Below are positions 1-64,000 of a stretch of DNA of 64,000 nt, in pieces. Both the position numbers and the translations under genes were made by a program. Each line of letters begins with the position of its first letter. The stretch's first letter is position 1. Under the pieces are notes generated by a model. It had not been told where the DNA came from, searched no databases, and saw only the letters and a program-made list of their open reading frames with translations. This DNA is from Sphingomonas arenae (lineage in GTDB: Bacteria > Pseudomonadota > Alphaproteobacteria > Sphingomonadales > Sphingomonadaceae). The stretch spans positions 806,001 to 870,000 of the forward strand of contig NZ_JAFFJU010000002.1 of assembly GCF_016924655.1 (NCBI RefSeq), given 5' to 3'.

Positions 1-779
1 GTTATCACGGCGCGCGCTTCATGATTGAGGACGGGCTGCTCGACGATCCGGCGCCGGAAGCCGCTTTCGCCCTCCACATCTGGCCCACCCTGCCCGGCGG
101 CGTGGTCACCAGCCGTCCGGGCCCGCTGCTCGCCTCCACGGATTCGCTCAACGCCATCATTCGCGGCGAGGGCGGCCACGCAGCGATGCCCTACGACACG
201 GTCGACCCTCTCCCGGTCGCGTGTGAAGCGGTCCTCGCCGCACAGACCTTCATTGCCCGCCGCACGCCCTTTTTTGATCCCGCCGTCCTGTCAGTCACCA
301 GCCTGCACGCGGGCTCGGCCTACAACATCGTCCCGGACACGGTGGAGCTGAAAGGCACGCTGCGGACCCTGACCGACGAGCGCCGGATGCAGGGACGCGC
401 CGCCTTCGACCGCATCATGACCCAGGTCGCCGCGGCCCACGACTGCTCCGCGGAGGTCCGCATCGACGAGGGCTATCCCGCCACCCGCAACGACCCCCGT
501 GCCGTGACGCTGGTGGAGGAGATCGCCACCGACCTGTTCGGCGCCGGAACCTACAGCGAAATGCCCAATCCCATCATGGGCGGTGAAGACTTTGCTTACG
601 TCCTGCAGAAGGTGCCAGGAGCCATGGCCTTCCTCGGCGTCGCCGCGCCGGGCGAGAATGCGGCACACCGGCCGACCCTGCACAACAGCCGCATGATCGT
701 GCACGAAGACTGGCTGCAGCGCGGCGTGGCTCTGCACTGCGCCTTCGCCACTCGCTTTCTCGCGCGCGGCTGGGAGTAG
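1..779 (+). CDS. M20-family amidohydrolase, 5' end outside window
   Basis: The reading frame is already open at base 3 (YHGARFM precedes the first in-window ATG at 21), so the true start lies upstream. The roughly 258 visible residues are the C-terminal two thirds of an M20D metal-dependent amidohydrolase (hippurate or N-acyl-amino-acid hydrolase type, usually about 400-430 aa). Visible landmarks are the lid/dimerisation segment GGHAAMP, the GGEDFA motif whose Glu binds metal, and LHNS near the C-terminus. The family usually has His where this protein has Tyr in GGHAAMPY. It lies 47 bp upstream of an OPT peptide transporter in the same direction, which suggests linked uptake and hydrolysis of peptides or acylated amino acids. 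The exact substrate cannot be inferred. Confidence 0.88.
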   Translation, partial: YHGARFMIEDGLLDDPAPEAAFALHIWPTLPGGVVTSRPGPLLASTDSLNAIIRGEGGHAAMPYDTVDPLPVACEAVLAAQTFIARRTPFFDPAVLSVTSLHAGSAYNIVPDTVELKGTLRTLTDERRMQGRAAFDRIMTQVAAAHDCSAEVRIDEGYPATRNDPRAVTLVEEIATDLFGAGTYSEMPNPIMGGEDFAYVLQKVPGAMAFLGVAAPGENAAHRPTLHNSRMIVHEDWLQRGVALHCAFATRFLARGWE

Positions 780-826
780 ACGGACGCTCTCCCTCTCCTT
801 AGCAGTGCACCCGACCAGGAGAGAAG

Positions 827-2872
827 ATGATGGCAACTACCGCAGCCCCGGCCCTCGCACCGGCGTCCGACCTTCGCGAGCTCACCCTGCGGGGCATCTT
901 GCTGGGTGCGGTTCTCACGGTCCTGTTCACCGCCGCCAACGTCTACCTGGGCCTCAGGATCGGCATTACCTTCGCCACTTCCATCCCGGCCGCCGTCATC
1001 TCCATGGCAGTGCTCCGCTTCGTGCGCGGCGCGACGATTCAGGAAAACAACATCGTCCAGACGATTGCCTCCTCAGCGGGCACGCTGAGCGCGATCATCT
1101 TCGTCCTGCCCGGCCTGGTCATGGTGGGCTGGTGGACCGGCTTTCCTTACTGGCTCTCCGTCGCCGTGATCGCCATCGGCGGCGTGCTCGGCGTCATGTA
1201 CTCCGTTCCCCTCCGCCGCGCGCTCGTGACCGGCTCCGACCTCCCCTACCCCGAAGGCGTCGCCGCCGCCGAGGTGCTGAAGGTCGGCAACGGGGTCGGC
1301 GGCGTGGAGGAGAACAAGCGCGGCCTTGCCGCCATCCTCGTCAGTTCGCTGGTCAGCGCCGGCTACGCGCTGCTGACGCAGTTCAAGCTGGTGGCGGCCG
1401 AAGCGGCGACGACCTTCCGTCTCGGCGCCGGCGGAACCACGCTCTCCGGCAGCCTCAGCATGGCGCTGATCGGGGTCGGCCACCTGGTTGGCCTGGCCGT
1501 CGGCATCGCCATGTTCGTCGGACTGCTGATCAGCTGGGGCGTCCTCGTCCCCTGGCTCACCGCCGCGACCCCGATTGCCGCCGGCACGGGCCTCGAAGAC
1601 CACGTCGGCGGCATCTTCCGAAGCGAAGTGCGGTTCATCGGCGCGGGCACCATCGGCGTTGCCGCTATCTGGACCCTCCTCAAGATCATCGGCCCCATCA
1701 GCCGCGGAGTCACCTCGGCCATCGCCGCCAGCCGCGCCCGCAGGCTCGGCGGGCAGGACAGCCTGGCCCTGACGGAGCGGGACCTGCCCATCGGGATCAT
1801 CTTCGGGACCATCCTCCTGTCCATGATCCCGATCGGCCTGCTGCTCTACGGCTTCGCCCAGACCGGCCCGATCGCGACCAACCCCGGCCCGACGCTCGGC
1901 CTTTCGATCGGCTACATCCTGATCGTCGGCGTGATCATCGCCAGCGTGTGCGGCTACATGGCCGGGCTGATCGGCGCGTCCAACAGTCCGATCAGTGGCG
2001 TCGGCATCCTGTCGGTCCTCGGCATTTCGCTGATCCTTGCCGCCCTGTTCGCGGGCACGGTGGACGAAGCCGGCACGCAGAGCCTCGTTGCCTTTGCCCT
2101 GTTCGTCACCGCCATCGTCTTTGGCGTTGCGACCATCTCGAACGACAATCTGCAGGACCTCAAGACCGGACAACTGGTCGGCGCCACGCCGTGGCGGCAG
2201 CAGGTCGCGCTGATCCTGGGCGTGCTGTTCGGGTCCGTGGTCATCCCGCCGATCCTCGACCTGCTCAACAGCGCCTTCGGCTTCCAGGGGGCACCCGGCG
2301 CAGGCGAAAACGCCCTTGCCGCTCCCCAGGCCGCGCTCATCTCCGCCATCGCGCAGGGAGTGCTCGGCGGATCGCTGCGGTGGGACCTGATCGGCATCGG
2401 CGCGGCGATCGGAGTCGCCGTCATCATCGTCGATGAGATCCTCCGCACAGGCAAGCGCAAGCGCAGCATGCCGCCCCTCGCCGTCGGCATGGGTATCTAC
2501 CTGCCGATGGGCCTCACCCTCCTGATCCCGGTCGGCGCCGCCCTCGGCTACTTCTACAACCGCTGGGCGCAGCGCAGCGGGAACTATGAATTCAAGGAGC
2601 GCCTCGGCGTGCTGATGGCCACGGGCCTGATCGTCGGGGAGAGCTTGTTCGGGGTCGCCTACGCTGCCATCGTGGCTGGGGCGGAGCGCGCCGGCCTGGA
2701 GGAGAGCGCCAACGTCCTTGCACTCGTCGACGAGTTCCCGCTCGCCGTTCCGCTCGGCATCCTGGTCTTCGCCGCGGCAATCGCACTGCTCTACCTTCGC
2801 ACCAAGGCGCAGGCATCCGCTCCGCTGCCCGGCGGCGATACGGACCTCCCCACCCAGGCGGCAGTGCGTTAA
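827..2872 (+). CDS. OPT-family oligopeptide transporter
   Basis: A 681-residue polytopic membrane protein with a short soluble N-terminus (ELTLRGILLGAVLT) and then many hydrophobic segments, about 14-16 helices by eye, up to residue 660. Hallmarks of the bacterial OPT family are NVYLGLRIGITFATSIPAAV near residue 45, the conserved ENNIVQTIASSAG segment, and SNSPISGVGI in the second half. OPT proteins import oligopeptides or metal-chelate complexes by proton coupling at the inner membrane. The ATG has a good ribosome site (AGGAGAGA) about 5 nt upstream; a second ATG follows directly. The gene sits between an amidohydrolase and queF and is probably cotranscribed with the former. Family call is firm, substrate unknown. 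Confidence 0.93.
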   Translation: MMATTAAPALAPASDLRELTLRGILLGAVLTVLFTAANVYLGLRIGITFATSIPAAVISMAVLRFVRGATIQENNIVQTIASSAGTLSAIIFVLPGLVMVGWWTGFPYWLSVAVIAIGGVLGVMYSVPLRRALVTGSDLPYPEGVAAAEVLKVGNGVGGVEENKRGLAAILVSSLVSAGYALLTQFKLVAAEAATTFRLGAGGTTLSGSLSMALIGVGHLVGLAVGIAMFVGLLISWGVLVPWLTAATPIAAGTGLEDHVGGIFRSEVRFIGAGTIGVAAIWTLLKIIGPISRGVTSAIAASRARRLGGQDSLALTERDLPIGIIFGTILLSMIPIGLLLYGFAQTGPIATNPGPTLGLSIGYILIVGVIIASVCGYMAGLIGASNSPISGVGILSVLGISLILAALFAGTVDEAGTQSLVAFALFVTAIVFGVATISNDNLQDLKTGQLVGATPWRQQVALILGVLFGSVVIPPILDLLNSAFGFQGAPGAGENALAAPQAALISAIAQGVLGGSLRWDLIGIGAAIGVAVIIVDEILRTGKRKRSMPPLAVGMGIYLPMGLTLLIPVGAALGYFYNRWAQRSGNYEFKERLGVLMATGLIVGESLFGVAYAAIVAGAERAGLEESANVLALVDEFPLAVPLGILVFAAAIALLYLRTKAQASAPLPGGDTDLPTQAAVR

Positions 2873-2881
2873 GGCGCGCCA

Positions 2882-3328
2882 ATGGACCCCCTGCATCTCG
2901 GCAAGACCAGCGCCCTTCCTGCGTCGCCAGAGGAAGCGCGCCTCGACTATGTGCCAAACCCGCGCGCCGGAGCGCTCTACCTCGTCCGCTTCGCCGCTCC
3001 GGAGTTCACGTCGCTTTGCCCGGTCACCGGCCAGCCCGACTTCGCGCACCTCGTCCTTGATTATGCGCCTGGCGAGACCATCGTGGAGTCGAAAAGCCTC
3101 AAGCTCTTCCTCGGCGCCTTTCGCAATCATTGCGGCTTCCACGAGGATGTGACCGTCGGCATCGGCCAGCGGCTCTTCGACGAGATGAAGCCGCGCTGGC
3201 TGCGCATCGGCGGCTATTGGTATCCGCGCGGAGGCATCCCGATCGACGTTTTCTGGCAGAGCAGCGCCCCTCCTGAAGGCCTGTGGGTTCCGGACCAGGG
3301 CGTCGCGTCGTACCGCGGGAGAGGATGA
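2882..3328 (+). CDS. queF: NADPH-dependent 7-cyano-7-deazaguanine reductase (preQ1 synthase)
   Basis: 148 residues, the size of the short (type I) QueF enzymes that reduce preQ0 to preQ1 in queuosine biosynthesis. The catalytic Cys46 lies in [15 protein letters not shown], with Asp53 following as the general acid, and the family motif [16 protein letters not shown] (glutamate binding the substrate) comes next. The fold is a T-fold (tunnelling fold) enzyme working as a multimer in the cytosol. It starts 9 nt after the OPT stop and its stop TGA overlaps the ATGATG start of the following sulfurtransferase, so the three genes look cotranscribed and the last two translationally coupled. No other queuosine gene is in the window. 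Confidence 0.95.
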
Positions 3329-4161
3329 TGGACGATCTCGTTTCCACCGACTGGCTGGTGGAAAATCTCAGCTCCGCCGACCTCGTCGTCCTTGATGCAA
3401 GTCTGCACATGGCCGGTGTCGGGCGAGATGCACGCGCGGAGTATGAGCAGCGGCACATCCCGGGTGCGCGCTTCTTCGATATCGAGTTCCTCTCGGACCA
3501 CGACGCGGCGAGCCCGCACATGCTCCCCTCCGCCGAGAACTTCGCTCAGGGCATGGAAGCGCTCGGGGTTTCAGCCACGGACCGGATCGTCGTCTACGAC
3601 CAGAGTGCCCTGCGCACGTCCGCCCGCGCCTGGTTCATGCTCCACCATTTCGGGGCGACGCAGGTTGCGATCCTCGACGGTGGCCTTGCCAAGTGGATTG
3701 CAGAAGGTCGTCCAACGGAAAGCGGGCAGCCTTTGGATCGCAAGGCACGCTTCGATGCGGTCGGCCGACCGGGGGAGGTGGTAGACAAGCAGCAGATCCA
3801 GCGGGGACTCGGCATTCCGCTTGTGGACGCCCGCGGCCGGCCCCGCTTCGAAGGCACCGAGCCAGATCCGCGGACCGGCGTCGCGCCGGGACACGTTCCG
3901 GGCTCGCGCAACATCCCTTATGCATCGGTCTACAACGAGGACGGCACCTTCAAGCGTGGCGAAGCACTGCGCCAGGTGTTTGCGGAGGCGGGGGTCGATC
4001 CGGAACGCCCCTTTGTGGCCTCCTGCGGGTCGGGAGTGACGGCCAATAGCCTGATCTTCGCCGCGCGCCTCCTCGGCAACCGCGATGCGCGGCTGTATGA
4101 CGGCAGCTGGAGCGAATGGGGTGCCGACCCCCACACCGCCAAGGCCGTCGGCCCCGCGTAA
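3325..4161 (+). CDS. sseA: 3-mercaptopyruvate/thiosulfate sulfurtransferase
   Basis: A two-domain rhodanese of 278 residues. The N-terminal inactive domain (about 1-140) begins [13 protein letters not shown] and contains [11 protein letters not shown]; the C-terminal domain (about 155-278) carries the active loop CGSGVTAN with catalytic Cys234. The CGSGVT loop is typical of 3-mercaptopyruvate sulfurtransferases rather than thiosulfate rhodaneses (CRKGVT). It transfers sulfur to cyanide, thioredoxin or other acceptors in the cytosol. Two adjacent ATGs (3325, 3328) overlap the queF stop as ATGA; either could be used. A longer in-frame start upstream would run into queF and was discarded. Mercaptopyruvate preference is inferred from the loop only. 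Confidence 0.92.
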
Positions 4162-4251
4162 GGGCGCCAATTCAGGGTTTACGCCGGTTTAACCAACCCT
4201 CGTTAGTGCTGCTGTCCCATGAGCACGCTTGGGAGGAGAGGAGCCGGACAC

Positions 4252-4761
4252 ATGACCTTGCTGCGCCTTGTCCTGACCGCAGCAGCTCTGCTCCTGGTCG
4301 CCACGCCCGCTGCGGCGCAGACACGAACGTCCGCCAACGTTCCCGCCAAGCTCAGCGTCCTGCGCCCGCTCACCTTGCTCGGCGAGCAGGAGTTGAACTT
4401 CGGCACCGTGATCCTCGGCCCGGGGACGTGGAGCAACGCGGCGATCAGCGTTTCGGCCGCGGGAGTTCGGACCTGCGCTGCCGCCGTGGCCTGCACGGGC
4501 ACCACGTCCGCTGCCCGCTTCCGACTGAGCGGCACCAACAACCAGACGGTGGTGATCTCCGCTCCCGCAGTGACACTCGTCAACGCCGCGAACAGCACTC
4601 AGCGGTTGACCATGACGCCGATTGCGCCGGCAACCGTGCTCCTGACCAATTCCGGCAACCCGGGCACCCTCTTCTCGGTGGGCGGCACGATCTCTGTTTC
4701 CTCCACGACTCCGGACGGGGTCTACAGCGGCACTCTCGAGGTCACCGTCGAATATCAGTGA
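4252..4761 (+). CDS. Exported DUF4402-type protein
   Basis: 169 residues starting MTLLRLVLTAAALLLV with a clear signal peptide, likely cleaved after ATPAAA around residue 22. The mature part is a Ser/Thr/Ala-rich beta-sandwich-like domain matching the DUF4402 pattern: a start such as ANVPAKLSVLRPLTLLGEQELNFGTV, a central segment with two cysteines (CAAAVAC) and an end DGVYSGTLEVTVEYQ. Proteins of this family are predicted secreted or surface proteins, some encoded near pilus-like genes; none are visible here. The start at 4252 was chosen over an ATG at 4219 because GAGGAG lies 8 nt upstream and the signal peptide begins there. The gene stands alone between sseA and a TonB-dependent receptor. 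Confidence 0.82.
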   Translation: MTLLRLVLTAAALLLVATPAAAQTRTSANVPAKLSVLRPLTLLGEQELNFGTVILGPGTWSNAAISVSAAGVRTCAAAVACTGTTSAARFRLSGTNNQTVVISAPAVTLVNAANSTQRLTMTPIAPATVLLTNSGNPGTLFSVGGTISVSSTTPDGVYSGTLEVTVEYQ

Positions 4762-4848
4762 GGGCTGATTCGCTTTTCGGCTCTCCGGGCCCTCATCGAA
4801 CAACCCTAACCACCTGATCCACCGCGAAAAACGTGGCACGGCCGCAAC

Positions 4849-4870
4849 ACCTCCGCGGCAAGGCGGAGGT
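4849..4870. promoter_or_regulatory. Short inverted repeat upstream of the TonB receptor
   Basis: ACCTCCGC-GGCAAG-GCGGAGGT forms an 8-bp perfect stem with a 6-nt loop. It lies in the 239-bp gap between the DUF4402 gene and the TonB-dependent receptor, just before the phased repeats. It has no T-tract, so it could be an operator, a leader hairpin, or a weak terminator for the DUF4402 transcript. Confidence 0.4.
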
Positions 4871-4880
4871 CGCAGGCAAG

Positions 4881-4910
4881 TTCCACGCCTTTTCCACGCT
4901 GCTTCCACGC
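4881..4910 (+). promoter_or_regulatory. Three TTCCACGC direct repeats at 11-bp period
   Basis: Exact copies of TTCCACGC begin at 4881, 4892 and 4903, one DNA turn apart, 91 bp before the receptor start. A 7-bp unit plus 4-bp spacer is the geometry bound by OmpR/PhoB-type response regulators, so this is a candidate operator. The repeat sequence does not match a PHO box. The binding protein is unknown. Confidence 0.55.
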
Positions 4911-5000
4911 TCTGGGAACGACCGCCTGCCACGGCGCGCCGCAGCCATCGCCTGAGTTGCCAAAGCTCTCGAGCGGTCTCCCGAAGCACAAGGATCATCG

Positions 5001-8000
5001 ATGAAGACCTCTTCCGTGCGTGCCATCCGCAGCAAGTCCTCCCTCCTGATACAAGGCAGCGCTCTCGCCGCCGTTGTTCTTCTGACCCCCTCGATCGCCT
5101 CCGCTCAAGACCAGGCGACCGCCGTTCCGGACACCCAGGATCAGGCCACCGCCACGGCAGCCGCTCCGGACGCCGCTCCGACCGCTCCCGCTGAGCAGGC
5201 TCCTGCCAATGCGGATGGTTCCTCGCCTGCCGAGCAGCCGGCCGAGATCGTCGTCACTGGCTCGCGCATTGCGCGGCCGGATCTGGACTCGCCCGTGCCG
5301 GTTGCGGTCGTGGGAAGCGCCGACATCCAGCGCGACGCTGCCGTTAACATCCAGGACACGCTGAACGAGCTTCCGCAGGTCGGCGTCGGCTCCAGCCGCA
5401 CCAACACCAACTTCCTGACCTCCGGTAACGGCGTTGCGACGGTCAACCTGCGCAACCTGGGCTCCAGCCGCACGCTGGTGCTGGTCAACGGCCGCCGCTT
5501 CGTTGCAGGCCTCGCGGGTACGTCGGCGGTCGACCTCAACAACATTCCGACCGACTTCATCGAGCGCGTCGATGTCGTGACCGGCGGCGCTTCCGCCGTT
5601 TACGGCTCGGAAGCCATCGCGGGCGTCGTCAACTTCATCCTCAAGGACAAGTTTGACGGCATTCAGATCCGGGCCCAGTCGGGCATCACGGAGGAAGGCG
5701 ACAACCCCCGCTACCTAGCGGCCCTCACCGCCGGCACCACCTTCGGCGCGGACGATCGCGGCTCCTTCATCGGCCACGTGTCGTGGGACAAGGATGAAGG
5801 CCTGCTCTCGCGCAAGCGGTCGATCTCCGCCGAGGATTGCTTCTACGACCTTTGCGGACCGGGTGCATACTCCAGTTACTCGCCGCAGGGCCGCTTCGAG
5901 CTGCTCGATGCGGGCGGCGCCGCTCAGGCGGGCTTCGAAGGCGGTTCGCTGTTCTCGTTCGACCCCGCCAACGACCTGATCGCCGGCGGAGGCGCGGGCT
6001 TCAACCGCAACGCGGTTCGCCGGATCTCGACGCCGATCACCCGCTACCTCGCTGCCGGCCTCTTCAACTACGAGATCGCTGACAATCTGAAGGCGTTCGC
6101 GGAAGTGACCTACTCAAAGGTCCGCTCGAACTCCGACATCGAAGCGCTAGCGCTCGACGCGGACGACATCTACGACGGCGACACTCAGGGCTTCGGCATT
6201 CCGCTGACCAACGCCTTCATCCCGGCCGCGGTGCTGGCCCAGGTGCAGGCCTACAATGCGACGGCGCTCGCCGACGCCGATCCGGATACCAACCCGATCA
6301 CCCAGATCGGCTTCCGCCGCCGTCAGAACGAGGTGTTCAACCGCTCCAACGACAACCGCCGCGACACCTGGCGGGTCGCGACCGGCTTCCGCGGTACCAT
6401 CGCGAATGACTGGGACTGGGATGCGAGCTACGTGTACGGTCGCCTCCATGACGTGACCACGTCGCAGGACATCGACAACAACCGCTACCGCAATGCGCTG
6501 GATTCCATCCGGCTGGCCGACGGTTCGATCGTCTGCCGTAGCGAAGCGGCGCGCGCGGAAGGCTGCGTGCCGATCAACCTGTTCGGGTTCGGAACGGCAT
6601 CCCCGGAAGCATCCGCTTACGTGCAGGCGGTGGTCCCGAAGTCCGAAGATATCGTCAATCAGCAGCATGTTGTGTCGTTCAACGTGTCGAACAGCGACCT
6701 CTTCACCCTGCCCGCGGGCGGCGTCGGCGTCGCTGTTGGCGCGGAGTATCGCAAGGAAAAGAGCGTCGACGACCTCGACATCCTCACCAACACCGGCGGC
6801 AATTCCGGCAACGTGATCCCGGACACGGTCGGCAAGTTCGACGTCTGGGAGACCTTCGCCGAGGTCAACGTCCCGCTGCTCAAGGACAGCTTCGTCGATT
6901 ACTTCGGCCTGACCGGAGCGGCGCGCTATTCCAAGTACAGCCAGGAAGCCGTCGGCGGCGTGTTCAGCTGGAACGCCGGGTTTGAGCTCCAGCCGATCAG
7001 CGGGCTCCGCTTCCGCGGTGTCTATGCGAAGGCCAACCGTGCCCCGAACATCTCGGAGTTCGCTTCGGCTCCCTCCGAAACCTTTGCCGGGGTCAACGAT
7101 CCCTGCAACGGTGTCACCGCGACCAGCACGGGTGCGACGGACGCAGCTTGCCGGGCGATCCCTGGCGTGGCTGCCGCAATCGCGGCGAACGGCGTGTTCA
7201 GCTACACGCCAGCGGACCTCCAGGGCATCAACGGCTTCATCGGCGGCAACCCCAACCTGAAGGAGGAAACCGCCAAGACCCTGACGCTCGGCGCCATTTT
7301 CCAGCCGACGTTCGTTCGGGGCCTGAGCCTGACGGTCGATTATTTCAACATCAAGGTCGATGACGCGATCGATACGATTGGCCAGGATCTGTCGATTGAG
7401 CAGTGCCTGCTGACCGGCGATGCAACTTTCTGCAACAACGTGTTCCGCAATGCCAACACCGGCTTCGTGACGCGGGTCGACGACCAGCTGGTCAACGTCG
7501 CCTCCTTGCGGACCAAGGGCGTTGACGTTGGTCTGCGCTACGGACGTAGGTTGGGTCTGCTGGGCAACGACCGGATCGATGTCACGGGCAACTACACCTA
7601 CCTGCTCGACTACAAGACCCAGGCGAATCCTTCGGCTCCGGTCCGCGATCTGGCGGGCGAGGTCGGTTATTCCAAGCACCGGGCGTCTGTCCGGACCGCC
7701 TACCAGAACGGCCCGGTGACCTTCAGCTGGCAGGTGAACTACATCGGCAAGGCTGTTGGCGACATCGACTTCGTGGGTGACGACACCGAGCTGTTCAACG
7801 GGGGAACACTCGACGAGCTGAACCGCATCCCGGCGGCCTTCTACCACGATGCGCAGCTGCGCTTCGATGTGCAGAAGCGGTTCGGCTTCTACCTCGGTGT
7901 CGATAACGTCTTCGACAAGAAGCCGCCGTTCCTCCCCGGCACGCCGTTCACGGCCTCGCCCACGGGAACGGAAACTGCCGCTGACGTCTACGACCCGTTC

Positions 8001-8039
8001 GGACGCCGCTTCTACGCGGGCGTGCAGGTCAAGTTCTAA
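5001..8039 (+). CDS. TonB-dependent outer-membrane receptor
   Basis: 1012 residues. A signal peptide (residues 1-35, cleavage after SIASA) is followed by a low-complexity Ala/Pro/Gln/Thr linker to about residue 80, then a TonB-box-like EIVVTGSRIARPDLDSP, a plug domain (to about 220, with LVNGRRFVAG and VDVVTGGASAVYGSEAIAGVVNFILK) and a 22-strand barrel ending in RRFYAGVQVKF with the usual terminal Phe. The plug type is typical of the large receptors that sphingomonads use for oligosaccharides, peptides or plant compounds. Cys pairs occur in extracellular loop regions. It is a single-gene unit with a possible phased operator upstream, and it converges on a BTAD/propeller regulator. Substrate unknown. 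Confidence 0.93.
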   Translation: MKTSSVRAIRSKSSLLIQGSALAAVVLLTPSIASAQDQATAVPDTQDQATATAAAPDAAPTAPAEQAPANADGSSPAEQPAEIVVTGSRIARPDLDSPVPVAVVGSADIQRDAAVNIQDTLNELPQVGVGSSRTNTNFLTSGNGVATVNLRNLGSSRTLVLVNGRRFVAGLAGTSAVDLNNIPTDFIERVDVVTGGASAVYGSEAIAGVVNFILKDKFDGIQIRAQSGITEEGDNPRYLAALTAGTTFGADDRGSFIGHVSWDKDEGLLSRKRSISAEDCFYDLCGPGAYSSYSPQGRFELLDAGGAAQAGFEGGSLFSFDPANDLIAGGGAGFNRNAVRRISTPITRYLAAGLFNYEIADNLKAFAEVTYSKVRSNSDIEALALDADDIYDGDTQGFGIPLTNAFIPAAVLAQVQAYNATALADADPDTNPITQIGFRRRQNEVFNRSNDNRRDTWRVATGFRGTIANDWDWDASYVYGRLHDVTTSQDIDNNRYRNALDSIRLADGSIVCRSEAARAEGCVPINLFGFGTASPEASAYVQAVVPKSEDIVNQQHVVSFNVSNSDLFTLPAGGVGVAVGAEYRKEKSVDDLDILTNTGGNSGNVIPDTVGKFDVWETFAEVNVPLLKDSFVDYFGLTGAARYSKYSQEAVGGVFSWNAGFELQPISGLRFRGVYAKANRAPNISEFASAPSETFAGVNDPCNGVTATSTGATDAACRAIPGVAAAIAANGVFSYTPADLQGINGFIGGNPNLKEETAKTLTLGAIFQPTFVRGLSLTVDYFNIKVDDAIDTIGQDLSIEQCLLTGDATFCNNVFRNANTGFVTRVDDQLVNVASLRTKGVDVGLRYGRRLGLLGNDRIDVTGNYTYLLDYKTQANPSAPVRDLAGEVGYSKHRASVRTAYQNGPVTFSWQVNYIGKAVGDIDFVGDDTELFNGGTLDELNRIPAAFYHDAQLRFDVQKRFGFYLGVDNVFDKKPPFLPGTPFTASPTGTETAADVYDPFGRRFYAGVQVKF

Positions 8040-8074
8040 CGAGACATCGGCACAACCCCCTAGTGTCCGATGAC

Positions 8075-8137
8075 GGAGCGGCGGCCCCACCGCCGCTCCA
8101 TTCCCTGGAGGGGCGGCGTCCTGCAGCGCCGCCCCTC
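8075..8137. terminator. Two tandem hairpins between convergent genes
   Basis: GGAGCGGCGG-ccccа-type arms (8075-8084 with 8090-8099, 10-bp perfect stem) are followed at once by a second stem of 11 bp (8108-8118 with 8127-8137, 8-nt loop). They sit between the stops of the receptor and the opposite-strand regulator. There is no T-run, so they would act as transcript-end hairpins or Rho-assisted terminators in both directions. Confidence 0.6.
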
Positions 8138-8157
8138 ATCATCATCTGCGGGCCTCG

Positions 8158-10683
8158 TCAGTCCCCTTCGAAGTCGATGCCGTAGAGCTCGACCTTTAGA
8201 TCCTGCCGGTTGAGCAGCACCGTTCCCTTCGGACCGATGGTGAACGGGGAACGCGCGTGAAGCCCGGATGCGCTGGCCAATGGCTGCATTCGACCGGTGG
8301 CGACTTCGACGCGCTGCAGCTGTCCTCCTGCCAGCAGATATACTGCGCCGTTACCGATTTCCCAGCTGAACGGGGGTCGCAGCTCCGTTGTGACCACGCG
8401 TTGGATCGAGCCAAACATGGTCCCATCCGGGGCGATAGACTGCCGGAAGATCGCGGCGCGACCGGGCAGCAGGAAGTAGATCCAACGTCCGCCCGGATCG
8501 ATACGGATATCCGTGGGACCCGGTAGTGAAACTGGCCGAGGCTCTGCGCCCGCACGCGCAGCGACTCGCCAGACCCGCTGCTGCCCCGCTTGTCGACGCA
8601 CGAAGTAGACGCTGCGACCGTCTGGCGACCAGACCGGTGAACGCTTCTCCGATCCGTCCATAGTCAACCGCGTCAGTGCTCCACCGTCCCGCTCGACCAC
8701 GAACAGTTCCGTGCGGTGCGGACCGCTGCCAACGAAGGCGATGGCGGTCCCATTCGGCGACCAACGCGGATCATGGATTTGCCAGCGAGAGAGCTTCGTC
8801 AGCGGAGCAGGCTCGCCTTCCGCTCGCTTCAGCCACAATTGCTGCCCGCCGGTGCGGGTCGAAACGAAGGCGATCGCGCCATCGCCGGCCAAGGCGGGAA
8901 ACCACTCGCGAAAATCATTCTCCGTCACGTCCTCGCGGCGGGCACCCGGAGCAAGCATGCTGAGGCTCGATCGGTCACGTATCCCCTCGAACAGCAGGCG
9001 CTTGCCGCTGCTGCTCGATGAAATCTCATGATATCGCAGCAGCCCTTCGGACACCCGCGACGGTGGCCCGCCATCGCCGCGGATGGACCAGAGTCCGGCG
9101 TCTCCTCCTCGGTCAGACGAAAACAGCAATTCGCCTTGGCCCGGGCCGACCGCAACATCCGCAATGGAAGCATGGTCGCTCGTCAGCTGCCGCACCGCCT
9201 TGCTGTCGAGGTCAAGCTCCATGATCTCCGATGCCGCCCGGGACCAGGCCCTCAGGAACACCAGTTTGTTGCCGGCGACCGCCAGCGGCTGACGGTCGCC
9301 GGCAACGTCCTGCGGTGGATTCGTGAGAACGGTCCGGCCGCCATCCTGAAGCCGGATTCGGACGATGGCAGTGGTCCTACCGGGCACCTCGGCATCTGCC
9401 GCAAACAGCGCAGAACGGTCTTCCGACCACGCCAGGACCGATCCCGCCACACCTTGTAGGGGCGCGACAACCCGCTCCTCGTCTTTCCCGACGGTCTTCA
9501 CCATGATCGTTGTGCGGCCACCAGTCGCCCGGGTGAATGCGATGGAAGAACCATCGGGCGACCATGCGGGATGATCGTCGTCCCCTGCGCCACTCGTTAG
9601 GGCAAGCGGCTCACTGCCGCCCAGCGTCATCAGGTACAGCTTCTGTGGAGCGCCGGGCTTCCGCGCCACGAACACGAGGCGACTGCCGTCCGGGGACACC
9701 GTCGGCTCGCCCACGGCATGGAGTCCCGTGACGACAGGGAAGATGCGCTTGATCTTGGGAGCCGTGTCATTCTGCGCGGCCCTGAGGTGAAGCGCCGTGC
9801 CGCTCATGGCGATCACCAACGCCATGGCACCAACCGCAGCAAGGATTGGCGATCGACGAGCCGGGGCTTCGACCCGCTCGTACTGCCCTTCGGAAGGCTG
9901 CGGATCCGGCTGCACCGCCTTACCCCCGCCAAGCGTCCGCTCCCGAAGCAACCGGTGGTGGAGTTCCTCCGTTGCGGGTTCGGGTGCTACGTCGAGCTCC
10001 CGCTCCAGCAAGGCTCGCACCTCCCGATATTGCTGGGCGGCCGCCGACGTTCGTCCCTGCCGGCTCAGGATCTCCATCAGCAGCCGATGGCCATGTTCCT
10101 GCAGCGGATCGAGTGCCAGCGCCTTTCGCACCGCGTCTTCCGCAGCGGGCAGTCGATCGGGGGTCCGGCTCAACACTTCCCCGAGCTTGAGCGATGCAGC
10201 CGCAGCCACCCCTGACAGTCTCTCTCGCTGCCCGGCGCCCCATTCCGCCACGGCCGGAGCCTGCCGCAGATGCATGTCGCCCAGGAACTCGCCCCCGTAC
10301 AGCGCCGTCGCCGCCTGAAGTGCATCTGCTTCCCCCCCGGCCGCATCCACGGCAGCCAGGAATTGCGCGGCGTCCACCTCCACGGATGAAGAGAGGCGCA
10401 CCTGATCCCCCTCGGCTTCAACGGGCGATGGAGCGCCAGGCTGCACCTTCTCCGCCGCTGTCCGGATGAGCCAGAGCGCCTTGCGCACATGCAGACGCCC
10501 TTGGGTGGGATCCATGTCCTCCCACAGCAGATCGGACAGGATCTGCCGACTGGCGGACCGGCGCGGGTGCGCTCCCAGATAGGCCAGCAGGACGGCAGCT
10601 TTCCGTGTGGGCAGGCGGACAACCGTGCCGTCACGCGCGAAAAGCTGGCAATCGCCGAGGAGTTTGAGGGTCCAGTAAATCAT
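8158..10683 (-). CDS. Membrane-anchored BTAD regulator with beta-propeller sensor
   Basis: 841 residues from an ATG at 10683; the upstream extension would need a TTG and lacks a better ribosome site. Residues 1-95 are an OmpR-like winged helix, residues 100-245 a bacterial transcriptional activation (BTAD) tetratricopeptide domain ending in REVRALLERELDVAPEPATEELHHRLL, as in SARP/AfsR regulators. A single hydrophobic helix (about 279-301) follows, then WD40-like PD40 (TolB-type) repeats: SPDGSRLVF, WSPDGSSIAF, WSPNGTAIAF and WSPDGRSVYF mark successive blades. This predicts a cytoplasmic DNA-binding half and a periplasmic propeller, a one-component transmembrane regulator. It converges on the TonB receptor and may control surface uptake, which is inference. 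Confidence 0.85.
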   Translation of the reverse strand: MIYWTLKLLGDCQLFARDGTVVRLPTRKAAVLLAYLGAHPRRSASRQILSDLLWEDMDPTQGRLHVRKALWLIRTAAEKVQPGAPSPVEAEGDQVRLSSSVEVDAAQFLAAVDAAGGEADALQAATALYGGEFLGDMHLRQAPAVAEWGAGQRERLSGVAAAASLKLGEVLSRTPDRLPAAEDAVRKALALDPLQEHGHRLLMEILSRQGRTSAAAQQYREVRALLERELDVAPEPATEELHHRLLRERTLGGGKAVQPDPQPSEGQYERVEAPARRSPILAAVGAMALVIAMSGTALHLRAAQNDTAPKIKRIFPVVTGLHAVGEPTVSPDGSRLVFVARKPGAPQKLYLMTLGGSEPLALTSGAGDDDHPAWSPDGSSIAFTRATGGRTTIMVKTVGKDEERVVAPLQGVAGSVLAWSEDRSALFAADAEVPGRTTAIVRIRLQDGGRTVLTNPPQDVAGDRQPLAVAGNKLVFLRAWSRAASEIMELDLDSKAVRQLTSDHASIADVAVGPGQGELLFSSDRGGDAGLWSIRGDGGPPSRVSEGLLRYHEISSSSSGKRLLFEGIRDRSSLSMLAPGARREDVTENDFREWFPALAGDGAIAFVSTRTGGQQLWLKRAEGEPAPLTKLSRWQIHDPRWSPNGTAIAFVGSGPHRTELFVVERDGGALTRLTMDGSEKRSPVWSPDGRSVYFVRRQAGQQRVWRVAARAGAEPRPVSLPGPTDIRIDPGGRWIYFLLPGRAAIFRQSIAPDGTMFGSIQRVVTTELRPPFSWEIGNGAVYLLAGGQLQRVEVATGRMQPLASASGLHARSPFTIGPKGTVLLNRQDLKVELYGIDFEGD

Positions 10684-10816
10684 GGATTGGGGCTGCGATG
10701 CTCCGCTTGCAACGGAGCGGTCCGGTAAGAGATAACCCCTGAAGCCTCGACATAGGTCGGCGCGGCCGCGGATCAACCGGTGCAACGTCGGGCGGATCTG
10801 CGATTCAGTTGCACGC

Positions 10817-10890
10817 TGGAGCGGGTGAAGGGAATCGAACCCTCGTCGTAAGCTTGGAAGGCTTCTGCTCTACCATTGAGCTACACCCGC
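10817..10890 (-). tRNA. tRNA-Gly (anticodon TCC)
   Basis: Read on the minus strand: 7-bp acceptor GCGGGTG/CACCCGC, D-arm GCTCAATGGTAGAGC, anticodon loop CTTCCAA giving TCC, T-arm GAGGGTTCGATTCCCTT, discriminator T and an encoded CCA. Total 74 nt. The lowest pair of the anticodon stem is weak (G-A). It lies between the BTAD regulator and ku. Confidence 0.95.
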
Positions 10891-10903
10891 CCGCGCGGCA
10901 CGC

Positions 10904-10932
10904 CAGATGGCATCCCTCCGCGCCGAGTGCAA
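10904..10932 (-). promoter_or_regulatory. Candidate promoter of tRNA-Gly
   Basis: On the minus strand TTGCAC (-35) and CATCTG (-10) are separated by 17 bp, with the tRNA 5' end 13 nt beyond the -10. The position fits, and the -10 resembles CATTTG ahead of tRNA-Tyr in this window. Confidence 0.45.
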
Positions 10933-11001
10933 CCCGCTGCTGCGGAACGAGTCTGCCCGCCGACGATTGAATCGCTCCAGCAACGAACTGGAGGCAAGTT
11001 C

Positions 11002-11934
11002 ATGGCCGCACGGCCGTCGTGGCGCGGGCAGATCAGGTTGGCGCTGGTCTCGATCCCGGTCGAGATCTTTCCCGCGTCCAAGTCGGGCGCGAGCATCGCC
11101 TTTCACCAGATCCACGAGCCGTCCGGCAAGCGCATCAAGTATGAAAAGGTCGTCCCCGGAATCGGCCCGGTCGATCGGGACGAGATCATCAAGGGCTACG
11201 AGGTGAGCAAGGGCGAATATGTCCTGCTCGAGCCCGAGGAGATCGAGAGCGTCAAGCTGGAGAGCCGCAAGACCTTGGAGCTCAGCCAGTTCGTCGACGT
11301 GAACGAGATCGACCCGCTCTACTACGACAAGCCGTATTTCGTCGTCCCTGCCGACGACCTCGCCGAGGAAGCCTTCATCGTGCTCCGCGAGGCGCTCCGC
11401 CGGGCGCACAAGGTCGGGATCGGCCAGCTCGCCATGCGAGGGCAGGAATATGTGGTCGCGATCAAGCCCTGCGGCCGGGGCATGCTGATGGAAACGCTTC
11501 GCTATGCCGACGAGCTCAACAAGGCTTCGTCCTACTTCCGAGAAATCGAGGATGCCGAGCCGGACACCGACCTGCTGGATCTCGCCACCACGCTGATCGA
11601 CAAGAAGACCGCCAAGTTCGACGCGAGCGAGTTCCACAATCGCTACATCGATGCGCTCAAGGGCCTGATTGAGGAAAAGCGAAAGAAGAAGGGCGAGCTG
11701 GTGATCCAGGACCCGGAGGACGACACGCCCAAGCGCAGCTCCAACGTCATCGACCTCATGGCGGCGCTCAAGAAGAGCCTGGGTGACGCCGGCAACGACA
11801 ACAACACCGGGGAGGACAAGCCGAAGAAGGCGCCCGCTAGGAAGCCCGCCGCCAAGGCCAAGGCTCCGACCGCGAAGAAGGACGCACCCCCGCCAGCAAA
11901 GAAGGCGGCAGCCGGCGGGCGGAAGCGGGCTTGA
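11002..11934 (+). CDS. ku: Non-homologous end-joining protein Ku
   Basis: 310 residues from an ATG preceded by GGAGG; an in-frame extension upstream overlaps tRNA-Gly and was rejected. The Ku core runs from WRGQIRLALVSIPVEIF to about residue 245 and includes FHQIHEPSGKRIKYEK, VDVNEIDPLYYDKPYF and the conserved EFHNRYIDALKGLIEEK segment. The last 60 residues are a Lys/Ala/Pro-rich tail, common in bacterial Ku and thought to aid DNA binding. Ku homodimers ring broken DNA ends and recruit LigD. ligD follows after 102 bp that contain a repeat pair. Both genes act in repair of double-strand breaks when no sister copy is available. Confidence 0.96.
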   Translation: MAARPSWRGQIRLALVSIPVEIFPASKSGASIAFHQIHEPSGKRIKYEKVVPGIGPVDRDEIIKGYEVSKGEYVLLEPEEIESVKLESRKTLELSQFVDVNEIDPLYYDKPYFVVPADDLAEEAFIVLREALRRAHKVGIGQLAMRGQEYVVAIKPCGRGMLMETLRYADELNKASSYFREIEDAEPDTDLLDLATTLIDKKTAKFDASEFHNRYIDALKGLIEEKRKKKGELVIQDPEDDTPKRSSNVIDLMAALKKSLGDAGNDNNTGEDKPKKAPARKPAAKAKAPTAKKDAPPPAKKAAAGGRKRA

Positions 11935-11951
11935 GAACAGGGCCGGTCAAT

Positions 11952-12018
11952 GCGCTCACCCTCAGCCTGTCGAAGGGTGATTCCTCCAGCACGCTTCGAC
12001 AAGCTCAGCGTAAGCGCG
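11952..12018. repeat. Diverged pair of 26-bp repeats between ku and ligD
   Basis: Left arm GCGCTCACCCTCAGCCTG followed by TCGAAGGGTGA and right arm CGCTTCGACAAGCTCAGCG followed by TAAGCGC form an imperfect inverted pair about 10 bp apart. They are diverged members of the GCGCTCASSCTGAGCCTG/TCGAAGSG family found again at 38380, 45688, 51712 and 52254. Confidence 0.85.
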
Positions 12019-12036
12019 AGCGGGCGGCTGACGTGA

Positions 12037-14550
12037 ATGGCTAGAGCTCCCCGTCCCAAGGGCCTCGACATCGAGACCTACAACGCCAAGCGCGACTTCA
12101 CGAGGACCGCCGAACCCCGCGGCCGCAAGCTGCAAGGCAAAGGCGACAGCTTCGTCGTCCAGAAGCACGACGCGTCCCGCCTTCACTGGGACTTCCGCCT
12201 CGAACTCGACGGCGTGCTCAAGAGCTGGGCGGTGCCCAAGGGCCCCAGCCTCGACCCCGGCCAGAACCGGCTCGCCATGCGCACGGAGGACCACCCCCTC
12301 GATTATGGCGACTTCGAGGGAGTGATCCCTAAAGGCGAGTATGGAGGCGGGACGGTGATGCTGTGGGACCATGGCACCTGGACGCCTGAACCCGGCAAGG
12401 ACCCGCGCAAGACCATTGAGGAAGGGCACCTCCACTTCCGCCTCGACGGTGAGCGGATGCAGGGCGACTGGGTCATGTTCCGGATGAAAGGTCGCCCCGG
12501 CGACAAGGGCGAGCCGTGGATGCTCAAGAAAGTCACCGACGAACATGCCAAGCCCGAGCAGGGCGACGCGCTCGTCGACGACTGCCTGACCAGCGTGACC
12601 ACTGGCCGCACGATGGCCGAGATCGCCGCGGGCGAAGACGTGTGGGAGTCGAACCGCGGCGGCAAGAAGGGCGGACGGACCAAGCGCAAGGGCGGCATCG
12701 GCCCCCCGCCCTTCCGCGATCCGCAACTCGCCACGCTCGTAGACGAGGTACCCAGCGGCAACGACTGGATCCACGAGTATAAGTATGACGGCTACCGCCT
12801 GCTGCTCGCGGTAGGCGAGCACTCCGTTCTCACCTGGACCCGCAACGGCAAGGACTGGAGTGACTTCTTCGCGCCCCTGACCAAGGCCGCTGCCAAGCTG
12901 CCGCCCGGCTGCCTCATTGACGGCGAGGCAGTCGCGCTCGGGCCGGACGGCAAGCCGAACTTCCAGCTGATGCAGGCAACGCTGAAGGGCGGTCCATCCT
13001 CCGCCGGCAAGGACAAGCCGGAGCTCGCCTTCTACGCCTTCGATCTGCTGGTGGACCAAGGGGAGGACATCACTGCCCTCCCGAACATCGAGCGCAAGCA
13101 GCGCCTCGCCGCCCTGCTCAAGACCGCACCGCCCGCGATCATTTACGGCGACCATGTCGTCGGCAAGGGCGAGGCGCTGTTCGAGGCCATCTGCAAGGAG
13201 GGCGGCGAGGGCATCATCGCCAAGAAGGCCAGCGCGCCCTATCGCGGCACCCGCTCACGCTGCTGGCTCAAGGTCAAGTGCATCCAGCGGCAGGAGTTCG
13301 TGATCGTCGGCTGGCAGGCGAGCGACAAGCGCCGGGGCTTCCGCTCGCTTCACTTGGCGGTGCGCGAGGGCGAGCAACTCCGCTATGTCGGCAAGGTCGG
13401 CACCGGCTTCGACACGAAGATGATCGAGGAGCTGTCGGCCACCATGGCCCCGCTCGCCCTCGACGCGCCCGCGCTGGAGGTGCCACGGGCCATGCGGCGC
13501 GGTTCGACCTGGATCGAACCCAAGCTCGTGTGCGAGGTCGCCTTTACCGAGTTCACCACCGAAGGCGTCCTCCGCCACCCAAGCTTCATCGCTCTTCGCC
13601 AGGACAAGAGCGCGAGGCAGGTCGTCCGCGAAACCCCGCAGAAGCTGAAGAAATCCGATAAGAAGCCGGACCGCGCCACCTACGAGAGCCTCGGCGCGCG
13701 CCTCACCAACCCCGACCGAGTCATCTTCCCCGGCGACGAACTGACCAAGGCCGACCTCGCCAACTACTATGCCGCCGTGGCGCCCTTGCTGATGGTCGAC
13801 CTCGCGCGCCGTCCGATGACCCTCATCCGCTGCCCCCAGGGCCGCTCCAAGAAGTGCTTCTTCCAGAAGCATGACAGCGGCACCTTCGGCGACCACGTCC
13901 TCCACGTGCCGGTGAAGGAAAGCGACGGCGAGGTTCAGGACTATCTCTACGTCGAGGACATCCTTGGCGCACTACAGTGCGTGCAGATGGGCGCGATCGA
14001 GTTCCACGGCTGGGGCAGCCGCATCGACCCGCTGGAAATGCCCGACCGGCTGGTGTTCGACCTCGATCCCGACGTCGGGCTCGACTTCGACCGGGTGAAG
14101 GAAGCCGCGGTCCGCCTCCGCGCCCTGCTCGGCGACCTTGGCCTCACCACCTTTCCCCTGTTGTCCGGCGGCAAGGGCATCCATGTCGTCGCCCCACTCG
14201 ACCAGACTCGCGACTGGCCGACGGTGAAGAGCTTCGCCGACCGCTTCAGCAAGGCCATCGCGCAGGCCGAGCCGGACATGTTCACCGCCAACATGCGCAA
14301 GGACCAGCGCACCGGCCGTATCTTCCTTGATTGGCTCCGCAACCAGCGCGGCGCAACCGCCGTGATGCCCTACTCGGCTCGCGCCCGCGAAGGCGCGCCC
14401 GTGTCGGCGCCGATCGCCTGGGAGGAGCTGGACGCGGTGACCGGCGGCAACATCTACTCGATCCGTGATGCCGACACGCTGATCGAGCGCGCGACCAGCG
14501 ACCTGCTCAAGGGCTGGGGCGAGGCCAAACAGGCGCTGCCGGACCTCTAG
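12037..14550 (+). CDS. ligD: ATP-dependent DNA ligase D (phosphoesterase-ligase-polymerase)
   Basis: 837 residues in the Pseudomonas-type order PE-LIG-POL. Residues 1-180 are the 3'-phosphoesterase (QKHDASRLHWDFRLELDG, GEYGGGTVMLWD). The ligase domain covers about 235-540, with the nucleotidyl-accepting Lys249 in EYKYDGYR and later motifs EGIIAKK and RCWLKVKC. From about 550 to the end is the primase/polymerase domain (TNPDRVIFP, LVFDLDPD with metal-binding aspartates, LSGGKGIHVV). The enzyme trims, fills and seals ends brought together by Ku. The start is taken at the ATG right after the repeat pair; its ribosome site is poor. All domains look intact. Confidence 0.96.
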   Translation: MARAPRPKGLDIETYNAKRDFTRTAEPRGRKLQGKGDSFVVQKHDASRLHWDFRLELDGVLKSWAVPKGPSLDPGQNRLAMRTEDHPLDYGDFEGVIPKGEYGGGTVMLWDHGTWTPEPGKDPRKTIEEGHLHFRLDGERMQGDWVMFRMKGRPGDKGEPWMLKKVTDEHAKPEQGDALVDDCLTSVTTGRTMAEIAAGEDVWESNRGGKKGGRTKRKGGIGPPPFRDPQLATLVDEVPSGNDWIHEYKYDGYRLLLAVGEHSVLTWTRNGKDWSDFFAPLTKAAAKLPPGCLIDGEAVALGPDGKPNFQLMQATLKGGPSSAGKDKPELAFYAFDLLVDQGEDITALPNIERKQRLAALLKTAPPAIIYGDHVVGKGEALFEAICKEGGEGIIAKKASAPYRGTRSRCWLKVKCIQRQEFVIVGWQASDKRRGFRSLHLAVREGEQLRYVGKVGTGFDTKMIEELSATMAPLALDAPALEVPRAMRRGSTWIEPKLVCEVAFTEFTTEGVLRHPSFIALRQDKSARQVVRETPQKLKKSDKKPDRATYESLGARLTNPDRVIFPGDELTKADLANYYAAVAPLLMVDLARRPMTLIRCPQGRSKKCFFQKHDSGTFGDHVLHVPVKESDGEVQDYLYVEDILGALQCVQMGAIEFHGWGSRIDPLEMPDRLVFDLDPDVGLDFDRVKEAAVRLRALLGDLGLTTFPLLSGGKGIHVVAPLDQTRDWPTVKSFADRFSKAIAQAEPDMFTANMRKDQRTGRIFLDWLRNQRGATAVMPYSARAREGAPVSAPIAWEELDAVTGGNIYSIRDADTLIERATSDLLKGWGEAKQALPDL

Positions 14551-14590
14551 ATTCACGAGTCCTTAGGCATGGCGGTTTACCCCGAGTCGC

Positions 14591-14941
14591 ATGATCCACT
14601 TTCTCCCCGACTCGTCCGCTGCGACCGAGACCGGCGCCCCCTATGCCGAAGCCGTGGCCCGGCTCGCGAGCATCCGTCAGGCGCTACGCCTGGTGGAGAT
14701 GATGGAGGGCAAGCCCGCCCGGCCCGCGCATGAGATCGGCATAGAGCAGGTCTTGCCGGCGCTCAGCGAACCCGCTCGGCGCTGCCTCGACGAACGCTCC
14801 GCCCGCACGGCCGGCGCCGCTGCCGCGGGGATCGAGCTGATCCTCGGCGGCGAAGCCAACCGCGCCGCCGTGGACGTCCTTGCCGACGACATCCGCTCCG
14901 GTCTCGAGGATATCGAACGCCTGTTTGCGGGCCGCGCCTGA
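14591..14941 (+). CDS. Hypothetical protein, 116 aa
   Basis: A small, mostly helical, acidic-to-neutral cytosolic protein with no signal peptide or membrane segment. It contains heptad-like helices (VARLASIRQALRLVEMM; ADDIRSGLEDIERLF). No family is recognised. It lies 40 bp after ligD in the same direction and could be cotranscribed with it, then is followed by the tRNA-Tyr promoter. Codon use matches its neighbours, which supports it being real. Function unknown. Confidence 0.6.
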   Translation: MIHFLPDSSAATETGAPYAEAVARLASIRQALRLVEMMEGKPARPAHEIGIEQVLPALSEPARRCLDERSARTAGAAAAGIELILGGEANRAAVDVLADDIRSGLEDIERLFAGRA

Positions 14942-14972
14942 GTCTCGACGTCCCGCACCCGCTCACCAGCGG

Positions 14973-15001
14973 TTGACACACTCCCCCTCCCCGGCCATTT
15001 G
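14973..15001 (+). promoter_or_regulatory. Candidate promoter of tRNA-Tyr
   Basis: A consensus TTGACA (14973-14978), 17-bp spacer and CATTTG (14996-15001), with the tRNA 5' end 18 bp beyond. Position and perfect -35 make this the likely tRNA promoter. Confidence 0.55.
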
Positions 15002-15018
15002 GCGCGCCGCACCTCTGT

Positions 15019-15104
15019 GGAGAGGTGGCCGAGTGGTTAAAGGCAGCAGACTGTAAATCTGCCCGCGCAAGCGTACGCTGGTTCGAATCCAGCCCTCTCC
15101 ACCA
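15019..15104 (+). tRNA. tRNA-Tyr (anticodon GTA)
   Basis: 86 nt with acceptor GGAGAGG/CCTCTCC, a class II long variable arm (CCGCGCAAGCGTACG region), anticodon loop CTGTAAA reading GTA, T-loop GGTTCGAATCC and an encoded ACCA end. Confidence 0.96.
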
Positions 15105-15237
15105 TCCCCGACGCCGGCTCAGGACATTCACCTAAGGCGTTGACCCTGCACAAAGTCTCGGATTAGCGGCGGGCCTGTGCTAACGCGCAGGCATGCCTCA
15201 AGCCGCTGCACCAGTACGAAGTTCTGGAGATATTCAC

Positions 15238-15804
15238 GTGTCAGACCCCGCGGGCCTGAACGACAATGCCATGCATGCCATTGCGCGGGAGCGGATCGGC
15301 CGCCTCAGCGAAGCGCAGCTTGCCGTTCTGCGCCTGGTTGCCCAGCACATGAACAGCAAGGAAATCGCTGCCACGCTCGGCATTTCGCCGCACACTGTCG
15401 ACCAGCGCATCCGCACCGCCATCCGTTTGCTTGCTGTCACCCGCCGGCAGGAGGCCGCGCGCCTCGTTGCGCTGGTGGAAGGCCCATATCAGCCATTGAT
15501 ACATCAACCGCCGCTCATCGACGCCGAGCCGATTTCCGCCGAACCGGACGAGGCGGTCGGTTTTCAGATTCGGCACGCCGATCGCACAGGGGGGACCGGG
15601 ACAGCCGGCCTCAAAACCGAGCAGGGGACGGTTGAGCCCCGGTCCTCCCTGACTTTGCCGTGGTCAACGGGGAGCAATCCCCGCAACACGATGAGCGTCG
15701 GCCAGCGGCTCTTGTGGATCGTCCTGATCTCCATGGGCGCGACCTTCTCGGCGGGCATGTATCTGGCAGGTCTCGAAAGCCTCGCCCGCCTGGTCAAGAG
15801 TTAG
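15238..15804 (+). CDS. LuxR-type HTH protein with C-terminal membrane helix
   Basis: 188 residues from a GTG with a TGGAGA site 7 nt upstream; an ATG at 15193 is possible but lacks a site. Residues 15-75 are a LuxR/GerE helix-turn-helix (LSEAQLAVLRLVAQHMNSKEIAATLGISPHTVDQRI in outline). A variable linker (about 80-150) follows, then one hydrophobic helix near the C-terminus (LLWIVLISMGATFSAGMYLAGL). There is no receiver or ligand domain. The layout predicts a DNA-binding protein tethered to the inner membrane. Similar small proteins occur in sphingomonads, but the target genes are unknown. The next gene is in the same direction. Confidence 0.8.
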   Translation: MSDPAGLNDNAMHAIARERIGRLSEAQLAVLRLVAQHMNSKEIAATLGISPHTVDQRIRTAIRLLAVTRRQEAARLVALVEGPYQPLIHQPPLIDAEPISAEPDEAVGFQIRHADRTGGTGTAGLKTEQGTVEPRSSLTLPWSTGSNPRNTMSVGQRLLWIVLISMGATFSAGMYLAGLESLARLVKS

Positions 15805-15879
15805 GACCCGCACGCTCTTTCATCGTTGGCGAACATGTCGCCGGACGTGCGCTCACGCGCCGCCCGGAAGGGAGAACCT

Positions 15880-16227
15880 ATGCGCAAACAACTGATCGAG
15901 CAGTCCGCTCTCCAGGTCGCCACCCAAGTGCGCACCGTTGAGGAGAGCATCGAAACCGCTCTCGCGGAGATCGCCGAGTTGCAGGGGCGCATGATCCGCG
16001 CCCGGGCCGCGGCCGGAGTGGGCATTTCCACCGGCCACGACGCCCTGGAGCACCTGTCCAACGCCCTTGTGGGCCTCGTCGCCGCTCGCGGCGGCATGGC
16101 CAACTGCCACGCCGCGCTTGTCGATGCGCAGGGCAAGGTTCCTGGCCTCAGGACCGTCGGCTTCGGCGACGGCTCCGAATGCCCCGAGGAGCCCAAGAAG
16201 ACGGCCCAGCTGCGAGCCGTCGCTTGA
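15880..16227 (+). CDS. Hypothetical protein, 115 aa
   Basis: Begins MRKQLIEQSALQVATQVRT; this ATG has GGGAGA a few bases upstream and is preferred to the ATG at 15826. The protein is mainly helical, with EESIETALAEIAELQGRMIRARAAAG suggesting a short coiled coil, and a C-terminal tail containing one Cys. No signal peptide or membrane span. It sits between a membrane-tethered LuxR-type protein and a small membrane protein in the same direction, a likely three-gene unit ahead of the phosphate regulon. The small helical layout recalls proteins of sphingomonad regulatory loci, but no function can be assigned. Confidence 0.65.
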   Translation: MRKQLIEQSALQVATQVRTVEESIETALAEIAELQGRMIRARAAAGVGISTGHDALEHLSNALVGLVAARGGMANCHAALVDAQGKVPGLRTVGFGDGSECPEEPKKTAQLRAVA

Positions 16228-16283
16228 GGTGATGGGCCGGGCGCGGCAAGGCGACCCGGCCCACCTTCCCTTACGGAGACCGG

Positions 16284-16706
16284 ATGCTCAGGGTCGCCTT
16301 CTTCTACCTCCTGCTTCTTGCGGTCGTCTGGCTGGCGTTCCGGCGAGGCGACCGGGAAACCCGGGCTGCGGGCCTGGTGGCCCTGACCGCGACCCTCTTG
16401 TCGGCCGCATCCGTTCGTCTGCTGGGCGGTGGCCAGCCGGTCGAGGCAGCCGTCGCGATGGTTGACCTCGCGGTACTCGCGCTGTTTGTCGCAATCGCGC
16501 TGCGCTCCAATCGCTTCTGGCCGCTGTGGGTCGCGGGTCTGCAGCTCACCACGGTCCTTGCGCATCTCCTGCGGATGCTGAGCCCGGATCTCGTCTATTT
16601 CGCCTACCAGGCCGCCATGCGCTTCTGGAGCTATCCGATCCTGTTCATCATCGCCGCGGCTGCGCTCCGGACCCGCCGCTACGAGGTCGAGGCCCGACCC
16701 GCCTAG
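16284..16706 (+). CDS. Small integral membrane protein, 140 aa
   Basis: Four hydrophobic segments are evident: residues 3-18 (VAFFYLLLLAVVWLAF), 27-45, 52-70 (AVAMVDLAVLALFVAIAL) and 75-125 in part. A short basic tail ends the protein. It starts after a GGAGA site 6 nt upstream. No family is recognised beyond an inner-membrane protein. It lies 25 bp before phoR and could be in its transcript, although it resembles nothing in known phosphate systems. Confidence 0.7.
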   Translation: MLRVAFFYLLLLAVVWLAFRRGDRETRAAGLVALTATLLSAASVRLLGGGQPVEAAVAMVDLAVLALFVAIALRSNRFWPLWVAGLQLTTVLAHLLRMLSPDLVYFAYQAAMRFWSYPILFIIAAAALRTRRYEVEARPA

Positions 16707-16731
16707 TTGCAAGCGCCCGGGCGGCGGCTAC

Positions 16732-17745
16732 ATGAACGCGATGCCGAGCCCTTCATCCCTCGTTCTCGCCCTGCTCGAGGCGATGGAAGAACCGGGGCTG
16801 ATTATCGAGGGCCAGCGGACGACCGCCGCCAATGCCGCTGCCCGCCAGCTTCTCGGTGACCAGATCGTCGGCAACGATGTCCGCCTCGCGATCCGGCATC
16901 CGGTGGCGCTCGAAGCCATCCTCGCCAGGCGGTCCGCGACCATCGGTGTCACTGGCATCGGGGGTGTCGACCGAGAGTGGGAGCTCTCCGTGCGCAGCCT
17001 CGATCGCCAGCTTCTGCTCGTCAGGCTGACCGACAAGTCGGCCCTGCGCGCCGCCGAGAAGATGCGCGTCGACTTTGTCGCCAATGCGAGCCACGAGCTG
17101 CGCACCCCGCTCGCAACCATTGTCGGTTATGCCGAAACGCTCGCAGAGGACGGTGATCTCGACCCGGAGATGCGCCGGAGGTTCGGCAACGCCATTCACG
17201 GCGAGGCACGCCGCATGCTGCGGATCGTGGAAGACCTGATGAGTCTTTCCCGGATCGAGGCGGACCGGTTCACCCATCCGTCCGAGCGGGTGAGCCTTCA
17301 GGAAATCGTCCGCATCGCTTGCGAGAACGGCCGGCACCTTGCCGAGACGCGCGGCTGCATCATCCGGCTCGACGTCCAGGACAATCTGCCGGAGGTGGCT
17401 GGCGACTTCGCCCAGCTGCTGCAACTGACGGATAATCTGGTGGCCAATGCCGTGCGCTATGGCTGTGGCCCCAAGGCGAGCGAGGTCGTCCTCTCGACGA
17501 GGGCGGATGGCAGCATGGCGCTGCTCAGCGTTCGCGACTTCGGAGAGGGCATACCCGCGACGCACATTCCCCGTCTGACGGAGCGCTTCTACCGCGTGGA
17601 TGCCGCGCGCAGCCGCGACTCCGGGGGAACGGGGCTGGGCCTCGCGATCGTCAAGCATATCGTGGAGCGGCATCGCGGCAGGCTAGAGATCCGCAGCCGC
17701 CCCGGGGAGGGCACGGAGGTCCGAGTATGGCTGCCATTCGCCTGA
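16732..17745 (+). CDS. phoR: Phosphate-regulon sensor histidine kinase, soluble form
   Basis: 337 residues. Residues 10-105 form a PAS-like domain; residues 112-175 the dimerisation/phosphoacceptor domain with His121 in FVANASHELRTPLATIVGYAETL (outlined); residues 220-335 the ATPase with N, G1 and G2 boxes (LVANAVRYG, VRDFGEGIP, GGTGLGLAIVKHI). Unlike Escherichia coli PhoR it has no N-terminal membrane helices, so it would have to sit in the cytosol or bind PstSCAB-PhoU peripherally. Its position directly before pstS and in the same direction as pstSCAB-phoU-phoB identifies it as PhoR. The kinase phosphorylates PhoB when phosphate is scarce. Confidence 0.9.
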   Translation: MNAMPSPSSLVLALLEAMEEPGLIIEGQRTTAANAAARQLLGDQIVGNDVRLAIRHPVALEAILARRSATIGVTGIGGVDREWELSVRSLDRQLLLVRLTDKSALRAAEKMRVDFVANASHELRTPLATIVGYAETLAEDGDLDPEMRRRFGNAIHGEARRMLRIVEDLMSLSRIEADRFTHPSERVSLQEIVRIACENGRHLAETRGCIIRLDVQDNLPEVAGDFAQLLQLTDNLVANAVRYGCGPKASEVVLSTRADGSMALLSVRDFGEGIPATHIPRLTERFYRVDAARSRDSGGTGLGLAIVKHIVERHRGRLEIRSRPGEGTEVRVWLPFA

Positions 17746-17754
17746 ATCGGGGCA

Positions 17755-17783
17755 TTGTCACGAAAGCGTAACCGAACCGTCAC
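17755..17783 (+). promoter_or_regulatory. PHO box upstream of pstS
   Basis: Three 7-bp units at an 11-bp period: TTGTCAC (17755), GCGTAAC (17766) and CCGTCAC (17777), with 4-bp spacers GAAA and CGAA. This matches the PhoB consensus CTGTCAY-WWWW-CTGTCAY well in the outer units. It begins 10 bp after the phoR stop and 77 bp before the pstS start, so pstSCAB-phoU-phoB are likely PhoB-activated. Confidence 0.8.
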
Positions 17784-17859
17784 AGAGGACTCTTCGAGTC
17801 GGCGCTAGTGGGGCCGCGGGGCATAGGGCCCATTCGGTGCCCGCTAGGGAGTTGAACCC

Positions 17860-18903
17860 ATGAAGAAGATCACCTGGGCGCTGCCGTTTGCGGCGCTGCT
17901 TGCGGCATGCGGCGGAAATGGCGGTAGCTCATCGGGCGGCGGCCAGTCGGAGCTGAAGATCGTCGGCTCCTCAACGGTCTATCCGTTCACCACCGCAGTG
18001 GCCGAGACCTTCATGCGCGCCAATCCGGGCACGCGCGTCATCGTCGAATCGACCGGCACGGGTTCCGGCATCAAGCTGTTCTGCGGCGGCGTCGGAGAGC
18101 AGTTTCCCGACATGGTCAACGCGTCGCGGCAGATGAAGGCCAGCGAACTGCAGGACTGCCAGAACGCCGGCGCGAAGAACATTATCGAGTTGCCGATCGG
18201 CATCGACGGGCTGACCCTCATCGAATCCAACAAGGCCGCGCCGCTCAAGGTCACCGTAGCCGATATCTACAAGGCGATTGCGGCCAACCCGTTCGGCAAG
18301 GGTCCGAACACCGCGCAGACCTGGCGTGACGTCAATCCATCGCTGCCGGCGATCAAGATCCGGGTTCTCGGGCCTCCGCCGACCTCCGGCACCCGCGACA
18401 GCTTGGCCGAGCTTATCCTGACCAAGGGTTGCGAGAGCGACCCGGCGATGAAGGAGCTCAAGAAGACCGACGAGGCCAAGCACAAGGACGTCTGTACCAA
18501 GGTCCGGGAGGATGGTGCCTTCGTCGAAGCGGGCGAGAACGACAACCTGCTCGTCCAGAAGGTCGAAGCCGATCCGGGCACCATCGGCGTGCTGGGCTAC
18601 AGCTTCCTCGCGGAGAACGCGGACCGCGTCCGCCCGGTCGAGATCGGCGGGGTGCTGCCAACCGAGCAGACCATCCAGGACCTCTCCTACCCGGGCGCGC
18701 GCAAGCTCTACATCTACGTCAAGGGCGAGCACATGCAGGCGAAGCCGGCGATCAAGAACTTCGTCCAGGCCTATGCCGAGGCGTGGGGCCAGGGCGGAGC
18801 TCTGGAGAAGCGCGGCCTCGTGCCGTTCGGTGGCGCGGAGGCGGCGGCTGCAACCGAGCAGGCTCAGAAGCTGACCCCGCTTGCCGCAGGCTCGCTGAAG
18901 TAA
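17860..18903 (+). CDS. pstS: Phosphate ABC transporter substrate-binding lipoprotein
   Basis: 347 residues. The N-terminus MKKITWALPFAALLAACGG is a lipoprotein signal with the lipidated Cys17. The mature protein starts with LKIVGSSTVYPFTTAVAETF and contains ESTGTGSGIKLFCGGVG and GTRDSLAELIL, the phosphate-contact segments of the PstS fold. It captures phosphate in the periplasm and delivers it to PstCA. It begins 77 bp beyond the PHO box and heads the pst transcript. The cysteines in the mature protein (for example near residues 76 and 105) are unusual but not unknown in alphaproteobacterial PstS. Confidence 0.95.
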   Translation: MKKITWALPFAALLAACGGNGGSSSGGGQSELKIVGSSTVYPFTTAVAETFMRANPGTRVIVESTGTGSGIKLFCGGVGEQFPDMVNASRQMKASELQDCQNAGAKNIIELPIGIDGLTLIESNKAAPLKVTVADIYKAIAANPFGKGPNTAQTWRDVNPSLPAIKIRVLGPPPTSGTRDSLAELILTKGCESDPAMKELKKTDEAKHKDVCTKVREDGAFVEAGENDNLLVQKVEADPGTIGVLGYSFLAENADRVRPVEIGGVLPTEQTIQDLSYPGARKLYIYVKGEHMQAKPAIKNFVQAYAEAWGQGGALEKRGLVPFGGAEAAAATEQAQKLTPLAAGSLK

Positions 18904-18918
18904 GCCGGAGAAGGGCGG

Positions 18919-20295
18919 GTGACGCTCACCTTTGCGTTGATCGCGGTCCTGCTGATCGCCGCCGTCGCCGGATTCCTCGGGCGCTCTCGCGCTCGGGCGG
19001 TTCGGGACGGTGCGCGGCTCAACAGCCTGCCGATCTACCACGGGGCCTACGGCTTTCTGTGGGCACTCGTCCCCGCCCTCCTGTTCCTCGCAATCTGGTC
19101 GCCGCTTCAGGGCCGGCTGATCGAGGATGCAGTCCTGTCCACGCCTCAGGGTCAGGCGCTGCCGGCCTTCGACATGGCCCGGGACGCGATCACGTCCGAA
19201 GCCTACGAAATCGCCACCGGCCAGCGTGAAGCGGGATTCAACCCGGAATCGACTGCCCTCGCGCCGGTCTACCAGCAATTCATCAATCGCTACGGCGGCA
19301 TCGGGGGCGGCTTCGCCATCTTGCTGGCGCTCGCCGGTGCTGCCTGGGGGCTCACCCGTGTCCGCGCCAACTTCCGTGCGCGGGCCGGGGTCGAGCGCTG
19401 GCTGATGGGCCTGCTCATCGCCGCGTCGATGATCGCCATCCTGACGACGCTAGGCATCGTCCTTTCGCTATTGTTCGAGACGCTGCGCTTCTTCTCCATG
19501 GTACCCGCCAGCGAGTTCCTGTTCGGCACGCAATGGTCGCCGCAGATGGCCCTTCGCGCCGACCAAGCCGGATCGTCGGGAGCATTCGGCTCGATCCCGC
19601 TGTTCTGGGGCACCATCTTCATCGGCGCGATCATCGCGATGATCGTGGCTATCCCCCTCGGCCTGATGAGCGCGATCTTCCTGACGCAATATGCGCCTGC
19701 CAAGGTGCGATCGGTGATGAAGCCGCTCCTGGAGATACTCGCCGGCGTGCCGACCGTGGTCTACGGCTATTTCGCCGCCCTGACCGTCGCGCCTGCCGTT
19801 CGAGACTTTGGCCTTTCCCTGGGCATCCCCGCATCGTCGGAGAGCGCGCTGGCAGCCGGGCTCGTCATGGGCATCATGATCATCCCGTTCGTCAGTTCCA
19901 TGGCCGACGACAGCATCGCGGCCGTTCCGCAGGCGATGCGCGACGGCAGCCTGGCCATGGGCGCGACCCGGTCCGAGACGATCCGCAAGGTGGTGCTCCC
20001 GGCCGCCCTCCCCGGCGTGGTCGGCGGCGTCCTCCTGGCTGTCAGCCGGGCGATTGGCGAGACCATGATCGTGGTCATGGCCGCGGGGCTCGCAGCCAAC
20101 CTCACCGCCAATCCATTCGACAGCGTGACCACCGTTACCGTTCAGATCGTCCAACTGCTGACCGGCGACCAGGAATTCGACAGCCCCAAGACGCTCGCCG
20201 CCTTTGCTCTGGGCTTGGCGCTGTTCGTTATCACGCTGATCCTCAACCTCATCGCGCTCACCGTAGTGCGCCGCTACCGGGAAGCATATGAATAG
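18919..20295 (+). CDS. pstC: Phosphate ABC transporter permease PstC
   Basis: 458 residues from a GTG with AAGGGCGG upstream, 15 bp after pstS. The first 170 residues hold extra hydrophobic segments and a periplasmic-type insert. The permease (binding-protein-dependent transport) domain lies from about 225 to 450, with the EAA-like loop SMADDSIAAVPQAMRDGSLAMGATRSET in outline and GAIIAMIVAIPLGLMSAIFLTQYA before it. It is longer than E. coli PstC (319 aa), as usual for alphaproteobacteria. It forms the channel with PstA. Its last 8 bp overlap pstA. Confidence 0.94.
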   Translation: MTLTFALIAVLLIAAVAGFLGRSRARAVRDGARLNSLPIYHGAYGFLWALVPALLFLAIWSPLQGRLIEDAVLSTPQGQALPAFDMARDAITSEAYEIATGQREAGFNPESTALAPVYQQFINRYGGIGGGFAILLALAGAAWGLTRVRANFRARAGVERWLMGLLIAASMIAILTTLGIVLSLLFETLRFFSMVPASEFLFGTQWSPQMALRADQAGSSGAFGSIPLFWGTIFIGAIIAMIVAIPLGLMSAIFLTQYAPAKVRSVMKPLLEILAGVPTVVYGYFAALTVAPAVRDFGLSLGIPASSESALAAGLVMGIMIIPFVSSMADDSIAAVPQAMRDGSLAMGATRSETIRKVVLPAALPGVVGGVLLAVSRAIGETMIVVMAAGLAANLTANPFDSVTTVTVQIVQLLTGDQEFDSPKTLAAFALGLALFVITLILNLIALTVVRRYREAYE

Positions 20296-21556
20296 CGCCA
20301 CCGCCGCCAGCGTTTCGGTCAGTCGCTGGAGCGACGATGCCATGCGCAAGCGCGTGGTCCGCCGCTACGCCGCCGAGCGCCGCTTCAAGCTCCTCGGCCT
20401 CTTCTCGGTCGGACTCTCCGCGCTGTTCCTGGCCTTCCTGCTCTTCACCATGGCCTGGAAGGGGATCGGCGGCTTCTCGCGGACAGAGGTGCGGCTCACG
20501 ATCGACTTCCCGCGATCGGATGTCATCCTTGACCCGGCAGCCCTCACGGGCCCGCAGGCACTGGAGGCCATCGAGGGCGCCGGCATCGACACTACGCTCG
20601 CCACCGCGGCGACCGCCACCTACGGCCAGGCTGCGTCCGAGATGTTCGGTCAGGCCGCCGTGCAAAGTCTGGGCAAGCAGCTCATTGCCGATCCGACGCT
20701 GCTGGAACGCCGGGCCGAGGTGTGGCTGCCGGTCGCTTCCAAGCTGGATGTCGCCGCCAAGGGCGAGGGCGAGGCCTCAGCCGAAGCACTGGTGCAGCAG
20801 CTAGAGGCCAAGGATGCCCTGAAGCGCACCTTCAATCCCGAATTCCTCTCGTCGTCAGACGCCACTGACCCAGGCTCCGTCGGCGTATGGGGCGCGCTCA
20901 AAGGCAGCTTCCTGACGATCCTGGTGACAATGGCGCTGGCATTCCCGATCGGCGTACTCGCAGCCGTCTACCTCGAAGAGTTCGCCCGCCGGAACCGCTG
21001 GACCGACCTCATCGAGGTCAGCATCAACAACCTTGCGGCGGTCCCCTCGATCATCTTCGGGCTGCTCGGGCTGGCCGTGTTCCTCAACGTCATGCACCTG
21101 CCCCGGTCCGCGCCGCTCGTTGGCGGTCTGACTCTCGCGCTGATGACCATGCCAGTGATCGTCATTGCCGGGCGCAACGCGATCAAGTCGGTTCCGCCCT
21201 CCATCCGGGACGCGGCCCTCGGCGTCGGCGCATCGCGGATGCAGGTCGTCTTCCATCATGTCCTTCCGCTCGCGCTCCCTGGCATCCTCACCGGCACCAT
21301 CATCGGCATGGCCCGGGCCCTCGGCGAAACCGCCCCGCTGCTGATGATCGGCATGCGCGCATTCATCGCGGCGCCGCCCGGCGGCATCGTCGATCCCGCA
21401 ACCGTGCTCCCCGTCCAGATCTTCCTCTGGTCGGACGAGGTCGACCGCGGCTTCGTCGAAAAGACCAGCGCCGCGATCATCGTGCTGCTCATCTTCATGC
21501 TGTTGATGAACGGCCTCGCCATCTATCTCCGCAACCGCTTCGAGCGCCGCTGGTAG
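20288..21556 (+). CDS. pstA: Phosphate ABC transporter permease PstA
   Basis: 422 residues against about 296 in E. coli. The N-terminus is cytosolic and basic ([15 protein letters not shown]), followed by one helix ([19 protein letters not shown]) and a roughly 130-residue insert predicted to be periplasmic. The permease domain spans about 200-415 with [33 protein letters not shown] in outline and the coupling loop [20 protein letters not shown]. The start overlaps the pstC stop by 8 bp, implying translational coupling. Together with PstC it forms the inner-membrane pore. Confidence 0.94.
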
Positions 21557-21560
21557 GCCC

Positions 21561-22520
21561 ATGACCATGACCAAAGAAAAGCAGCCGATCACCACCAACT
21601 CTTCGGTGCCCTTCCCCTCGACCGCGGTCGCAGCGGAAGCAGCACAGGATGACGCGGGGATCGCCAAGGAGGACACCGCCTGGACTCAGGCGCCCGAGCC
21701 CACGCCCCACGCTGCCGACGTGGTCACCGAGCGCGCCGATGCGCCCGAACTCGACACCGACCGCACGCCCAAGATGATCGCGGACAAGGTCAGCGTCTTC
21801 TACGGCGAAAAGCAGGCGCTCCGGGACGTCTCGATCCAGGTTCATGACGACAAGGTCACCGCGTTCATCGGGCCCTCGGGCTGCGGCAAGTCGACGTTCC
21901 TGCGCTGCCTCAACCGCATGAACGACACGATTGCGGGTGCGCGCGTCACCGGTCACATCGAGCTCGACGGCGAGGACATCAACTCGCCCGACATGGACGT
22001 GGTCCAGCTCCGCGCCCGTGTCGGAATGGTCTTCCAGAAGCCCAACCCCTTTCCGAAGTCGATCTACGAGAATGTCGCCTACGGCCCGCGTATCCATGGT
22101 CTCGCCGAGGGCAAGGCCGACATGGACGCGATCGTCGAGAAGTCGCTGCGCCGCGCGGGCCTGTGGGACGAGGTCAAGGACCGCCTGCAGGAAAGCGGCA
22201 CGGCCCTGTCCGGCGGCCAGCAGCAGCGCCTGTGCATCGCTCGCGCCATTGCAGTGGATCCAGAGGTCATCCTGATGGACGAGCCCTGCTCGGCACTCGA
22301 CCCGATCGCCACCGCCAAGATCGAGGAGCTGATCCACGAATTGCGCGGCCGCTACGCCATCGCGATCGTCACCCACAACATGCAGCAGGCCGCGCGCGTG
22401 TCGCAGCGGACCGCTTTCTTCCACCTCGGCGAGCTGATCGAATACGGCAAGACCAAGGACATCTTCACCAATCCGCGTGAGCAGCGCACGCAGGATTACA
22501 TCACCGGCCGCTACGGCTGA
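21561..22520 (+). CDS. pstB: Phosphate ABC transporter ATPase with extended N-terminus
   Basis: 319 residues. The ATPase core begins near residue 70 ([20 protein letters not shown]) and has Walker [10 protein letters not shown], signature [14 protein letters not shown], Walker [14 protein letters not shown] and the PstB-typical [14 protein letters not shown] and [19 protein letters not shown]. The first 68 residues are Ala/Pro/Thr/Glu-rich, apparently disordered and not part of normal PstB proteins (about 255 aa). No good in-frame ATG with a ribosome site exists close to the core, so the extension is likely translated. The gene begins 4 bp after pstA. It powers phosphate import. Confidence 0.95.
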
Positions 22521-22534
22521 GTTGGAGCATTCGC

Positions 22535-23233
22535 ATGGCAACCCAGGGACATACCCTCAAGGCATTCGACGAGGATCTGGATCGGCTGCGGGCGCTCATC
22601 AGCCAGATGGGCGGCCTCGCCGAACACGCGATCGGTGAGGCGATGCGTTGCCTGGTGCAGCGCGACGTCGACGGCGCGCATGCGGTGATCGAGGCCGACA
22701 AGAAGCTCGACGCACTGGAGGTAGAGACCGAGCAGCGGGTCGTGCAGCTCATCGCCCTCCGCGCGCCCATGGCAGGCGACCTTCGCGACGTCGTCGCAGC
22801 GCTCAAGATCTCCGGCGTCGTCGAACGTATCGGCGACTATGCCAAGAACATCGCCAAGCGCGTGGCGCTGCTCGAGGACGCGGGCAAGATCGAGCCCGTC
22901 TCCCTCCTCCCCGCCATGGCCAAGATCGCGACCGGCATGGTCCACGACGTGCTGAACGCCTTCGTGAACCGCGATGCCCAAGTCGCGATCGAAGTTTGCG
23001 AGCGCGACGCGCAGGTCGACGATTTCTACGACAGCATCTTCCGGACGCTCCTCACCCACATGATGGAGAACCCGCACAACATCGGCCAGTCGGCCCACCT
23101 GCTGTTCGTCGCCAAGAACCTGGAACGCGTCGGCGACCACGCCACCAACATCGCGGAGATGGTCTATTATGCAGCAACCGGCCAGCACATGGGCGAGCGC
23201 GTCAAGGGCGCCGACCCAGCCGCTCCACGCTGA
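22535..23233 (+). CDS. phoU: Phosphate signalling protein PhoU
   Basis: 232 residues, the usual PhoU size: two similar three-helix bundles. Each carries the metal-binding E(D)xxxD pattern, seen as GVVERIGDYAKNIAKR in the first half and NLERVGDHATNIAEMV in the second. PhoU couples PstSCAB activity to PhoR, keeping the regulon off when phosphate is plentiful. A TTGGAGC site precedes the ATG, which is 15 bp after pstB. phoB follows after 4 bp. Confidence 0.95.
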   Translation: MATQGHTLKAFDEDLDRLRALISQMGGLAEHAIGEAMRCLVQRDVDGAHAVIEADKKLDALEVETEQRVVQLIALRAPMAGDLRDVVAALKISGVVERIGDYAKNIAKRVALLEDAGKIEPVSLLPAMAKIATGMVHDVLNAFVNRDAQVAIEVCERDAQVDDFYDSIFRTLLTHMMENPHNIGQSAHLLFVAKNLERVGDHATNIAEMVYYAATGQHMGERVKGADPAAPR

Positions 23234-23237
23234 CCCG

Positions 23238-23927
23238 ATGACGGGCAAGCGGCTCCTCCTGGTCGAGGACGACCGGTCGCTGGCCGACCTCATCACCTTT
23301 CATTTCGAGCGGGCCGGCTATCACGTGACCCGCACCGGCGACGGGGAGGAAGCGCTGATCCTGGTGGAGGAGGTCAAGCCCGACCTCGTTGTGCTCGACT
23401 GGATGATCGAGGGGATCAGCGGGATCGAGGTCTGCCGCCGCCTGCGCCGCCGCAACACCACCGCCAACCTGCCGATCCTGATGCTCACGGCGCGCGGCGA
23501 GGAGGACGACCGGGTGCGCGGTCTGGAGACTGGGGCCGACGACTACATCACCAAGCCGTTCAGCCCGAAAGAGCTGGTTGCGCGCGCCGGTGCCGTGCTC
23601 CGCCGCGTCCGCCCCGCGCTGGCCGCCGAGACGCTCGACTATGGCGGGTTGGAGATGGACCTCGCCGCCCACCGCGTGCGTCGCAACGGCCAGCCCGTCC
23701 AGCTCGGTCCGACAGAATACCGCCTGCTGCGCCACTTTCTCGAGAACCCAGGCCGGGTCTTCTCCCGTCAGCAGCTGCTCGAGACCGTCTGGCCGCACAG
23801 CGAGGAGATCGAGCTGCGCACGGTGGACGTCCACATCCGTCGCCTGCGCCTGGCGCTCGGCGAACCGGACCTCGTCCGCACCGTGCGGAGCGCCGGCTAT
23901 GCCCTGGACGCGGACGGCCTCGCCTGA
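23238..23927 (+). CDS. phoB: Phosphate-regulon response regulator
   Basis: 229 residues. The receiver domain (1-120) has acidic residues E10-D12, phosphorylation site Asp54 in VVLDWMIEG, and the conserved Lys in ITKPFSPKEL. The OmpR-type winged helix covers about 135-225 (LGPTEYRLLRHFLENPGRVFSRQQLL in outline; TVDVHIRRLRLALG). The start at 23238 begins 4 bp after phoU; a longer in-frame start would lie inside phoU and was discarded. PhoB-P would bind the 11-bp-phased PHO box before pstS. Its 3' end overlaps the opposite-strand membrane protein by 31 bp. Confidence 0.95.
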   Translation: MTGKRLLLVEDDRSLADLITFHFERAGYHVTRTGDGEEALILVEEVKPDLVVLDWMIEGISGIEVCRRLRRRNTTANLPILMLTARGEEDDRVRGLETGADDYITKPFSPKELVARAGAVLRRVRPALAAETLDYGGLEMDLAAHRVRRNGQPVQLGPTEYRLLRHFLENPGRVFSRQQLLETVWPHSEEIELRTVDVHIRRLRLALGEPDLVRTVRSAGYALDADGLA

Positions 23928-24319
23928 CGCCGCAATAACGGGAAGGCGGCGAAGGCGATCTGCGCCGCCAGTCCCCACTGGCGCGGCGTGTCGCCATAGG
24001 TCGCGAGGTGCTCGGCCACGCTCCGCCTCATCAGCAGGGTCGATACCCCCAGCTCCGCCACCATCAGCAGCACGAACGCCACCGTGCCCATGACCACCCG
24101 CTGCCCGCGTGTCTCCACCGCGCTCCGGCGAAGCACCCACCCGCACGCGGCCCAGGAGGCGAGCAGCATGACCGGTAGCTCGACAAGGGTCGCCCGCCCC
24201 AGCCCCAATGCCGGCTCCAGCAGCAGCACGCGCACCGTTCCCAGCACGAACCCAAGTCCGAAGATCAGCGCGAAATAGACCGCCCCCGCTCCGATAGATC
24301 CTGGTGCTCGTCCGAACAT
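23897..24319 (-). CDS. Small integral membrane protein, 140 aa
   Basis: Begins MFGRAPGSIGAGAVYFAL and contains four hydrophobic segments: about 10-30, 42-62 (LVELPVMLLASWAACGWVL), 72-92 (VVMGTVAFVLLMVAELGV) and a weaker one near 115-130. Longer upstream starts overlap the divergent GST gene and were rejected. The 3' end overlaps phoB by 31 bp tail to tail, so the C-terminal 10 residues are shared sequence. No family name can be given with certainty, though such small four-helix proteins are common in sphingomonads. Not obviously tied to phosphate. Confidence 0.7.
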   Translation of the reverse strand: MFGRAPGSIGAGAVYFALIFGLGFVLGTVRVLLLEPALGLGRATLVELPVMLLASWAACGWVLRRSAVETRGQRVVMGTVAFVLLMVAELGVSTLLMRRSVAEHLATYGDTPRQWGLAAQIAFAAFPLLRRQARPSASRA

Positions 24320-24404
24320 GGGGCTGCTCCTGCCAGCGCAGCCGCCGCTCCACAATGCTTCCCTTCCGCGGTGCCTCGGCGCAAATTGGCGCGAAGGAGG
24401 GCAC

Positions 24405-25142
24405 ATGATCGTCATCGGCAGCTACATCAGCCCCTACGTCCGCAAGGTCCTCGCCTGCATGGAACTGAAGGGCCTAGACTACGCGGTTGACCCCATCACC
24501 CCGTTCTTCGGCAACGACGAGTTCAGTCGCCTCAGTCCGCTGCGACGCATCCCCGTGCTCATCGACGGCGACCTCGTCCTGAACGACTCCAGCGTCATCT
24601 GCGCCTACCTCGACGAGGCCTATCCGGACCGCCCTCTGCTGCCTTCGACCCCGGCCGATCGGGCGCGGGCACGGTGGCTGGAGGAATATGCCGACAGCCG
24701 TCTCGGCGACCTCTTCATCTGGGGCCTGTTCTACCAGCGCTTCGTCCATCCGCTGGTCTGGGGCGAGCCGGGCGATGAGGAGCGCGTCCAGCGCACCCTC
24801 GCCAATGACGTGCCGGTCACGCTCGACTATCTGGAGGAGCAACTGCCCGCCGACGGCTTCCTGTTCGGCGAGCTCGGCCTTGCCGATATCGCGCTCGCCA
24901 GCTTTTTCCGGAACGCCGGCTATGTCGGCTTCACCGTGGACGCGGCCCGCTGGCCCTCCACGGCGCGCTTCGTCGACGCAGTGCTCTCGCAACCGGTCCT
25001 TGAGAAGCTTGCCCGTCTCGAAGACGTCCAGCGCAATTCCACGATCAGCGGCCGGCGCCAGGCGCTGAAGGACGCCGGGGCCACCCTGACCGAGCAAACC
25101 TGGGGCGTCCGCGAGCCGCGGCGCGGGATGAAGCGTCTCTAA
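24405..25142 (+). CDS. Glutathione S-transferase family protein
   Basis: 245 residues with an excellent AAGGAGG site before the ATG. The N-terminal thioredoxin-like domain (1-80) reads IVIGSYISPYVRKVLACMELKG, with SPYVRKV in the place of the usual glutathione-activating Ser/Cys region, RRIPVLIDGDLVLNDSSVI (cis-Pro and glutathione-binding Ser) and DEAYP. The helical C-terminal domain (90-210) contains LEEYADSRLGDLF and LFGELGLADIALAS, the conserved N-capping box. It would conjugate or reduce using glutathione in the cytosol; the physiological substrate is unknown. The gene is divergent from the small membrane protein and ends 4 bp before a convergent response regulator. Confidence 0.9.
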   Translation: MIVIGSYISPYVRKVLACMELKGLDYAVDPITPFFGNDEFSRLSPLRRIPVLIDGDLVLNDSSVICAYLDEAYPDRPLLPSTPADRARARWLEEYADSRLGDLFIWGLFYQRFVHPLVWGEPGDEERVQRTLANDVPVTLDYLEEQLPADGFLFGELGLADIALASFFRNAGYVGFTVDAARWPSTARFVDAVLSQPVLEKLARLEDVQRNSTISGRRQALKDAGATLTEQTWGVREPRRGMKRL

Positions 25143-25146
25143 GGCC

Positions 25147-25647
25147 TCAGGCCGCGCCGAGGATCCATTGTTCCAGTCGGCGTTTGAACGACCAGCGCGG
25201 AGGTGCCGGGAGCGGTTCGGGCCCGGAGGCCTCTTCCGGGGCGTCATAGATGCACAGGTTCTTGGGCGCCCGGGGCCGGAGGGTCTCCCGTCCCCGCATC
25301 ATGTCCTCGGCCATGGCGAGCGCGCGGTAGACATCGTCTCCGGTGAACGGCTTCATGAGGCAGCCGAGCGCAAGGTCCGGCATGGGAAAGCCGGGCGCGC
25401 GGCCGCTCACGAACAGGCACGGAATATCGAAGTCGTTCAGGCGGACGGCGGCCGAGAAACCAGTGCTCCCGCGGGCCAGCCGCAGGTCCACCAGGGCGAG
25501 GTCCGGCTGGTGCAGCTGGGCCGCCTCGATCGCCCCGGCCTCATCCTCCGCCACCGCAACCACCCGGTATCGCGGATGGTCCTCGATCAGATATTTGAGG
25601 GTGCTCGCCAGCTGCTCGTCATCTTCCACGATCAGGATCTTCAGCAT
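25147..25647 (-). CDS. Single-domain response regulator
   Basis: 166 residues: a receiver domain (1-120) with the acidic pair E8-D9-D10, phosphoacceptor Asp54 in LALVDLRLARGSTGF, Ser in LFVSGRAPGF and Lys in CLMKPFTGDDV. After it comes a 45-residue Pro-rich tail (EEASGPEPLPAPPRWSFKRRLEQW) without a DNA-binding domain. Such regulators act by protein contact, for example as phosphate sinks or in general-stress phosphorelays. No histidine kinase lies beside it; the partner is unknown. Starts with ATG after a GGAGGGGGC site. Confidence 0.9.
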   Translation of the reverse strand: MLKILIVEDDEQLASTLKYLIEDHPRYRVVAVAEDEAGAIEAAQLHQPDLALVDLRLARGSTGFSAAVRLNDFDIPCLFVSGRAPGFPMPDLALGCLMKPFTGDDVYRALAMAEDMMRGRETLRPRAPKNLCIYDAPEEASGPEPLPAPPRWSFKRRLEQWILGAA

Positions 25648-25801
25648 CGCCCCCTCCAGGCTGGCTCACCCTGTGGATAAGGTTTGCAGCCAATTGCGGA
25701 TGTGCGAATCCCCGGTGATCATGGTTAACGCCGGACCGCTTGGTAACGGCGCTGAAACGACAGGGGACCTTGCCTGAAGTTAGGAACTTCGCTCGGACGA
25801 C

Positions 25802-26578
25802 CTACGACCGATAGAAGATATGCGCGCCGATCTTCTCGACCCGGCTCAGGCGACGGCCCCAGCTCGGTGCCACATAATCCGCATGGTACCAGAGGACGTC
25901 TTCGGGAAGCGCGTCCGCCAGGCGGTTGGCCGCAATGCGGGCAATTGCCTGGGCATAGCTCCACGACGCACTGGACGCGTTCACCGCCGGGAAGCGGCCG
26001 CCGCGCACGAAACTGAACTGCCAGGGCTGCTTGACCACGCCACACAGGGTGGTCGGATAGCGGCCGCTGCGGGCGCGGTTCATGATGACCTCGGCCACCG
26101 CGAGCTGCCCCGGGAACGGTTCTCCGCGCGCTTCATGGTAGATGGCCACCGCCACGCAGTTCAGCTCCTCGTCGAGCGCCGGCCCCTGCATGTTCGCCCA
26201 GATCAAGGGCCACAGCCCCTCCTGGGTAACGGCAGGCTGGATCGGGGTGGCACCCGCCGGAGGAGTGACGCCGGACTGCGGCCGGACCGCCGAAGAAAGA
26301 ACGGCGGAACGCGGCTGCGCATAGCTCACCGCCGTTCCAGGAGAAGAGACGCCGGGCGTGACCGAGGCGGTCTTCGCACCCGGCTGGGCGACTGCGCCCT
26401 GCAGCTGGTAATCGACCTTCAGCACACCGGCGGAAGCAGCCGCAACCTGCGCCTGCGCCTCACCGGAAGTGGTCATGATCGTGAGGCACACGGCCGCAAT
26501 CGCCGGCACTCGGCCGGCGCTCAGGAAATTGCGCAATTCGTTCTCTGTCCTTCGGCGGCCGAGGCCCCGCTCACCCAT
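25802..26578 (-). CDS. SleB-type cell-wall hydrolase
   Basis: 258 residues. A basic N-terminus and hydrophobic stretch (AGRVPAIAAVCLTIMTTSGEAQA, about 21-43) form a signal peptide. An Ala/Pro/Ser/Thr-rich linker reaches residue 135, then the SleB/CwlJ hydrolase_2 domain: LNCVAVAIYHEARGEP with the catalytic Glu, QLAVAEVIMNRARSG, CGVVKQPWQFSFV and VLWYHADYVAPSW. The family hydrolyses the glycan backbone of peptidoglycan; in non-sporing alphaproteobacteria it works in periplasmic wall remodelling. It is transcribed alone, away from the cupin gene across a 337-bp gap. Confidence 0.88.
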   Translation of the reverse strand: MGERGLGRRRTENELRNFLSAGRVPAIAAVCLTIMTTSGEAQAQVAAASAGVLKVDYQLQGAVAQPGAKTASVTPGVSSPGTAVSYAQPRSAVLSSAVRPQSGVTPPAGATPIQPAVTQEGLWPLIWANMQGPALDEELNCVAVAIYHEARGEPFPGQLAVAEVIMNRARSGRYPTTLCGVVKQPWQFSFVRGGRFPAVNASSASWSYAQAIARIAANRLADALPEDVLWYHADYVAPSWGRRLSRVEKIGAHIFYRS

Positions 26579-26915
26579 CGGCGCTGAACTCAGCGCGGTG
26601 GCAGGCTCCCTCGTCCGTCTTGCCCTGGAGCCGCGATAACGCTCGGCTCACTCGCTCTCGATTTGCTGAGGATGCAGGTAGCGTCGAACCGCGGCAGCTC
26701 AACCCATCCAGCGGTGAGCCGTTGATCCGGCGGGATGAGTGCTCGGAACTTTCCCTAATTGGGACATAGGCTTAGGTCTTGCGAGCACCGCTTGCCTCGC
26801 GCCTCGCTAACCCGAAATCCCAGATGAAGTCGGCGGGTCAAGGGACTAGGATATCGCGCGCCCGGCTTCTGCCGAGGACGTTGGTGGCGTTCACTCCAAT
26901 AGGGCAAGTTGACCC
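26579..26915. other. 337-bp gap between divergent genes
   Basis: This stretch lies between the start of the SleB-type hydrolase (minus strand) and the start of the cupin gene (plus strand), so it should carry both promoters. I see no RNA gene, no member of the repeat families and no convincing -35/-10 pair. The only local symmetry is a small TCCC-TAATT-GGGA palindrome near 26752, in the most AT-rich part. Confidence 0.5.
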
Positions 26916-27431
26916 ATGATCCACTTCGACACGGATACCAAAGGTGCTTTCGCAATCGCGTGCGCGACCGCATGCCTGTGGACCCTGCCCGCAAGCGCGA
27001 CGCCGGGCTCCGGCTTTGCGCCCGGGGGTATTGTCAACGGCCACTTTGGCGAGGTCCAGCTCAATACCGCCGAGGACAAGACCGGCAAGTGGGGCCTGAT
27101 CCTGAAGACGCTCGACGACACCGACATGGGTGTCGACCGCCTATCGATCGCACCGGGCGGTTATAGCGGATGGCACGCCCATCCCGGACCGGTGTTCGTT
27201 ACCGTCACGCAAGGTAGCGTCACCTGGTACGACGGCGCCGATCCGCTATGCCCGGCGCGCACCTACACCGTCGGCCAGTCCTTCATCGAACCGCCCTACA
27301 AGGTGCACAACGCCAAGAACGCCTCGAACTCCGCACCGGCGGAGTATGTGGCGATGACGATCAAGCCCGCCGGCTTCGTGGGTCCGGCATTCCGGTTGGA
27401 CCGGCCCGAACCCAACAACTGCAGCTTCTGA
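26916..27431 (+). CDS. Exported cupin-domain protein
   Basis: 171 residues. The N-terminus (about 1-28) is hydrophobic with ACATACLWTLPASA resembling a signal peptide, cleavage likely near SA-TPG. The rest is a single cupin: GGYSGWHAHPGPVFVTVTQGSVTWY holds the HxH and the first metal-binding motif, and GQSFIEPPYKVHNAKN the second His. Two or three Cys (CPA, NNC at the end) could form a disulfide in the periplasm. Cupins of this kind bind a metal and are often small enzymes or sensors; no substrate can be named. The gene converges on typA. Confidence 0.82.
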   Translation: MIHFDTDTKGAFAIACATACLWTLPASATPGSGFAPGGIVNGHFGEVQLNTAEDKTGKWGLILKTLDDTDMGVDRLSIAPGGYSGWHAHPGPVFVTVTQGSVTWYDGADPLCPARTYTVGQSFIEPPYKVHNAKNASNSAPAEYVAMTIKPAGFVGPAFRLDRPEPNNCSF

Positions 27432-27445
27432 CAGGGAAGCGCCGG

Positions 27446-27462
27446 GGCGGCGTCAGGCCGCC
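27446..27462. terminator. GC hairpin between cupin and typA 3' ends
   Basis: GGCGGC-GTCAG-GCCGCC, a 6-bp stem with 5-nt loop, spans the typA stop codon and lies 15 bp after the cupin stop. No T-tract. It is the only candidate end signal in the 21-bp gap between these convergent genes. Confidence 0.4.
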
Positions 27463-29270
27463 TCGGACTTCCGCGACTGCCGCTTGCGTTCGTGCGGGTC
27501 CAGGAAGCGCTTGCGCAGCCGGATGACCTTGGGCGTCACCTCCACCAGCTCGTCGTCCTGGATGTAGGCGATTGCCTGCTCCAGGCTCATCCGGCGCGGC
27601 GGCGTCAGGCGAATGCCTTCGTCCTTGCCGCTGGCGCGGAAGTTGGTCAGCTGCTTCGACTTCAGCGGATTGACCTCAAGATCCTGCGGCTTGGCATTCT
27701 CACCGATGATCATTCCCTCATAGAGGTCTTCGCCTGGCGAGATGAACATGATCCCCCGGTCTTCCAGGGCATTCAGCGCATAGGCCACGGCCTTGCCCTT
27801 CTCCATGGAGATGAGCACGCCATTCTGCCGGCCGCTGATCGGGCCCTTGTAGGGGCCGTACTTCTCGAACAGCCGGTTCATGATCCCCGTACCGCGCGTG
27901 TCGGACAGGAACTCGCCATGGTAGCCGATCAGCCCGCGCGAGGGGGCCGAGAAGGTCAGGCGCGTCTTGCCGCCGCCCGAGGGACGCATGTCGGTCATCT
28001 CCGCCTTGCGCAGCGCCATCTTCTCGACGACCGTCCCGCTGAACTCGTCGTCCACGTCCACGACCACCGTCTCGTACGGCTCCTCACGGCCGTTCGGGCC
28101 ATCGCGGAACAGGACGCGCGGCCGGCTGATGCTGAGCTCGAAGCCCTCGCGGCGCAGGGTCTCGATCAGCACGCCCAGCTGGAGTTCGCCGCGCCCCGCA
28201 ACCTCGAAGCTGTCATTGTCGTGCGCGACACTGACGCGGATGGCGACGTTGGTCTCGGCCTCGCGCTCCAGCCGTTCGCGGATGACGCGGCTCTGCACCT
28301 TGTCGCCGTCCCGCCCCGCGTAGGGGCTGTCGTTGACCGCGAAGCTCATCGCCAGCGTCGGCGGGTCGATCGGGCGGGCGGTGATCGGCTCGGCCACGCT
28401 CGGCTCGGCAATGGTGTTGGACACGGTCGCCTTCATCAGCCCGGCGATCGCGATGATGTCGCCCGCTTCGGCCGTCTCCACCGGAACGCGCTCGAGCCCG
28501 CGGAACGCGAACACCTTGGTGGCCCGGCCGTCCTCGACCGGGTTGCCGTCGACGTCCAGGGCCTTGATCGGCGAGTTGACGTTCAGCCGGCCGCTCTCGA
28601 CCCGCCCCGTCAGGATCCGCCCGAGGAACGGGTCGCGGTCGAGCAGCGTCGCAAGCATCTTGAACGGACCCTCTGGGTCCAGCGCCGGCGCCGGCACGTG
28701 ATCCACGATCTTCTGGAACAGCGGCGTCAGGTCGCCCTCGCGCACCGTATCCTCCAGCCCCGCATAGCCCGCGCGACCCGAGGCATAGAGCACCGGGAAG
28801 TCCAACTGCTCGTCATTGGCCTCGAGGTTCAGGAACAGCTCGAACACCTCGTCCAGCACCTCGGCGGGGCGCGCGTCGGGGCGGTCGATCTTGTTGACGA
28901 CCACCACCGGGCGGAGGCCCAGGCTCAGCGCCTTGCCGGTCACGAACTTGGTCTGCGGCATCGGCCCTTCGGCCGCGTCGACCAGCAGGATCACGCCGTC
29001 GACCATCGATAGGATGCGCTCGACCTCGGCCCCGAAGTCGGCGTGGCCCGGGGTGTCGACGATGTTGATGCGCGTACCTTCCCACTCGACCGAGGTGCAC
29101 TTCGCCAGGATGGTGATCCCGCGCTCCTTTTCCAGGTCGTTGGAGTCCATCGCGCGCTCCTCCACCCGCTGGTTGTCGCGGAAGGTGCCCGACTGGCGGA
29201 AGAGCTGGTCGACGAGGGTCGTCTTGCCATGATCGACGTGCGCGATGATCGCGACGTTACGCAGGTTCAT
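27453..29270 (-). CDS. typA: Ribosome-associated translational GTPase TypA/BipA
   Basis: 605 residues, full length. G1 motif [14 protein letters not shown] near residue 10, G2/switch [11 protein letters not shown]3 [10 protein letters not shown]4 [10 protein letters not shown] and G5-type segment follow EF-G-like order. Then come domain II (about 205-300), domains III and V, and the TypA-specific C-terminal domain with [15 protein letters not shown] and a basic tail ([22 protein letters not shown] in outline). TypA assists ribosome assembly and growth at low temperature or under stress. It is divergent from a small basic protein gene and monocistronic. Confidence 0.97.
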
Positions 29271-29370
29271 CAGATTGTCCTTGGAAAAGTCGCGCGGCCC
29301 CTAGCCGAAACCGCGCGTTCCGGCAACCGCGACTCGGCTGCGGCGTTTCTCGGCCGAAAGGAGTCGATCG

Positions 29371-29610
29371 ATGCCGCAGGGAGACAAGGCAGCCTACACC
29401 GCCCGTCAGAAGCGCGAGGCCGCGCATATCGCTGAAGGTTACGAGAAGCGCGGCGTCAGCGAAAAGGAAGCGGAACGCCGCGCCTGGGCGACAGTGAACG
29501 CCCACGAAGGCGGCGGCCGCAACAGCGGCTCGGGCCGGAAGAGCAGCCGCTCGGAAGCTGCAAGGAAAGGCTGGGAGACCCGGCGCAAGCACGCCGCCAC
29601 AAGCCAATAG
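29371..29610 (+). CDS. Small basic conserved protein, 79 aa
   Basis: Starts MPQGDKAAYTARQKREAAHIAEGYEKRG (outline) after an AAAGGAG site 9 nt upstream. It is highly charged, with a conserved-looking N-terminal helix (GDKxxYTxRQKREAxHIxExYExRGVSExEAExRAWATVN pattern) and a Gly/Ser/Lys/Arg-rich tail ending RKGWETRRKHA. Relatives across proteobacteria are sometimes labelled plasmid stabilisation or stress-related proteins, but I know of no proven function and no plasmid gene is near. It may bind nucleic acid, judging only by charge. Single gene between typA and a MarR regulator. Confidence 0.75.
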   Translation: MPQGDKAAYTARQKREAAHIAEGYEKRGVSEKEAERRAWATVNAHEGGGRNSGSGRKSSRSEAARKGWETRRKHAATSQ

Positions 29611-29611
29611 A

Positions 29612-30025
29612 TCAGCGGGGCAGCCGCTCCAGGATCTCGATCGCGCGCTCCAGCGCCCTCAGCTCGCTTTGCGGGATGCGCGCGAACTTGTCTTCCAGCG
29701 CCGGATTTTCCCCGTGCGCCGACGAAAGCCGCGCCTTGCCCTCCCCGGTGAGCCGCAACGCAAGTCGCCGCCGGCTGTCCGGATCTGCGGTCCGCTCGAC
29801 CAGCCCGGCCCGCACCAGCGCGTCGACCGACCGACTGACCGCCGGCGCGCCCCGCCCCACAGCCTTGGCGACGTCACCAAGGGTCGCCGGGGCACGCGCG
29901 TCGATGGCGGAGAGCAAGCGCCGCTCGGCTGCGTCCGTCCGGGCGCTCGGCGTCACCGGAGCAAGCGCCTCGGCGAGCACAGTGAAGCGCGCGGCAAGTT
30001 TCGTCGGGGAAGCTTGCGGGAACAT
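29612..30025 (-). CDS. MarR-family transcriptional regulator
   Basis: 137 residues with a winged helix-turn-helix in the MarR arrangement: LLSAIDARAPATLGDVAKAVGRGAPAVSRSVDALVRAGLVER (outlined) followed by the wing TADPDSRRRLALRLTGEG, in which the conserved DxRRxxLxLT motif is clear. N- and C-terminal helices provide dimerisation. MarR proteins repress nearby genes until a ligand is bound; the likely neighbour target is not evident. It starts 55 bp downstream of the sensor-like gene in the same direction, so the two may be cotranscribed. Confidence 0.85.
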   Translation of the reverse strand: MFPQASPTKLAARFTVLAEALAPVTPSARTDAAERRLLSAIDARAPATLGDVAKAVGRGAPAVSRSVDALVRAGLVERTADPDSRRRLALRLTGEGKARLSSAHGENPALEDKFARIPQSELRALERAIEILERLPR

Positions 30026-30080
30026 GGTTGCACACTAGCAATGATTGCGAAGATCGCAAGCTTGCCGATAGCAATGGCGA

Positions 30081-30974
30081 TCAGCCATCGAGGATAGGCC
30101 TCAGCGTCACGGCCAGCTGGGGTTCGAAGCTGAACGGGTGGGGCACGCCGGGCAGGCGCACGACATAGACCCGCCAGCGTCCGCCGGGCCGCGCGGCCGA
30201 GCGGCCCACGCGGCACTGGTGGAGCACTGGGCCATGCACGCCATCGCTGGCCAGAAGTCGCTGCAGGGCGCCGGCGAATTCCCCGTCTTCCCGCGCGTTC
30301 GCCAGCCGCAGCACATGACCCTCGAGGCGCAGTCCGTCCGCAAGCTCGAACAGGGCTTCCGCCGCCTCTGTCATCGCTGAGACCGATCCGTACCGGTCCA
30401 GCAGCACGGTCGCTTCCGCCCGACCCTGGAGTCCGCTCAACATCATGTCGGCAGCTTCGTGCCCCAGCGCAAGCTGCACTCGCAGGGCCCGCTGCGCGTG
30501 CCGCGCGAGGTAAGCGAAGGACCCGAGCACGTCTGTATCGCACGGTCCTTCCCGGCTCGACCGAAGGAGCGAGATCCCGACGATGCTGCTTGCATCCATC
30601 ATCAGCGCGGACTGGCAGCCGTGCGGCAGGTCGAGATCACTCACCGCATCGTCGTAGAAGCTGCTGCCCCGTTGTTCCCGATACGCCCGGTAGTGCGGCT
30701 CATGCTGCAGCGTCATCGGCCGCTTGGTCGTGTTGATACGCCAGTTCGCCGGCCCGTAGAGCAGGGGATTGTTGAGGTGGCCGTGCGGGTCGTGCAGCTG
30801 GTCCGTGAGCAGGTTCAGCGGCAGCGCAAGCGGCCCGCCCACCCCGATCAGTTGCGCAACCCGCGTGCCGGTCGCCGCCGCCAGCCCGCGCATGGCCACG
30901 GCCCATCCATCCGGGCTGAAGGGCGCGTTCAAGAAGGCAAGCTCCGCCTGACGCAAGCGGGGATCCAGATACAC
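30081..30974 (-). CDS. LuxR-type sensor protein lacking its HTH domain
   Basis: 297 residues that read like the sensory part of the sphingomonad helix-turn-helix (LuxR-type) regulators: AELAFLNAPFSPDGWAVAMRGLAAATG at the start, an LLxGPANWRIN-like middle, LARHAQRALRVQLALG and a PAS-like segment ALFELADGLRLEGHVLRLAN. These proteins normally continue for about 65 residues into a GerE helix-turn-helix; here the frame stops right after VTLRPILDG and no HTH is found before the MarR gene. It could be a natural single-domain partner or a truncated regulator. The call rests on remembered family layout. No enzymatic motif is seen. Confidence 0.65.
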   Translation of the reverse strand: MYLDPRLRQAELAFLNAPFSPDGWAVAMRGLAAATGTRVAQLIGVGGPLALPLNLLTDQLHDPHGHLNNPLLYGPANWRINTTKRPMTLQHEPHYRAYREQRGSSFYDDAVSDLDLPHGCQSALMMDASSIVGISLLRSSREGPCDTDVLGSFAYLARHAQRALRVQLALGHEAADMMLSGLQGRAEATVLLDRYGSVSAMTEAAEALFELADGLRLEGHVLRLANAREDGEFAGALQRLLASDGVHGPVLHQCRVGRSAARPGGRWRVYVVRLPGVPHPFSFEPQLAVTLRPILDG

Positions 30975-30994
30975 GGAAGCTCACCTCCACGCGT

Positions 30995-33058
<2,064 letters not shown>

Positions 33059-33068
33059 GGTCGCTCCA

Positions 33069-33848
33069 TCAAATGGCCGTGCGGCCGTAGCTCTGGTTGT
33101 TGAAAGGGTGGGACGACGACAGCCCGCCATCGACGACCAGGGCGTGGCCGTTGACGTAGCTGCTTTCGTCGGACGCCAGGAACATGGCGGCGTGCGCGAT
33201 TTCCGACGGATGGCCGCCGCGCTTCAGCGGATTGAGATGACCGAGCCGGTCCTCGACTCCCTTGGCCCGCGCCCGCTCATAGACGTACTCGGTCATGCCG
33301 GTCTCGATCAGCCCGGGGCAGATGGCATTCACGCGCACGTTCGAACCCGAGAGTTGCTGCGCGGCGGTCTTCACCAGGCTGATCACGCCAGCTTTCGACG
33401 CAGAATAGGCCGGTCCGCCCGCGCCCGAGCGCAGCCCCGCCACGCTCGCCGTGCAGATGATGGACCCGCCGCCCACCTCCTTGATGACGGGCGCGGCATG
33501 CTTGATCGCCAGAAACGGCCCGATCAGGTTCACCCGCAGGATCTCTTGCCAGTCCTCGACGGATTGCTCGAAGATCGACGCGAGCCCCCCCGAGATCCCT
33601 GCATTGGCAAAGAAGCCGTGCAGTCCCCCATGCTCCTCCCGCGCGATGGAGACGAGGCGCACGATGTCGTCCTCGTTGCCTGCATCGGCAACATGGTCGG
33701 CGCCCTTGAGGTCGGCCCCGATCACCGTCGCGCCCTGCTCCCGGAACAGCTCCGTCGTGGCCTTGCCGATGCCCGAGCCAGCACCCGTGACGATGATGAT
33801 CTTGCCGGCAAGGCGTCCCTGACGAGTCTCTTCGGGAATGATGCTCAT
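33069..33848 (-). CDS. Short-chain dehydrogenase/reductase
   Basis: 259 residues, classical SDR. Cofactor-binding TGAGSGIG near residue 22, an acidic residue after beta 2 (ADLKGAD) that favours NAD(H), NAG in [10 protein letters not shown], catalytic Ser in CTASVAG, and the YSASK pair (Tyr/Lys). The C-terminus has [10 protein letters not shown] and [11 protein letters not shown]. It probably oxidises a hydroxyl group, for example a 3-hydroxyacyl-CoA or alicyclic alcohol, within the CoA-thioester cluster. It is 10 bp upstream of the FadJ-like gene and 2 bp downstream of the next SDR, so cotranscription is nearly certain. Substrate unknown. Confidence 0.9.
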
Positions 33849-33850
33849 GC

Positions 33851-34630
33851 CTAGAACCCCGCTCCGAACGTGGATCCGCCGTCCACCACCAGCGTCTGGC
33901 CGGTGACGAACGTGGATGCCTCGCTCGCGAGGAAGATCGCAGCCCCGGCCAGCTCCCGCGGCTCACCGATCCGCTTCAGTGCGGCGACCGAGGTGACGCG
34001 CTTCAGGATGTCCGGGTTCTCCCACAGCGCCCGTGCAAAGTCGGTCCGCACCAGCCCGGGCGCGATCGCATTCACCCGCACACCGCTCGGCCCGAACTCG
34101 GCCGCCAGGTTGCGCACCAGCTGCAGGTCCGCCGCCTTGGAGATGTTGTAGGCCCCGATCACCGTCGAGCTGGTCAGACCTCCAACCGAGCTCACGATGA
34201 TGATCGAGCCATTGCCTCGCTCCACCATTTCCGGCGCGACCATGCTGGTCAGCCAGTGGTTGGCCAGGACGTTATTGTCCATGATCTTGCGGAACTGGTC
34301 GTCCGTGATCCCGGCCATCGGGCCGAAATAAGGATTGGACGCCGCGTTGCAGACCAGCACGTCGATTTTCCCGAACTGCCGCCGCGTCTCGTCGACCAGT
34401 GCCTGCAGCGCCGCCTTGTCGGAGATGCTGGCCGCGACCGCGATCGCCCGCCCTTCGCCATGCGCCGCGTTGATGGCGCCTGCCACCTCCTCGCACGCAT
34501 CCTGCTTCCGGCTGGAGATAACCACCCGCGCCCCTTGCGCCGCCATCTCCTCCGCAATCGCCCGCCCGATCCCCCGCGAGGATCCGGTGATGATGGCGAC
34601 CTTCCCGGTCAGGTCGAAGAGTGAGGTCAA
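33851..34630 (-). CDS. Short-chain dehydrogenase/reductase
   Basis: 259 residues. TGSSRGIG at residue 16 with SSRKQD after beta 2 (Arg suggests NADP(H) use), the NAG motif replaced by NAA in [11 protein letters not shown], Ser in IVSSVGG, and the active-site pair in [19 protein letters not shown] and [11 protein letters not shown] close the fold. It resembles DHRS4-like or glucose/ribitol dehydrogenase-type SDRs. The same length as its neighbour but only moderately similar, so not a recent duplication. Upstream sits a 97-bp inverted repeat, which separates it from the acyl-CoA dehydrogenase gene. Role in the cluster is inferred. Confidence 0.9.
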
Positions 34631-34647
34631 AGCTAATCTCCCTTGGT

Positions 34648-34744
34648 CGCTCGTCCTGAGCGGAGGCTCGCTAGAGCCGTAGTCGAAGGGCGTTGCCCTG
34701 GACCAGCGCCCTTCGACTTCGCTACGCTCCGCTCAGGACGAGCG
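34648..34744. repeat. 97-bp long inverted repeat of the GTCCTGAGCGGA type
   Basis: Outer arms CGCTCGTCCTGAGCGGA and TCCGCTCAGGACGAGCG are perfect 17-bp complements; the inner part again contains GTCGAAGGGCG and CGCCCTTCGAC in opposite orientation. The whole could fold into one long hairpin. It differs in its outer arm from the GCGCTCAC repeats but shares the TCGAAGGG core, so it looks like a second subfamily. It lies between two genes of the same minus-strand unit. Confidence 0.85.
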
Positions 34745-34757
34745 TGGTTCTGGCGTC

Positions 34758-36014
34758 CTACGGCACCTGCGGATCACTCACCGCATGCTTTCCGAACTCG
34801 ATCCGCGCGATGCTGCGGTTGTGCACCTCGTCCGGCCCATCCGCCAGCCGCAGCGTTCGAATTCCAGCCCACGAATGCGCCAGCGGCGTATCCTGGCTCA
34901 CCCCGGCGCCGCCGAATGCCTGCACCGCATCGTCGATGACCTTCAGCGCCATGGTCGGCGCTTTCACCTTGATCATCGCGATCTCGGCCTGCGCGGCCTT
35001 GTTGCCCGCCTTGTCCATCATGTCCGCGGCCTTGAGGCACAGCAGCCGCGTGCAGTCGATCTCGATCCGCGCCTCGGCGACCCGCTGCTCCCAGATCGAA
35101 TGCTCCATCAGCCGCTTGCCGAACGCCACCCGGCTCTGCAGCCGCCGCACCATCAACCCCAGCGCCTCTTCGGCCGCGCCGATGGTGCGCATGCAATGGT
35201 GGATGCGCCCCGGCCCGAGCCGCCCCTGCGCAATCTCGAACCCGCGGCCCTCGCCGAGCAACAGGTTCTCCGCCGGCACCCTCACGTCCTTGAGCTCGAT
35301 CTCCATGTGCCCGTGCGGCGCATCGTCATAGCCGTAGACGTTCAGTGCGCGCTCGACGGTCACGCCGGCAGAGTCCATCGGCATCAGGATCATCGATTGC
35401 TGGGCATGCTTGCGCGCCTCGCGGTCGGTCTTGCCCATCAGGATCGCGACCTTGCAGCGCGGATCGCCTGCGCCGCTGGACCACCACTTGCGGCCGTTGA
35501 TGACATATTCGTCACCCTCGCTTCGGATATCGCACTGGATGTTTGTCGCATCGGAGCTCGCCACCCCCGGCTCGGTCATCAGAAATGCGGAGCGAATCTC
35601 CCCCCGCATCAGCGGCGCCAGCCATTGGTCCTTCTGCGCCCGCGTTCCGTAGCGGTGCAGCACCTCCATGTTGCCGGTGTCGGGCGCCGAGCAGTTGAAC
35701 ACCTCGCTCGACCACAGGATTCGCCCCATCTCTTCGGCGCACAGCGCATATTCGAGGTTGGTCAGCTGCTCGCCCTCGAACGGAAAGCTCTCGTCCACAT
35801 GCTGCAGCGCGCCGCCCGGCGGCATGAACAGGTTCCACAAGCCCTGGCGCTTCGCCACGGGCTTCAGCTCCTCGATCACCTGCAGCGGCCGCCAGCGGTC
35901 GCCGGTCGCCAGCTCACGATAATAATCGCCGACTCGCGGCCGCACATGAGCATCGATGAATTCGCGCACCCGGTCCCGGAAGTGGGCCTGTCTTTCGGTC
36001 AGGTCGAAGTCCAC
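34758..36014 (-). CDS. Acyl-CoA dehydrogenase
   Basis: 418 residues with the three-part fold: helical N-terminal domain ([23 protein letters not shown] outline), beta domain with [18 protein letters not shown] (FAD contact) and [12 protein letters not shown], and C-terminal helical domain with [26 protein letters not shown]. The segment [34 protein letters not shown] is the long-chain/ACAD11-like C-terminal signature. It oxidises acyl-CoA to trans-2-enoyl-CoA in the cytosol and passes electrons to ETF. First gene of the minus-strand unit and divergent from two further dehydrogenases over a 67-bp region. Confidence 0.92.
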
Positions 36015-36081
36015 TCGATCACCTCCTACTTTCCGTGCGCGTAAAGTGCGCTAGAACGCATGGCATCGGAGGACAAGTGTG

Positions 36082-37236
36082 ATGGCTGACCTGGATCAAT
36101 TCCGCGCCGAGACCCGTGCCTGGCTCGAGGCGAACTGCCCGGCGGAGATGCGCACGCCGATGCGCTCCGAGGACGACGCCTGCTGGGGTGGCCGCAACTG
36201 GACCTTCCAGTCAGATGCCCAGCGCCAGTGGCTCGAGGTCATGGCGACACGCGGCTGGACCGTCCCCGACTGGCCGAAGGAATATGGCGGCGGCGGCCTC
36301 TCCGCTGCGGAAGCCAAGATCCTCCGCGAAGAAATGCGCAGCCTCGGCTGTCGCAGCCCGCTGTCCAGCTTCGGCATCTCCATGCTCGGGCCGGCGCTGC
36401 TGAAGTACGGCACCGAAGAGCAGAAAAAGCGCTTCCTCCCCGAGATCGCTCGCGGCGAAATCCGCTGGTGCCAGGGCTATAGCGAACCCGGCGCCGGCTC
36501 CGACCTCGCCGGCCTGCAGACCAAGGCTGAAGACAAGGGCGACCACTGGCTGGTCAACGGCCAAAAGGTCTGGACCTCTTACGCCGACAAGGCCGACTGG
36601 ATCTTCTGCCTCGTCCGCACCAGCACCGAATCGAAGCACGGTGGCATCAGCTTCCTGCTGTTCGACATGGAGTCGGAAGGCGTCACCACCAAGCCGATCC
36701 TCCTCATCAGCGGCTATTCGCCCTTCTGCGAGACCTTTTTCGACAACGTCCGAGTCCCCAAGGACCAGGTGGTCGGCGAAGTGAACAAGGGCTGGGACGT
36801 CGCCAAATATCTCCTTGGCCACGAACGCGAGATGATCAGCGGCATGGGCCTGGGCGGCGGCTCGTCCGTGCTCGGCAAACAGGTCGGCCCGATCGACGAC
36901 CCCGCTCTGCGCGCCGAGATCGCCATGTTCGATGTCGATGCCCTCGCCTTTACCGCCATGAGCGAGCGCTTCATCGACCAGCTGAAAGCCGGCGAGGCCC
37001 ACCCGGCCATGCCGTCGATGATGAAATACGCCGGCACCGAGCTCAACAAGCGCCGGCACGAACTGATCATGGCCGCCGGCGGCTCCGAAGCACTCGAATG
37101 GGACTCCGACCGCACGCGCGGCGGCAAGCCCGCCCGCGACTGGCTGCGCACCAAGGCCAACTCTATCGAAGGCGGCACCAGCGAAATCCAGCTCGGCATC
37201 GTCGCCAAGCACATCCTGCGCCTTCCCGGAGCCTGA
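36082..37236 (+). CDS. Acyl-CoA dehydrogenase (FadE-type)
   Basis: 384 residues from ATG; a GTG one codon earlier is also possible, both served by GGAGG. N-terminal domain with RDxRAWLEANCP-like start and VPDWPKEYGGGGLSAAEAKIL; FAD-binding motif CQGYSEPGAGSDLAGLQTKA; VNGQKVWTSYADKADW; C-terminal KYAGTELNKRRHELIMAAGG and SIEGGTSEIQLGIVAKHIL, the end motif of acyl-CoA dehydrogenases that carry steroid or branched substrates in actinobacteria and sphingomonads. It pairs with the next gene, 5 bp downstream. Such adjacent pairs often form alpha2beta2 heterotetramers, an inference here. Confidence 0.92.
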   Translation: MADLDQFRAETRAWLEANCPAEMRTPMRSEDDACWGGRNWTFQSDAQRQWLEVMATRGWTVPDWPKEYGGGGLSAAEAKILREEMRSLGCRSPLSSFGISMLGPALLKYGTEEQKKRFLPEIARGEIRWCQGYSEPGAGSDLAGLQTKAEDKGDHWLVNGQKVWTSYADKADWIFCLVRTSTESKHGGISFLLFDMESEGVTTKPILLISGYSPFCETFFDNVRVPKDQVVGEVNKGWDVAKYLLGHEREMISGMGLGGGSSVLGKQVGPIDDPALRAEIAMFDVDALAFTAMSERFIDQLKAGEAHPAMPSMMKYAGTELNKRRHELIMAAGGSEALEWDSDRTRGGKPARDWLRTKANSIEGGTSEIQLGIVAKHILRLPGA

Positions 37237-37241
37237 CCCGA

Positions 37242-38372
37242 ATGACCCTCCTCACCGACGACCAGAAGATGCTGCAGGACACCGCCCGGACGTTCCTGGC
37301 GGAAGAAGGCACGATCAAGAAGCAGCTCCGCCACTGGCGCGACACCGGCTGCAAGGACGGCTTCGGCCACGCCCTGTGGAAGCAGTTCGCGGGGCTTGGC
37401 CTCACCGGGATTGCCATCCCCGAGTCGGCCGGTGGCCTCGGCCTCGGCTCCACTGAAGCCGCGCTGGTGCTGGAGGAGATCGGCCGCAACCTCACGCCGT
37501 CGCCGTTCCTCACCACGGCGGTCGCCGCCACCCGCGCCCTCGACGGCACTGCGCAGGGCGACAAGTGGTTCCCCGGCATCCTCGCCGGCGAGACCGTCGC
37601 CGCCCTGGCCATCGATGAGGCCAAGCGCCACGCGCCCGAACAGACCGCGCTGGAGGCCAAGCGCTCCGGCAACGGCTTCACCCTCAACGGCGCCAAGCAG
37701 TTCGTGGTCCACGGCGCCTCCGCCGACGTGATCCTCGTCGCCGCCCGCACCGCCGGCAGCCCCGGAGAGCGCGACGGTATCACCCTGTTCGCGGTCGAGC
37801 GCGGCGCCTCCGGCCTCGACACGGAAAACCTCGGCCTTACCGACCACAGCAAGGCCGCCCGCCTGACCTTCGACAACGTCGGGGTCGACGCCGACGCCGT
37901 CGTCGGGGAAGTCGACCACGGCTGGGCTCCGCTCCAGCGGGCCCTCACCGCTGGCCGCGCCGGCTCGGCTGCGGAGCTCGTCGGCGTCGCCGCCGGCGCG
38001 TCCGACATGACTGTCGACTATCTCAAGCAGCGCAAGCAGTTCGGCAGGCTGATTGGCGAGTTCCAGGTCCTCCAACACCGCGCCGCCTACCTCTACGGCG
38101 AAATCGAGATCGCCCGCGCCGCCGCCTACAAGGCCGCCGAACTCATCGACTGGGCCGACCCCCGCGCCGAGCTGATGACCAGCGTCGCCAAGGCCAAGGC
38201 CATCACCTCCGCGGCGCTCGCCGTGCAGGAAGGCGTCCAGATGCACGGGGGCATCGGCATGACCGACGAGCACGACATCGGCTTCTACATGAAGCGGGAA
38301 GCCGTGCTGGCCCAGCTGTTCGGCGACGCGCGCTACCACGCCGCAAGGGTGGCGGAACTCAGCGGCTACTAA
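37242..38372 (+). CDS. Acyl-CoA dehydrogenase, second subunit-like
   Basis: 376 residues. LTDDQKMLQDTARTFLAEEG at the start, IAIPESAGGLGLGSTEAALVLEEIGRN, then a beta domain where the usual TEP motif is replaced (AALAIDEAKRHAPE), and C-terminal KQRKQFGRLIGEFQVLQHRAA and QMHGGIGMTDEHDIGFYMKR. Weakening of the FAD/substrate motif suggests the partner role seen in heteromeric acyl-CoA dehydrogenases of the FadE28/FadE29 type. The short gap to the preceding dehydrogenase supports a complex. A longer in-frame start reaching into the upstream gene was rejected. Confidence 0.9.
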   Translation: MTLLTDDQKMLQDTARTFLAEEGTIKKQLRHWRDTGCKDGFGHALWKQFAGLGLTGIAIPESAGGLGLGSTEAALVLEEIGRNLTPSPFLTTAVAATRALDGTAQGDKWFPGILAGETVAALAIDEAKRHAPEQTALEAKRSGNGFTLNGAKQFVVHGASADVILVAARTAGSPGERDGITLFAVERGASGLDTENLGLTDHSKAARLTFDNVGVDADAVVGEVDHGWAPLQRALTAGRAGSAAELVGVAAGASDMTVDYLKQRKQFGRLIGEFQVLQHRAAYLYGEIEIARAAAYKAAELIDWADPRAELMTSVAKAKAITSAALAVQEGVQMHGGIGMTDEHDIGFYMKREAVLAQLFGDARYHAARVAELSGY

Positions 38373-38379
38373 TGAGACC

Positions 38380-38440
38380 GCGCTCACCCTGAGCCTGTCG
38401 AAGGGTTCTTCCGACGCTTCGACAAGCTCAGCGAGAGCGC
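38380..38440. repeat. Inverted pair of 26-bp repeats after the dehydrogenase gene
   Basis: GCGCTCACCCTGAGCCTG-TCGAAGGG at 38380-38405 and the reverse form CGCTTCGACAAGCTCAGCG-AGAGCGC at 38415-38440, 9 bp apart. Begins 8 bp after the stop codon and ends 4 bp before the convergent thioesterase stop, a position where the hairpin could serve as a transcript end. Confidence 0.88.
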
Positions 38441-38444
38441 ACCC

Positions 38445-38834
38445 TCACCGCTCCAAAAGGAAATTCATCCGCGCACTGGCAATCGGCGTCGCCCGGTCCT
38501 TCTGCCACGCAAACGCCTCGACATTGGCGATCCGAGTTCCCAGCCGCTCCACCGTGGCGCAGGCGAACGTGTCCCGGTCCCGCCCGCCGAGCATATAGTC
38601 GACCGTCACCGTAATCGGCTTCATCGCGAGCCGCTCGTCCCCGACCCGCTCCAGCAGCGTGGAATAAGCCGCAAACTCCAGCAGCCCCGCAATCGCCCCG
38701 CCGTGCAGATAGTCCGGGCGCCCCACCACATCGTCATGGAAGGGCATCACGAACAGCACGCTCCCGTCCTCCCGCCGTTCGGACCGAAGTTGCAGCAGGT
38801 GGGCATAAGGAGGAAGCTCGCGCATGCGAGGCAC
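38445..38834 (-). CDS. PaaI-type hotdog thioesterase
   Basis: 129 residues in a single hotdog domain. The family motif DYLHGGAIAGLLEFAAYSTLL contains the HGG turn and the catalytic Glu/Asp-position helix; KPITVTVDYMLGGRDRDTFACATVERLGTRIANVEAFAWQ forms the beta sheet. These enzymes hydrolyse aryl- or acyl-CoA, freeing CoA. It stands alone on the minus strand between the acyl-CoA dehydrogenase pair and the acp-spt pair, with repeats on both sides. An ATG three codons downstream is an alternative start. A role in releasing CoA from dead-end thioesters of the neighbouring pathway is plausible. Confidence 0.85.
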   Translation of the reverse strand: MPRMRELPPYAHLLQLRSERREDGSVLFVMPFHDDVVGRPDYLHGGAIAGLLEFAAYSTLLERVGDERLAMKPITVTVDYMLGGRDRDTFACATVERLGTRIANVEAFAWQKDRATPIASARMNFLLER

Positions 38835-38852
38835 TTACCTCCTGCACCCCCA

Positions 38853-38944
38853 TTCCGTCACCCCCGCGAAGGCGGGGGTCCATCCCCGAAACTCCGCACC
38901 TGCTGCGGCGGCTGGAGATGGAGCCCCGCCTTCGCGGGAATGAC
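38853..38944. repeat. Inverted repeat with CCCGCGAAGGCGGGGGTCCA arms
   Basis: CGTCACCCCCGCGAAGGCGGG at the left and CCCGCCTTCGCGGGAATGACG at the right are near complements about 45 bp apart, with inner GGTCCATC and GATGGAGC also opposed. This is the widespread alphaproteobacterial repeat containing GCGAAGGCGGG, unrelated to the TCGAAGGG family. It fills the gap between the thioesterase start and the acp start, so promoters there are confined to a narrow space. Confidence 0.85.
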
Positions 38945-39024
38945 GGCGCGGCCGGGCCCACCCCCCGCCACCTTCCCGCCCCATTCGATTGTCACGGGCA
39001 GCCGCGACCATTAGGAACCCGCCC

Positions 39025-39270
39025 ATGACCGACCGCGACGAACGCTTAGCGACGATCCTCCGCCTGATCGAAGAGTTCAACAAGAAGGGCGTGGAGGTCA
39101 CCGAAGCCACCCGCTTCGCCCAGGACCTCGAATGGGACAGCCTGACGGTGATGGACTTCGTGGCCGCGGTCGAAGACGAATTCGACATCATCATCACCAT
39201 GAACCGCGCGGCCGAGATCGAGACCGTCGGCCAGCTGGTCGATGCCGTCGCCGAGCTCAAGGGCGAATAA
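39025..39270 (+). CDS. Acyl carrier protein for sphingolipid synthesis
   Basis: 81 residues, acidic, with the phosphopantetheine-attachment Ser39 in DLEWDSLTVMDFVAAVEDEFDI; other helices match the ACP fold (TILRLIEEFNKKG; ETVGQLVDAVAELKG). It ends 1 bp before the serine palmitoyltransferase start, so it is almost surely cotranscribed and supplies or carries the acyl chain for that enzyme, as known for the dedicated ACP beside spt in Caulobacter and other alphaproteobacteria. An in-frame ATG 36 bp upstream exists without a good ribosome site. The DSLTVM variant of DSLxxVE is typical for this specialised ACP. Confidence 0.92.
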   Translation: MTDRDERLATILRLIEEFNKKGVEVTEATRFAQDLEWDSLTVMDFVAAVEDEFDIIITMNRAAEIETVGQLVDAVAELKGE

Positions 39271-39271
39271 G

Positions 39272-40531
39272 ATGACCGATCCGGGCCTCGCCATGACCGC
39301 CGACGCCGGCAAGCCCGCCCCGCGTGGCACGGCGCCCGACCTGTTCGACAAGTTCCAGCCGCTGATCGACCAGCGCGCCGCGCTGCTGTCGACCGGCCTC
39401 ACGGACCCGTTCAACCTGGTCATGCAGCGGGTCGAAAGCCCGACCGTCGCCATCTGCAACGGCCGCCGCACCATCCTGCTCGGCACCTACAATTACATGG
39501 GCATGACGTTCGACCCGGACGTGATCGCCGCCGGCAAGCAGGCGCTCGACGAGTTCGGCAGCGGCACCACCGGCAGCCGCGTGCTGAACGGCACCTACCA
39601 GGGCCACCGCGAGTGCGAGGACGCGCTCCGCGACTTCTACGCCATGGACCACGCCATGGTCTTCTCGACGGGTTACCAGGCGAACCTCGGCATCATCTCG
39701 ACCATGGCCGGCAAGGATGACTACATCATCCTCGATATCGACAGCCATGCGTCCATCTACGACGGCTGCGCGCTCGGCAACGCCCAGGTCGTCGCCTTCC
39801 GCCACAACGACGTGGACGCGCTCGAAAAGCGCCTCAAGCGCCTGCCTGCGGAAGCCGGCAAGCTGGTCGTCCTCGAAGGCGTCTATTCCATGCTCGGCGA
39901 CATCGCGCCGCTAAAGGAGATGGTCACCATTTCCAAGGCTCACGGCGCGATGGTGCTGGTGGACGAGGCTCACTCCATGGGCTTCATCGGCGAGAACGGC
40001 CGCGGCGTGTCCGAAGCCGCCGGAGTGATCGACGATGTCGATTTCATCATCGGCACCTTCTCGAAATCGGTCGGCACCGTCGGCGGCTTCTGCGTCTCCA
40101 ACCATCCCAAGTTCGAGATCCTGCGCCTCGTCTGCCGACCCTACGTCTTCACCGCTTCGCTCCCGCCAAGCGTGGTCGCCACCGCCGCCACCTCCATCCG
40201 CAAGCTAATGCACGGCGGCGACAAGCGCCGGCACCTGCTGGAGAACAGCAAGCGCCTCCACTCCGGCCTGAAGACCCTTGGCTTCCAGCTCGGCACCGAC
40301 GAACCGCAAAGCGCGATCATCGCCGTCATCATGCCCGACCTCGAACGCGGCGCGGCCATGTGGGAAGCGCTCCTGCACGAGGGCCTCTACGTGAACCTCG
40401 CCCGGCCTCCCGCAACTCCGCAGGGCATGACCCTGCTCCGCTGCTCGCTCTGCGCCGAGCACTCGACCGAGCAGGTCGCGGAAATCCTCGGCATGTTCGA
40501 AGCCGCGGGGAGAAAGACGGGCGTTATCTAG
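39272..40531 (+). CDS. spt: Serine palmitoyltransferase
   Basis: 419 residues, matching the 420-residue Sphingomonas paucimobilis enzyme. It is a PLP-dependent alpha-oxoamine synthase: Lys265 in GTFSKSVGTVGG forms the Schiff base, His159 in DIDSHASIYDG stacks on the cofactor, and Asp231/His234 in VDEAHSMGF hold its nitrogen and oxygen. The numbering coincides with the known enzyme. It condenses serine with palmitoyl thioester to 3-ketodihydrosphingosine, the first step of sphingolipid synthesis, and is the best taxonomic marker here. It follows the ACP after 1 bp and ends overlapping the opposite-strand protease gene by 8 bp. Related KBL or AONS enzymes are less likely given the ACP and residue numbering. 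Confidence 0.95.
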   Translation: MTDPGLAMTADAGKPAPRGTAPDLFDKFQPLIDQRAALLSTGLTDPFNLVMQRVESPTVAICNGRRTILLGTYNYMGMTFDPDVIAAGKQALDEFGSGTTGSRVLNGTYQGHRECEDALRDFYAMDHAMVFSTGYQANLGIISTMAGKDDYIILDIDSHASIYDGCALGNAQVVAFRHNDVDALEKRLKRLPAEAGKLVVLEGVYSMLGDIAPLKEMVTISKAHGAMVLVDEAHSMGFIGENGRGVSEAAGVIDDVDFIIGTFSKSVGTVGGFCVSNHPKFEILRLVCRPYVFTASLPPSVVATAATSIRKLMHGGDKRRHLLENSKRLHSGLKTLGFQLGTDEPQSAIIAVIMPDLERGAAMWEALLHEGLYVNLARPPATPQGMTLLRCSLCAEHSTEQVAEILGMFEAAGRKTGVI

Positions 40532-41684
40532 CCCGCACCAACCGCCAGCCATCAGGCAGGTAATCGACCGACATATAGTAATAAAAGGCGCATTCGCCCC
40601 CCGGTCGGTAGGCGCCGCCCTTCAGGATCCCCACCGCCGTTGTCCCAATGAACACCGGCGACCCGCTGTCCCCGCGCTTGCAGGCCGGACCCGTGGCCGT
40701 CACCCAGCTGGCGGCACATGGCCCGCCGCACAATTCCCCCGGGGGCGCGAAGTCGACCAACTCGATCGCCGAACAGGCATAGCCGCTGCTCTCGCCGCGC
40801 ATGCAGACGAAGTCGCCGGCCCGGGTCTGCGGCCGGGTCCGCCAGGTCTGGAGCGGCCGCAATACCGATCGCTCCCGGTCGACGTAGAACCTCCCCTCGG
40901 GCGCTCCGACCCCCGTGTTCACCTGCACGTCGCGATAGCTGAAGCCCCATTGCCCGGCGAAAGTCAGCCCGCGCTCTTCCCCATCCGGTCCCCGGTACAG
41001 CAGCTGGTCCGGGCAATGCGCCGCCGTGGTGATCCCCGCCCGGCTTCCATCGCTCACCACGAAGCTGGTCGTGCAGACGTAACGCCGCGCGTCCTGGAAC
41101 CCTTCCACCCGCGATCCGCCCACCGCCGCCGCATTGCGCATCGCGGCCGGGAACGCCCGCACCAGCACGGGCACGCCGGTCAGCGCCGTCAGCTCCTCCG
41201 CCAGTCCCGGCATCTCGTCCCGGGGGAGGACCAGCAGCGCACCCGTTCGCGGGTCATGGCCAAGTCCCCGCAGTCCGGGAACCCGTCCGGCGATGGTGAA
41301 GCGGTGCCGCGCGATCGCGTCCAGCACCTGCAGTCGGGTTGCCGCCGCACCCACCTGGAAACGCACCGGCACGCCGTCCTCGACGAAGCTCGCCGGCTGC
41401 TCCGCGCCCGTCAGCAGCACCGTGATTCCCCAGTCCGGCTGGTGATCGATCGCCATGCCAGCCAGCCGCGGCGCATATTGCACCCGCAGCCGCTCGGTCA
41501 CCGCCACGCTCGCCTCCTGCAACCGCAGCCGACGCTCCGCCTCGTCCAGCGCCACTCCGAACGCGCGGGCATACTCGGCCGCATCCTGCCGCCATGCGTC
41601 GGCCGGTGTCTGCACGGTGGGATCGGCCGCGTTTGCGGGGGCCGCAGCAAGCGCCAGGAGCAGCGGAATAACCGGGAATCGCAT
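40524..41684 (-). CDS. Exported trypsin-like (S1) serine protease
   Basis: 386 residues from an ATG at 41684; an upstream extension lacks a signal. Signal peptide MRFPVIPLLLALAAAPANA (1-19). Residues 20-190 are a pro-region with helical repeats (RLRLQEASVAVTERLR), as in alpha-lytic/streptogrisin proteases. The chymotrypsin fold follows: His223 in GITTAAHC, Asp252 in YRDVQVN, and Ser340 in CKRGDSGSPVF. Six or more Cys suggest disulfides. It is probably secreted and self-activating after removal of the pro-region. Divergent from a histidine kinase gene with only 74 bp between, so a regulatory link is possible. Confidence 0.88.
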   Translation of the reverse strand: MRFPVIPLLLALAAAPANAADPTVQTPADAWRQDAAEYARAFGVALDEAERRLRLQEASVAVTERLRVQYAPRLAGMAIDHQPDWGITVLLTGAEQPASFVEDGVPVRFQVGAAATRLQVLDAIARHRFTIAGRVPGLRGLGHDPRTGALLVLPRDEMPGLAEELTALTGVPVLVRAFPAAMRNAAAVGGSRVEGFQDARRYVCTTSFVVSDGSRAGITTAAHCPDQLLYRGPDGEERGLTFAGQWGFSYRDVQVNTGVGAPEGRFYVDRERSVLRPLQTWRTRPQTRAGDFVCMRGESSGYACSAIELVDFAPPGELCGGPCAASWVTATGPACKRGDSGSPVFIGTTAVGILKGGAYRPGGECAFYYYMSVDYLPDGWRLVRAR

Positions 41685-41758
41685 CGACCCGCCCCTTATC
41701 ACGCCTTTGCTGAACGAACGGACTTCCTTCGCTGCGTCGGGAAGCTTACAGAGGTGCC

Positions 41759-43708
41759 ATGACGGCAGTTGCCGAAGAACGGCAGTTCGACTGGCGCCGG
41801 GGGGGCGCCGCCGCTGGAGCATTGTTCGCCACGCTGATCCTGCTTGGCATGGTGCTCCTTGTCGCCCTCTCCAACCAGGCCCGCGACACCGCCCTCAACC
41901 AGGAGCGGCGGTCCTACGACGTCACCCTGCTGACCCGCACGGTGGACGCCACCATCGCCCGGGCCGAGGCCGCGCTCGGGCGCTTCGTCCTCGACGAACT
42001 CCCCGACAAGAGCGGCGCAATCTACTCGGACCAGTGGCGCCTCGCCGAGCTCCAGATCAACCAGCTCGACACGCTGGTCCGACGCAATCCGGATCAACGC
42101 CAGCGCGTGGCCGAGCTTCGCCAGCTCTACCAGCAGCGCGGTGCGGAGCTGAACGAGGCCGCTCTCGCCGCGCTCAAGCGCAAGGGCCAGGGCGGCCTCC
42201 TCATCTATTGGCAGACTTCCAAGGACACCAACAAGGGGCCCGGCCCGGCGTTGCGCCGCAAGCTCAACGAGATCGCCGATGCCGAACGCGCCGCCTTGCG
42301 CGCGAGCATGGCGCAGACCCAGTTCTTCTCGGCCGAAGCGGACCGGCTGACGGACTATCTCTCCTGGCTTGGCGTGATCGTCGGCCTCAGCGCCATCTTC
42401 CTTGGCCTGGTCGCCGTCCAGAACGTCCGCCAGATCGCCGCCGCACGCCGCGAGGCCGAAACGCTGGAGCGCGCGGTTGCCCTGCGCACCCTGGAGCTGT
42501 CCGAAGCCAACGCCGCTCTGAAGCAGGAGGCGCAGGAGCGGCAGGCCGCCGAGGCGCAGCTCCGCCAGGTCCAGAAGATGGAAGCCGTCGGCCAGCTGAC
42601 CGGCGGTATCGCGCACGACTTCAACAACATGCTCGCCGTGGTCGTCGGCGGCCTGGACCTCGCCCGCCGCCGCCTCAACGGTCCGAAGCGCGAAGTCCTG
42701 CTGCACCTCAACAACGCGATGGAGGGGGCCACCCGCGCTGCCGCGCTGACCCGCCGCCTGCTGTCCTTCGCCCGGTCCGAGCCGCTGATGCCCGCCCGCG
42801 TGGACCCGAACGGCCTCGTCACCGGTATGATCGACCTCCTCGATCGCACCATCGGCGAGCGGATCACGATCGAGACCGACACCGCGCCCGACAGCTGGCC
42901 GATCTTCGTCGACCCGCACCAGCTCGAGAATGCCATCCTCAACCTCGCGGTGAATGCCCGTGACGCCATGAACGGCGACGGAGCGATGCGCATCACGACC
43001 GAGAACGTCCGCCTCGCTGCGAACCAGGTCGGCGACATCCAACCCGGCGATTACGTCCGCATTGCCGTCAGCGACACCGGCTGCGGCATGACGCCCGAAG
43101 TGATGGAGCGCGCGTTCGAGCCCTTCTTCACCACCAAGGAGGTCGGCAAGGGCACGGGCCTCGGCCTTTCCCAGATCTTCGGCTTCGCCCACCAGTCGGG
43201 CGGCGAGGTCGGCATCGAGAGCACGGTCGGGGTCGGCACCACTGTCTCCATTTACCTGCCCCGCTCCGAAGGCGCGGAGGTCCGCATGCACCCCGCCATG
43301 TCGCGCACCGAGGCGGAGCCTGCCGTGCCGGGGGCCCGGATCCTGCTGGTCGAGGACGACCCCCGCGTCCGCGCCGCCACGGTCGGTGCGCTGGAGGACC
43401 TCGACTACCAGCCGGTCTCCTGCTCCTCCGGGGCCGAGGCCATCCGCCTGTTCGAGGCGGGCGACTTCGACCTCGTCATCTCCGACGTGATCATGCCGGA
43501 GATGACTGGCCCCGAGCTGGTCCGCGAACTCAAGCGCCGCCGTCCCGACCTCGCCGTGCTGTTCGTCACCGGCTATGTCGGCGACGAGGGCGAGGACCTC
43601 GTCGGCCACGACCTCCTGCGAAAGCCGTTCACCGTCCACGCCCTCGCGACCGCCGTGGCGACCGCGCTCACCAGCCACCCGCCCCAGCCACAGCGCAAGG
43701 CCGGCTGA
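41759..43708 (+). CDS. Hybrid histidine kinase with CHASE3-like sensor
   Basis: 649 residues. Two membrane helices (about 16-37 and 203-222) frame a helical periplasmic domain of CHASE3 type. A coiled coil (228-272) leads to the HisKA domain with His286 in GGIAHDFNNMLAVVVGGLDLA, a family with the HDFNN box, then the HATPase domain to about 510 with NAVN, DTGCGM and GTGLGLSQIFGFAHQSGG. A receiver domain (about 530-640) carries Asp576 in LVISDVIMPEMTG and Lys in LLRKPFT. It senses an unknown extracytoplasmic cue and can transfer phosphate within itself. No DNA-binding output is attached. Converges on terL. Confidence 0.92.
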   Translation: MTAVAEERQFDWRRGGAAAGALFATLILLGMVLLVALSNQARDTALNQERRSYDVTLLTRTVDATIARAEAALGRFVLDELPDKSGAIYSDQWRLAELQINQLDTLVRRNPDQRQRVAELRQLYQQRGAELNEAALAALKRKGQGGLLIYWQTSKDTNKGPGPALRRKLNEIADAERAALRASMAQTQFFSAEADRLTDYLSWLGVIVGLSAIFLGLVAVQNVRQIAAARREAETLERAVALRTLELSEANAALKQEAQERQAAEAQLRQVQKMEAVGQLTGGIAHDFNNMLAVVVGGLDLARRRLNGPKREVLLHLNNAMEGATRAAALTRRLLSFARSEPLMPARVDPNGLVTGMIDLLDRTIGERITIETDTAPDSWPIFVDPHQLENAILNLAVNARDAMNGDGAMRITTENVRLAANQVGDIQPGDYVRIAVSDTGCGMTPEVMERAFEPFFTTKEVGKGTGLGLSQIFGFAHQSGGEVGIESTVGVGTTVSIYLPRSEGAEVRMHPAMSRTEAEPAVPGARILLVEDDPRVRAATVGALEDLDYQPVSCSSGAEAIRLFEAGDFDLVISDVIMPEMTGPELVRELKRRRPDLAVLFVTGYVGDEGEDLVGHDLLRKPFTVHALATAVATALTSHPPQPQRKAG

Positions 43709-43718
43709 CCCCAAGGCG

Positions 43719-45032
43719 TTACAACCGCCGGACCCGCGGCGCACCCGCGCCCTGCAGCATCAGTTCGCTCAAGGCCCAGACCATGGCATCGGCTCGGTCC
43801 GGCGATCCGTGCCCCTGATAGCCGCCCACGGTCAGCTGCGTCAGTTCGTCCTCCAGTTTCGGAAACATCCCTGCCAGCTTCACCCGGCCAGCCTCGAACA
43901 GCGTGGCGATCGGCTCGGCCCGCGCCGCCTTGCCCCGGCTGGCCCATGCGCGCCTGACCGGCAGACCGCAGTCGGCGGCGCGCAGCACCTGCTCCACCAT
44001 CGCCCCGCCATTGTTCGCCTCCGCGATCACCCGGTCGGCGCCCCATCCCGCAGCCGCCTCCCCCACCCTTCGCGCCCAGCCCTCCGGCCCCTCGCGCTCC
44101 ACGCTGCAATCGGCCAGGACCGCCGCGGTCTGGTCCGCCAGCCGCGCACAGACCACGATCCCGCAGGCATCGCCCCGGTCACCGGCCGGAGGATCGACCC
44201 CGATCACCACCCGGGTGATCGACTCCTGCGACAGCGCACCGACCCGGCAATCCTCCAGCGTCGCCCGCCGCCACAGCGCACCCTCGGCCTCCCCCAGCAC
44301 CTCGCCGTCCAGCTCTTGCCGGGCGAGCCGCGTGCCCGCGTAGGCTTCCTCCATGGTCTCCAAGAAAGCGGACGGGAGATGATAATTCTCGCGCGTCCGC
44401 CCGCCGGTCGTGCGCGTGCCCGACAGCTTCTGGATCTCGCCCAGCAACTCCGTGTTGCCCGGCGTCGTGGTCACGACCACCCGCGGGCAATCACCGAGGC
44501 GCAGCCCCATCATCAGATTGTCCCAGGTCGGCTTCGCGTCGCTCCACTTCCCCAGTTCGTCCGCCCACGCGAAATGATGCTGCGGCCCGCGCAGCCGGTT
44601 GCCGTCCGCGCCCGAGAACAGCTGCGCGACCGCCCCGTTGGAAAAGCGCAGCTCATGCTTGCCCGGCTTCCAGTCCGGCAGGTCGTTGGGTGGCGCACAG
44701 GCCAGTAGGCCGCTCTCGCCTTCCACCATCACGCGCGCCGCCTCGTCCAGGTTGCCGCCGACCAGCGCAATCCGCGCCCCGGGCGTTCGGCGCACCTGTT
44801 CGAGCACCCACTCGGCCCCGGCGCGCGTCTTGCCGAAGCCGCGGCCCGCCAGCATCAGCCACACCCGCCAGTCGCCCTCGGGCTCCAGCTGCCGGTCGAG
44901 CGCCTGCCAGTCCCACCGGAACGCCAGCCCGCAGCGTTCCTCCGGCGGCAGTTGCAGCCATAGGCCAACCCTCTTCTCCAGGCTCAGATCGTTGGCGCGC
45001 CGTAACGCGTCATGCAGTCGCTCCAGGCTCAC
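43719..45032 (-). CDS. Phage/GTA large terminase subunit
   Basis: 437 residues from a GTG whose TGA-overlap with the preceding gene (GTGA) shows translational coupling. The longer open frame upstream is just the other frame of that gene. ATPase domain: Walker A AGRGFGKTRAGAEW (about 62-75), Walker B-like HHFAWADELGKW, motif TTTPGN. Nuclease domain: VIGVDPPAGD with metal-binding Asp and SPDRADAMVWAL near the end. This composition matches the DNA-packaging terminase of alphaproteobacterial gene transfer agents (g2 in Rhodobacter). The domain pattern looks complete. Portal and capsid genes normally follow, but here a histidine kinase gene ends 11 bp beyond the stop. Confidence 0.9.
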   Translation of the reverse strand: MSLERLHDALRRANDLSLEKRVGLWLQLPPEERCGLAFRWDWQALDRQLEPEGDWRVWLMLAGRGFGKTRAGAEWVLEQVRRTPGARIALVGGNLDEAARVMVEGESGLLACAPPNDLPDWKPGKHELRFSNGAVAQLFSGADGNRLRGPQHHFAWADELGKWSDAKPTWDNLMMGLRLGDCPRVVVTTTPGNTELLGEIQKLSGTRTTGGRTRENYHLPSAFLETMEEAYAGTRLARQELDGEVLGEAEGALWRRATLEDCRVGALSQESITRVVIGVDPPAGDRGDACGIVVCARLADQTAAVLADCSVEREGPEGWARRVGEAAAGWGADRVIAEANNGGAMVEQVLRAADCGLPVRRAWASRGKAARAEPIATLFEAGRVKLAGMFPKLEDELTQLTVGGYQGHGSPDRADAMVWALSELMLQGAGAPRVRRL

Positions 45033-45544
45033 TCGCCCTGCCCCTGCTTGCGCGCCTTGGCTTCGGCTTCCCGGTCGTAGCGCTTCAATCCTTTCTCCAG
45101 CCGCTCGATGATCTTGAGGTCGTCGACCGGCGTGAAGCCCTTCCCCTCCTTCAGCGCTGCCAGCTTGCGTTCGTGGTTCTGGAGCAATGCAAAGGCCAGC
45201 TTCGCATCCATCGGAGCCACAAGCTCGCCAGCCCTCCCTCCCGGTGCGATCTCCCCTACCGCTTCCCGGGCCCGCTCCAGCAGCCCGGCCTCCAGCGCGG
45301 CATAGCCGTCCTCCAGCACCCGTTCCCACCGCGCGCGGAACTCCGGCTTGGTCCGTCGCCACCGGTATGCGGACGCATAGGACACGCCCGCCCGATCCGC
45401 GCTCTGCCGGACATTGGCCGTCTCGGTCAGCGCGTCCAGGAACACCTTCTGCTTGGCCCTGCCGAACGCGTCGGACCGCCCGCGACGCGCCTGCACGACG
45501 CGCCCCTTGCCGCCACCGAATGTCCCCTCCTCTTCGCCCATCAT
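45029..45544 (-). CDS. Small terminase subunit-like HTH protein
   Basis: 171 residues from an ATG at 45544 (a second ATG follows) with a GGGGAGAG site. N-terminal region is basic, then a helix-turn-helix ETANVRQSADRAGVSYASAYRWRRTKPEFRARW in outline, typical of small terminase (TerS) proteins that recognise packaging DNA. A C-terminal helical part ends KGLKRYDREAEAKARKQ, predicted to contact TerL. Its stop overlaps the terL GTG. An intrinsic terminator sits only 20-50 bp upstream of the start, so expression may require read-through. The larger open frame upstream of 45544 crosses that hairpin and is not used. Confidence 0.82.
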   Translation of the reverse strand: MMGEEEGTFGGGKGRVVQARRGRSDAFGRAKQKVFLDALTETANVRQSADRAGVSYASAYRWRRTKPEFRARWERVLEDGYAALEAGLLERAREAVGEIAPGGRAGELVAPMDAKLAFALLQNHERKLAALKEGKGFTPVDDLKIIERLEKGLKRYDREAEAKARKQGQGE

Positions 45545-45564
45545 GCTCTCCCCTCCCCGGGCAC

Positions 45565-45596
45565 AAAAAAAGCCGCGGAAGGAACACCTCCCGCAG
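45565..45596 (-). terminator. Intrinsic terminator just upstream of terS
   Basis: On the minus strand CTGCGGGAGG-TGTT-CCTTCCGCGG (45596 to 45573) forms a 10-bp stem with two G-T pairs, followed by C and TTTTTTT. This is the only strong hairpin-plus-T-tract found in the window. There is no annotated minus-strand gene before it for 300 bp, so it either ends a short leader or RNA, or attenuates terS-terL. Confidence 0.75.
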
Positions 45597-45687
45597 CCCA
45601 GTGCCACTCATGCTGCCACTTACCGGAGGAGCGTGACGATGTCAAGCATTTTGTGCCGTTCTGGTTACATATTATTGCTGATCGACC

Positions 45688-45747
45688 GCGCTCACGCTGA
45701 GCCTGTCGAAGCGCTTTTCCGCCCTTCGACAAGCTCAGGGTGAGCGC
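45688..45747. repeat. Inverted pair of 26-bp repeats in the terS/endolysin gap
   Basis: GCGCTCACGCTGAGCCTG-TCGAAGCG (45688-45713) faces the reverse form CCCTTCGACAAGCTCAGGG-TGAGCGC (45722-45747) across 8 bp. The left copy uses the GCG ending and the right copy the GGG ending, so the pair is not self-identical. Confidence 0.88.
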
Positions 45748-45770
45748 TCGAAGCTAGAACTCGACCACTA

Positions 45771-45796
45771 GCGCTTACGCTGAGCCTGTCGAAGCG
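45771..45796 (+). repeat. Single 26-bp repeat copy
   Basis: GCGCTTACGCTGAGCCTG-TCGAAGCG, one base off the standard copy (TTACG for TCACG), unpaired with any reverse copy nearby. It lies 23 bp beyond the inverted pair. Confidence 0.85.
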
Positions 45797-45924
45797 CGGA
45801 TTATATGCCTCGAAGTGCTTACGATGGTTCCACGCCCCACTCCACTATCTGGAGAAGACGCTGTCCTACAGCAAACCTGTTTGGTTACCTGCTCTCGACT
45901 CGGACCAATCAATGGAGTGCAAAC

Positions 45925-46485
45925 GTGGAAACGCCAGACATCGAAGACCTGATCGACGCCCTGATCGACCGCGAGGGAGGCTTTGTGAACCATCCGGCCG
46001 ACCGGGGTGGCCCGACCCGCTACGGCATCACGGAGGCCGTCGCCCGCGCACACGGCTATGCCGGCGCCATGGCCTGCCTCCCCCGCCAGGACGCGGAAGC
46101 CATCTACCGGCGCCTCTACTGGACGCGGCCCCGCTTCGACGAGGTCGCCTCCCGCGCTCCCCGGGTGGCGGCCGAGCTGTTCGACACCGGCGCCAACATG
46201 GGCCCCGGCGTTGCCGCCACCTTCCTTCAGCGTGCGCTGACTGCCCTTAACCGCAATGGCGGGGATTACATGGACCTCGTCCCCGATGGCCGGATCGGTC
46301 CGCGCACTCTCAATGCCCTCGACGCCTTTCTCGCGGTCCGCGGCTCCTCCGGAGAGATCGTCCTGCTGCGTGCGCTCGAGGCGCTGCAGGGCGAACGCTA
46401 CCTGCGCCTGGCCGAAAAAAGGCCTGCGAACGAGGCCTTTCTTTACGGCTGGCTCGCGAACCGGATTGGTGAGTCCGTCGGCTGA
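45925..46485 (+). CDS. GH108-type endolysin (N-acetylmuramidase)
   Basis: 186 residues from a GTG; upstream ATGs would add an unrelated basic stretch and lack ribosome sites. The glycosyl hydrolase 108 domain starts with LIDREGGFVNHPADRGGPTRYGIT, where Glu17 of the EGGF motif is the catalytic residue. A C-terminal PG_binding_3-like segment follows (GPRTLNALDAFLAVRG). There is no signal peptide, so it needs the holin encoded next to reach the wall. Endolysins of this type are used by GTAs and prophages for release. It lies divergent from the terS-terL pair, separated by 380 bp of repeat-rich DNA. Confidence 0.88.
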   Translation: METPDIEDLIDALIDREGGFVNHPADRGGPTRYGITEAVARAHGYAGAMACLPRQDAEAIYRRLYWTRPRFDEVASRAPRVAAELFDTGANMGPGVAATFLQRALTALNRNGGDYMDLVPDGRIGPRTLNALDAFLAVRGSSGEIVLLRALEALQGERYLRLAEKRPANEAFLYGWLANRIGESVG

Positions 46486-46515
46486 CCCCGAAACGTAAGA
46501 TCCCAGGAGACCCCC

Positions 46516-46929
46516 ATGTCCATTCTCGAAGCCGTGATCGGCCCCGTCGCCAAGCTCATCGACAAGATCATCCCCGACCCGCAGGCGCGCGATCGTGCCA
46601 AGCTCGAACTGCTGAAGCTCCAGGGCGACCAGGAAATGGCCGCCATCGCCCAGCAGATGCAGGCGATCATCGCCGAGGCCCAGTCCCCCGACCCGTGGAC
46701 CAGCCGCGCCCGGCCGAGCTTCCTCTACGCCATGTATGCGCTGATCCTGTGGGCCATCCCCATGGGCCTGATCGCGGCGGTGAACCCGGCCATGGCCGAC
46801 GGCATCGCGCGGGGCATGACTGCCTACCTGCGCGGCATCCCGGAAGAACTCTATGCTTTGTTCGGGACCGGCTACCTCGGCTACACGGCCGCCCGGACCT
46901 GGGGCAAGGTGAAGGGCGCCGAGAAGTAG
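46516..46929 (+). CDS. Three-TM holin of GTA type
   Basis: 137 residues. An amphipathic/charged N-terminal half (IIPDPQARDRAKLELLKLQGDQEMAAIAQQMQ) is followed by SPDPWTSRARPSFLYAMYALILWAIPMGLIAAV and a further hydrophobic segment to AARTWGKVKG. This is the pattern of the phage/GTA 3TM holin family, which opens the inner membrane for the endolysin. It starts 30 bp after the endolysin with an AGGAGA site, forming a two-gene lysis unit. In Rhodobacter the GTA lysis pair lies apart from the capsid cluster, as here. Confidence 0.85.
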   Translation: MSILEAVIGPVAKLIDKIIPDPQARDRAKLELLKLQGDQEMAAIAQQMQAIIAEAQSPDPWTSRARPSFLYAMYALILWAIPMGLIAAVNPAMADGIARGMTAYLRGIPEELYALFGTGYLGYTAARTWGKVKGAEK

Positions 46930-46969
46930 GCGAGGCAACCGAACGGAGGAGGGGAGGGTTGGCAGCGGA

Positions 46970-47890
46970 ATGAACGACAACCGGCCCCTCTCCCGTCCTC
47001 GTCCCGCCCCCCACCGGTGGCGCAAGGGACCGGCATGGCTTGCCTCGCTGGCGGCGCTCAGCGGCTGCACGCCCGCCGGCCTGCTCAACGGGCTCGACCG
47101 TCTGACACCCACCGCCGAAGGGTCTCGCCGGGCCGCCCGCGGGATCGCCTACGGTCCCGAACCCCGCCAGCAGCTGGATATCTGGGTCCCGAGCGGCAGG
47201 CGCCACCAGAACCAGAAGCTCCCCGTGGTGGTCTTCTTCTACGGCGGCGGGTGGAATAGCGGCAGCCGGGGGGACTATGGCTTCGCTGGCGCGGCCTTCG
47301 CCGGCCAGGGCTTCGTCGCGGTCGTCCCCGACTACCGCCTCGTGCCCGAGGTCCGCTTTCCCGCCTTCGTCGAGGACGGGGCACTCGCCATCCAGTGGGC
47401 GCAAGATCATGCGGCGAGGTTCGGCGGCGATCCCGACCGGATCACCGTCGCCGGCCATTCCGCCGGTGCCTACATCGGCGCCATGCTTGCCCTCGATCCC
47501 AAGTGGCTCCGGCAGGCGAGCGTCGATCCGCAAGTGATCAAGGCGGGCGCCCTGCTCGCCGGCCCGTACGACTTCGCCCCGTTCACGGAGCAGCGCGGCC
47601 GCGACGCCTTCGGTCATTGGGTGAGCCCGCACGAAACCCAGCCTGTCAACTTCGCCCGGAAAAACGCGCCCCCGTTGTTCCTCGCGCATGGCAGCGCCGA
47701 CCGCGTAGTCCTCCCTCGCAACAGCCGCCGCCTCGCGCAGCGGCTGCAGCAGGCCGGTGCTCCCGTCACCCTGAAGCTGTACGAAGGCGCGTCCCACACG
47801 GACGTGATCGTGGCCCTGTCCCGTCCCTTCCGGCGCAAGGCGACAGTGCTCGCCGACAGCGCCGCCTTCCTGCGCGACAACTCGCGCTAG
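46970..47890 (+). CDS. Alpha/beta hydrolase, carboxylesterase-like
   Basis: 306 residues. The N-terminus is hydrophobic with SGC (Cys33) as a possible lipobox after a basic patch, so the protein may be exported. Core features: FFYGGGWNSGSRGDYG (the oxyanion HGGG-like region, here YGGG), nucleophile Ser in VAGHSAGAYIGAML, and His near the end in GASHTDVIVALS, with an Asp in AHGSADRVV. This is the BD-FAE/esterase-lipase type. The substrate is unknown. Its TAG stop shares the CTAG palindrome with the stop of the convergent next gene. Confidence 0.85.
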   Translation: MNDNRPLSRPRPAPHRWRKGPAWLASLAALSGCTPAGLLNGLDRLTPTAEGSRRAARGIAYGPEPRQQLDIWVPSGRRHQNQKLPVVVFFYGGGWNSGSRGDYGFAGAAFAGQGFVAVVPDYRLVPEVRFPAFVEDGALAIQWAQDHAARFGGDPDRITVAGHSAGAYIGAMLALDPKWLRQASVDPQVIKAGALLAGPYDFAPFTEQRGRDAFGHWVSPHETQPVNFARKNAPPLFLAHGSADRVVLPRNSRRLAQRLQQAGAPVTLKLYEGASHTDVIVALSRPFRRKATVLADSAAFLRDNSR

Positions 47891-48501
47891 AAGCGGATCC
47901 GCGCCGTCGCCTGCAGGCTGTGGCCCCGCTGGCGGCTCTCCGTGTCCGGCACCGCCATGGAGCCTTCCGGACCGGTCAGGCTCATCATCCGGTCCGCACT
48001 GCTCTCGGACGCGGCGCCGGTCGGATCGATCGCTCCGCCCTTCACCCGCGTGAACTGATAATGCGCCCCGATCTCCAGCGGCCCGACCCGACGCTCCAGT
48101 CCGGCGCCCATCTGCTTGCCGCTTTCCAGCCGCCCCATGGACCCGGCACCCAGCGCCAGCGGATCGCCCGGCCGGGTGCGCCGCTGGACCTTTCCGCTGC
48201 TCGCCACCAGCCGGGTCCTGTCACCGACCGGCACCACCAGCCGCGCGCGCTTGCCGGTAAGGTCGCTTCCGTCGCGCTGCAGGGTGAACGGCGGCGGCTC
48301 GACCAGCCCTTCGGTCGACGGGTCGGACAGCTTCATCCGCGCGGTTAGGTCGGCCCGGTGCTGATCCTCGGGAAGGCCGAGTGCAAGACCGCGCACCGGC
48401 TCGATGCTGAGCTTGGAATCCTTGGCGATCGCGGGCGCAGCCGCGGGCAGCAGGACCATCAACGACAGCAATCGAAACGGACCCGTCACCATGCCAGGCA
48501 C
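47887..48501 (-). CDS. Exported hypothetical protein, probable beta-rich envelope protein
   Basis: 204 residues with a signal peptide ([17 protein letters not shown], cleavage near residue 26). The mature protein is polar and beta-rich, with alternating hydrophobic residues ([36 protein letters not shown]) and a C-terminal QATARIRF ending in Phe, which is what outer-membrane barrel proteins end with. I recognise no family. It stops with a TAG that overlaps the convergent hydrolase stop, and its start is 110 bp from the divergent hslV. Confidence 0.65.
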
Positions 48502-48611
48502 AACACTCCGTTCGTCGTTTGGCTCCGGCCTGCATCATGGCGGGACTTGCGCAGCTTGCAACCGGGAAAAACCCTTCCCACTTCGCTGTCCGCACCAGAG
48601 CGGGAGAAATC

Positions 48612-49145
48612 ATGGAAAGCTGGCACGGGACCACGATCCTGGGCGTGAAGAAGGACGGGCGGACGGTGATCGCCGGCGACGGCCAGGTCTCGATGGGCAA
48701 CACGGTGATGAAGCCCAACGCCCGCAAGGTCCGCCGCCTGGGCGCCGACGGCAAGGTCATCGCCGGCTTCGCTGGCGCGACCGCTGACGCCTTCACCCTG
48801 TTCGAGCGGCTGGAGAAGAAGCTTGAAGCCAGCCACGGCCAGCTGATGCGCGCCGCGGTCGAACTCGCCAAGGACTGGCGCACCGACAAGTACCTGCGCA
48901 ACCTCGAGGCGATGATGATCGTCGCCGACGCTGAGGTTCTGCTGATCCTCACCGGCAACGGCGACGTGCTGGAGCCCGAGGGCGGCATCGCGGCGATCGG
49001 GTCCGGCGGCAACTACGCCCTCGCCGCCGCCCGCGCCCTCACCGAATATGAGCCCGACCCCGAAAAGCTCGCGCGCCGAGCCATGGCGATCGCGGCCGAG
49101 GTCTGCGTCTTCACCAACGACCGGCTCACGATCGAGACCGTCTGA
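48612..49145 (+). CDS. hslV: ATP-dependent protease subunit HslV
   Basis: 177 residues. It is processed to a catalytic N-terminal Thr in [10 protein letters not shown], most likely Thr7, and carries the proteasome-beta fold: [64 protein letters not shown]. Twelve subunits form the proteolytic core that HslU feeds with unfolded proteins. In most alphaproteobacteria hslV is directly followed by hslU; here an oxidoreductase gene lies between. The start follows GGGAG 7 nt upstream; a longer upstream frame was rejected. Confidence 0.96.
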
Positions 49146-49186
49146 CCGCTCGCCTTGCGCGGGCGCAGCCACTAAAGCTCCGGCGG

Positions 49187-50302
49187 GTGATCGAATCCCC
49201 TCTCGCCCGCCGCACGCTTCTTCGTTCCGCCGCCCTCACCGGCGCAGCCCTCGCGCTGCCCGGCTGCGCCACCGTCTCCATTCGCCGCACGGTCCAGGCG
49301 ACCTGCCTCCCGCCCGTCAACGTCGACCCGAGCCGGGTCATCCGCACCGTCGCGGGCCTGCGCCCCTATCGCGCCTCCGGCTTCGTCGTCCGCGCCGAGC
49401 CGCTCGGCTCCAAGCGCCTCGTCCACAATTACGGCCATGGCGGCGCCGGCATCACGCTGAGCTGGGGCAGCGCCCGCCTCGCCACCCAGCTCGGCCTGCA
49501 AGGTCACGCCGGTCCCGTTGCGGTCATCGGCGCCGGCGCGCTCGGCCTCAGCACCGCACGCCTGGTGCAGGAGGCCGGCTTCCCCGTCACCCTCTACACC
49601 GCCCAGCTCCCGCCGGAGACCACCTCCAACATCGCCGGCGGCCAGATCTCCCCCTTCGGCCACTACCGCGAGGGCTCCGTCACGCCGGAGTGGCAACAGC
49701 AGTTCCTGTCCGCGATGGAATACAGCTGGCGCCGCTTCCAGCTGCTGGTCGGCGACGACTACGGCATCCGCTGGCTGACCACCTACACGCAAGGCCACGG
49801 CGACCCGGACCCGACCGACCCGCTCCACCGCTTCCACCCGGCCAGCCGCACCCTCACCTCCGCCCAGCATCCCTTCGCGCTCGACGGCATGGCCAGCTAC
49901 GACACCATGTACGTCGAGACTGGCCGCTATCTCCGCCAGCTCACCCGCGACATCCTCCAGGCCGGCGGCAAGCTGGAGGTGCGCCGCTTCGCGACCCCGG
50001 CCGACATCGCCACCCTGCCCGAACCCCTCATCTTCAACTGCACCGGCCTCGGCTCGCGCGAGCTGTTTGGTGACACGGAGCTTCAGCCCGTGCGCGGCCA
50101 GCTCGCCATCCTCCTGCCTCAGCCGGAGATCCGCTACGCCTTCACGGGCGACGCCGGCTACATGTTCCCCCGCCCCGACGGCATCATCCTCGGCGGCACC
50201 TTCGAGCGCGGCCAGTCCTCCACCATCCCCGAGGCCGCCGCCATTGCCCGCATCCTCCAGACGCACCGGCAGGTCTTCTCCTCCTTCCGCTGCGTCGCTT
50301 GA
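49187..50302 (+). CDS. D-amino-acid-oxidase-like flavoprotein, circularly permuted, Tat-exported
   Basis: 371 residues from a GTG. The start ARRTLLRSAALTGAALALPGCA is a Tat signal with twin Arg and a lipobox-like PGC. The mature protein opens with TVAGLRPYRASGFVVRAEPLG and LVHNYGHGGAGITLSWGSA, which in D-amino-acid oxidases lie at the C-terminal end. Only then comes the FAD-binding GAGALGLSTARLVQEAG, followed by ETTSNIAGGQISP, the middle of the family, and the end LGGTFERGQSS. The order C-part then N-part suggests a circular permutation. It lies between hslV and hslU. Fold call is fairly firm; substrate unknown. It ends 80 bp before hslU. Confidence 0.85.
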   Translation: MIESPLARRTLLRSAALTGAALALPGCATVSIRRTVQATCLPPVNVDPSRVIRTVAGLRPYRASGFVVRAEPLGSKRLVHNYGHGGAGITLSWGSARLATQLGLQGHAGPVAVIGAGALGLSTARLVQEAGFPVTLYTAQLPPETTSNIAGGQISPFGHYREGSVTPEWQQQFLSAMEYSWRRFQLLVGDDYGIRWLTTYTQGHGDPDPTDPLHRFHPASRTLTSAQHPFALDGMASYDTMYVETGRYLRQLTRDILQAGGKLEVRRFATPADIATLPEPLIFNCTGLGSRELFGDTELQPVRGQLAILLPQPEIRYAFTGDAGYMFPRPDGIILGGTFERGQSSTIPEAAAIARILQTHRQVFSSFRCVA

Positions 50303-50382
50303 AGTGCCCCGCCCCGCCACTCATCTAGCGGGGGATGAACTACCAATCTCCCATCCCGCAGGGCAGCGGGGAGCAAACTGAC

Positions 50383-51684
50383 ATGACCGCCGGCCTCACC
50401 CCCAAGGCGATCGTCGCCGCCCTGGACGAGCATATCGTCGGCCAGACCGAGGCCAAGCGCGCAGTCGCAGTCGCGCTGCGCAACCGCTGGCGCCGCCAGC
50501 GCCTCAGCCCGGAGCTGCGCAACGAGGTCACGCCCAAGAACATCCTGATGATCGGGCCCACGGGCTGCGGCAAGACGGAGATCAGCCGCCGCCTCGCCCG
50601 CCTCGCCGACGCGCCCTTCGTCAAGGTCGAGGCCACAAAGTTCACCGAGGTCGGCTATGTCGGTCGCGACGTCGAGCAGATCGCCCGCGACCTCGTCGAG
50701 GAAGCCGTCCGCCTGGAGAAGGAACGCCGCCGCGAGCGCGTCCGCGAAGCCGCGGAGGACGCCGCCATGGACCGCCTGCTCGACGCCCTTACCGGCAAGG
50801 GCTCCAGCGAGGCGACCCGCGCTTCCTTCCGCCAGCGCTTCTCCGACGGCAGCCTCGACGGGGCGGAAGTCGAGATCGAGGTCAGCGAGGCACCGCAAAT
50901 GCCGTTCGACCTGGGCGGCATGGGCGGCCAGGTCGGCATGATCAATCTCGGCGAGATGATGGGCAAGGCGTTCGGCGGCCCGCCCAAGAAACGCCGCAAG
51001 CTCAAGGTCCGTGAAGCCTTCCAGCGCCTCACCGAGGAGGAGGCCGACAAGCGCCTCGACCAGGACGACGTCAACCGCACCGCGCTCGCCGATGCGGAGG
51101 CTAACGGCATCGTCTTCCTCGACGAGATCGACAAGATCGCCGTCTCCGACGTGCGGGGCGGCTCCGTCAGCCGCGAGGGCGTTCAGCGCGACCTCCTGCC
51201 GCTGATCGAGGGCACCACCGTCGCGACCAAGTACGGCCCGATTAAGACCGACCACATCCTGTTCATCGCGTCGGGCGCCTTCCACGTCGCCAAGCCCGCC
51301 GACCTGCTGCCGGAGCTCCAGGGCCGCCTGCCGATCCGGGTGGAGCTACAGGCCCTGACGCAGGAGGACTTCGTCCGCATCCTCTCCGACACCCGCGCCA
51401 GCCTGACCGAGCAGTATCGCGCCTTGCTGGCGACCGAGGAGGTCACGGTCGAGTTCGCCGAGGACGGCATCCACGCCCTCGCCCGCGTCGCGGCGGAGGT
51501 GAACCAGGCGGTCGAGAACATCGGCGCCCGCCGCCTGCAGACGGTCATGGAGAAGCTGCTCGAAACCATCAGCTTTGAAGCGGAGGATCGCCGGGGCGAG
51601 ACCCTCGTGGTGGACGCCGCCTTCGTCGACCAGCAACTCAGCGGCATCGCCCGCAACGCGGACCTCTCACGCTACGTGCTCTAA
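50383..51684 (+). CDS. hslU: ATP-dependent protease ATPase subunit HslU
   Basis: 433 residues. AAA+ unfoldase with [22 protein letters not shown] at the start, Walker A GPTGCGKT (58-65), the GYVGRD pore motif in [15 protein letters not shown], an insertion (I) domain of about 130 residues, Walker [12 protein letters not shown] and the C-terminal SRYVL tail, which docks on HslV. The start at 50383 gives the normal length; an ATG 48 bp upstream is in frame but less likely. It makes ATP-driven translocation into HslV possible. The nearest upstream gene is the oxidoreductase, 80 bp away. Downstream begins a dense repeat cluster. Confidence 0.96.
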
Positions 51685-51711
51685 CGACGCGCCAGGCAAC
51701 CTGAACACCTC

Positions 51712-51892
51712 GCGCTCACGCTGAGCCTGTCGAAGCGTGTCCCCACGCTCACGCTGAGCCGGTCGAAGCGTCCTCAACCACCCTTCGACAAGCTCAGGGT
51801 GAGCGCGTGGGGAGAAGCCCCCCGACCAAGCCGCGCTCACGCTGAGCCTGTCGAAGCGCGTCCCCACGCTTCACTCAACGCCCGTCGAAGCC
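51712..51892. repeat. Cluster of five 26-bp repeat copies downstream of hslU
   Basis: Copies at 51712-51737 (GCGCTCACGCTGAGCCTG start), 51745-51770 (ACGCTCACGCTGAGCCGG), 51833-51858 (identical to the first) and a degenerate one at 51866-51892 run forward; the copy at 51781-51806 (CCCTTCGACAAGCTCAGGG start) is reversed. They fill most of the 288-bp gap between hslU and the GIY-YIG gene. Spacing is irregular, unlike CRISPR. Confidence 0.9.
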
Positions 51893-51928
51893 CACTCCAC
51901 ATCCATGTCGCCCGCCCCTACAGCCCGC

Positions 51929-51954
51929 GCGCTCACCCTGAGCCTGTCGAAGGG
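51929..51954 (+). repeat. 26-bp repeat, left end of the GIY-YIG unit
   Basis: GCGCTCACCCTGAGCCTG-TCGAAGGG, a canonical copy ending 18 bp before the GIY-YIG start. It matches the reverse complement of the copy at 52254-52279 at 25 of 26 positions. Confidence 0.92.
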
Positions 51955-51972
51955 TGACCAGGACCAAAGCCG

Positions 51973-52275
51973 ATGCCCTTCTTCACCTACATCCTCCGCT
52001 GCAGCGACGGCAGCTATTACACCGGCCACACCGACGACCTCGACACCCGCATGGCGCAGCACGCGGTCGGCGAAGGTGCCAAGTACACGGCCGAGCGCCT
52101 GCCCGTGCAACTGCTCTGGTTCACGGACTGCCAGACGCGGGAGCAGGCCTTCGAGCTCGAGAAACAGCTGCAAGGCTGGTCTCGCCGAAAGAAGGAAACC
52201 CTGATGCGCGGCGACTTTCACCTGTTGCCGGAGCTCAGCCGGTCACGAGGTCACCCTTCGACAAGCTCAGGGTGA
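51973..52275 (+). CDS. GIY-YIG domain protein framed by repeats
   Basis: 100 residues, the small UvrC-like GIY-YIG group. FFTYILRCSDGSYYTGHT carries the first motif (YIL..YTG, where GIY-YIG is YxL-YxG-like in this subgroup), then DLDTRMAQHAVGEGAKYTAERLP with conserved Arg and Lys, and the metal-binding Glu in REQAFELEKQLQGW. The last seven residues, HPSTSSG, and the stop are encoded inside the repeat copy at 52254-52279, and another copy lies 18 bp upstream in opposite orientation. It may be a nuclease that handles the repeats, or a host nuclease whose end was overwritten by one. No ribosome site is evident. Confidence 0.88.
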   Translation: MPFFTYILRCSDGSYYTGHTDDLDTRMAQHAVGEGAKYTAERLPVQLLWFTDCQTREQAFELEKQLQGWSRRKKETLMRGDFHLLPELSRSRGHPSTSSG

Positions 52276-52279
52276 GCGC
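52254..52279 (-). repeat. 26-bp repeat, right end of the GIY-YIG unit
   Basis: CCCTTCGACAAGCTCAGGG-TGAGCGC, the reverse form. Its TCAGGGTGA segment encodes the last codons and TGA stop of the GIY-YIG gene. Confidence 0.92.
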
Positions 52280-52303
52280 AAAGGAGCCAAGCCTCAACCG
52301 CTT

Positions 52304-52400
52304 GCGCTCACGCTGAGCCTGTCGAAGCGCCGCCCTCGCGCTCACGCTGAGCCTGTCGAAGCGTCTCCCCACCACCCTTCGACAAGCTCAGGTTGAGCGC
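52304..52400. repeat. Three further 26-bp repeat copies
   Basis: Forward copies at 52304-52329 and 52338-52363 are identical to each other (GCGCTCACGCTGAGCCTG-TCGAAGCG), and a reverse copy with one change (GGTTGAGCGC) occupies 52375-52400. They fill the 153-bp gap before the DUF2459 stop. Together with the cluster at 51712 this makes ten copies within about 690 bp. Confidence 0.9.
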
Positions 52401-52428
52401 ACCGCCTCCTCACAGCCACCCCCGACCC

Positions 52429-53121
52429 TCAAGCCGGAGGCGACCCCACCCGATACCGCCACAACAGCCCCTGCGCGAACGGCGACCACACACTCGCCTC
52501 CACCCCCGCGATCCGCAGCCGGTCCGCCACCCAGTTGTTGCATGTGCTGAGCGCACTCGCCCGCCCCCGCCCGACAAAGAACGCATCCTCCGGCGTGTAC
52601 CCGGGATGGTCGATCCGCTGCGGCCGCCCTTCCGCATCCAGCGTCAGCTCGGCCCGGACCGCGGCCCACAGTCGCCGGTACTCCTCGGGCCGCAGCCGCA
52701 CCGCCCGCATCTCGGTACCCGGATCGTTGGTCCGCTCGACATGCATCACCCGCTCGCCGCCCGCGACCGCAGCCCACAAGGTCCGCGGGCTGATGTCCCA
52801 CCAGGTCGGCGTTTCCAGATAGACCCGCCGCTCACCAGCCCCGAACGCGAACCACCGCGCATCGGCCGGTGCCCCCCGGAACGCCGACGCAGGAAACAGC
52901 GGTCGCCAATCGAGCCCCTCGGCCTCCGCCGGCATGATGATGTCGACGTGGATGCCGTTCGACCGGAGATACACCGTCGTCCCCGCCCCGGCCTCCTCCC
53001 ACGCCCGATTGACGGGGATCAGCGCACCCGCCAGCGCCGCCGCCAGATACAGCAGGGGCACGGCCGCGAGTGCCAGCAGCACCCTTTTGCCCCAACCCCG
53101 ACCCCGCCCTCGTCGCCCCAA
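52429..53121 (-). CDS. TIGR02117/DUF2459 family membrane-associated protein
   Basis: About 230 residues from a TTG at 53121; a GTG at 53082 is also possible, so the exact start is uncertain. One N-terminal membrane helix (VLLALAAVPLLYLAAALAGALI) follows an Arg-rich stretch. The periplasmic part has VYLRSNGIHVDIIMPAEAEGLDW, a hallmark of the DUF2459 (TIGR02117) family, then FFVGRGRASALSTCNNWVADRLR near the C-terminus, which holds a conserved Cys in STCN. The Cys and His arrangement recalls papain-like folds, but no activity is established. It is divergent from tRNA-Pro and ends against the repeat cluster. Confidence 0.8.
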   Translation of the reverse strand: MGRRGRGRGWGKRVLLALAAVPLLYLAAALAGALIPVNRAWEEAGAGTTVYLRSNGIHVDIIMPAEAEGLDWRPLFPASAFRGAPADARWFAFGAGERRVYLETPTWWDISPRTLWAAVAGGERVMHVERTNDPGTEMRAVRLRPEEYRRLWAAVRAELTLDAEGRPQRIDHPGYTPEDAFFVGRGRASALSTCNNWVADRLRIAGVEASVWSPFAQGLLWRYRVGSPPA

Positions 53122-53133
53122 CTCACACCTGCC

Positions 53134-53161
53134 TTGCCTAGATTGCCGAGCACCACTAGAT
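53134..53161 (+). promoter_or_regulatory. Candidate promoter of tRNA-Pro
   Basis: TTGCCT (53134-53139) and CTAGAT (53156-53161) with a 16-bp spacer; the tRNA 5' end is 13 bp further. It overlaps the region where the divergent DUF2459 gene may start. Confidence 0.5.
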
Positions 53162-53174
53162 GCACGCCCTCGGT

Positions 53175-53251
53175 CGGAGCGTAGCGCAGCCTGGTAGCGC
53201 ATCACACTGGGGGTGTGGGGGTCGCTGGTTCGAATCCAGTCGCTCCGACCA
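53175..53251 (+). tRNA. tRNA-Pro (anticodon GGG)
   Basis: 77 nt: acceptor CGGAGCG/CGCTCCG, D-arm GCGCAGCCTGGTAGCGC, anticodon loop CTGGGGG giving GGG, T-arm GCTGGTTCGAATCCAGT, discriminator A and encoded CCA. Confidence 0.95.
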
Positions 53252-53280
53252 GCTTTCTTCAGGCACGAGATTCACGAACC

Positions 53281-53628
53281 ATGTCCAGCCTTTACCTGAC
53301 CACGGCCGCGGCGGCCGGAGCCGCGCAAGCGCCGGGGGGCGCTACGGCATTCTTCGTGCAGATCTTCCCGCTGCTGCTGATCTTCATCATCTTCTACTTC
53401 CTGCTGATCCGCCCGCAGTCGCGCCGGATGAAGCAGCACCGTGAGATGCTGGGCGCCCTCAAGAAGGGCGACGAGGTGATCACCGGTGGCGGCCTTCGCG
53501 CCCGCGTCACCCGCATCATCGACGACAATGACGTCGAGGTGGAGATCGCCCAGGGCATCAAGGTCCGCGCCGTGAAGAGCACCATCACGCAGGTGATCAC
53601 GCCGCAGTCGAAGCCGGCCAACGACTGA
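53281..53628 (+). CDS. yajC: Preprotein translocase subunit YajC
   Basis: 115 residues. A short, Ala/Gly-rich leader is followed by one membrane helix (VQIFPLLLIFIIFYFLLI) and the conserved IRPQSRRMKQHREMLGALKKGDEVITGGGLRARV segment of YajC (outlined). It associates with SecDF and YidC at the inner membrane. An upstream in-frame ATG falls inside tRNA-Pro and was rejected. The stop overlaps the secD start as TGATG, so the two are translationally coupled. Confidence 0.93.
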   Translation: MSSLYLTTAAAAGAAQAPGGATAFFVQIFPLLLIFIIFYFLLIRPQSRRMKQHREMLGALKKGDEVITGGGLRARVTRIIDDNDVEVEIAQGIKVRAVKSTITQVITPQSKPAND

Positions 53629-55223
53629 TGCTCGACTTCCCGCGCTGGAAAGTCTGGGCGATCACGCTCACCATCGTGGTGGGCATCCTGCTCGCCATCC
53701 CGAGCCTGTTTCCCAAGCACCAGGTCGCGCAATGGCCTTCGTGGGTTCCGCGCTCGCAGATCAGCCTTGGGCTCGACCTCGCCGGCGGCAGCCACCTGCT
53801 GTTTGAAGCCGACCTCGCCGACGCGGAGCGGCAGCGGCTCACCGCCATGGAAGAAAACGTCCAGACGGAGCTTCGCCGTTCGCCGCGGATCGCGGTCGGT
53901 GACGTGTCCACCAGCGGCGGGCGCATCTCCTTCATGGTGCGTGATCCGGCGCAGCTGGATGACGCGGTAGAGCGGCTGCGCGCGATCACCAGACCGGTCG
54001 GCTCCTTCAGCGCCGAACGCGACTGGAACGTCAGCGTGGTCGACTCGACCCGGGTGGTCATGACCCAGACCGAGGCCGGCGCGACCGAAGCGCTGAAGCA
54101 GGCGATGACCGTTGCCCGCGACGTTGTCCGCCGGCGCATCGATCCGGGCGGAACCAAGGAAGTCACCGTCCTGGGCCAGGGTGATCGCCGAATCCTGGTG
54201 CAGGTCCCGGGGGTCGAGGATCCGGAGGCGCTCGTACGCCTCGTGGGTCAAACCGCCCGTCTCGAGTTCAAGCTGGTCGATCTCAGCGCGGATCCGACCC
54301 TGGTTGCGCAGGGCCGTGCTCCGGCCGGAAGCCAGGTCCTGCCCATGGCCGACGGCAGCGGCGCGATCGCGGTGCAGCGCCGCGTGATGGTTTCCGGCGA
54401 CCAGCTGGTCGACGCCACCCAGGCGTTCGACCCGCAGTCGGGCGCCCCCGTCGTTACCATCAAGTTCAACTCCGCTGGCGCCCGCCGCTTCGGCCGGGTG
54501 ACGCAGGAAAATGTCGGCAAGCCCTTTGCCATCATCCTGGACAACAAGGTCCTGTCGGCACCGAACATCAACGAACCGATCCTCGGTGGCACCGCGCAGA
54601 TCAGCGGCAATTTCACCGTCGAGAGCGCCAACGAGCTCGCCAGGGCCCTGGCTTCGGGCAAGCTGCCGGTGAAGCTGAACGTCGTCGAGGAGCGCACCGT
54701 CGGCCCCGACCTCGGCCGCGACTCGATCGAGGCGGGCGCCATCGCGTCGGTCATCGCCATCCTGGCCGTCATGACCTTCATGCTGATCACCTACGGCCGG
54801 TTCGGCGTCTATGCGAACATGGCGCTGGTCGTTAACGCGCTGCTGATCCTCGGCATCATGGCCATCTTCAACGCCACGCTCACACTCCCCGGAATTGCGG
54901 GTTTCGTGCTGACCATCGGCGCCGCGGTCGACGCCAACGTGCTCATCAACGAACGCATCCGCGAGGAGCAGCGACGGGGGCGCAAGATCCTCGACGCCAT
55001 CGAGACCGGCTACAAGGAGGCGAGCACCGCCATCTTCGACGCCAACATCACCAACGTCATCGCGGCGGTGCTGATGTTCTACTTCGGCTCGGGCCCGATC
55101 CGCGGCTTCGCCGTGGTGCTGCTGATCGGCATCGTGACGTCCGTGTTCACGGCCGTGAACTTCACCCGCATGCTGGTGGCGCTCTGGATCAAGCGCAAGC
55201 GCCCGCGCGTCCTCCACATCTGA
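53628..55223 (+). CDS. secD: Protein translocase subunit SecD
   Basis: 531 residues with the SecD layout: TM1 (about 7-26), a long periplasmic domain with the P1 base motif ISLGLDLAGGSHLLFE (D1), the head part and the P1-like end GGTAQISGNFTVESANELA, then five helices from about 355, including NALLILGIMAIFNATLTLPGIAGFVLTIGAAVDANVLINERIRE (the proton-path D4 region, outlined). With SecF it uses the proton gradient to pull exported proteins across. yajC-secD-secF is the usual order. Confidence 0.96.
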   Translation: MLDFPRWKVWAITLTIVVGILLAIPSLFPKHQVAQWPSWVPRSQISLGLDLAGGSHLLFEADLADAERQRLTAMEENVQTELRRSPRIAVGDVSTSGGRISFMVRDPAQLDDAVERLRAITRPVGSFSAERDWNVSVVDSTRVVMTQTEAGATEALKQAMTVARDVVRRRIDPGGTKEVTVLGQGDRRILVQVPGVEDPEALVRLVGQTARLEFKLVDLSADPTLVAQGRAPAGSQVLPMADGSGAIAVQRRVMVSGDQLVDATQAFDPQSGAPVVTIKFNSAGARRFGRVTQENVGKPFAIILDNKVLSAPNINEPILGGTAQISGNFTVESANELARALASGKLPVKLNVVEERTVGPDLGRDSIEAGAIASVIAILAVMTFMLITYGRFGVYANMALVVNALLILGIMAIFNATLTLPGIAGFVLTIGAAVDANVLINERIREEQRRGRKILDAIETGYKEASTAIFDANITNVIAAVLMFYFGSGPIRGFAVVLLIGIVTSVFTAVNFTRMLVALWIKRKRPRVLHI

Positions 55224-55237
55224 GGCGATAAAGCTCC

Positions 55238-56191
55238 ATGAAGCTGCTCAAGCTCGTTCCCGACAACACCAACATCGACTTCATGCGCGTGCGCAACATC
55301 GCGCTCGTGCTGTCGATCCTGGTGACGATCGCCTCGCTCGTGATGGTCGGGGTCCGCGGCCTCAACCTCGGCGTGGATTTCGTCGGCGGCCAGATGGTCC
55401 GCGCCACCTTCGCCCAGCCGCTCGACGTCGAACAGCTGCGCTCCAATGTCGACCAGCTCCAGCTCGGCGAATCGAGCATCCAGGAATTCGGCGGCCCCCG
55501 CTCCTACCAGATCCGCCTGCCCAAGCCGGACGGGGGCGAAGCGGCCGCCAACGCCGCCGCGGTCAAGGTCCGGCAGATGCTCGGCCAGCAATATCCGGGC
55601 AGCCGCGTCGATTCGGTCGAGACCGTCTCGGGCAAGGTGTCGGAGGAACTCGCCACCGACGGCCTCCTCGCCATCAGCCTGGCCATGCTCGGCATCGCCA
55701 TCTACATCTGGATCCGCTTCGAATGGCAGTTCGGCGTCGGCGCCCTCGTCACCCTGTTCCACGACGTGTCGATGATCCTGGGCTTCTTCGCGCTGACCCA
55801 GTTGCAGGTCGACCTCAACATCGTCGCGGCCTTCCTCGCGGTGGTCGGTTACTCGCTCAACGATACCGTGGTCATTTACGACCGGATTCGTGAAAACCTG
55901 CGCAAATATCGCAAGATGGCGATCATCCCGCTGCTCAATTTGTCACTCAACGAGACTCTGTCCCGCACGATCGTGACCTCCGGCTCGATCATGCTGGCGC
56001 TCGCCATGCTGCTGTTCTTCGGCCCGGACGTGATCTTCGGCCTGACGCTCGCCATCCTGCTCGGCACGTTCATCGGCACTTATTCGTCCATCTACATCTC
56101 GGCCCCGATCCTGGTCTGGCTCGGCATGAAGCCCGACAGCTTCCTGCGCTCCGACGAGCCGGTCCCGGGCGTTGAGAAGGCTCCAGCCTGA
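55238..56191 (+). CDS. secF: Protein translocase subunit SecF
   Basis: 317 residues, shorter than SecD as usual. KLVPDNTNIDFMRVRNIALVLSILV begins the first helix; GLNLGVDFVGGQMVRATF is the periplasmic D1 motif (DFxGG). The later helices hold FLAVVGYSLNDTVVIYDRIRENLRKYRKMAI (D4) and the SLNETLSRTIVTSGSIM segment. It lies 14 bp after secD with a weak site and forms the SecDF complex. The gap of 86 bp to bamD may hold a promoter, but none is obvious. Confidence 0.96.
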   Translation: MKLLKLVPDNTNIDFMRVRNIALVLSILVTIASLVMVGVRGLNLGVDFVGGQMVRATFAQPLDVEQLRSNVDQLQLGESSIQEFGGPRSYQIRLPKPDGGEAAANAAAVKVRQMLGQQYPGSRVDSVETVSGKVSEELATDGLLAISLAMLGIAIYIWIRFEWQFGVGALVTLFHDVSMILGFFALTQLQVDLNIVAAFLAVVGYSLNDTVVIYDRIRENLRKYRKMAIIPLLNLSLNETLSRTIVTSGSIMLALAMLLFFGPDVIFGLTLAILLGTFIGTYSSIYISAPILVWLGMKPDSFLRSDEPVPGVEKAPA

Positions 56192-56277
56192 CGCCCGCGA
56201 AAGACAGCCGGCATTCATCTGCCTCGCCTATCCAAGCCGCTTGGCTCCCCCCTATGGCAACGCTAGAAGGCCGTCCC

Positions 56278-57069
56278 ATGTCATCGCTTCCCCGCATCGC
56301 CTGCGCGATCGCTGCCTGCATCATCCTGGCCACGACGGCGGGCTGCTCCCGCAACCGGTCGAACACGGATGTCGGCTATGTCGCGCGCGACGTCAGCACG
56401 CTCTACCTGCTGGCGAAGGAGCGCCTCGACGACCAGCGCTACGAAGATGCCGCCAAGCTGTTCGACGAGGTGGAGCGGCAGCATCCCTATTCCGTCTGGG
56501 CCCGCCGCGCGCAGCTGATGAGCGCGTTCAGCTACTACATGGCCAAAAAGTATCCGGAGACGGTCAGCTCGGCCCAGCGCTTCCTGACCGTGCACCCCGG
56601 CAACAAGGACGCGCCCTACGCCAACTATCTGATCGCCATGAGCTATTACAACCAGATCGCGGACGTCACCCGCGACCAAAAGCTCACGAGCCAGGCGTCC
56701 GATTCGTTCAACGAGCTCATCCGCCGCTATCCCGAAAGCGGCTATGCCGCGGACGCGCGGTTGAAGCTCGATCTCATCAACGACCATCTCGCCGGCAAGG
56801 AGATGGAGGTGGGCCGTTTCTACCAGCGCTCCGGCAACTGGCTCGCCAGCGTCACCCGCTTCCGCGCCGTGGTCGACAAGTATCAGACCACCAGCCACAC
56901 GCCCGAAGCGCTGATGCGCCTGACGGAAAGCTACCTCGCGCTCGGCGTTCCCGACGAGGCTCGCAAGTCCGCCGCCGTGCTCGGCCGCAACTATCCAGGC
57001 ACGGACTGGTACAAGCGCGCCTTCGCGCTGATCCAGCGGCACGCGCCGCAGACCGCCCAGCAGAGCTGA
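56278..57069 (+). CDS. bamD: Outer-membrane assembly lipoprotein BamD
   Basis: 263 residues. Lipoprotein signal MSSLPRIACAIAACIILATTAGC with the lipidated Cys23; a slightly longer start at 56254 is less likely. The body is five TPR-like repeats: LYLLAKERLDDQRYEDAAKLFDEVERQHPYSVWARRAQLMSAFSYY (outline), LTVHPGNKDAPYANYLIAMSYYNQI and QTTSHTPEALMRLTESYLALGVPDEA. BamD bridges BamA to the other lipoproteins and helps select outer-membrane proteins. recN follows after 19 bp, the common alphaproteobacterial order. Confidence 0.94.
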   Translation: MSSLPRIACAIAACIILATTAGCSRNRSNTDVGYVARDVSTLYLLAKERLDDQRYEDAAKLFDEVERQHPYSVWARRAQLMSAFSYYMAKKYPETVSSAQRFLTVHPGNKDAPYANYLIAMSYYNQIADVTRDQKLTSQASDSFNELIRRYPESGYAADARLKLDLINDHLAGKEMEVGRFYQRSGNWLASVTRFRAVVDKYQTTSHTPEALMRLTESYLALGVPDEARKSAAVLGRNYPGTDWYKRAFALIQRHAPQTAQQS

Positions 57070-57088
57070 GGAGCGCCGACGCCGCGCG

Positions 57089-58737
57089 ATGCTGAGGCAG
57101 CTCGTCATCCGCGACGTGGTGCTGATCGACCGGCTGACCCTTGATTTCGGCGAAGGGCTCGGCGTCCTCACGGGTGAAACCGGCGCGGGCAAGTCGATCC
57201 TGCTCGACGCCTTAGGCTTAGCGCTGGGAGCACGGGCCGACAGCGGCCTGGTGCGGTCGGGCCAGGACGGCGCGTCCGTATCCGCCGAGTTCGACCTTCC
57301 CGCCGCGCATCCGGCGGTCGCCCTGCTGGACGAGAACGGCATCGACGTTGAGCCGGGCGAGCCGCTGATCCTGCGCCGTCAGGTCAAGGCCGACGGCGGC
57401 AGCCGCGCCTTCCTCGGCGGCTCCGCCGCTCCCGCCTCCACCTTGCGAGACGTGGGCGGCACACTGGTCGAGATCCATGGCCAGCACGACGACCGCGGAC
57501 TGCTGAACCCAAAGGGTCACCGTGCCCTGCTCGACGCCTTCGGGAAGATCGACACGCGTGGCATCGCGGCTGCGTGGAGCGAGGTGACGCGGCTCACGGC
57601 CGAGCTCGAGCAGGCTCGCGCCATCGCCGCCGAAGCGGAACGCGACCGCGACTATCTTACTCATGCGGCCGAGGAGATTGCCAAGCTGGCGCCGGAGCCC
57701 GGCGAGGAAACCAGCCTCGCCGAGCAGCGCGCCGCCATGCAGGCTGGCGCCAAGGCCGGTGAATCGCTGCAAGGACTTGACGAACTGCTCGGTGGCTCGG
57801 ACGGAGCGCTCGCGCAGCTCCGGCTGGCGGCGCGCCGCATCGAACGCGGCGTAGCCGACCACCCACTGCTCGCCGAGGCGCTCGCCGCACTCGACCGGGC
57901 CGTGATCGAAGCCGCCGAGGCCGAGGACAAGATCGAGCGCGCGGCGGACGCCCTGGCATTCGATCCCTCCCGGCTCGAGCTGGTCGAAAGCCGTCTGTTC
58001 GACATCCGGGCCCTCGCCCGCAAGCACCGCGTCGAGCCCGATGCGTTGGCCGCGCTCGGACAGGAGATGCAGGCAAAACTCGCCCTCATCGAGGCGGGCG
58101 GCGAGCGGATCGCTGAGCTCGAACGGTTTCTCGAACAGTCACGGGCTGCTTACGACGAAGCGGCGCAGATCCTGTCCGACCAGCGCCGCGCCGCCGCTTT
58201 GCGCCTGGACAAGGCCGTCGCCACCGAACTCGCGCCACTGAAGCTCGAAGCCGCCACCTTCCGCACTGTGGTCGCCCCGGGACTGTCGGGCCCCTCCGGC
58301 ACCGACCGAGTCGAGTTCGAGGTTTCGACGAATCCCGGCGCACCTTTTGGCGCTCTCACGAAGATCGCCTCTGGCGGTGAGCTGTCCCGCTTCATCCTGG
58401 CGCTGAAGGTCGCGCTGGCTGAGGCCGGCGGCGCATCCACCATGATCTTCGACGAGATCGACCGCGGTGTCGGGGGCGCCGTCGCCAGCGCCATCGGAGA
58501 GCGACTGTCGCGCCTGTCGCAGCGCTCGCAATTGCTGGTCGTCACCCACTCGCCGCAGGTAGCGGCGCGCGCTCAGCATCATTATCGCATCGAGAAGAGC
58601 CACGGCCCCGATGGCACCCGCACCACGGTGCGCAAGCTGGACGCGGCTGAACGGCGAGAGGAAATCGCCCGCATGCTGTCCGGCGCTGCCGTCACCGACG
58701 AGGCCCGGGCGCAGGCGGCACGTTTGTTGGAGGCAGC

Positions 58738-58741
<4 letters not shown>
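57089..58741 (+). CDS. recN: DNA repair protein RecN
   Basis: 550 residues, an SMC-like ATPase. Walker A is GETGAGKSILLDALGLALG near residue 30, VEIHGQHDD is the Q-loop region, a central coiled coil spans about 160-375 (many Ala/Glu/Arg heptads, including ELEQARAIAAEAERDRDYLTHAAEEI in outline), then signature SGGELSRFILALK and Walker B TMIFDEIDRGVGG with the D-loop and LVVTHSPQVAA (H-loop). It gathers DNA ends during recombination repair. The stop overlaps the next gene's start by 4 bp (ATGA). SOS control was not seen. Confidence 0.96.
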
Positions 58742-61492
<2,751 letters not shown>

Positions 61493-61555
61493 GGCTTGTA
61501 AGCGACCCCTCGCGGATGCAACGCTATGGCCCGATCAGTCTTGCGAGGGCCTTTC

Positions 61556-63661
61556 ATGAAGCGCGTTACGTTCCTCCTTGCCGCGGGCATTTCGTCCGCC
61601 GCCCTGGCCCAGTCCGCGCCGGTGCCGCCCGTCGCCGAACAGCGACCCCACACCGTCAAAGGCCCGGTGGAGCGCGACGACCCTTACTACTGGCTGCGCG
61701 ACGACACGCGGAAGGACCCTAAGGTTCTCGCCTACCTCAATGCCGAAAACGCCTATGCCGACGCCGTGCTGACGCCACTCGCCTCGTTCAAGCAGAAGCT
61801 ATTCGCCGAGTTCACCAGCCGCATCAAACAAGACGACGCCAGCGTGCCGGTCCGCGATCGCGGCTACTGGTACTACAGCCGATTCGAGACCGGTGCCGAC
61901 TACCCGATCATCGCCCGCCGCAAGGGCAGCATGGACGCGCCCGAGGAAGTCCTGCTCAACCAGCCCGAAATGGCGAAAGGCCACGGCTTCTTCTCCGTCA
62001 GCGATTACCAGGTCAGCCAGGACAATCGCCTGCTCGCCTACGCCGAGGACACGGTGGGGCGGCGCCAGTACAACCTGAAGGTCAAGGACATCGCCTCCGG
62101 CCGCGTGCTGGCCGACGAGGTGAAGAACGTCGAGCCGAACCTCGTCTGGGCGGACGACAACAAGACCATCTTCTACATCGAGAAGGACCCGGTCACCCTG
62201 CTGAGCAAGCGCGTCAAGGCGCATGTCCTCGGCACTCCGGCGTCGGCCGATCGCCTCATCTACGAGGAGAAGGACAACAGCTTCTACATGGGGCTGATGC
62301 GCACGCGCGACGACAAGTTCGTCTGCATCATCCTCCAGAGCACCGTCAGCAACGAGCAGCGCTGCACCTCCGCCGCGACTCCGGGCGAGTTCGTCGTCCT
62401 GTCCCCCCGCGAGCGCGACCATCTGTATGGCGCGGACCACGTTGGCGACCGCTGGGTCGTCCGAACGAATTGGCAGGCACCCAACTACCGGTTGATGACG
62501 GTGGAGGACTCCGCCGTTGCTCGAGGCCGCTCCGCCTGGCGAGACCTCGTTCCACACGATCCCAAGGCTTTCATCGAGGACTTCGCGGCGTTCGACGGCT
62601 TCCTGGCCATTGAGGAACGGAGCGATGCCAACAAGCGGCTGAGGCTGGTGCCGACCGGCGGCAAGGGCAGCTTCGTCACCTCTGACGAGCCGGCCTACAG
62701 CATGACCCTCGCCACCAACCCGGAGGTCGATGCGACCAAGCTGCGCTACACTTACGACAGCCTGACGACGCCCCAACGAACTTACGAGGTGGACGTCGCC
62801 AGCGGGAAGCGCACCCTGCTAAAGCAGACCCCCGCGCCCGGCTACGATCCCTCGCAATATGTCACCGAGCGCGTGTGGGCGAGCGCGCGTGACGGGACGA
62901 AGGTGCCCGTCAGCCTGGCGTACAGGAAGGGCTTCACGCGCGACGGCACTGCCGCCATGCTGCAGTACGCCTATGGCAGCTACGGCAGCTCGACTGATCC
63001 ACGCTGGTCCACCACGACCACCAGCCTGCTCGACCGCGGCATGGTCTATGCCATTGCCCACATCCGAGGCGGTCAGGAGCTGGGCCGCGCCTGGTACGAC
63101 CAGGGCAAGCTCCTGAACAAGAAGAACACCTTCACTGACTTCATCGACGTGACCCGCTTTCTCACGGGCCAGGGCTACGCCGCCAAGGACCGCGTCGCGG
63201 CGATGGGCGGCAGCGCCGGCGGCCTATTGATGGGTGCGGTCACCAACATGGCACCGCAGGATTATCGCGTGATCGTCAGCCAGGTCCCGTTCGTCGACGT
63301 GGTTACCACCATGCTCGACCCCACCATCCCGCTGACCACCAACGAGTGGGACGAGTGGGGCAATCCCGTGAACCGCGAATATTACGACTACATGCTGAGC
63401 TACTCACCCTACGATCAGCTGAGCCGGCAGGCTTATCCGGCCATGTTCGTGGGCACCGGCCTGTGGGACAGCCAGGTGCAATATTTCGAGCCTTCGAAGT
63501 ATGTCGCGCGCCTCCGGACGGTGAACACCGGGACCCACCCGGTTATTTTCCGCACCAACATGGATGCGGGGCACGGCGGCAAGTCGGGACGCTTCCGCCG
63601 CTACGAGGAGACCGCGGAATACTACGCCTTCATGCTCGACCAGCTCGGCGTGAGGCAGTGA
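61556..63661 (+). CDS. Exported S9 prolyl-oligopeptidase-family peptidase
   Basis: 701 residues. A signal peptide (MKRVTFLLAAGISSAALAQ) precedes the S9A domain, with a start 30 bp downstream of the longest frame chosen for this leader. The N-terminal part (DDPYYWLRDDTRKDPKVLAYLNAENAY) and the seven-bladed propeller to about 450 are those of oligopeptidase B (protease II). The catalytic triad is Ser553 in GGSAGGLL, Asp638 in WDSQVQYFEP and His673 in DAGHGGKSGR. It would cleave short peptides after basic residues in the periplasm. Single-gene unit convergent with the next gene. Confidence 0.92.
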   Translation: MKRVTFLLAAGISSAALAQSAPVPPVAEQRPHTVKGPVERDDPYYWLRDDTRKDPKVLAYLNAENAYADAVLTPLASFKQKLFAEFTSRIKQDDASVPVRDRGYWYYSRFETGADYPIIARRKGSMDAPEEVLLNQPEMAKGHGFFSVSDYQVSQDNRLLAYAEDTVGRRQYNLKVKDIASGRVLADEVKNVEPNLVWADDNKTIFYIEKDPVTLLSKRVKAHVLGTPASADRLIYEEKDNSFYMGLMRTRDDKFVCIILQSTVSNEQRCTSAATPGEFVVLSPRERDHLYGADHVGDRWVVRTNWQAPNYRLMTVEDSAVARGRSAWRDLVPHDPKAFIEDFAAFDGFLAIEERSDANKRLRLVPTGGKGSFVTSDEPAYSMTLATNPEVDATKLRYTYDSLTTPQRTYEVDVASGKRTLLKQTPAPGYDPSQYVTERVWASARDGTKVPVSLAYRKGFTRDGTAAMLQYAYGSYGSSTDPRWSTTTTSLLDRGMVYAIAHIRGGQELGRAWYDQGKLLNKKNTFTDFIDVTRFLTGQGYAAKDRVAAMGGSAGGLLMGAVTNMAPQDYRVIVSQVPFVDVVTTMLDPTIPLTTNEWDEWGNPVNREYYDYMLSYSPYDQLSRQAYPAMFVGTGLWDSQVQYFEPSKYVARLRTVNTGTHPVIFRTNMDAGHGGKSGRFRRYEETAEYYAFMLDQLGVRQ

Positions 63662-63668
63662 GGCGGGA

Positions 63669-63911
63669 CTAAAGACGGAAGCCCAGGCCGAGCAGCAGGT
63701 CGGCGGCGATCACGAACAGCAGGACGAACAGGCCCGCGTTGATCGCCACCAAAGTCCAGAACCGCGCGTCCCCCGCCTCAGCGCGGTTCAGGCGGGTGCG
63801 ATAAAGGGGGATCTCGCCGCTGCGAAGTGCAAGCGCAATGCGACGTAGCAGCAATAGTGCGAGCACGACGCACACCGCACCGACGAATAATTCTTCCGCA
63901 CGCCCGGTCAT
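63669..63911 (-). CDS. Small two-helix membrane protein, 80 aa
   Basis: Starts MTGRAEELFVGAVCVVLALLLLRRIALALRSG (helix 1 at about 9-28, outline) and ends with a second helix (FWTLVAINAGLFVLLFVIAADLLLGLGF). Between them is a charged loop (RTRLNRAEAGD). A TTG one codon upstream is not needed, because the ATG overlaps the upstream stop codon as TGATG. It is translationally coupled to the epimerase-like gene. No family is recognised. The convergent peptidase ends 8 bp away. Confidence 0.72.
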   Translation of the reverse strand: MTGRAEELFVGAVCVVLALLLLRRIALALRSGEIPLYRTRLNRAEAGDARFWTLVAINAGLFVLLFVIAADLLLGLGFRL

Positions 63912-64000
63912 CAATGCGCCTGCTTCGGCGACTCCATGATCTCGGTCAGCACCCCGCCCATGTCCTTGGGGTGGAGGAAGAAGATCGGCGTTCCGTGTGC
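63911..64000 (-). CDS. Methylmalonyl-CoA epimerase-like (VOC) protein, 3' end only
   Basis: Only the last 29 codons are in the window: AHGTPIFFLHPKDMGGVLTEIMESPKQAH then stop. The GTPxxFLHPKDxxGVLxE pattern is the C-terminal metal-binding strand of methylmalonyl-CoA epimerases, a vicinal-oxygen-chelate fold enzyme in propionyl-CoA conversion. The Glu in LTE is the metal ligand. The start is beyond the window. The next gene overlaps its stop. Confidence 0.8.
   Translation of the reverse strand, partial: AHGTPIFFLHPKDMGGVLTEIMESPKQAH

Follow-up and report, generated by a model that had tools for sequence, protein, structure and literature searches.

A small GIY-YIG nuclease gene enclosed by inverted hairpin repeats in Sphingomonas arenae: a likely cognate enzyme–repeat pair in Sphingomonadaceae

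The 64,000-nucleotide stretch of the Sphingomonas arenae genome analysed here (the window) carries a gene for a small GIY-YIG nuclease that stands alone between two inverted copies of a hairpin repeat, and comparisons across the family make it almost certain, as far as sequence can tell, that this kind of enzyme and this kind of repeat are paired. The explanation we favour, and consider moderately probable, is that of a nuclease with a cognate hairpin repeat, similar to RAYT/REPIN systems but built on an unrelated enzyme, in which the repeat would be cut and the repeat pairs and the gene mobilised. The parts of this explanation differ in strength: the GIY-YIG enzyme likely cuts the hairpin, and the chance that it also spreads the repeat appears about even. 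We read enzyme and repeat as a cognate pair because of the enclosure of the gene, the link between gene presence and repeat copy number, the match between enzyme clade and repeat class, the covarying hairpin, and the signs of movement.

The initial annotation described a 351-bp unit with inverted 26-bp ends (25 of 26 bases matching) around a single gene for a 100-aa GIY-YIG protein, whose last seven codons (HPSTSSG) and stop were supplied by the right-hand repeat, and all of this was upheld at the window gene. The unit (51929–52279) is 351 bp long, with arms that in fact measure 31 nt each and are 97% complementary, the sole arm-arm mismatch being a C/T difference within the loop. Its left arm (51929–51959, + strand) consists of the tail GCGCTC, the stem ACCCT/AGGGT and the loop GAGCCTGTCGA, and its right arm (52249–52279, − strand) is the inverted copy with the loop GAGCTTGTCGA; the gene occupies 51973–52275 (+ strand). 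PF01541 (GIY-YIG) was the only Pfam match of the protein (E 3.2e-17), a search of NCBIfam gave 0 matches, the closest solved structure by sequence was the UPF0213 protein BH0048 (1zg2, E 1.8e-17), and the two nearest solved relatives by sequence were both UPF0213. Tyr, Arg and Glu, which we take to be the catalytic residues of the GIY-YIG domain, are present together with the domain, as expected of a member of the superfamily. Among the 123 intact of 130 homologues surveyed below (the other seven are short or broken), Y6, Y16, G18, R26, H30, and E63 were kept in 118–123, with Y6, Y16, R26, and E63 kept in 118–122. The window genome has one further match to the GIY-YIG family and no others, located inside a 651-aa open frame that, judged by its size, is presumably UvrC. 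The HPSTSSG tail is not a mark of this gene group but arises from the overlap of the gene with its repeat: among the 123 intact homologues the stop lies inside the right repeat, with coding overlap, in only 13, the frame reads through the repeat in 67, the stop comes ahead of it in 19, and no such core is found on the right side in 24.

The unit is only the centre of a bigger repeat cluster, with eight exact core copies in 51723–52389, which is the densest group among the places listed for the window genome (100 of 117). Gene and cluster together form a 744-bp block (51685–52428) that lies between the gene we take to be hslU and its convergent downstream neighbour, also named by recognition. 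To the left of the unit lie a copy with the stem variant ACGCT/AGCGT (51708–51742, +), a degenerate copy (GAGCCGGTCGA; 51741–51775, +), and two further copies (51777–51806, −; 51829–51863, +), and to its right are three copies (52300–52334, +; 52334–52368, +; 52371–52400, −). The same repeat core occurs elsewhere in the window as a tail-out pair (38391–38429), a three-copy cluster (45699–45794), and a solo copy (11994–12006, −), all converted from contig coordinates. Across the 2.76-Mb genome, the 13-base core GAGCYTGTCGAAG was found 117 times (62 forward and 55 reverse), and the reversed control pattern once.

We derived the build of the repeat from 105 window-genome copies, taken from the window and from 50 regions surrounding core sites, of which 100 of the 117 were listed. 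These copies form a hairpin with a fixed 11-nt loop (GAGCYTGTCGA) and a stem of 5–6 bp, and the GCGCTC tail is kept on the 5′ side alone. At stem position 3, G-C (49 of 105) and C-G (47 of 105) are two near-equal compensated forms, and Watson-Crick pairing was seen in 97 of 105 copies against 48 expected; in the arms flanking homologue genes, stem position 4 was Watson-Crick paired in 127 of 135 against 48 expected. DNA folding also yielded the stem, weakly better than shuffles for three such repeats (z −1.0 to −1.6), with a z of −3.8 for a repeat of the CGTC type discussed below. The hairpin structure is thus drawn from the covariation, which recurs in the arms of the homologues, the folding signal being weak. 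Neighbouring copies formed 29 tail-out pairs, 28 of them at 27–62 nt and one at 318 nt, the latter being the gene unit, and the remaining neighbour pairs were 12 tail-in and 11 and 2 in direct order; the gene therefore sits in a pair type that is otherwise short. The 105 copies comprise 102 distinct 31-nt sequences, which gives no indication that the repeat multiplied in a burst very recently.

The enclosure recurs across the family. We surveyed 249 genomes, 114 of which gave a hit with E <= 1e-6, and read all 130 of the stronger loci listed plus the 19 listed weaker ones (weaker matches number at least 19). Flanking inverted repeats were scored by aligning the 200 bases on one side of the gene locally with the 200 bases on the other. 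Scores of at least 14 were reached at 110 of the 130 homologue loci and of at least 18 at 102, compared to 2 and 0, respectively, of 596 shifted positions in the strong and weak loci, and 2 and 1, respectively, of 200 other ORFs of the 130 loci. In the window itself the gene scored 28.5, and the runner-up among the 44 ORFs considered (>=60 aa, <=1500 bp) scored 10.5. The expectation that GIY-YIG genes are enclosed more often than other ORFs was therefore borne out (102/130 versus 1/200 at >=18), and random enclosure, like the earlier alternative of chance insertion beside a host gene, was rejected on the same comparisons. Cores of the two loop classes were found on both sides at 89 of the 130 loci, on one side at 25, and on neither at 16, and where they stood on both sides the nearest cores were tail-out (+,−) in 74 of 89.

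Outside the family, matches occurred in 73 genomes of the phylum; of the 20 best-scoring ones with a locus, 17 scored at least 14 and 12 at least 18, these scores being without a null of their own; many of these loci carry other repeats, e.g., CTCATCCTGAGG...TCGAAGGA. A search of genome contigs with the window protein as the single query returned six distant loci only. The flank score was 33 in a Methylobacterium record, in agreement with enclosure, 16.5 in a Sphingomonas parapaucimobilis record, and 8.5 at a broken homologue of S. paeninsulae. Flanking inverted repeats were not found at Bacillus subtilis yazA (score 8) or at a Salinivibrio homologue (score 9); UPF0213/YazA of Bacillus has the same domain and size as the window protein, which also matches 1zg2 in sequence, but yazA differs from the window gene in this lack of flanking repeats. 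A 41% homologue in a Bacteroidetes metagenome-assembled genome (MAG) (L033, 7950–8330) has a core with the same loop, GAGCTTGTCGA, upstream, and its 3′ end is overlapped by a related inverted stretch, with an inverted-repeat score of only 9; this locus hints that the enzyme-repeat pairing may reach Bacteroidota. Five other distant homologues, in MAGs of Rhodothermus, Neomarinimicrobiota, Bacteroidetes, and Ignavibacteria (L034–L038; for example L035, 2572–2950), are all found on the 3′ side of a gene for tRNA-Pro, tRNA-Val, or tRNA-Asp, at distances of 0 to ~350 bp. A second copy of the tRNA 3′-end sequence comes after the gene in L034, L035, and L037, and in L035 this copy is followed by the start of another ORF. 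They look like a GIY-YIG element linked to tRNA 3′ ends.

Gene presence and repeat copy number go together, in line with the earlier expectation that genomes without the gene have fewer repeats. Copies were counted as the sum of two loop patterns, TGAGCYTGTCGAAG and GAGCGWAGTCGA, and a genome with a 33-residue homologue fragment was counted as gene-less. The median copy number was 54 in the 85 genomes that have a strong homologue and 4 in the 164 that lack one (p 1.4e-24), and copies were higher with the gene in 33 of the 37 genera that contain both kinds of genome. There were exceptions, with at least 30 copies in 24 of the 164 gene-less genomes and fewer than 10 in 5 of the 85 gene-bearing ones; copies without a gene could arise because the gene could be lost before the repeats decay. 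The window species has 110 copies and the 60 other genomes of its genus have at most 32 each; a homologue is present in 17 of the 61 genus genomes, several of them with few copies of the window loop.

The type of enzyme also tracks the type of repeat. The GAGCYTGTCGA loop was in excess in all 30 genomes whose read homologues are flanked solely by it, three of them narrowly, and GAGCGWAGTCGA was in excess in 6 of the 8 genomes whose read homologues all carry GAGCGWAGTCGA flanks; in this test the class is read from the flanks, which add a few copies themselves, and the two patterns are unequal in length. On a protein tree of 142 rows and 88 columns, trimmed ahead of the repeat-coded tail and with 74 of 139 inner branches open, repeat class (classes B and C being assigned via simple patterns) changed 34 times against a shuffled mean of 75.9, with none of 200 shuffles as low; 16 of the 142 rows have no repeat class, and the 34 changes treat them as one class, dropping to 20 once they are removed. 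We had considered the weakly matching GIY-YIG genes as a negative control, and this use was ruled out, as 15 of the 19 are enclosed by another repeat. These genes form a sister GIY-YIG clade in the same family (L139–L157), and their repeats are mostly CGTC-tagged hairpins with the tag CGTC, a stem starting with AT, the tail CCA, and a short loop; under a strict hairpin test, such repeats flank 8 of the 19 genes on both sides and 14 on at least one. CGTC hairpins on both sides were found at 0 of the 130 loci of the window clade, and window-type cores on both sides at 0 of the 19 loci of the sister clade. On sequence grounds this is a double dissociation, in which two GIY-YIG clades pair with different repeats in one bacterial family.

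Between hslU and its neighbour, the GIY-YIG gene and repeat core were absent from all 31 genus mates examined (of 60), 29 of which keep the two genes <=1.5 kb apart, some with other DNA between them. Nine of the 31 (L220, L222, L223, L225, L230, L234, L237, L242, and L243) have ~450–770 bp of other DNA between hslU and its downstream neighbour, and insertions may therefore be common at this junction in general. When flanks of up to 1.5 kb were grouped by single-linkage clustering, ignoring side, the 130 homologues fell into 42 contexts, including one of 34 loci, one of 30, one of 12, and 31 singles. The context of 34 loci lies upstream of what we take by recognition to be trmJ (24 genera), a name that also appears in the annotation of a Sphingomonas record, and that of 30 loci upstream of what is presumably dnaG (21 genera). 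At the trmJ site the gene frame often continues beyond the right repeat and into the methyltransferase, so that the two resemble a single fused ORF (L006, L010, L014, L016, L027, L029, L032, and others), which the Sphingomonas record annotates as two genes. Of the 20 loci without a clear inverted pair, 15 belong to the trmJ context, 2 to the dnaG context, and 3 to other contexts, and 63 of the 66 loci outside these two sites have a pair. The initial annotation had named conservation of the protein in syntenic position in genomes lacking the repeats as evidence against its proposal, and this applies in part: there are two conserved sites with pairless loci (15/34 and 2/30), including a trmJ-site homologue (L073) without a pair in a genome (G048) with a single copy of the two loops counted, but most loci at both sites carry inverted pairs of their own class. 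An inherited host gene with unrelated repeats was rejected as a full explanation and stays under consideration for the two conserved positions.

Rearrangement was seen in another genus, where flank searches showed that three closely similar units, seemingly at different sites, occupy one site: both flanks align in three species, and the unit is inverted in one, with breakpoints lying in the arms (L015 versus L009 and L039). In a fourth species, in which one flank aligns, both arms are present with ~100 bp and no gene; in a fifth, again with one flank aligned, neither arms nor gene are present. Two more contexts seem flipped, judged by flank proteins only. The compared genomes represent one per species and are too distant for exact junctions; the inversion and the arms without a gene show rearrangement at the arms and gain or loss, without implying transposition. 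Matches were also found in 13 records of a plasmid collection and 23 of a phage collection, all at <60% identity; two of the plasmid matches are Sphingomonas megaplasmids that carry the gene in chromosomal-type order, and these records hence give no sign of a dedicated vector. The proposal of an autonomous unit was supported only indirectly, by the range of contexts, the one inversion, and the absence in genus mates.

Mechanistically, the cognate target of the small GIY-YIG nuclease would be the hairpin repeat around its gene. The enzyme would recognise the tail and loop in single-stranded DNA, whether on the lagging strand, in incoming DNA, or at an extruded cruciform, where it would cut. With less certainty, cut tail-out pairs might release, or prime copying of, the DNA between them, by which short repeat pairs might spread in trans across the genome. 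The gene, inside such a pair, might move, flip, or be lost likewise. A metal-dependent GIY-YIG nuclease would in this way replace the HUH transposase in a RAYT/REPIN-like scheme. The reading as a cognate mobiliser is weakened because 64 of the 130 homologues sit at two conserved positions, like inherited host genes, because of the 24 copy-rich genomes without the gene and the 5 copy-poor genomes with it, because 15 of 34 trmJ-site homologues have no clear inverted pair, and because of the 102 distinct sequences among 105 copies and the weak folding relative to shuffles.

The cutting step may have a precedent. A study of 2025 reportedly described Ssn, GIY-YIG nucleases that are specific for single strands and, in Neisseria, have a target present in many copies (the NTS repeat); the family is said to comprise small stand-alone proteins with thousands of homologues that have targets of their own. 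In Neisseria, cutting of single-stranded DNA at the repeat by Ssn is said to regulate uptake, recombination, or repair. If this account holds, the window gene is probably an enzyme of the same kind, being likewise small and stand-alone and having a cognate repeat in many copies, and cutting of the repeat has a precedent. GIY-YIG homing endonucleases are carried in an intron or intein or inserted at an allelic homing site; the window gene stands by itself between hairpin repeats. Compared to MITE and IS elements, the window unit similarly has a gene or short spacer between terminal inverted repeats, with both arms remaining without the gene at one site, but it lacks a transposase of a known IS class.

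Several features of the pair parallel described repeat systems. REPINs consist of two REPs in inverted order that RAYTs are believed to mobilise, and joint diversification of RAYT and repeat has been proposed (PMC3116915). The window system resembles RAYT/REPIN in that the enzyme gene adjoins matched repeats and the repeats are tagged hairpins that occur largely as inverted pairs, including at the gene (29 tail-out pairs among 105 copies). It differs in that the enclosed gene is GIY-YIG, by its only Pfam match, rather than an HUH Y1 transposase, and in that the repeat has the tail GCGCTC, not GTAG, with a stem of 5–6 bp and an 11-nt loop. In Di Nocera et al. (2013; PMC3733652), tagged hairpin repeats are split into GTAG repeats, which are RAYT-linked, and CGTC repeats, which "apparently lack a dedicated transposase" and of which none was seen flanking a transposase gene. 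The latter are short tagged hairpins, mostly of Alphaproteobacteria and often dimers, with a CGTC tag, an 8–9 bp stem, and a 4–5 nt loop, and Neisseria CGTC-1 corresponds to dRS3 (PMC3733652). The window repeat, with its GCGCTC tail, shorter stem, and longer loop, falls outside this superfamily, whereas the repeats of the sister clade agree with it in tag, AT-first stem, and short loop (8 of 19 genes on both sides). The term GIY-YIG has 0 occurrences in the text of PMC3733652 and in that of PMC6006769; neither a link between GIY-YIG proteins and REPs nor, in the text, the sequence TTCGACAAGCTCAG was found in the literature searched, which covered few subscription papers. Relative to an Ssn precedent, the present comparison may add that enzyme clades match repeat classes, that gene and arms form an enclosed unit, and that a GIY-YIG clade is linked to CGTC REPs.

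The strongest rival, which we regard as unlikely though worth serious attention, accepts the cognate pair but has the enzyme mobilise nothing: its cutting of single strands would govern uptake, recombination, or repair, and the repeats would spread otherwise or by selection as sites. The enclosure, copy-number, tree, and dissociation evidence fits this equally well, the two stable positions of 64 of the 130 homologues look like those of a resident host function, and the equivalence of dRS3 and CGTC-1 REPs (PMC3733652) coincides with a sister clade flanked by CGTC REPs. However, the many contexts, the inverted unit, and the absence from the genus mates examined suggest that the unit relocates, and the tail-out bias at the gene is as expected of a mobile unit. 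Far less probable is a reading in which small genes land by homologous recombination between repeats that are no more than ordinary hot spots, with no enzyme specificity. Window-genome repeats do often form inverted pairs, and the inversion at one site could be plain arm-arm recombination, but other ORFs are rarely enclosed (1/200 at >=18, and 0 of 43 other ORFs in the window), repeat class tracks the protein tree, and the occurrence of two GIY-YIG clades with different repeats in the same family strongly disfavours such hot spots. Slightly more improbable again is a role of the repeats at the RNA level, as terminator or mRNA-stabilising hairpins for the gene and its neighbours, with an indirect copy-number link: the structure could form in RNA and many REPs are plausibly transcribed (PMC3733652), but this would leave unexplained why inverted hairpins stand both upstream and downstream and why repeat class varies together with the nuclease. 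Chance insertion of an abundant repeat (117 core copies in 2.76 Mb) beside a host gene is refuted by the shifted positions (0/596 at 18), the copy-number link, and the other-ORF comparison, and we give it next to no weight.

Returning to a cognate nuclease that mobilises its repeat, a broader proposal is possible, which we advance tentatively and at somewhat less than an even chance: GIY-YIG nucleases might be the missing dedicated enzymes of CGTC REPs, of GAGC-loop repeats, and of the CTCATCCTGAGG-type repeats of other Alphaproteobacteria, forming an independently evolved counterpart of RAYT/REPIN in which a metal-dependent enzyme would mobilise repeat pairs and its own gene without a covalent intermediate. 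With a GIY-YIG gene as the flanked gene, and with its clades matched to repeat classes, there is a candidate answer to the question of what mobilises the CGTC half of these repeats, and pairing with GIY-YIG enzymes could explain some of the abundant short repeats in alphaproteobacterial genomes.
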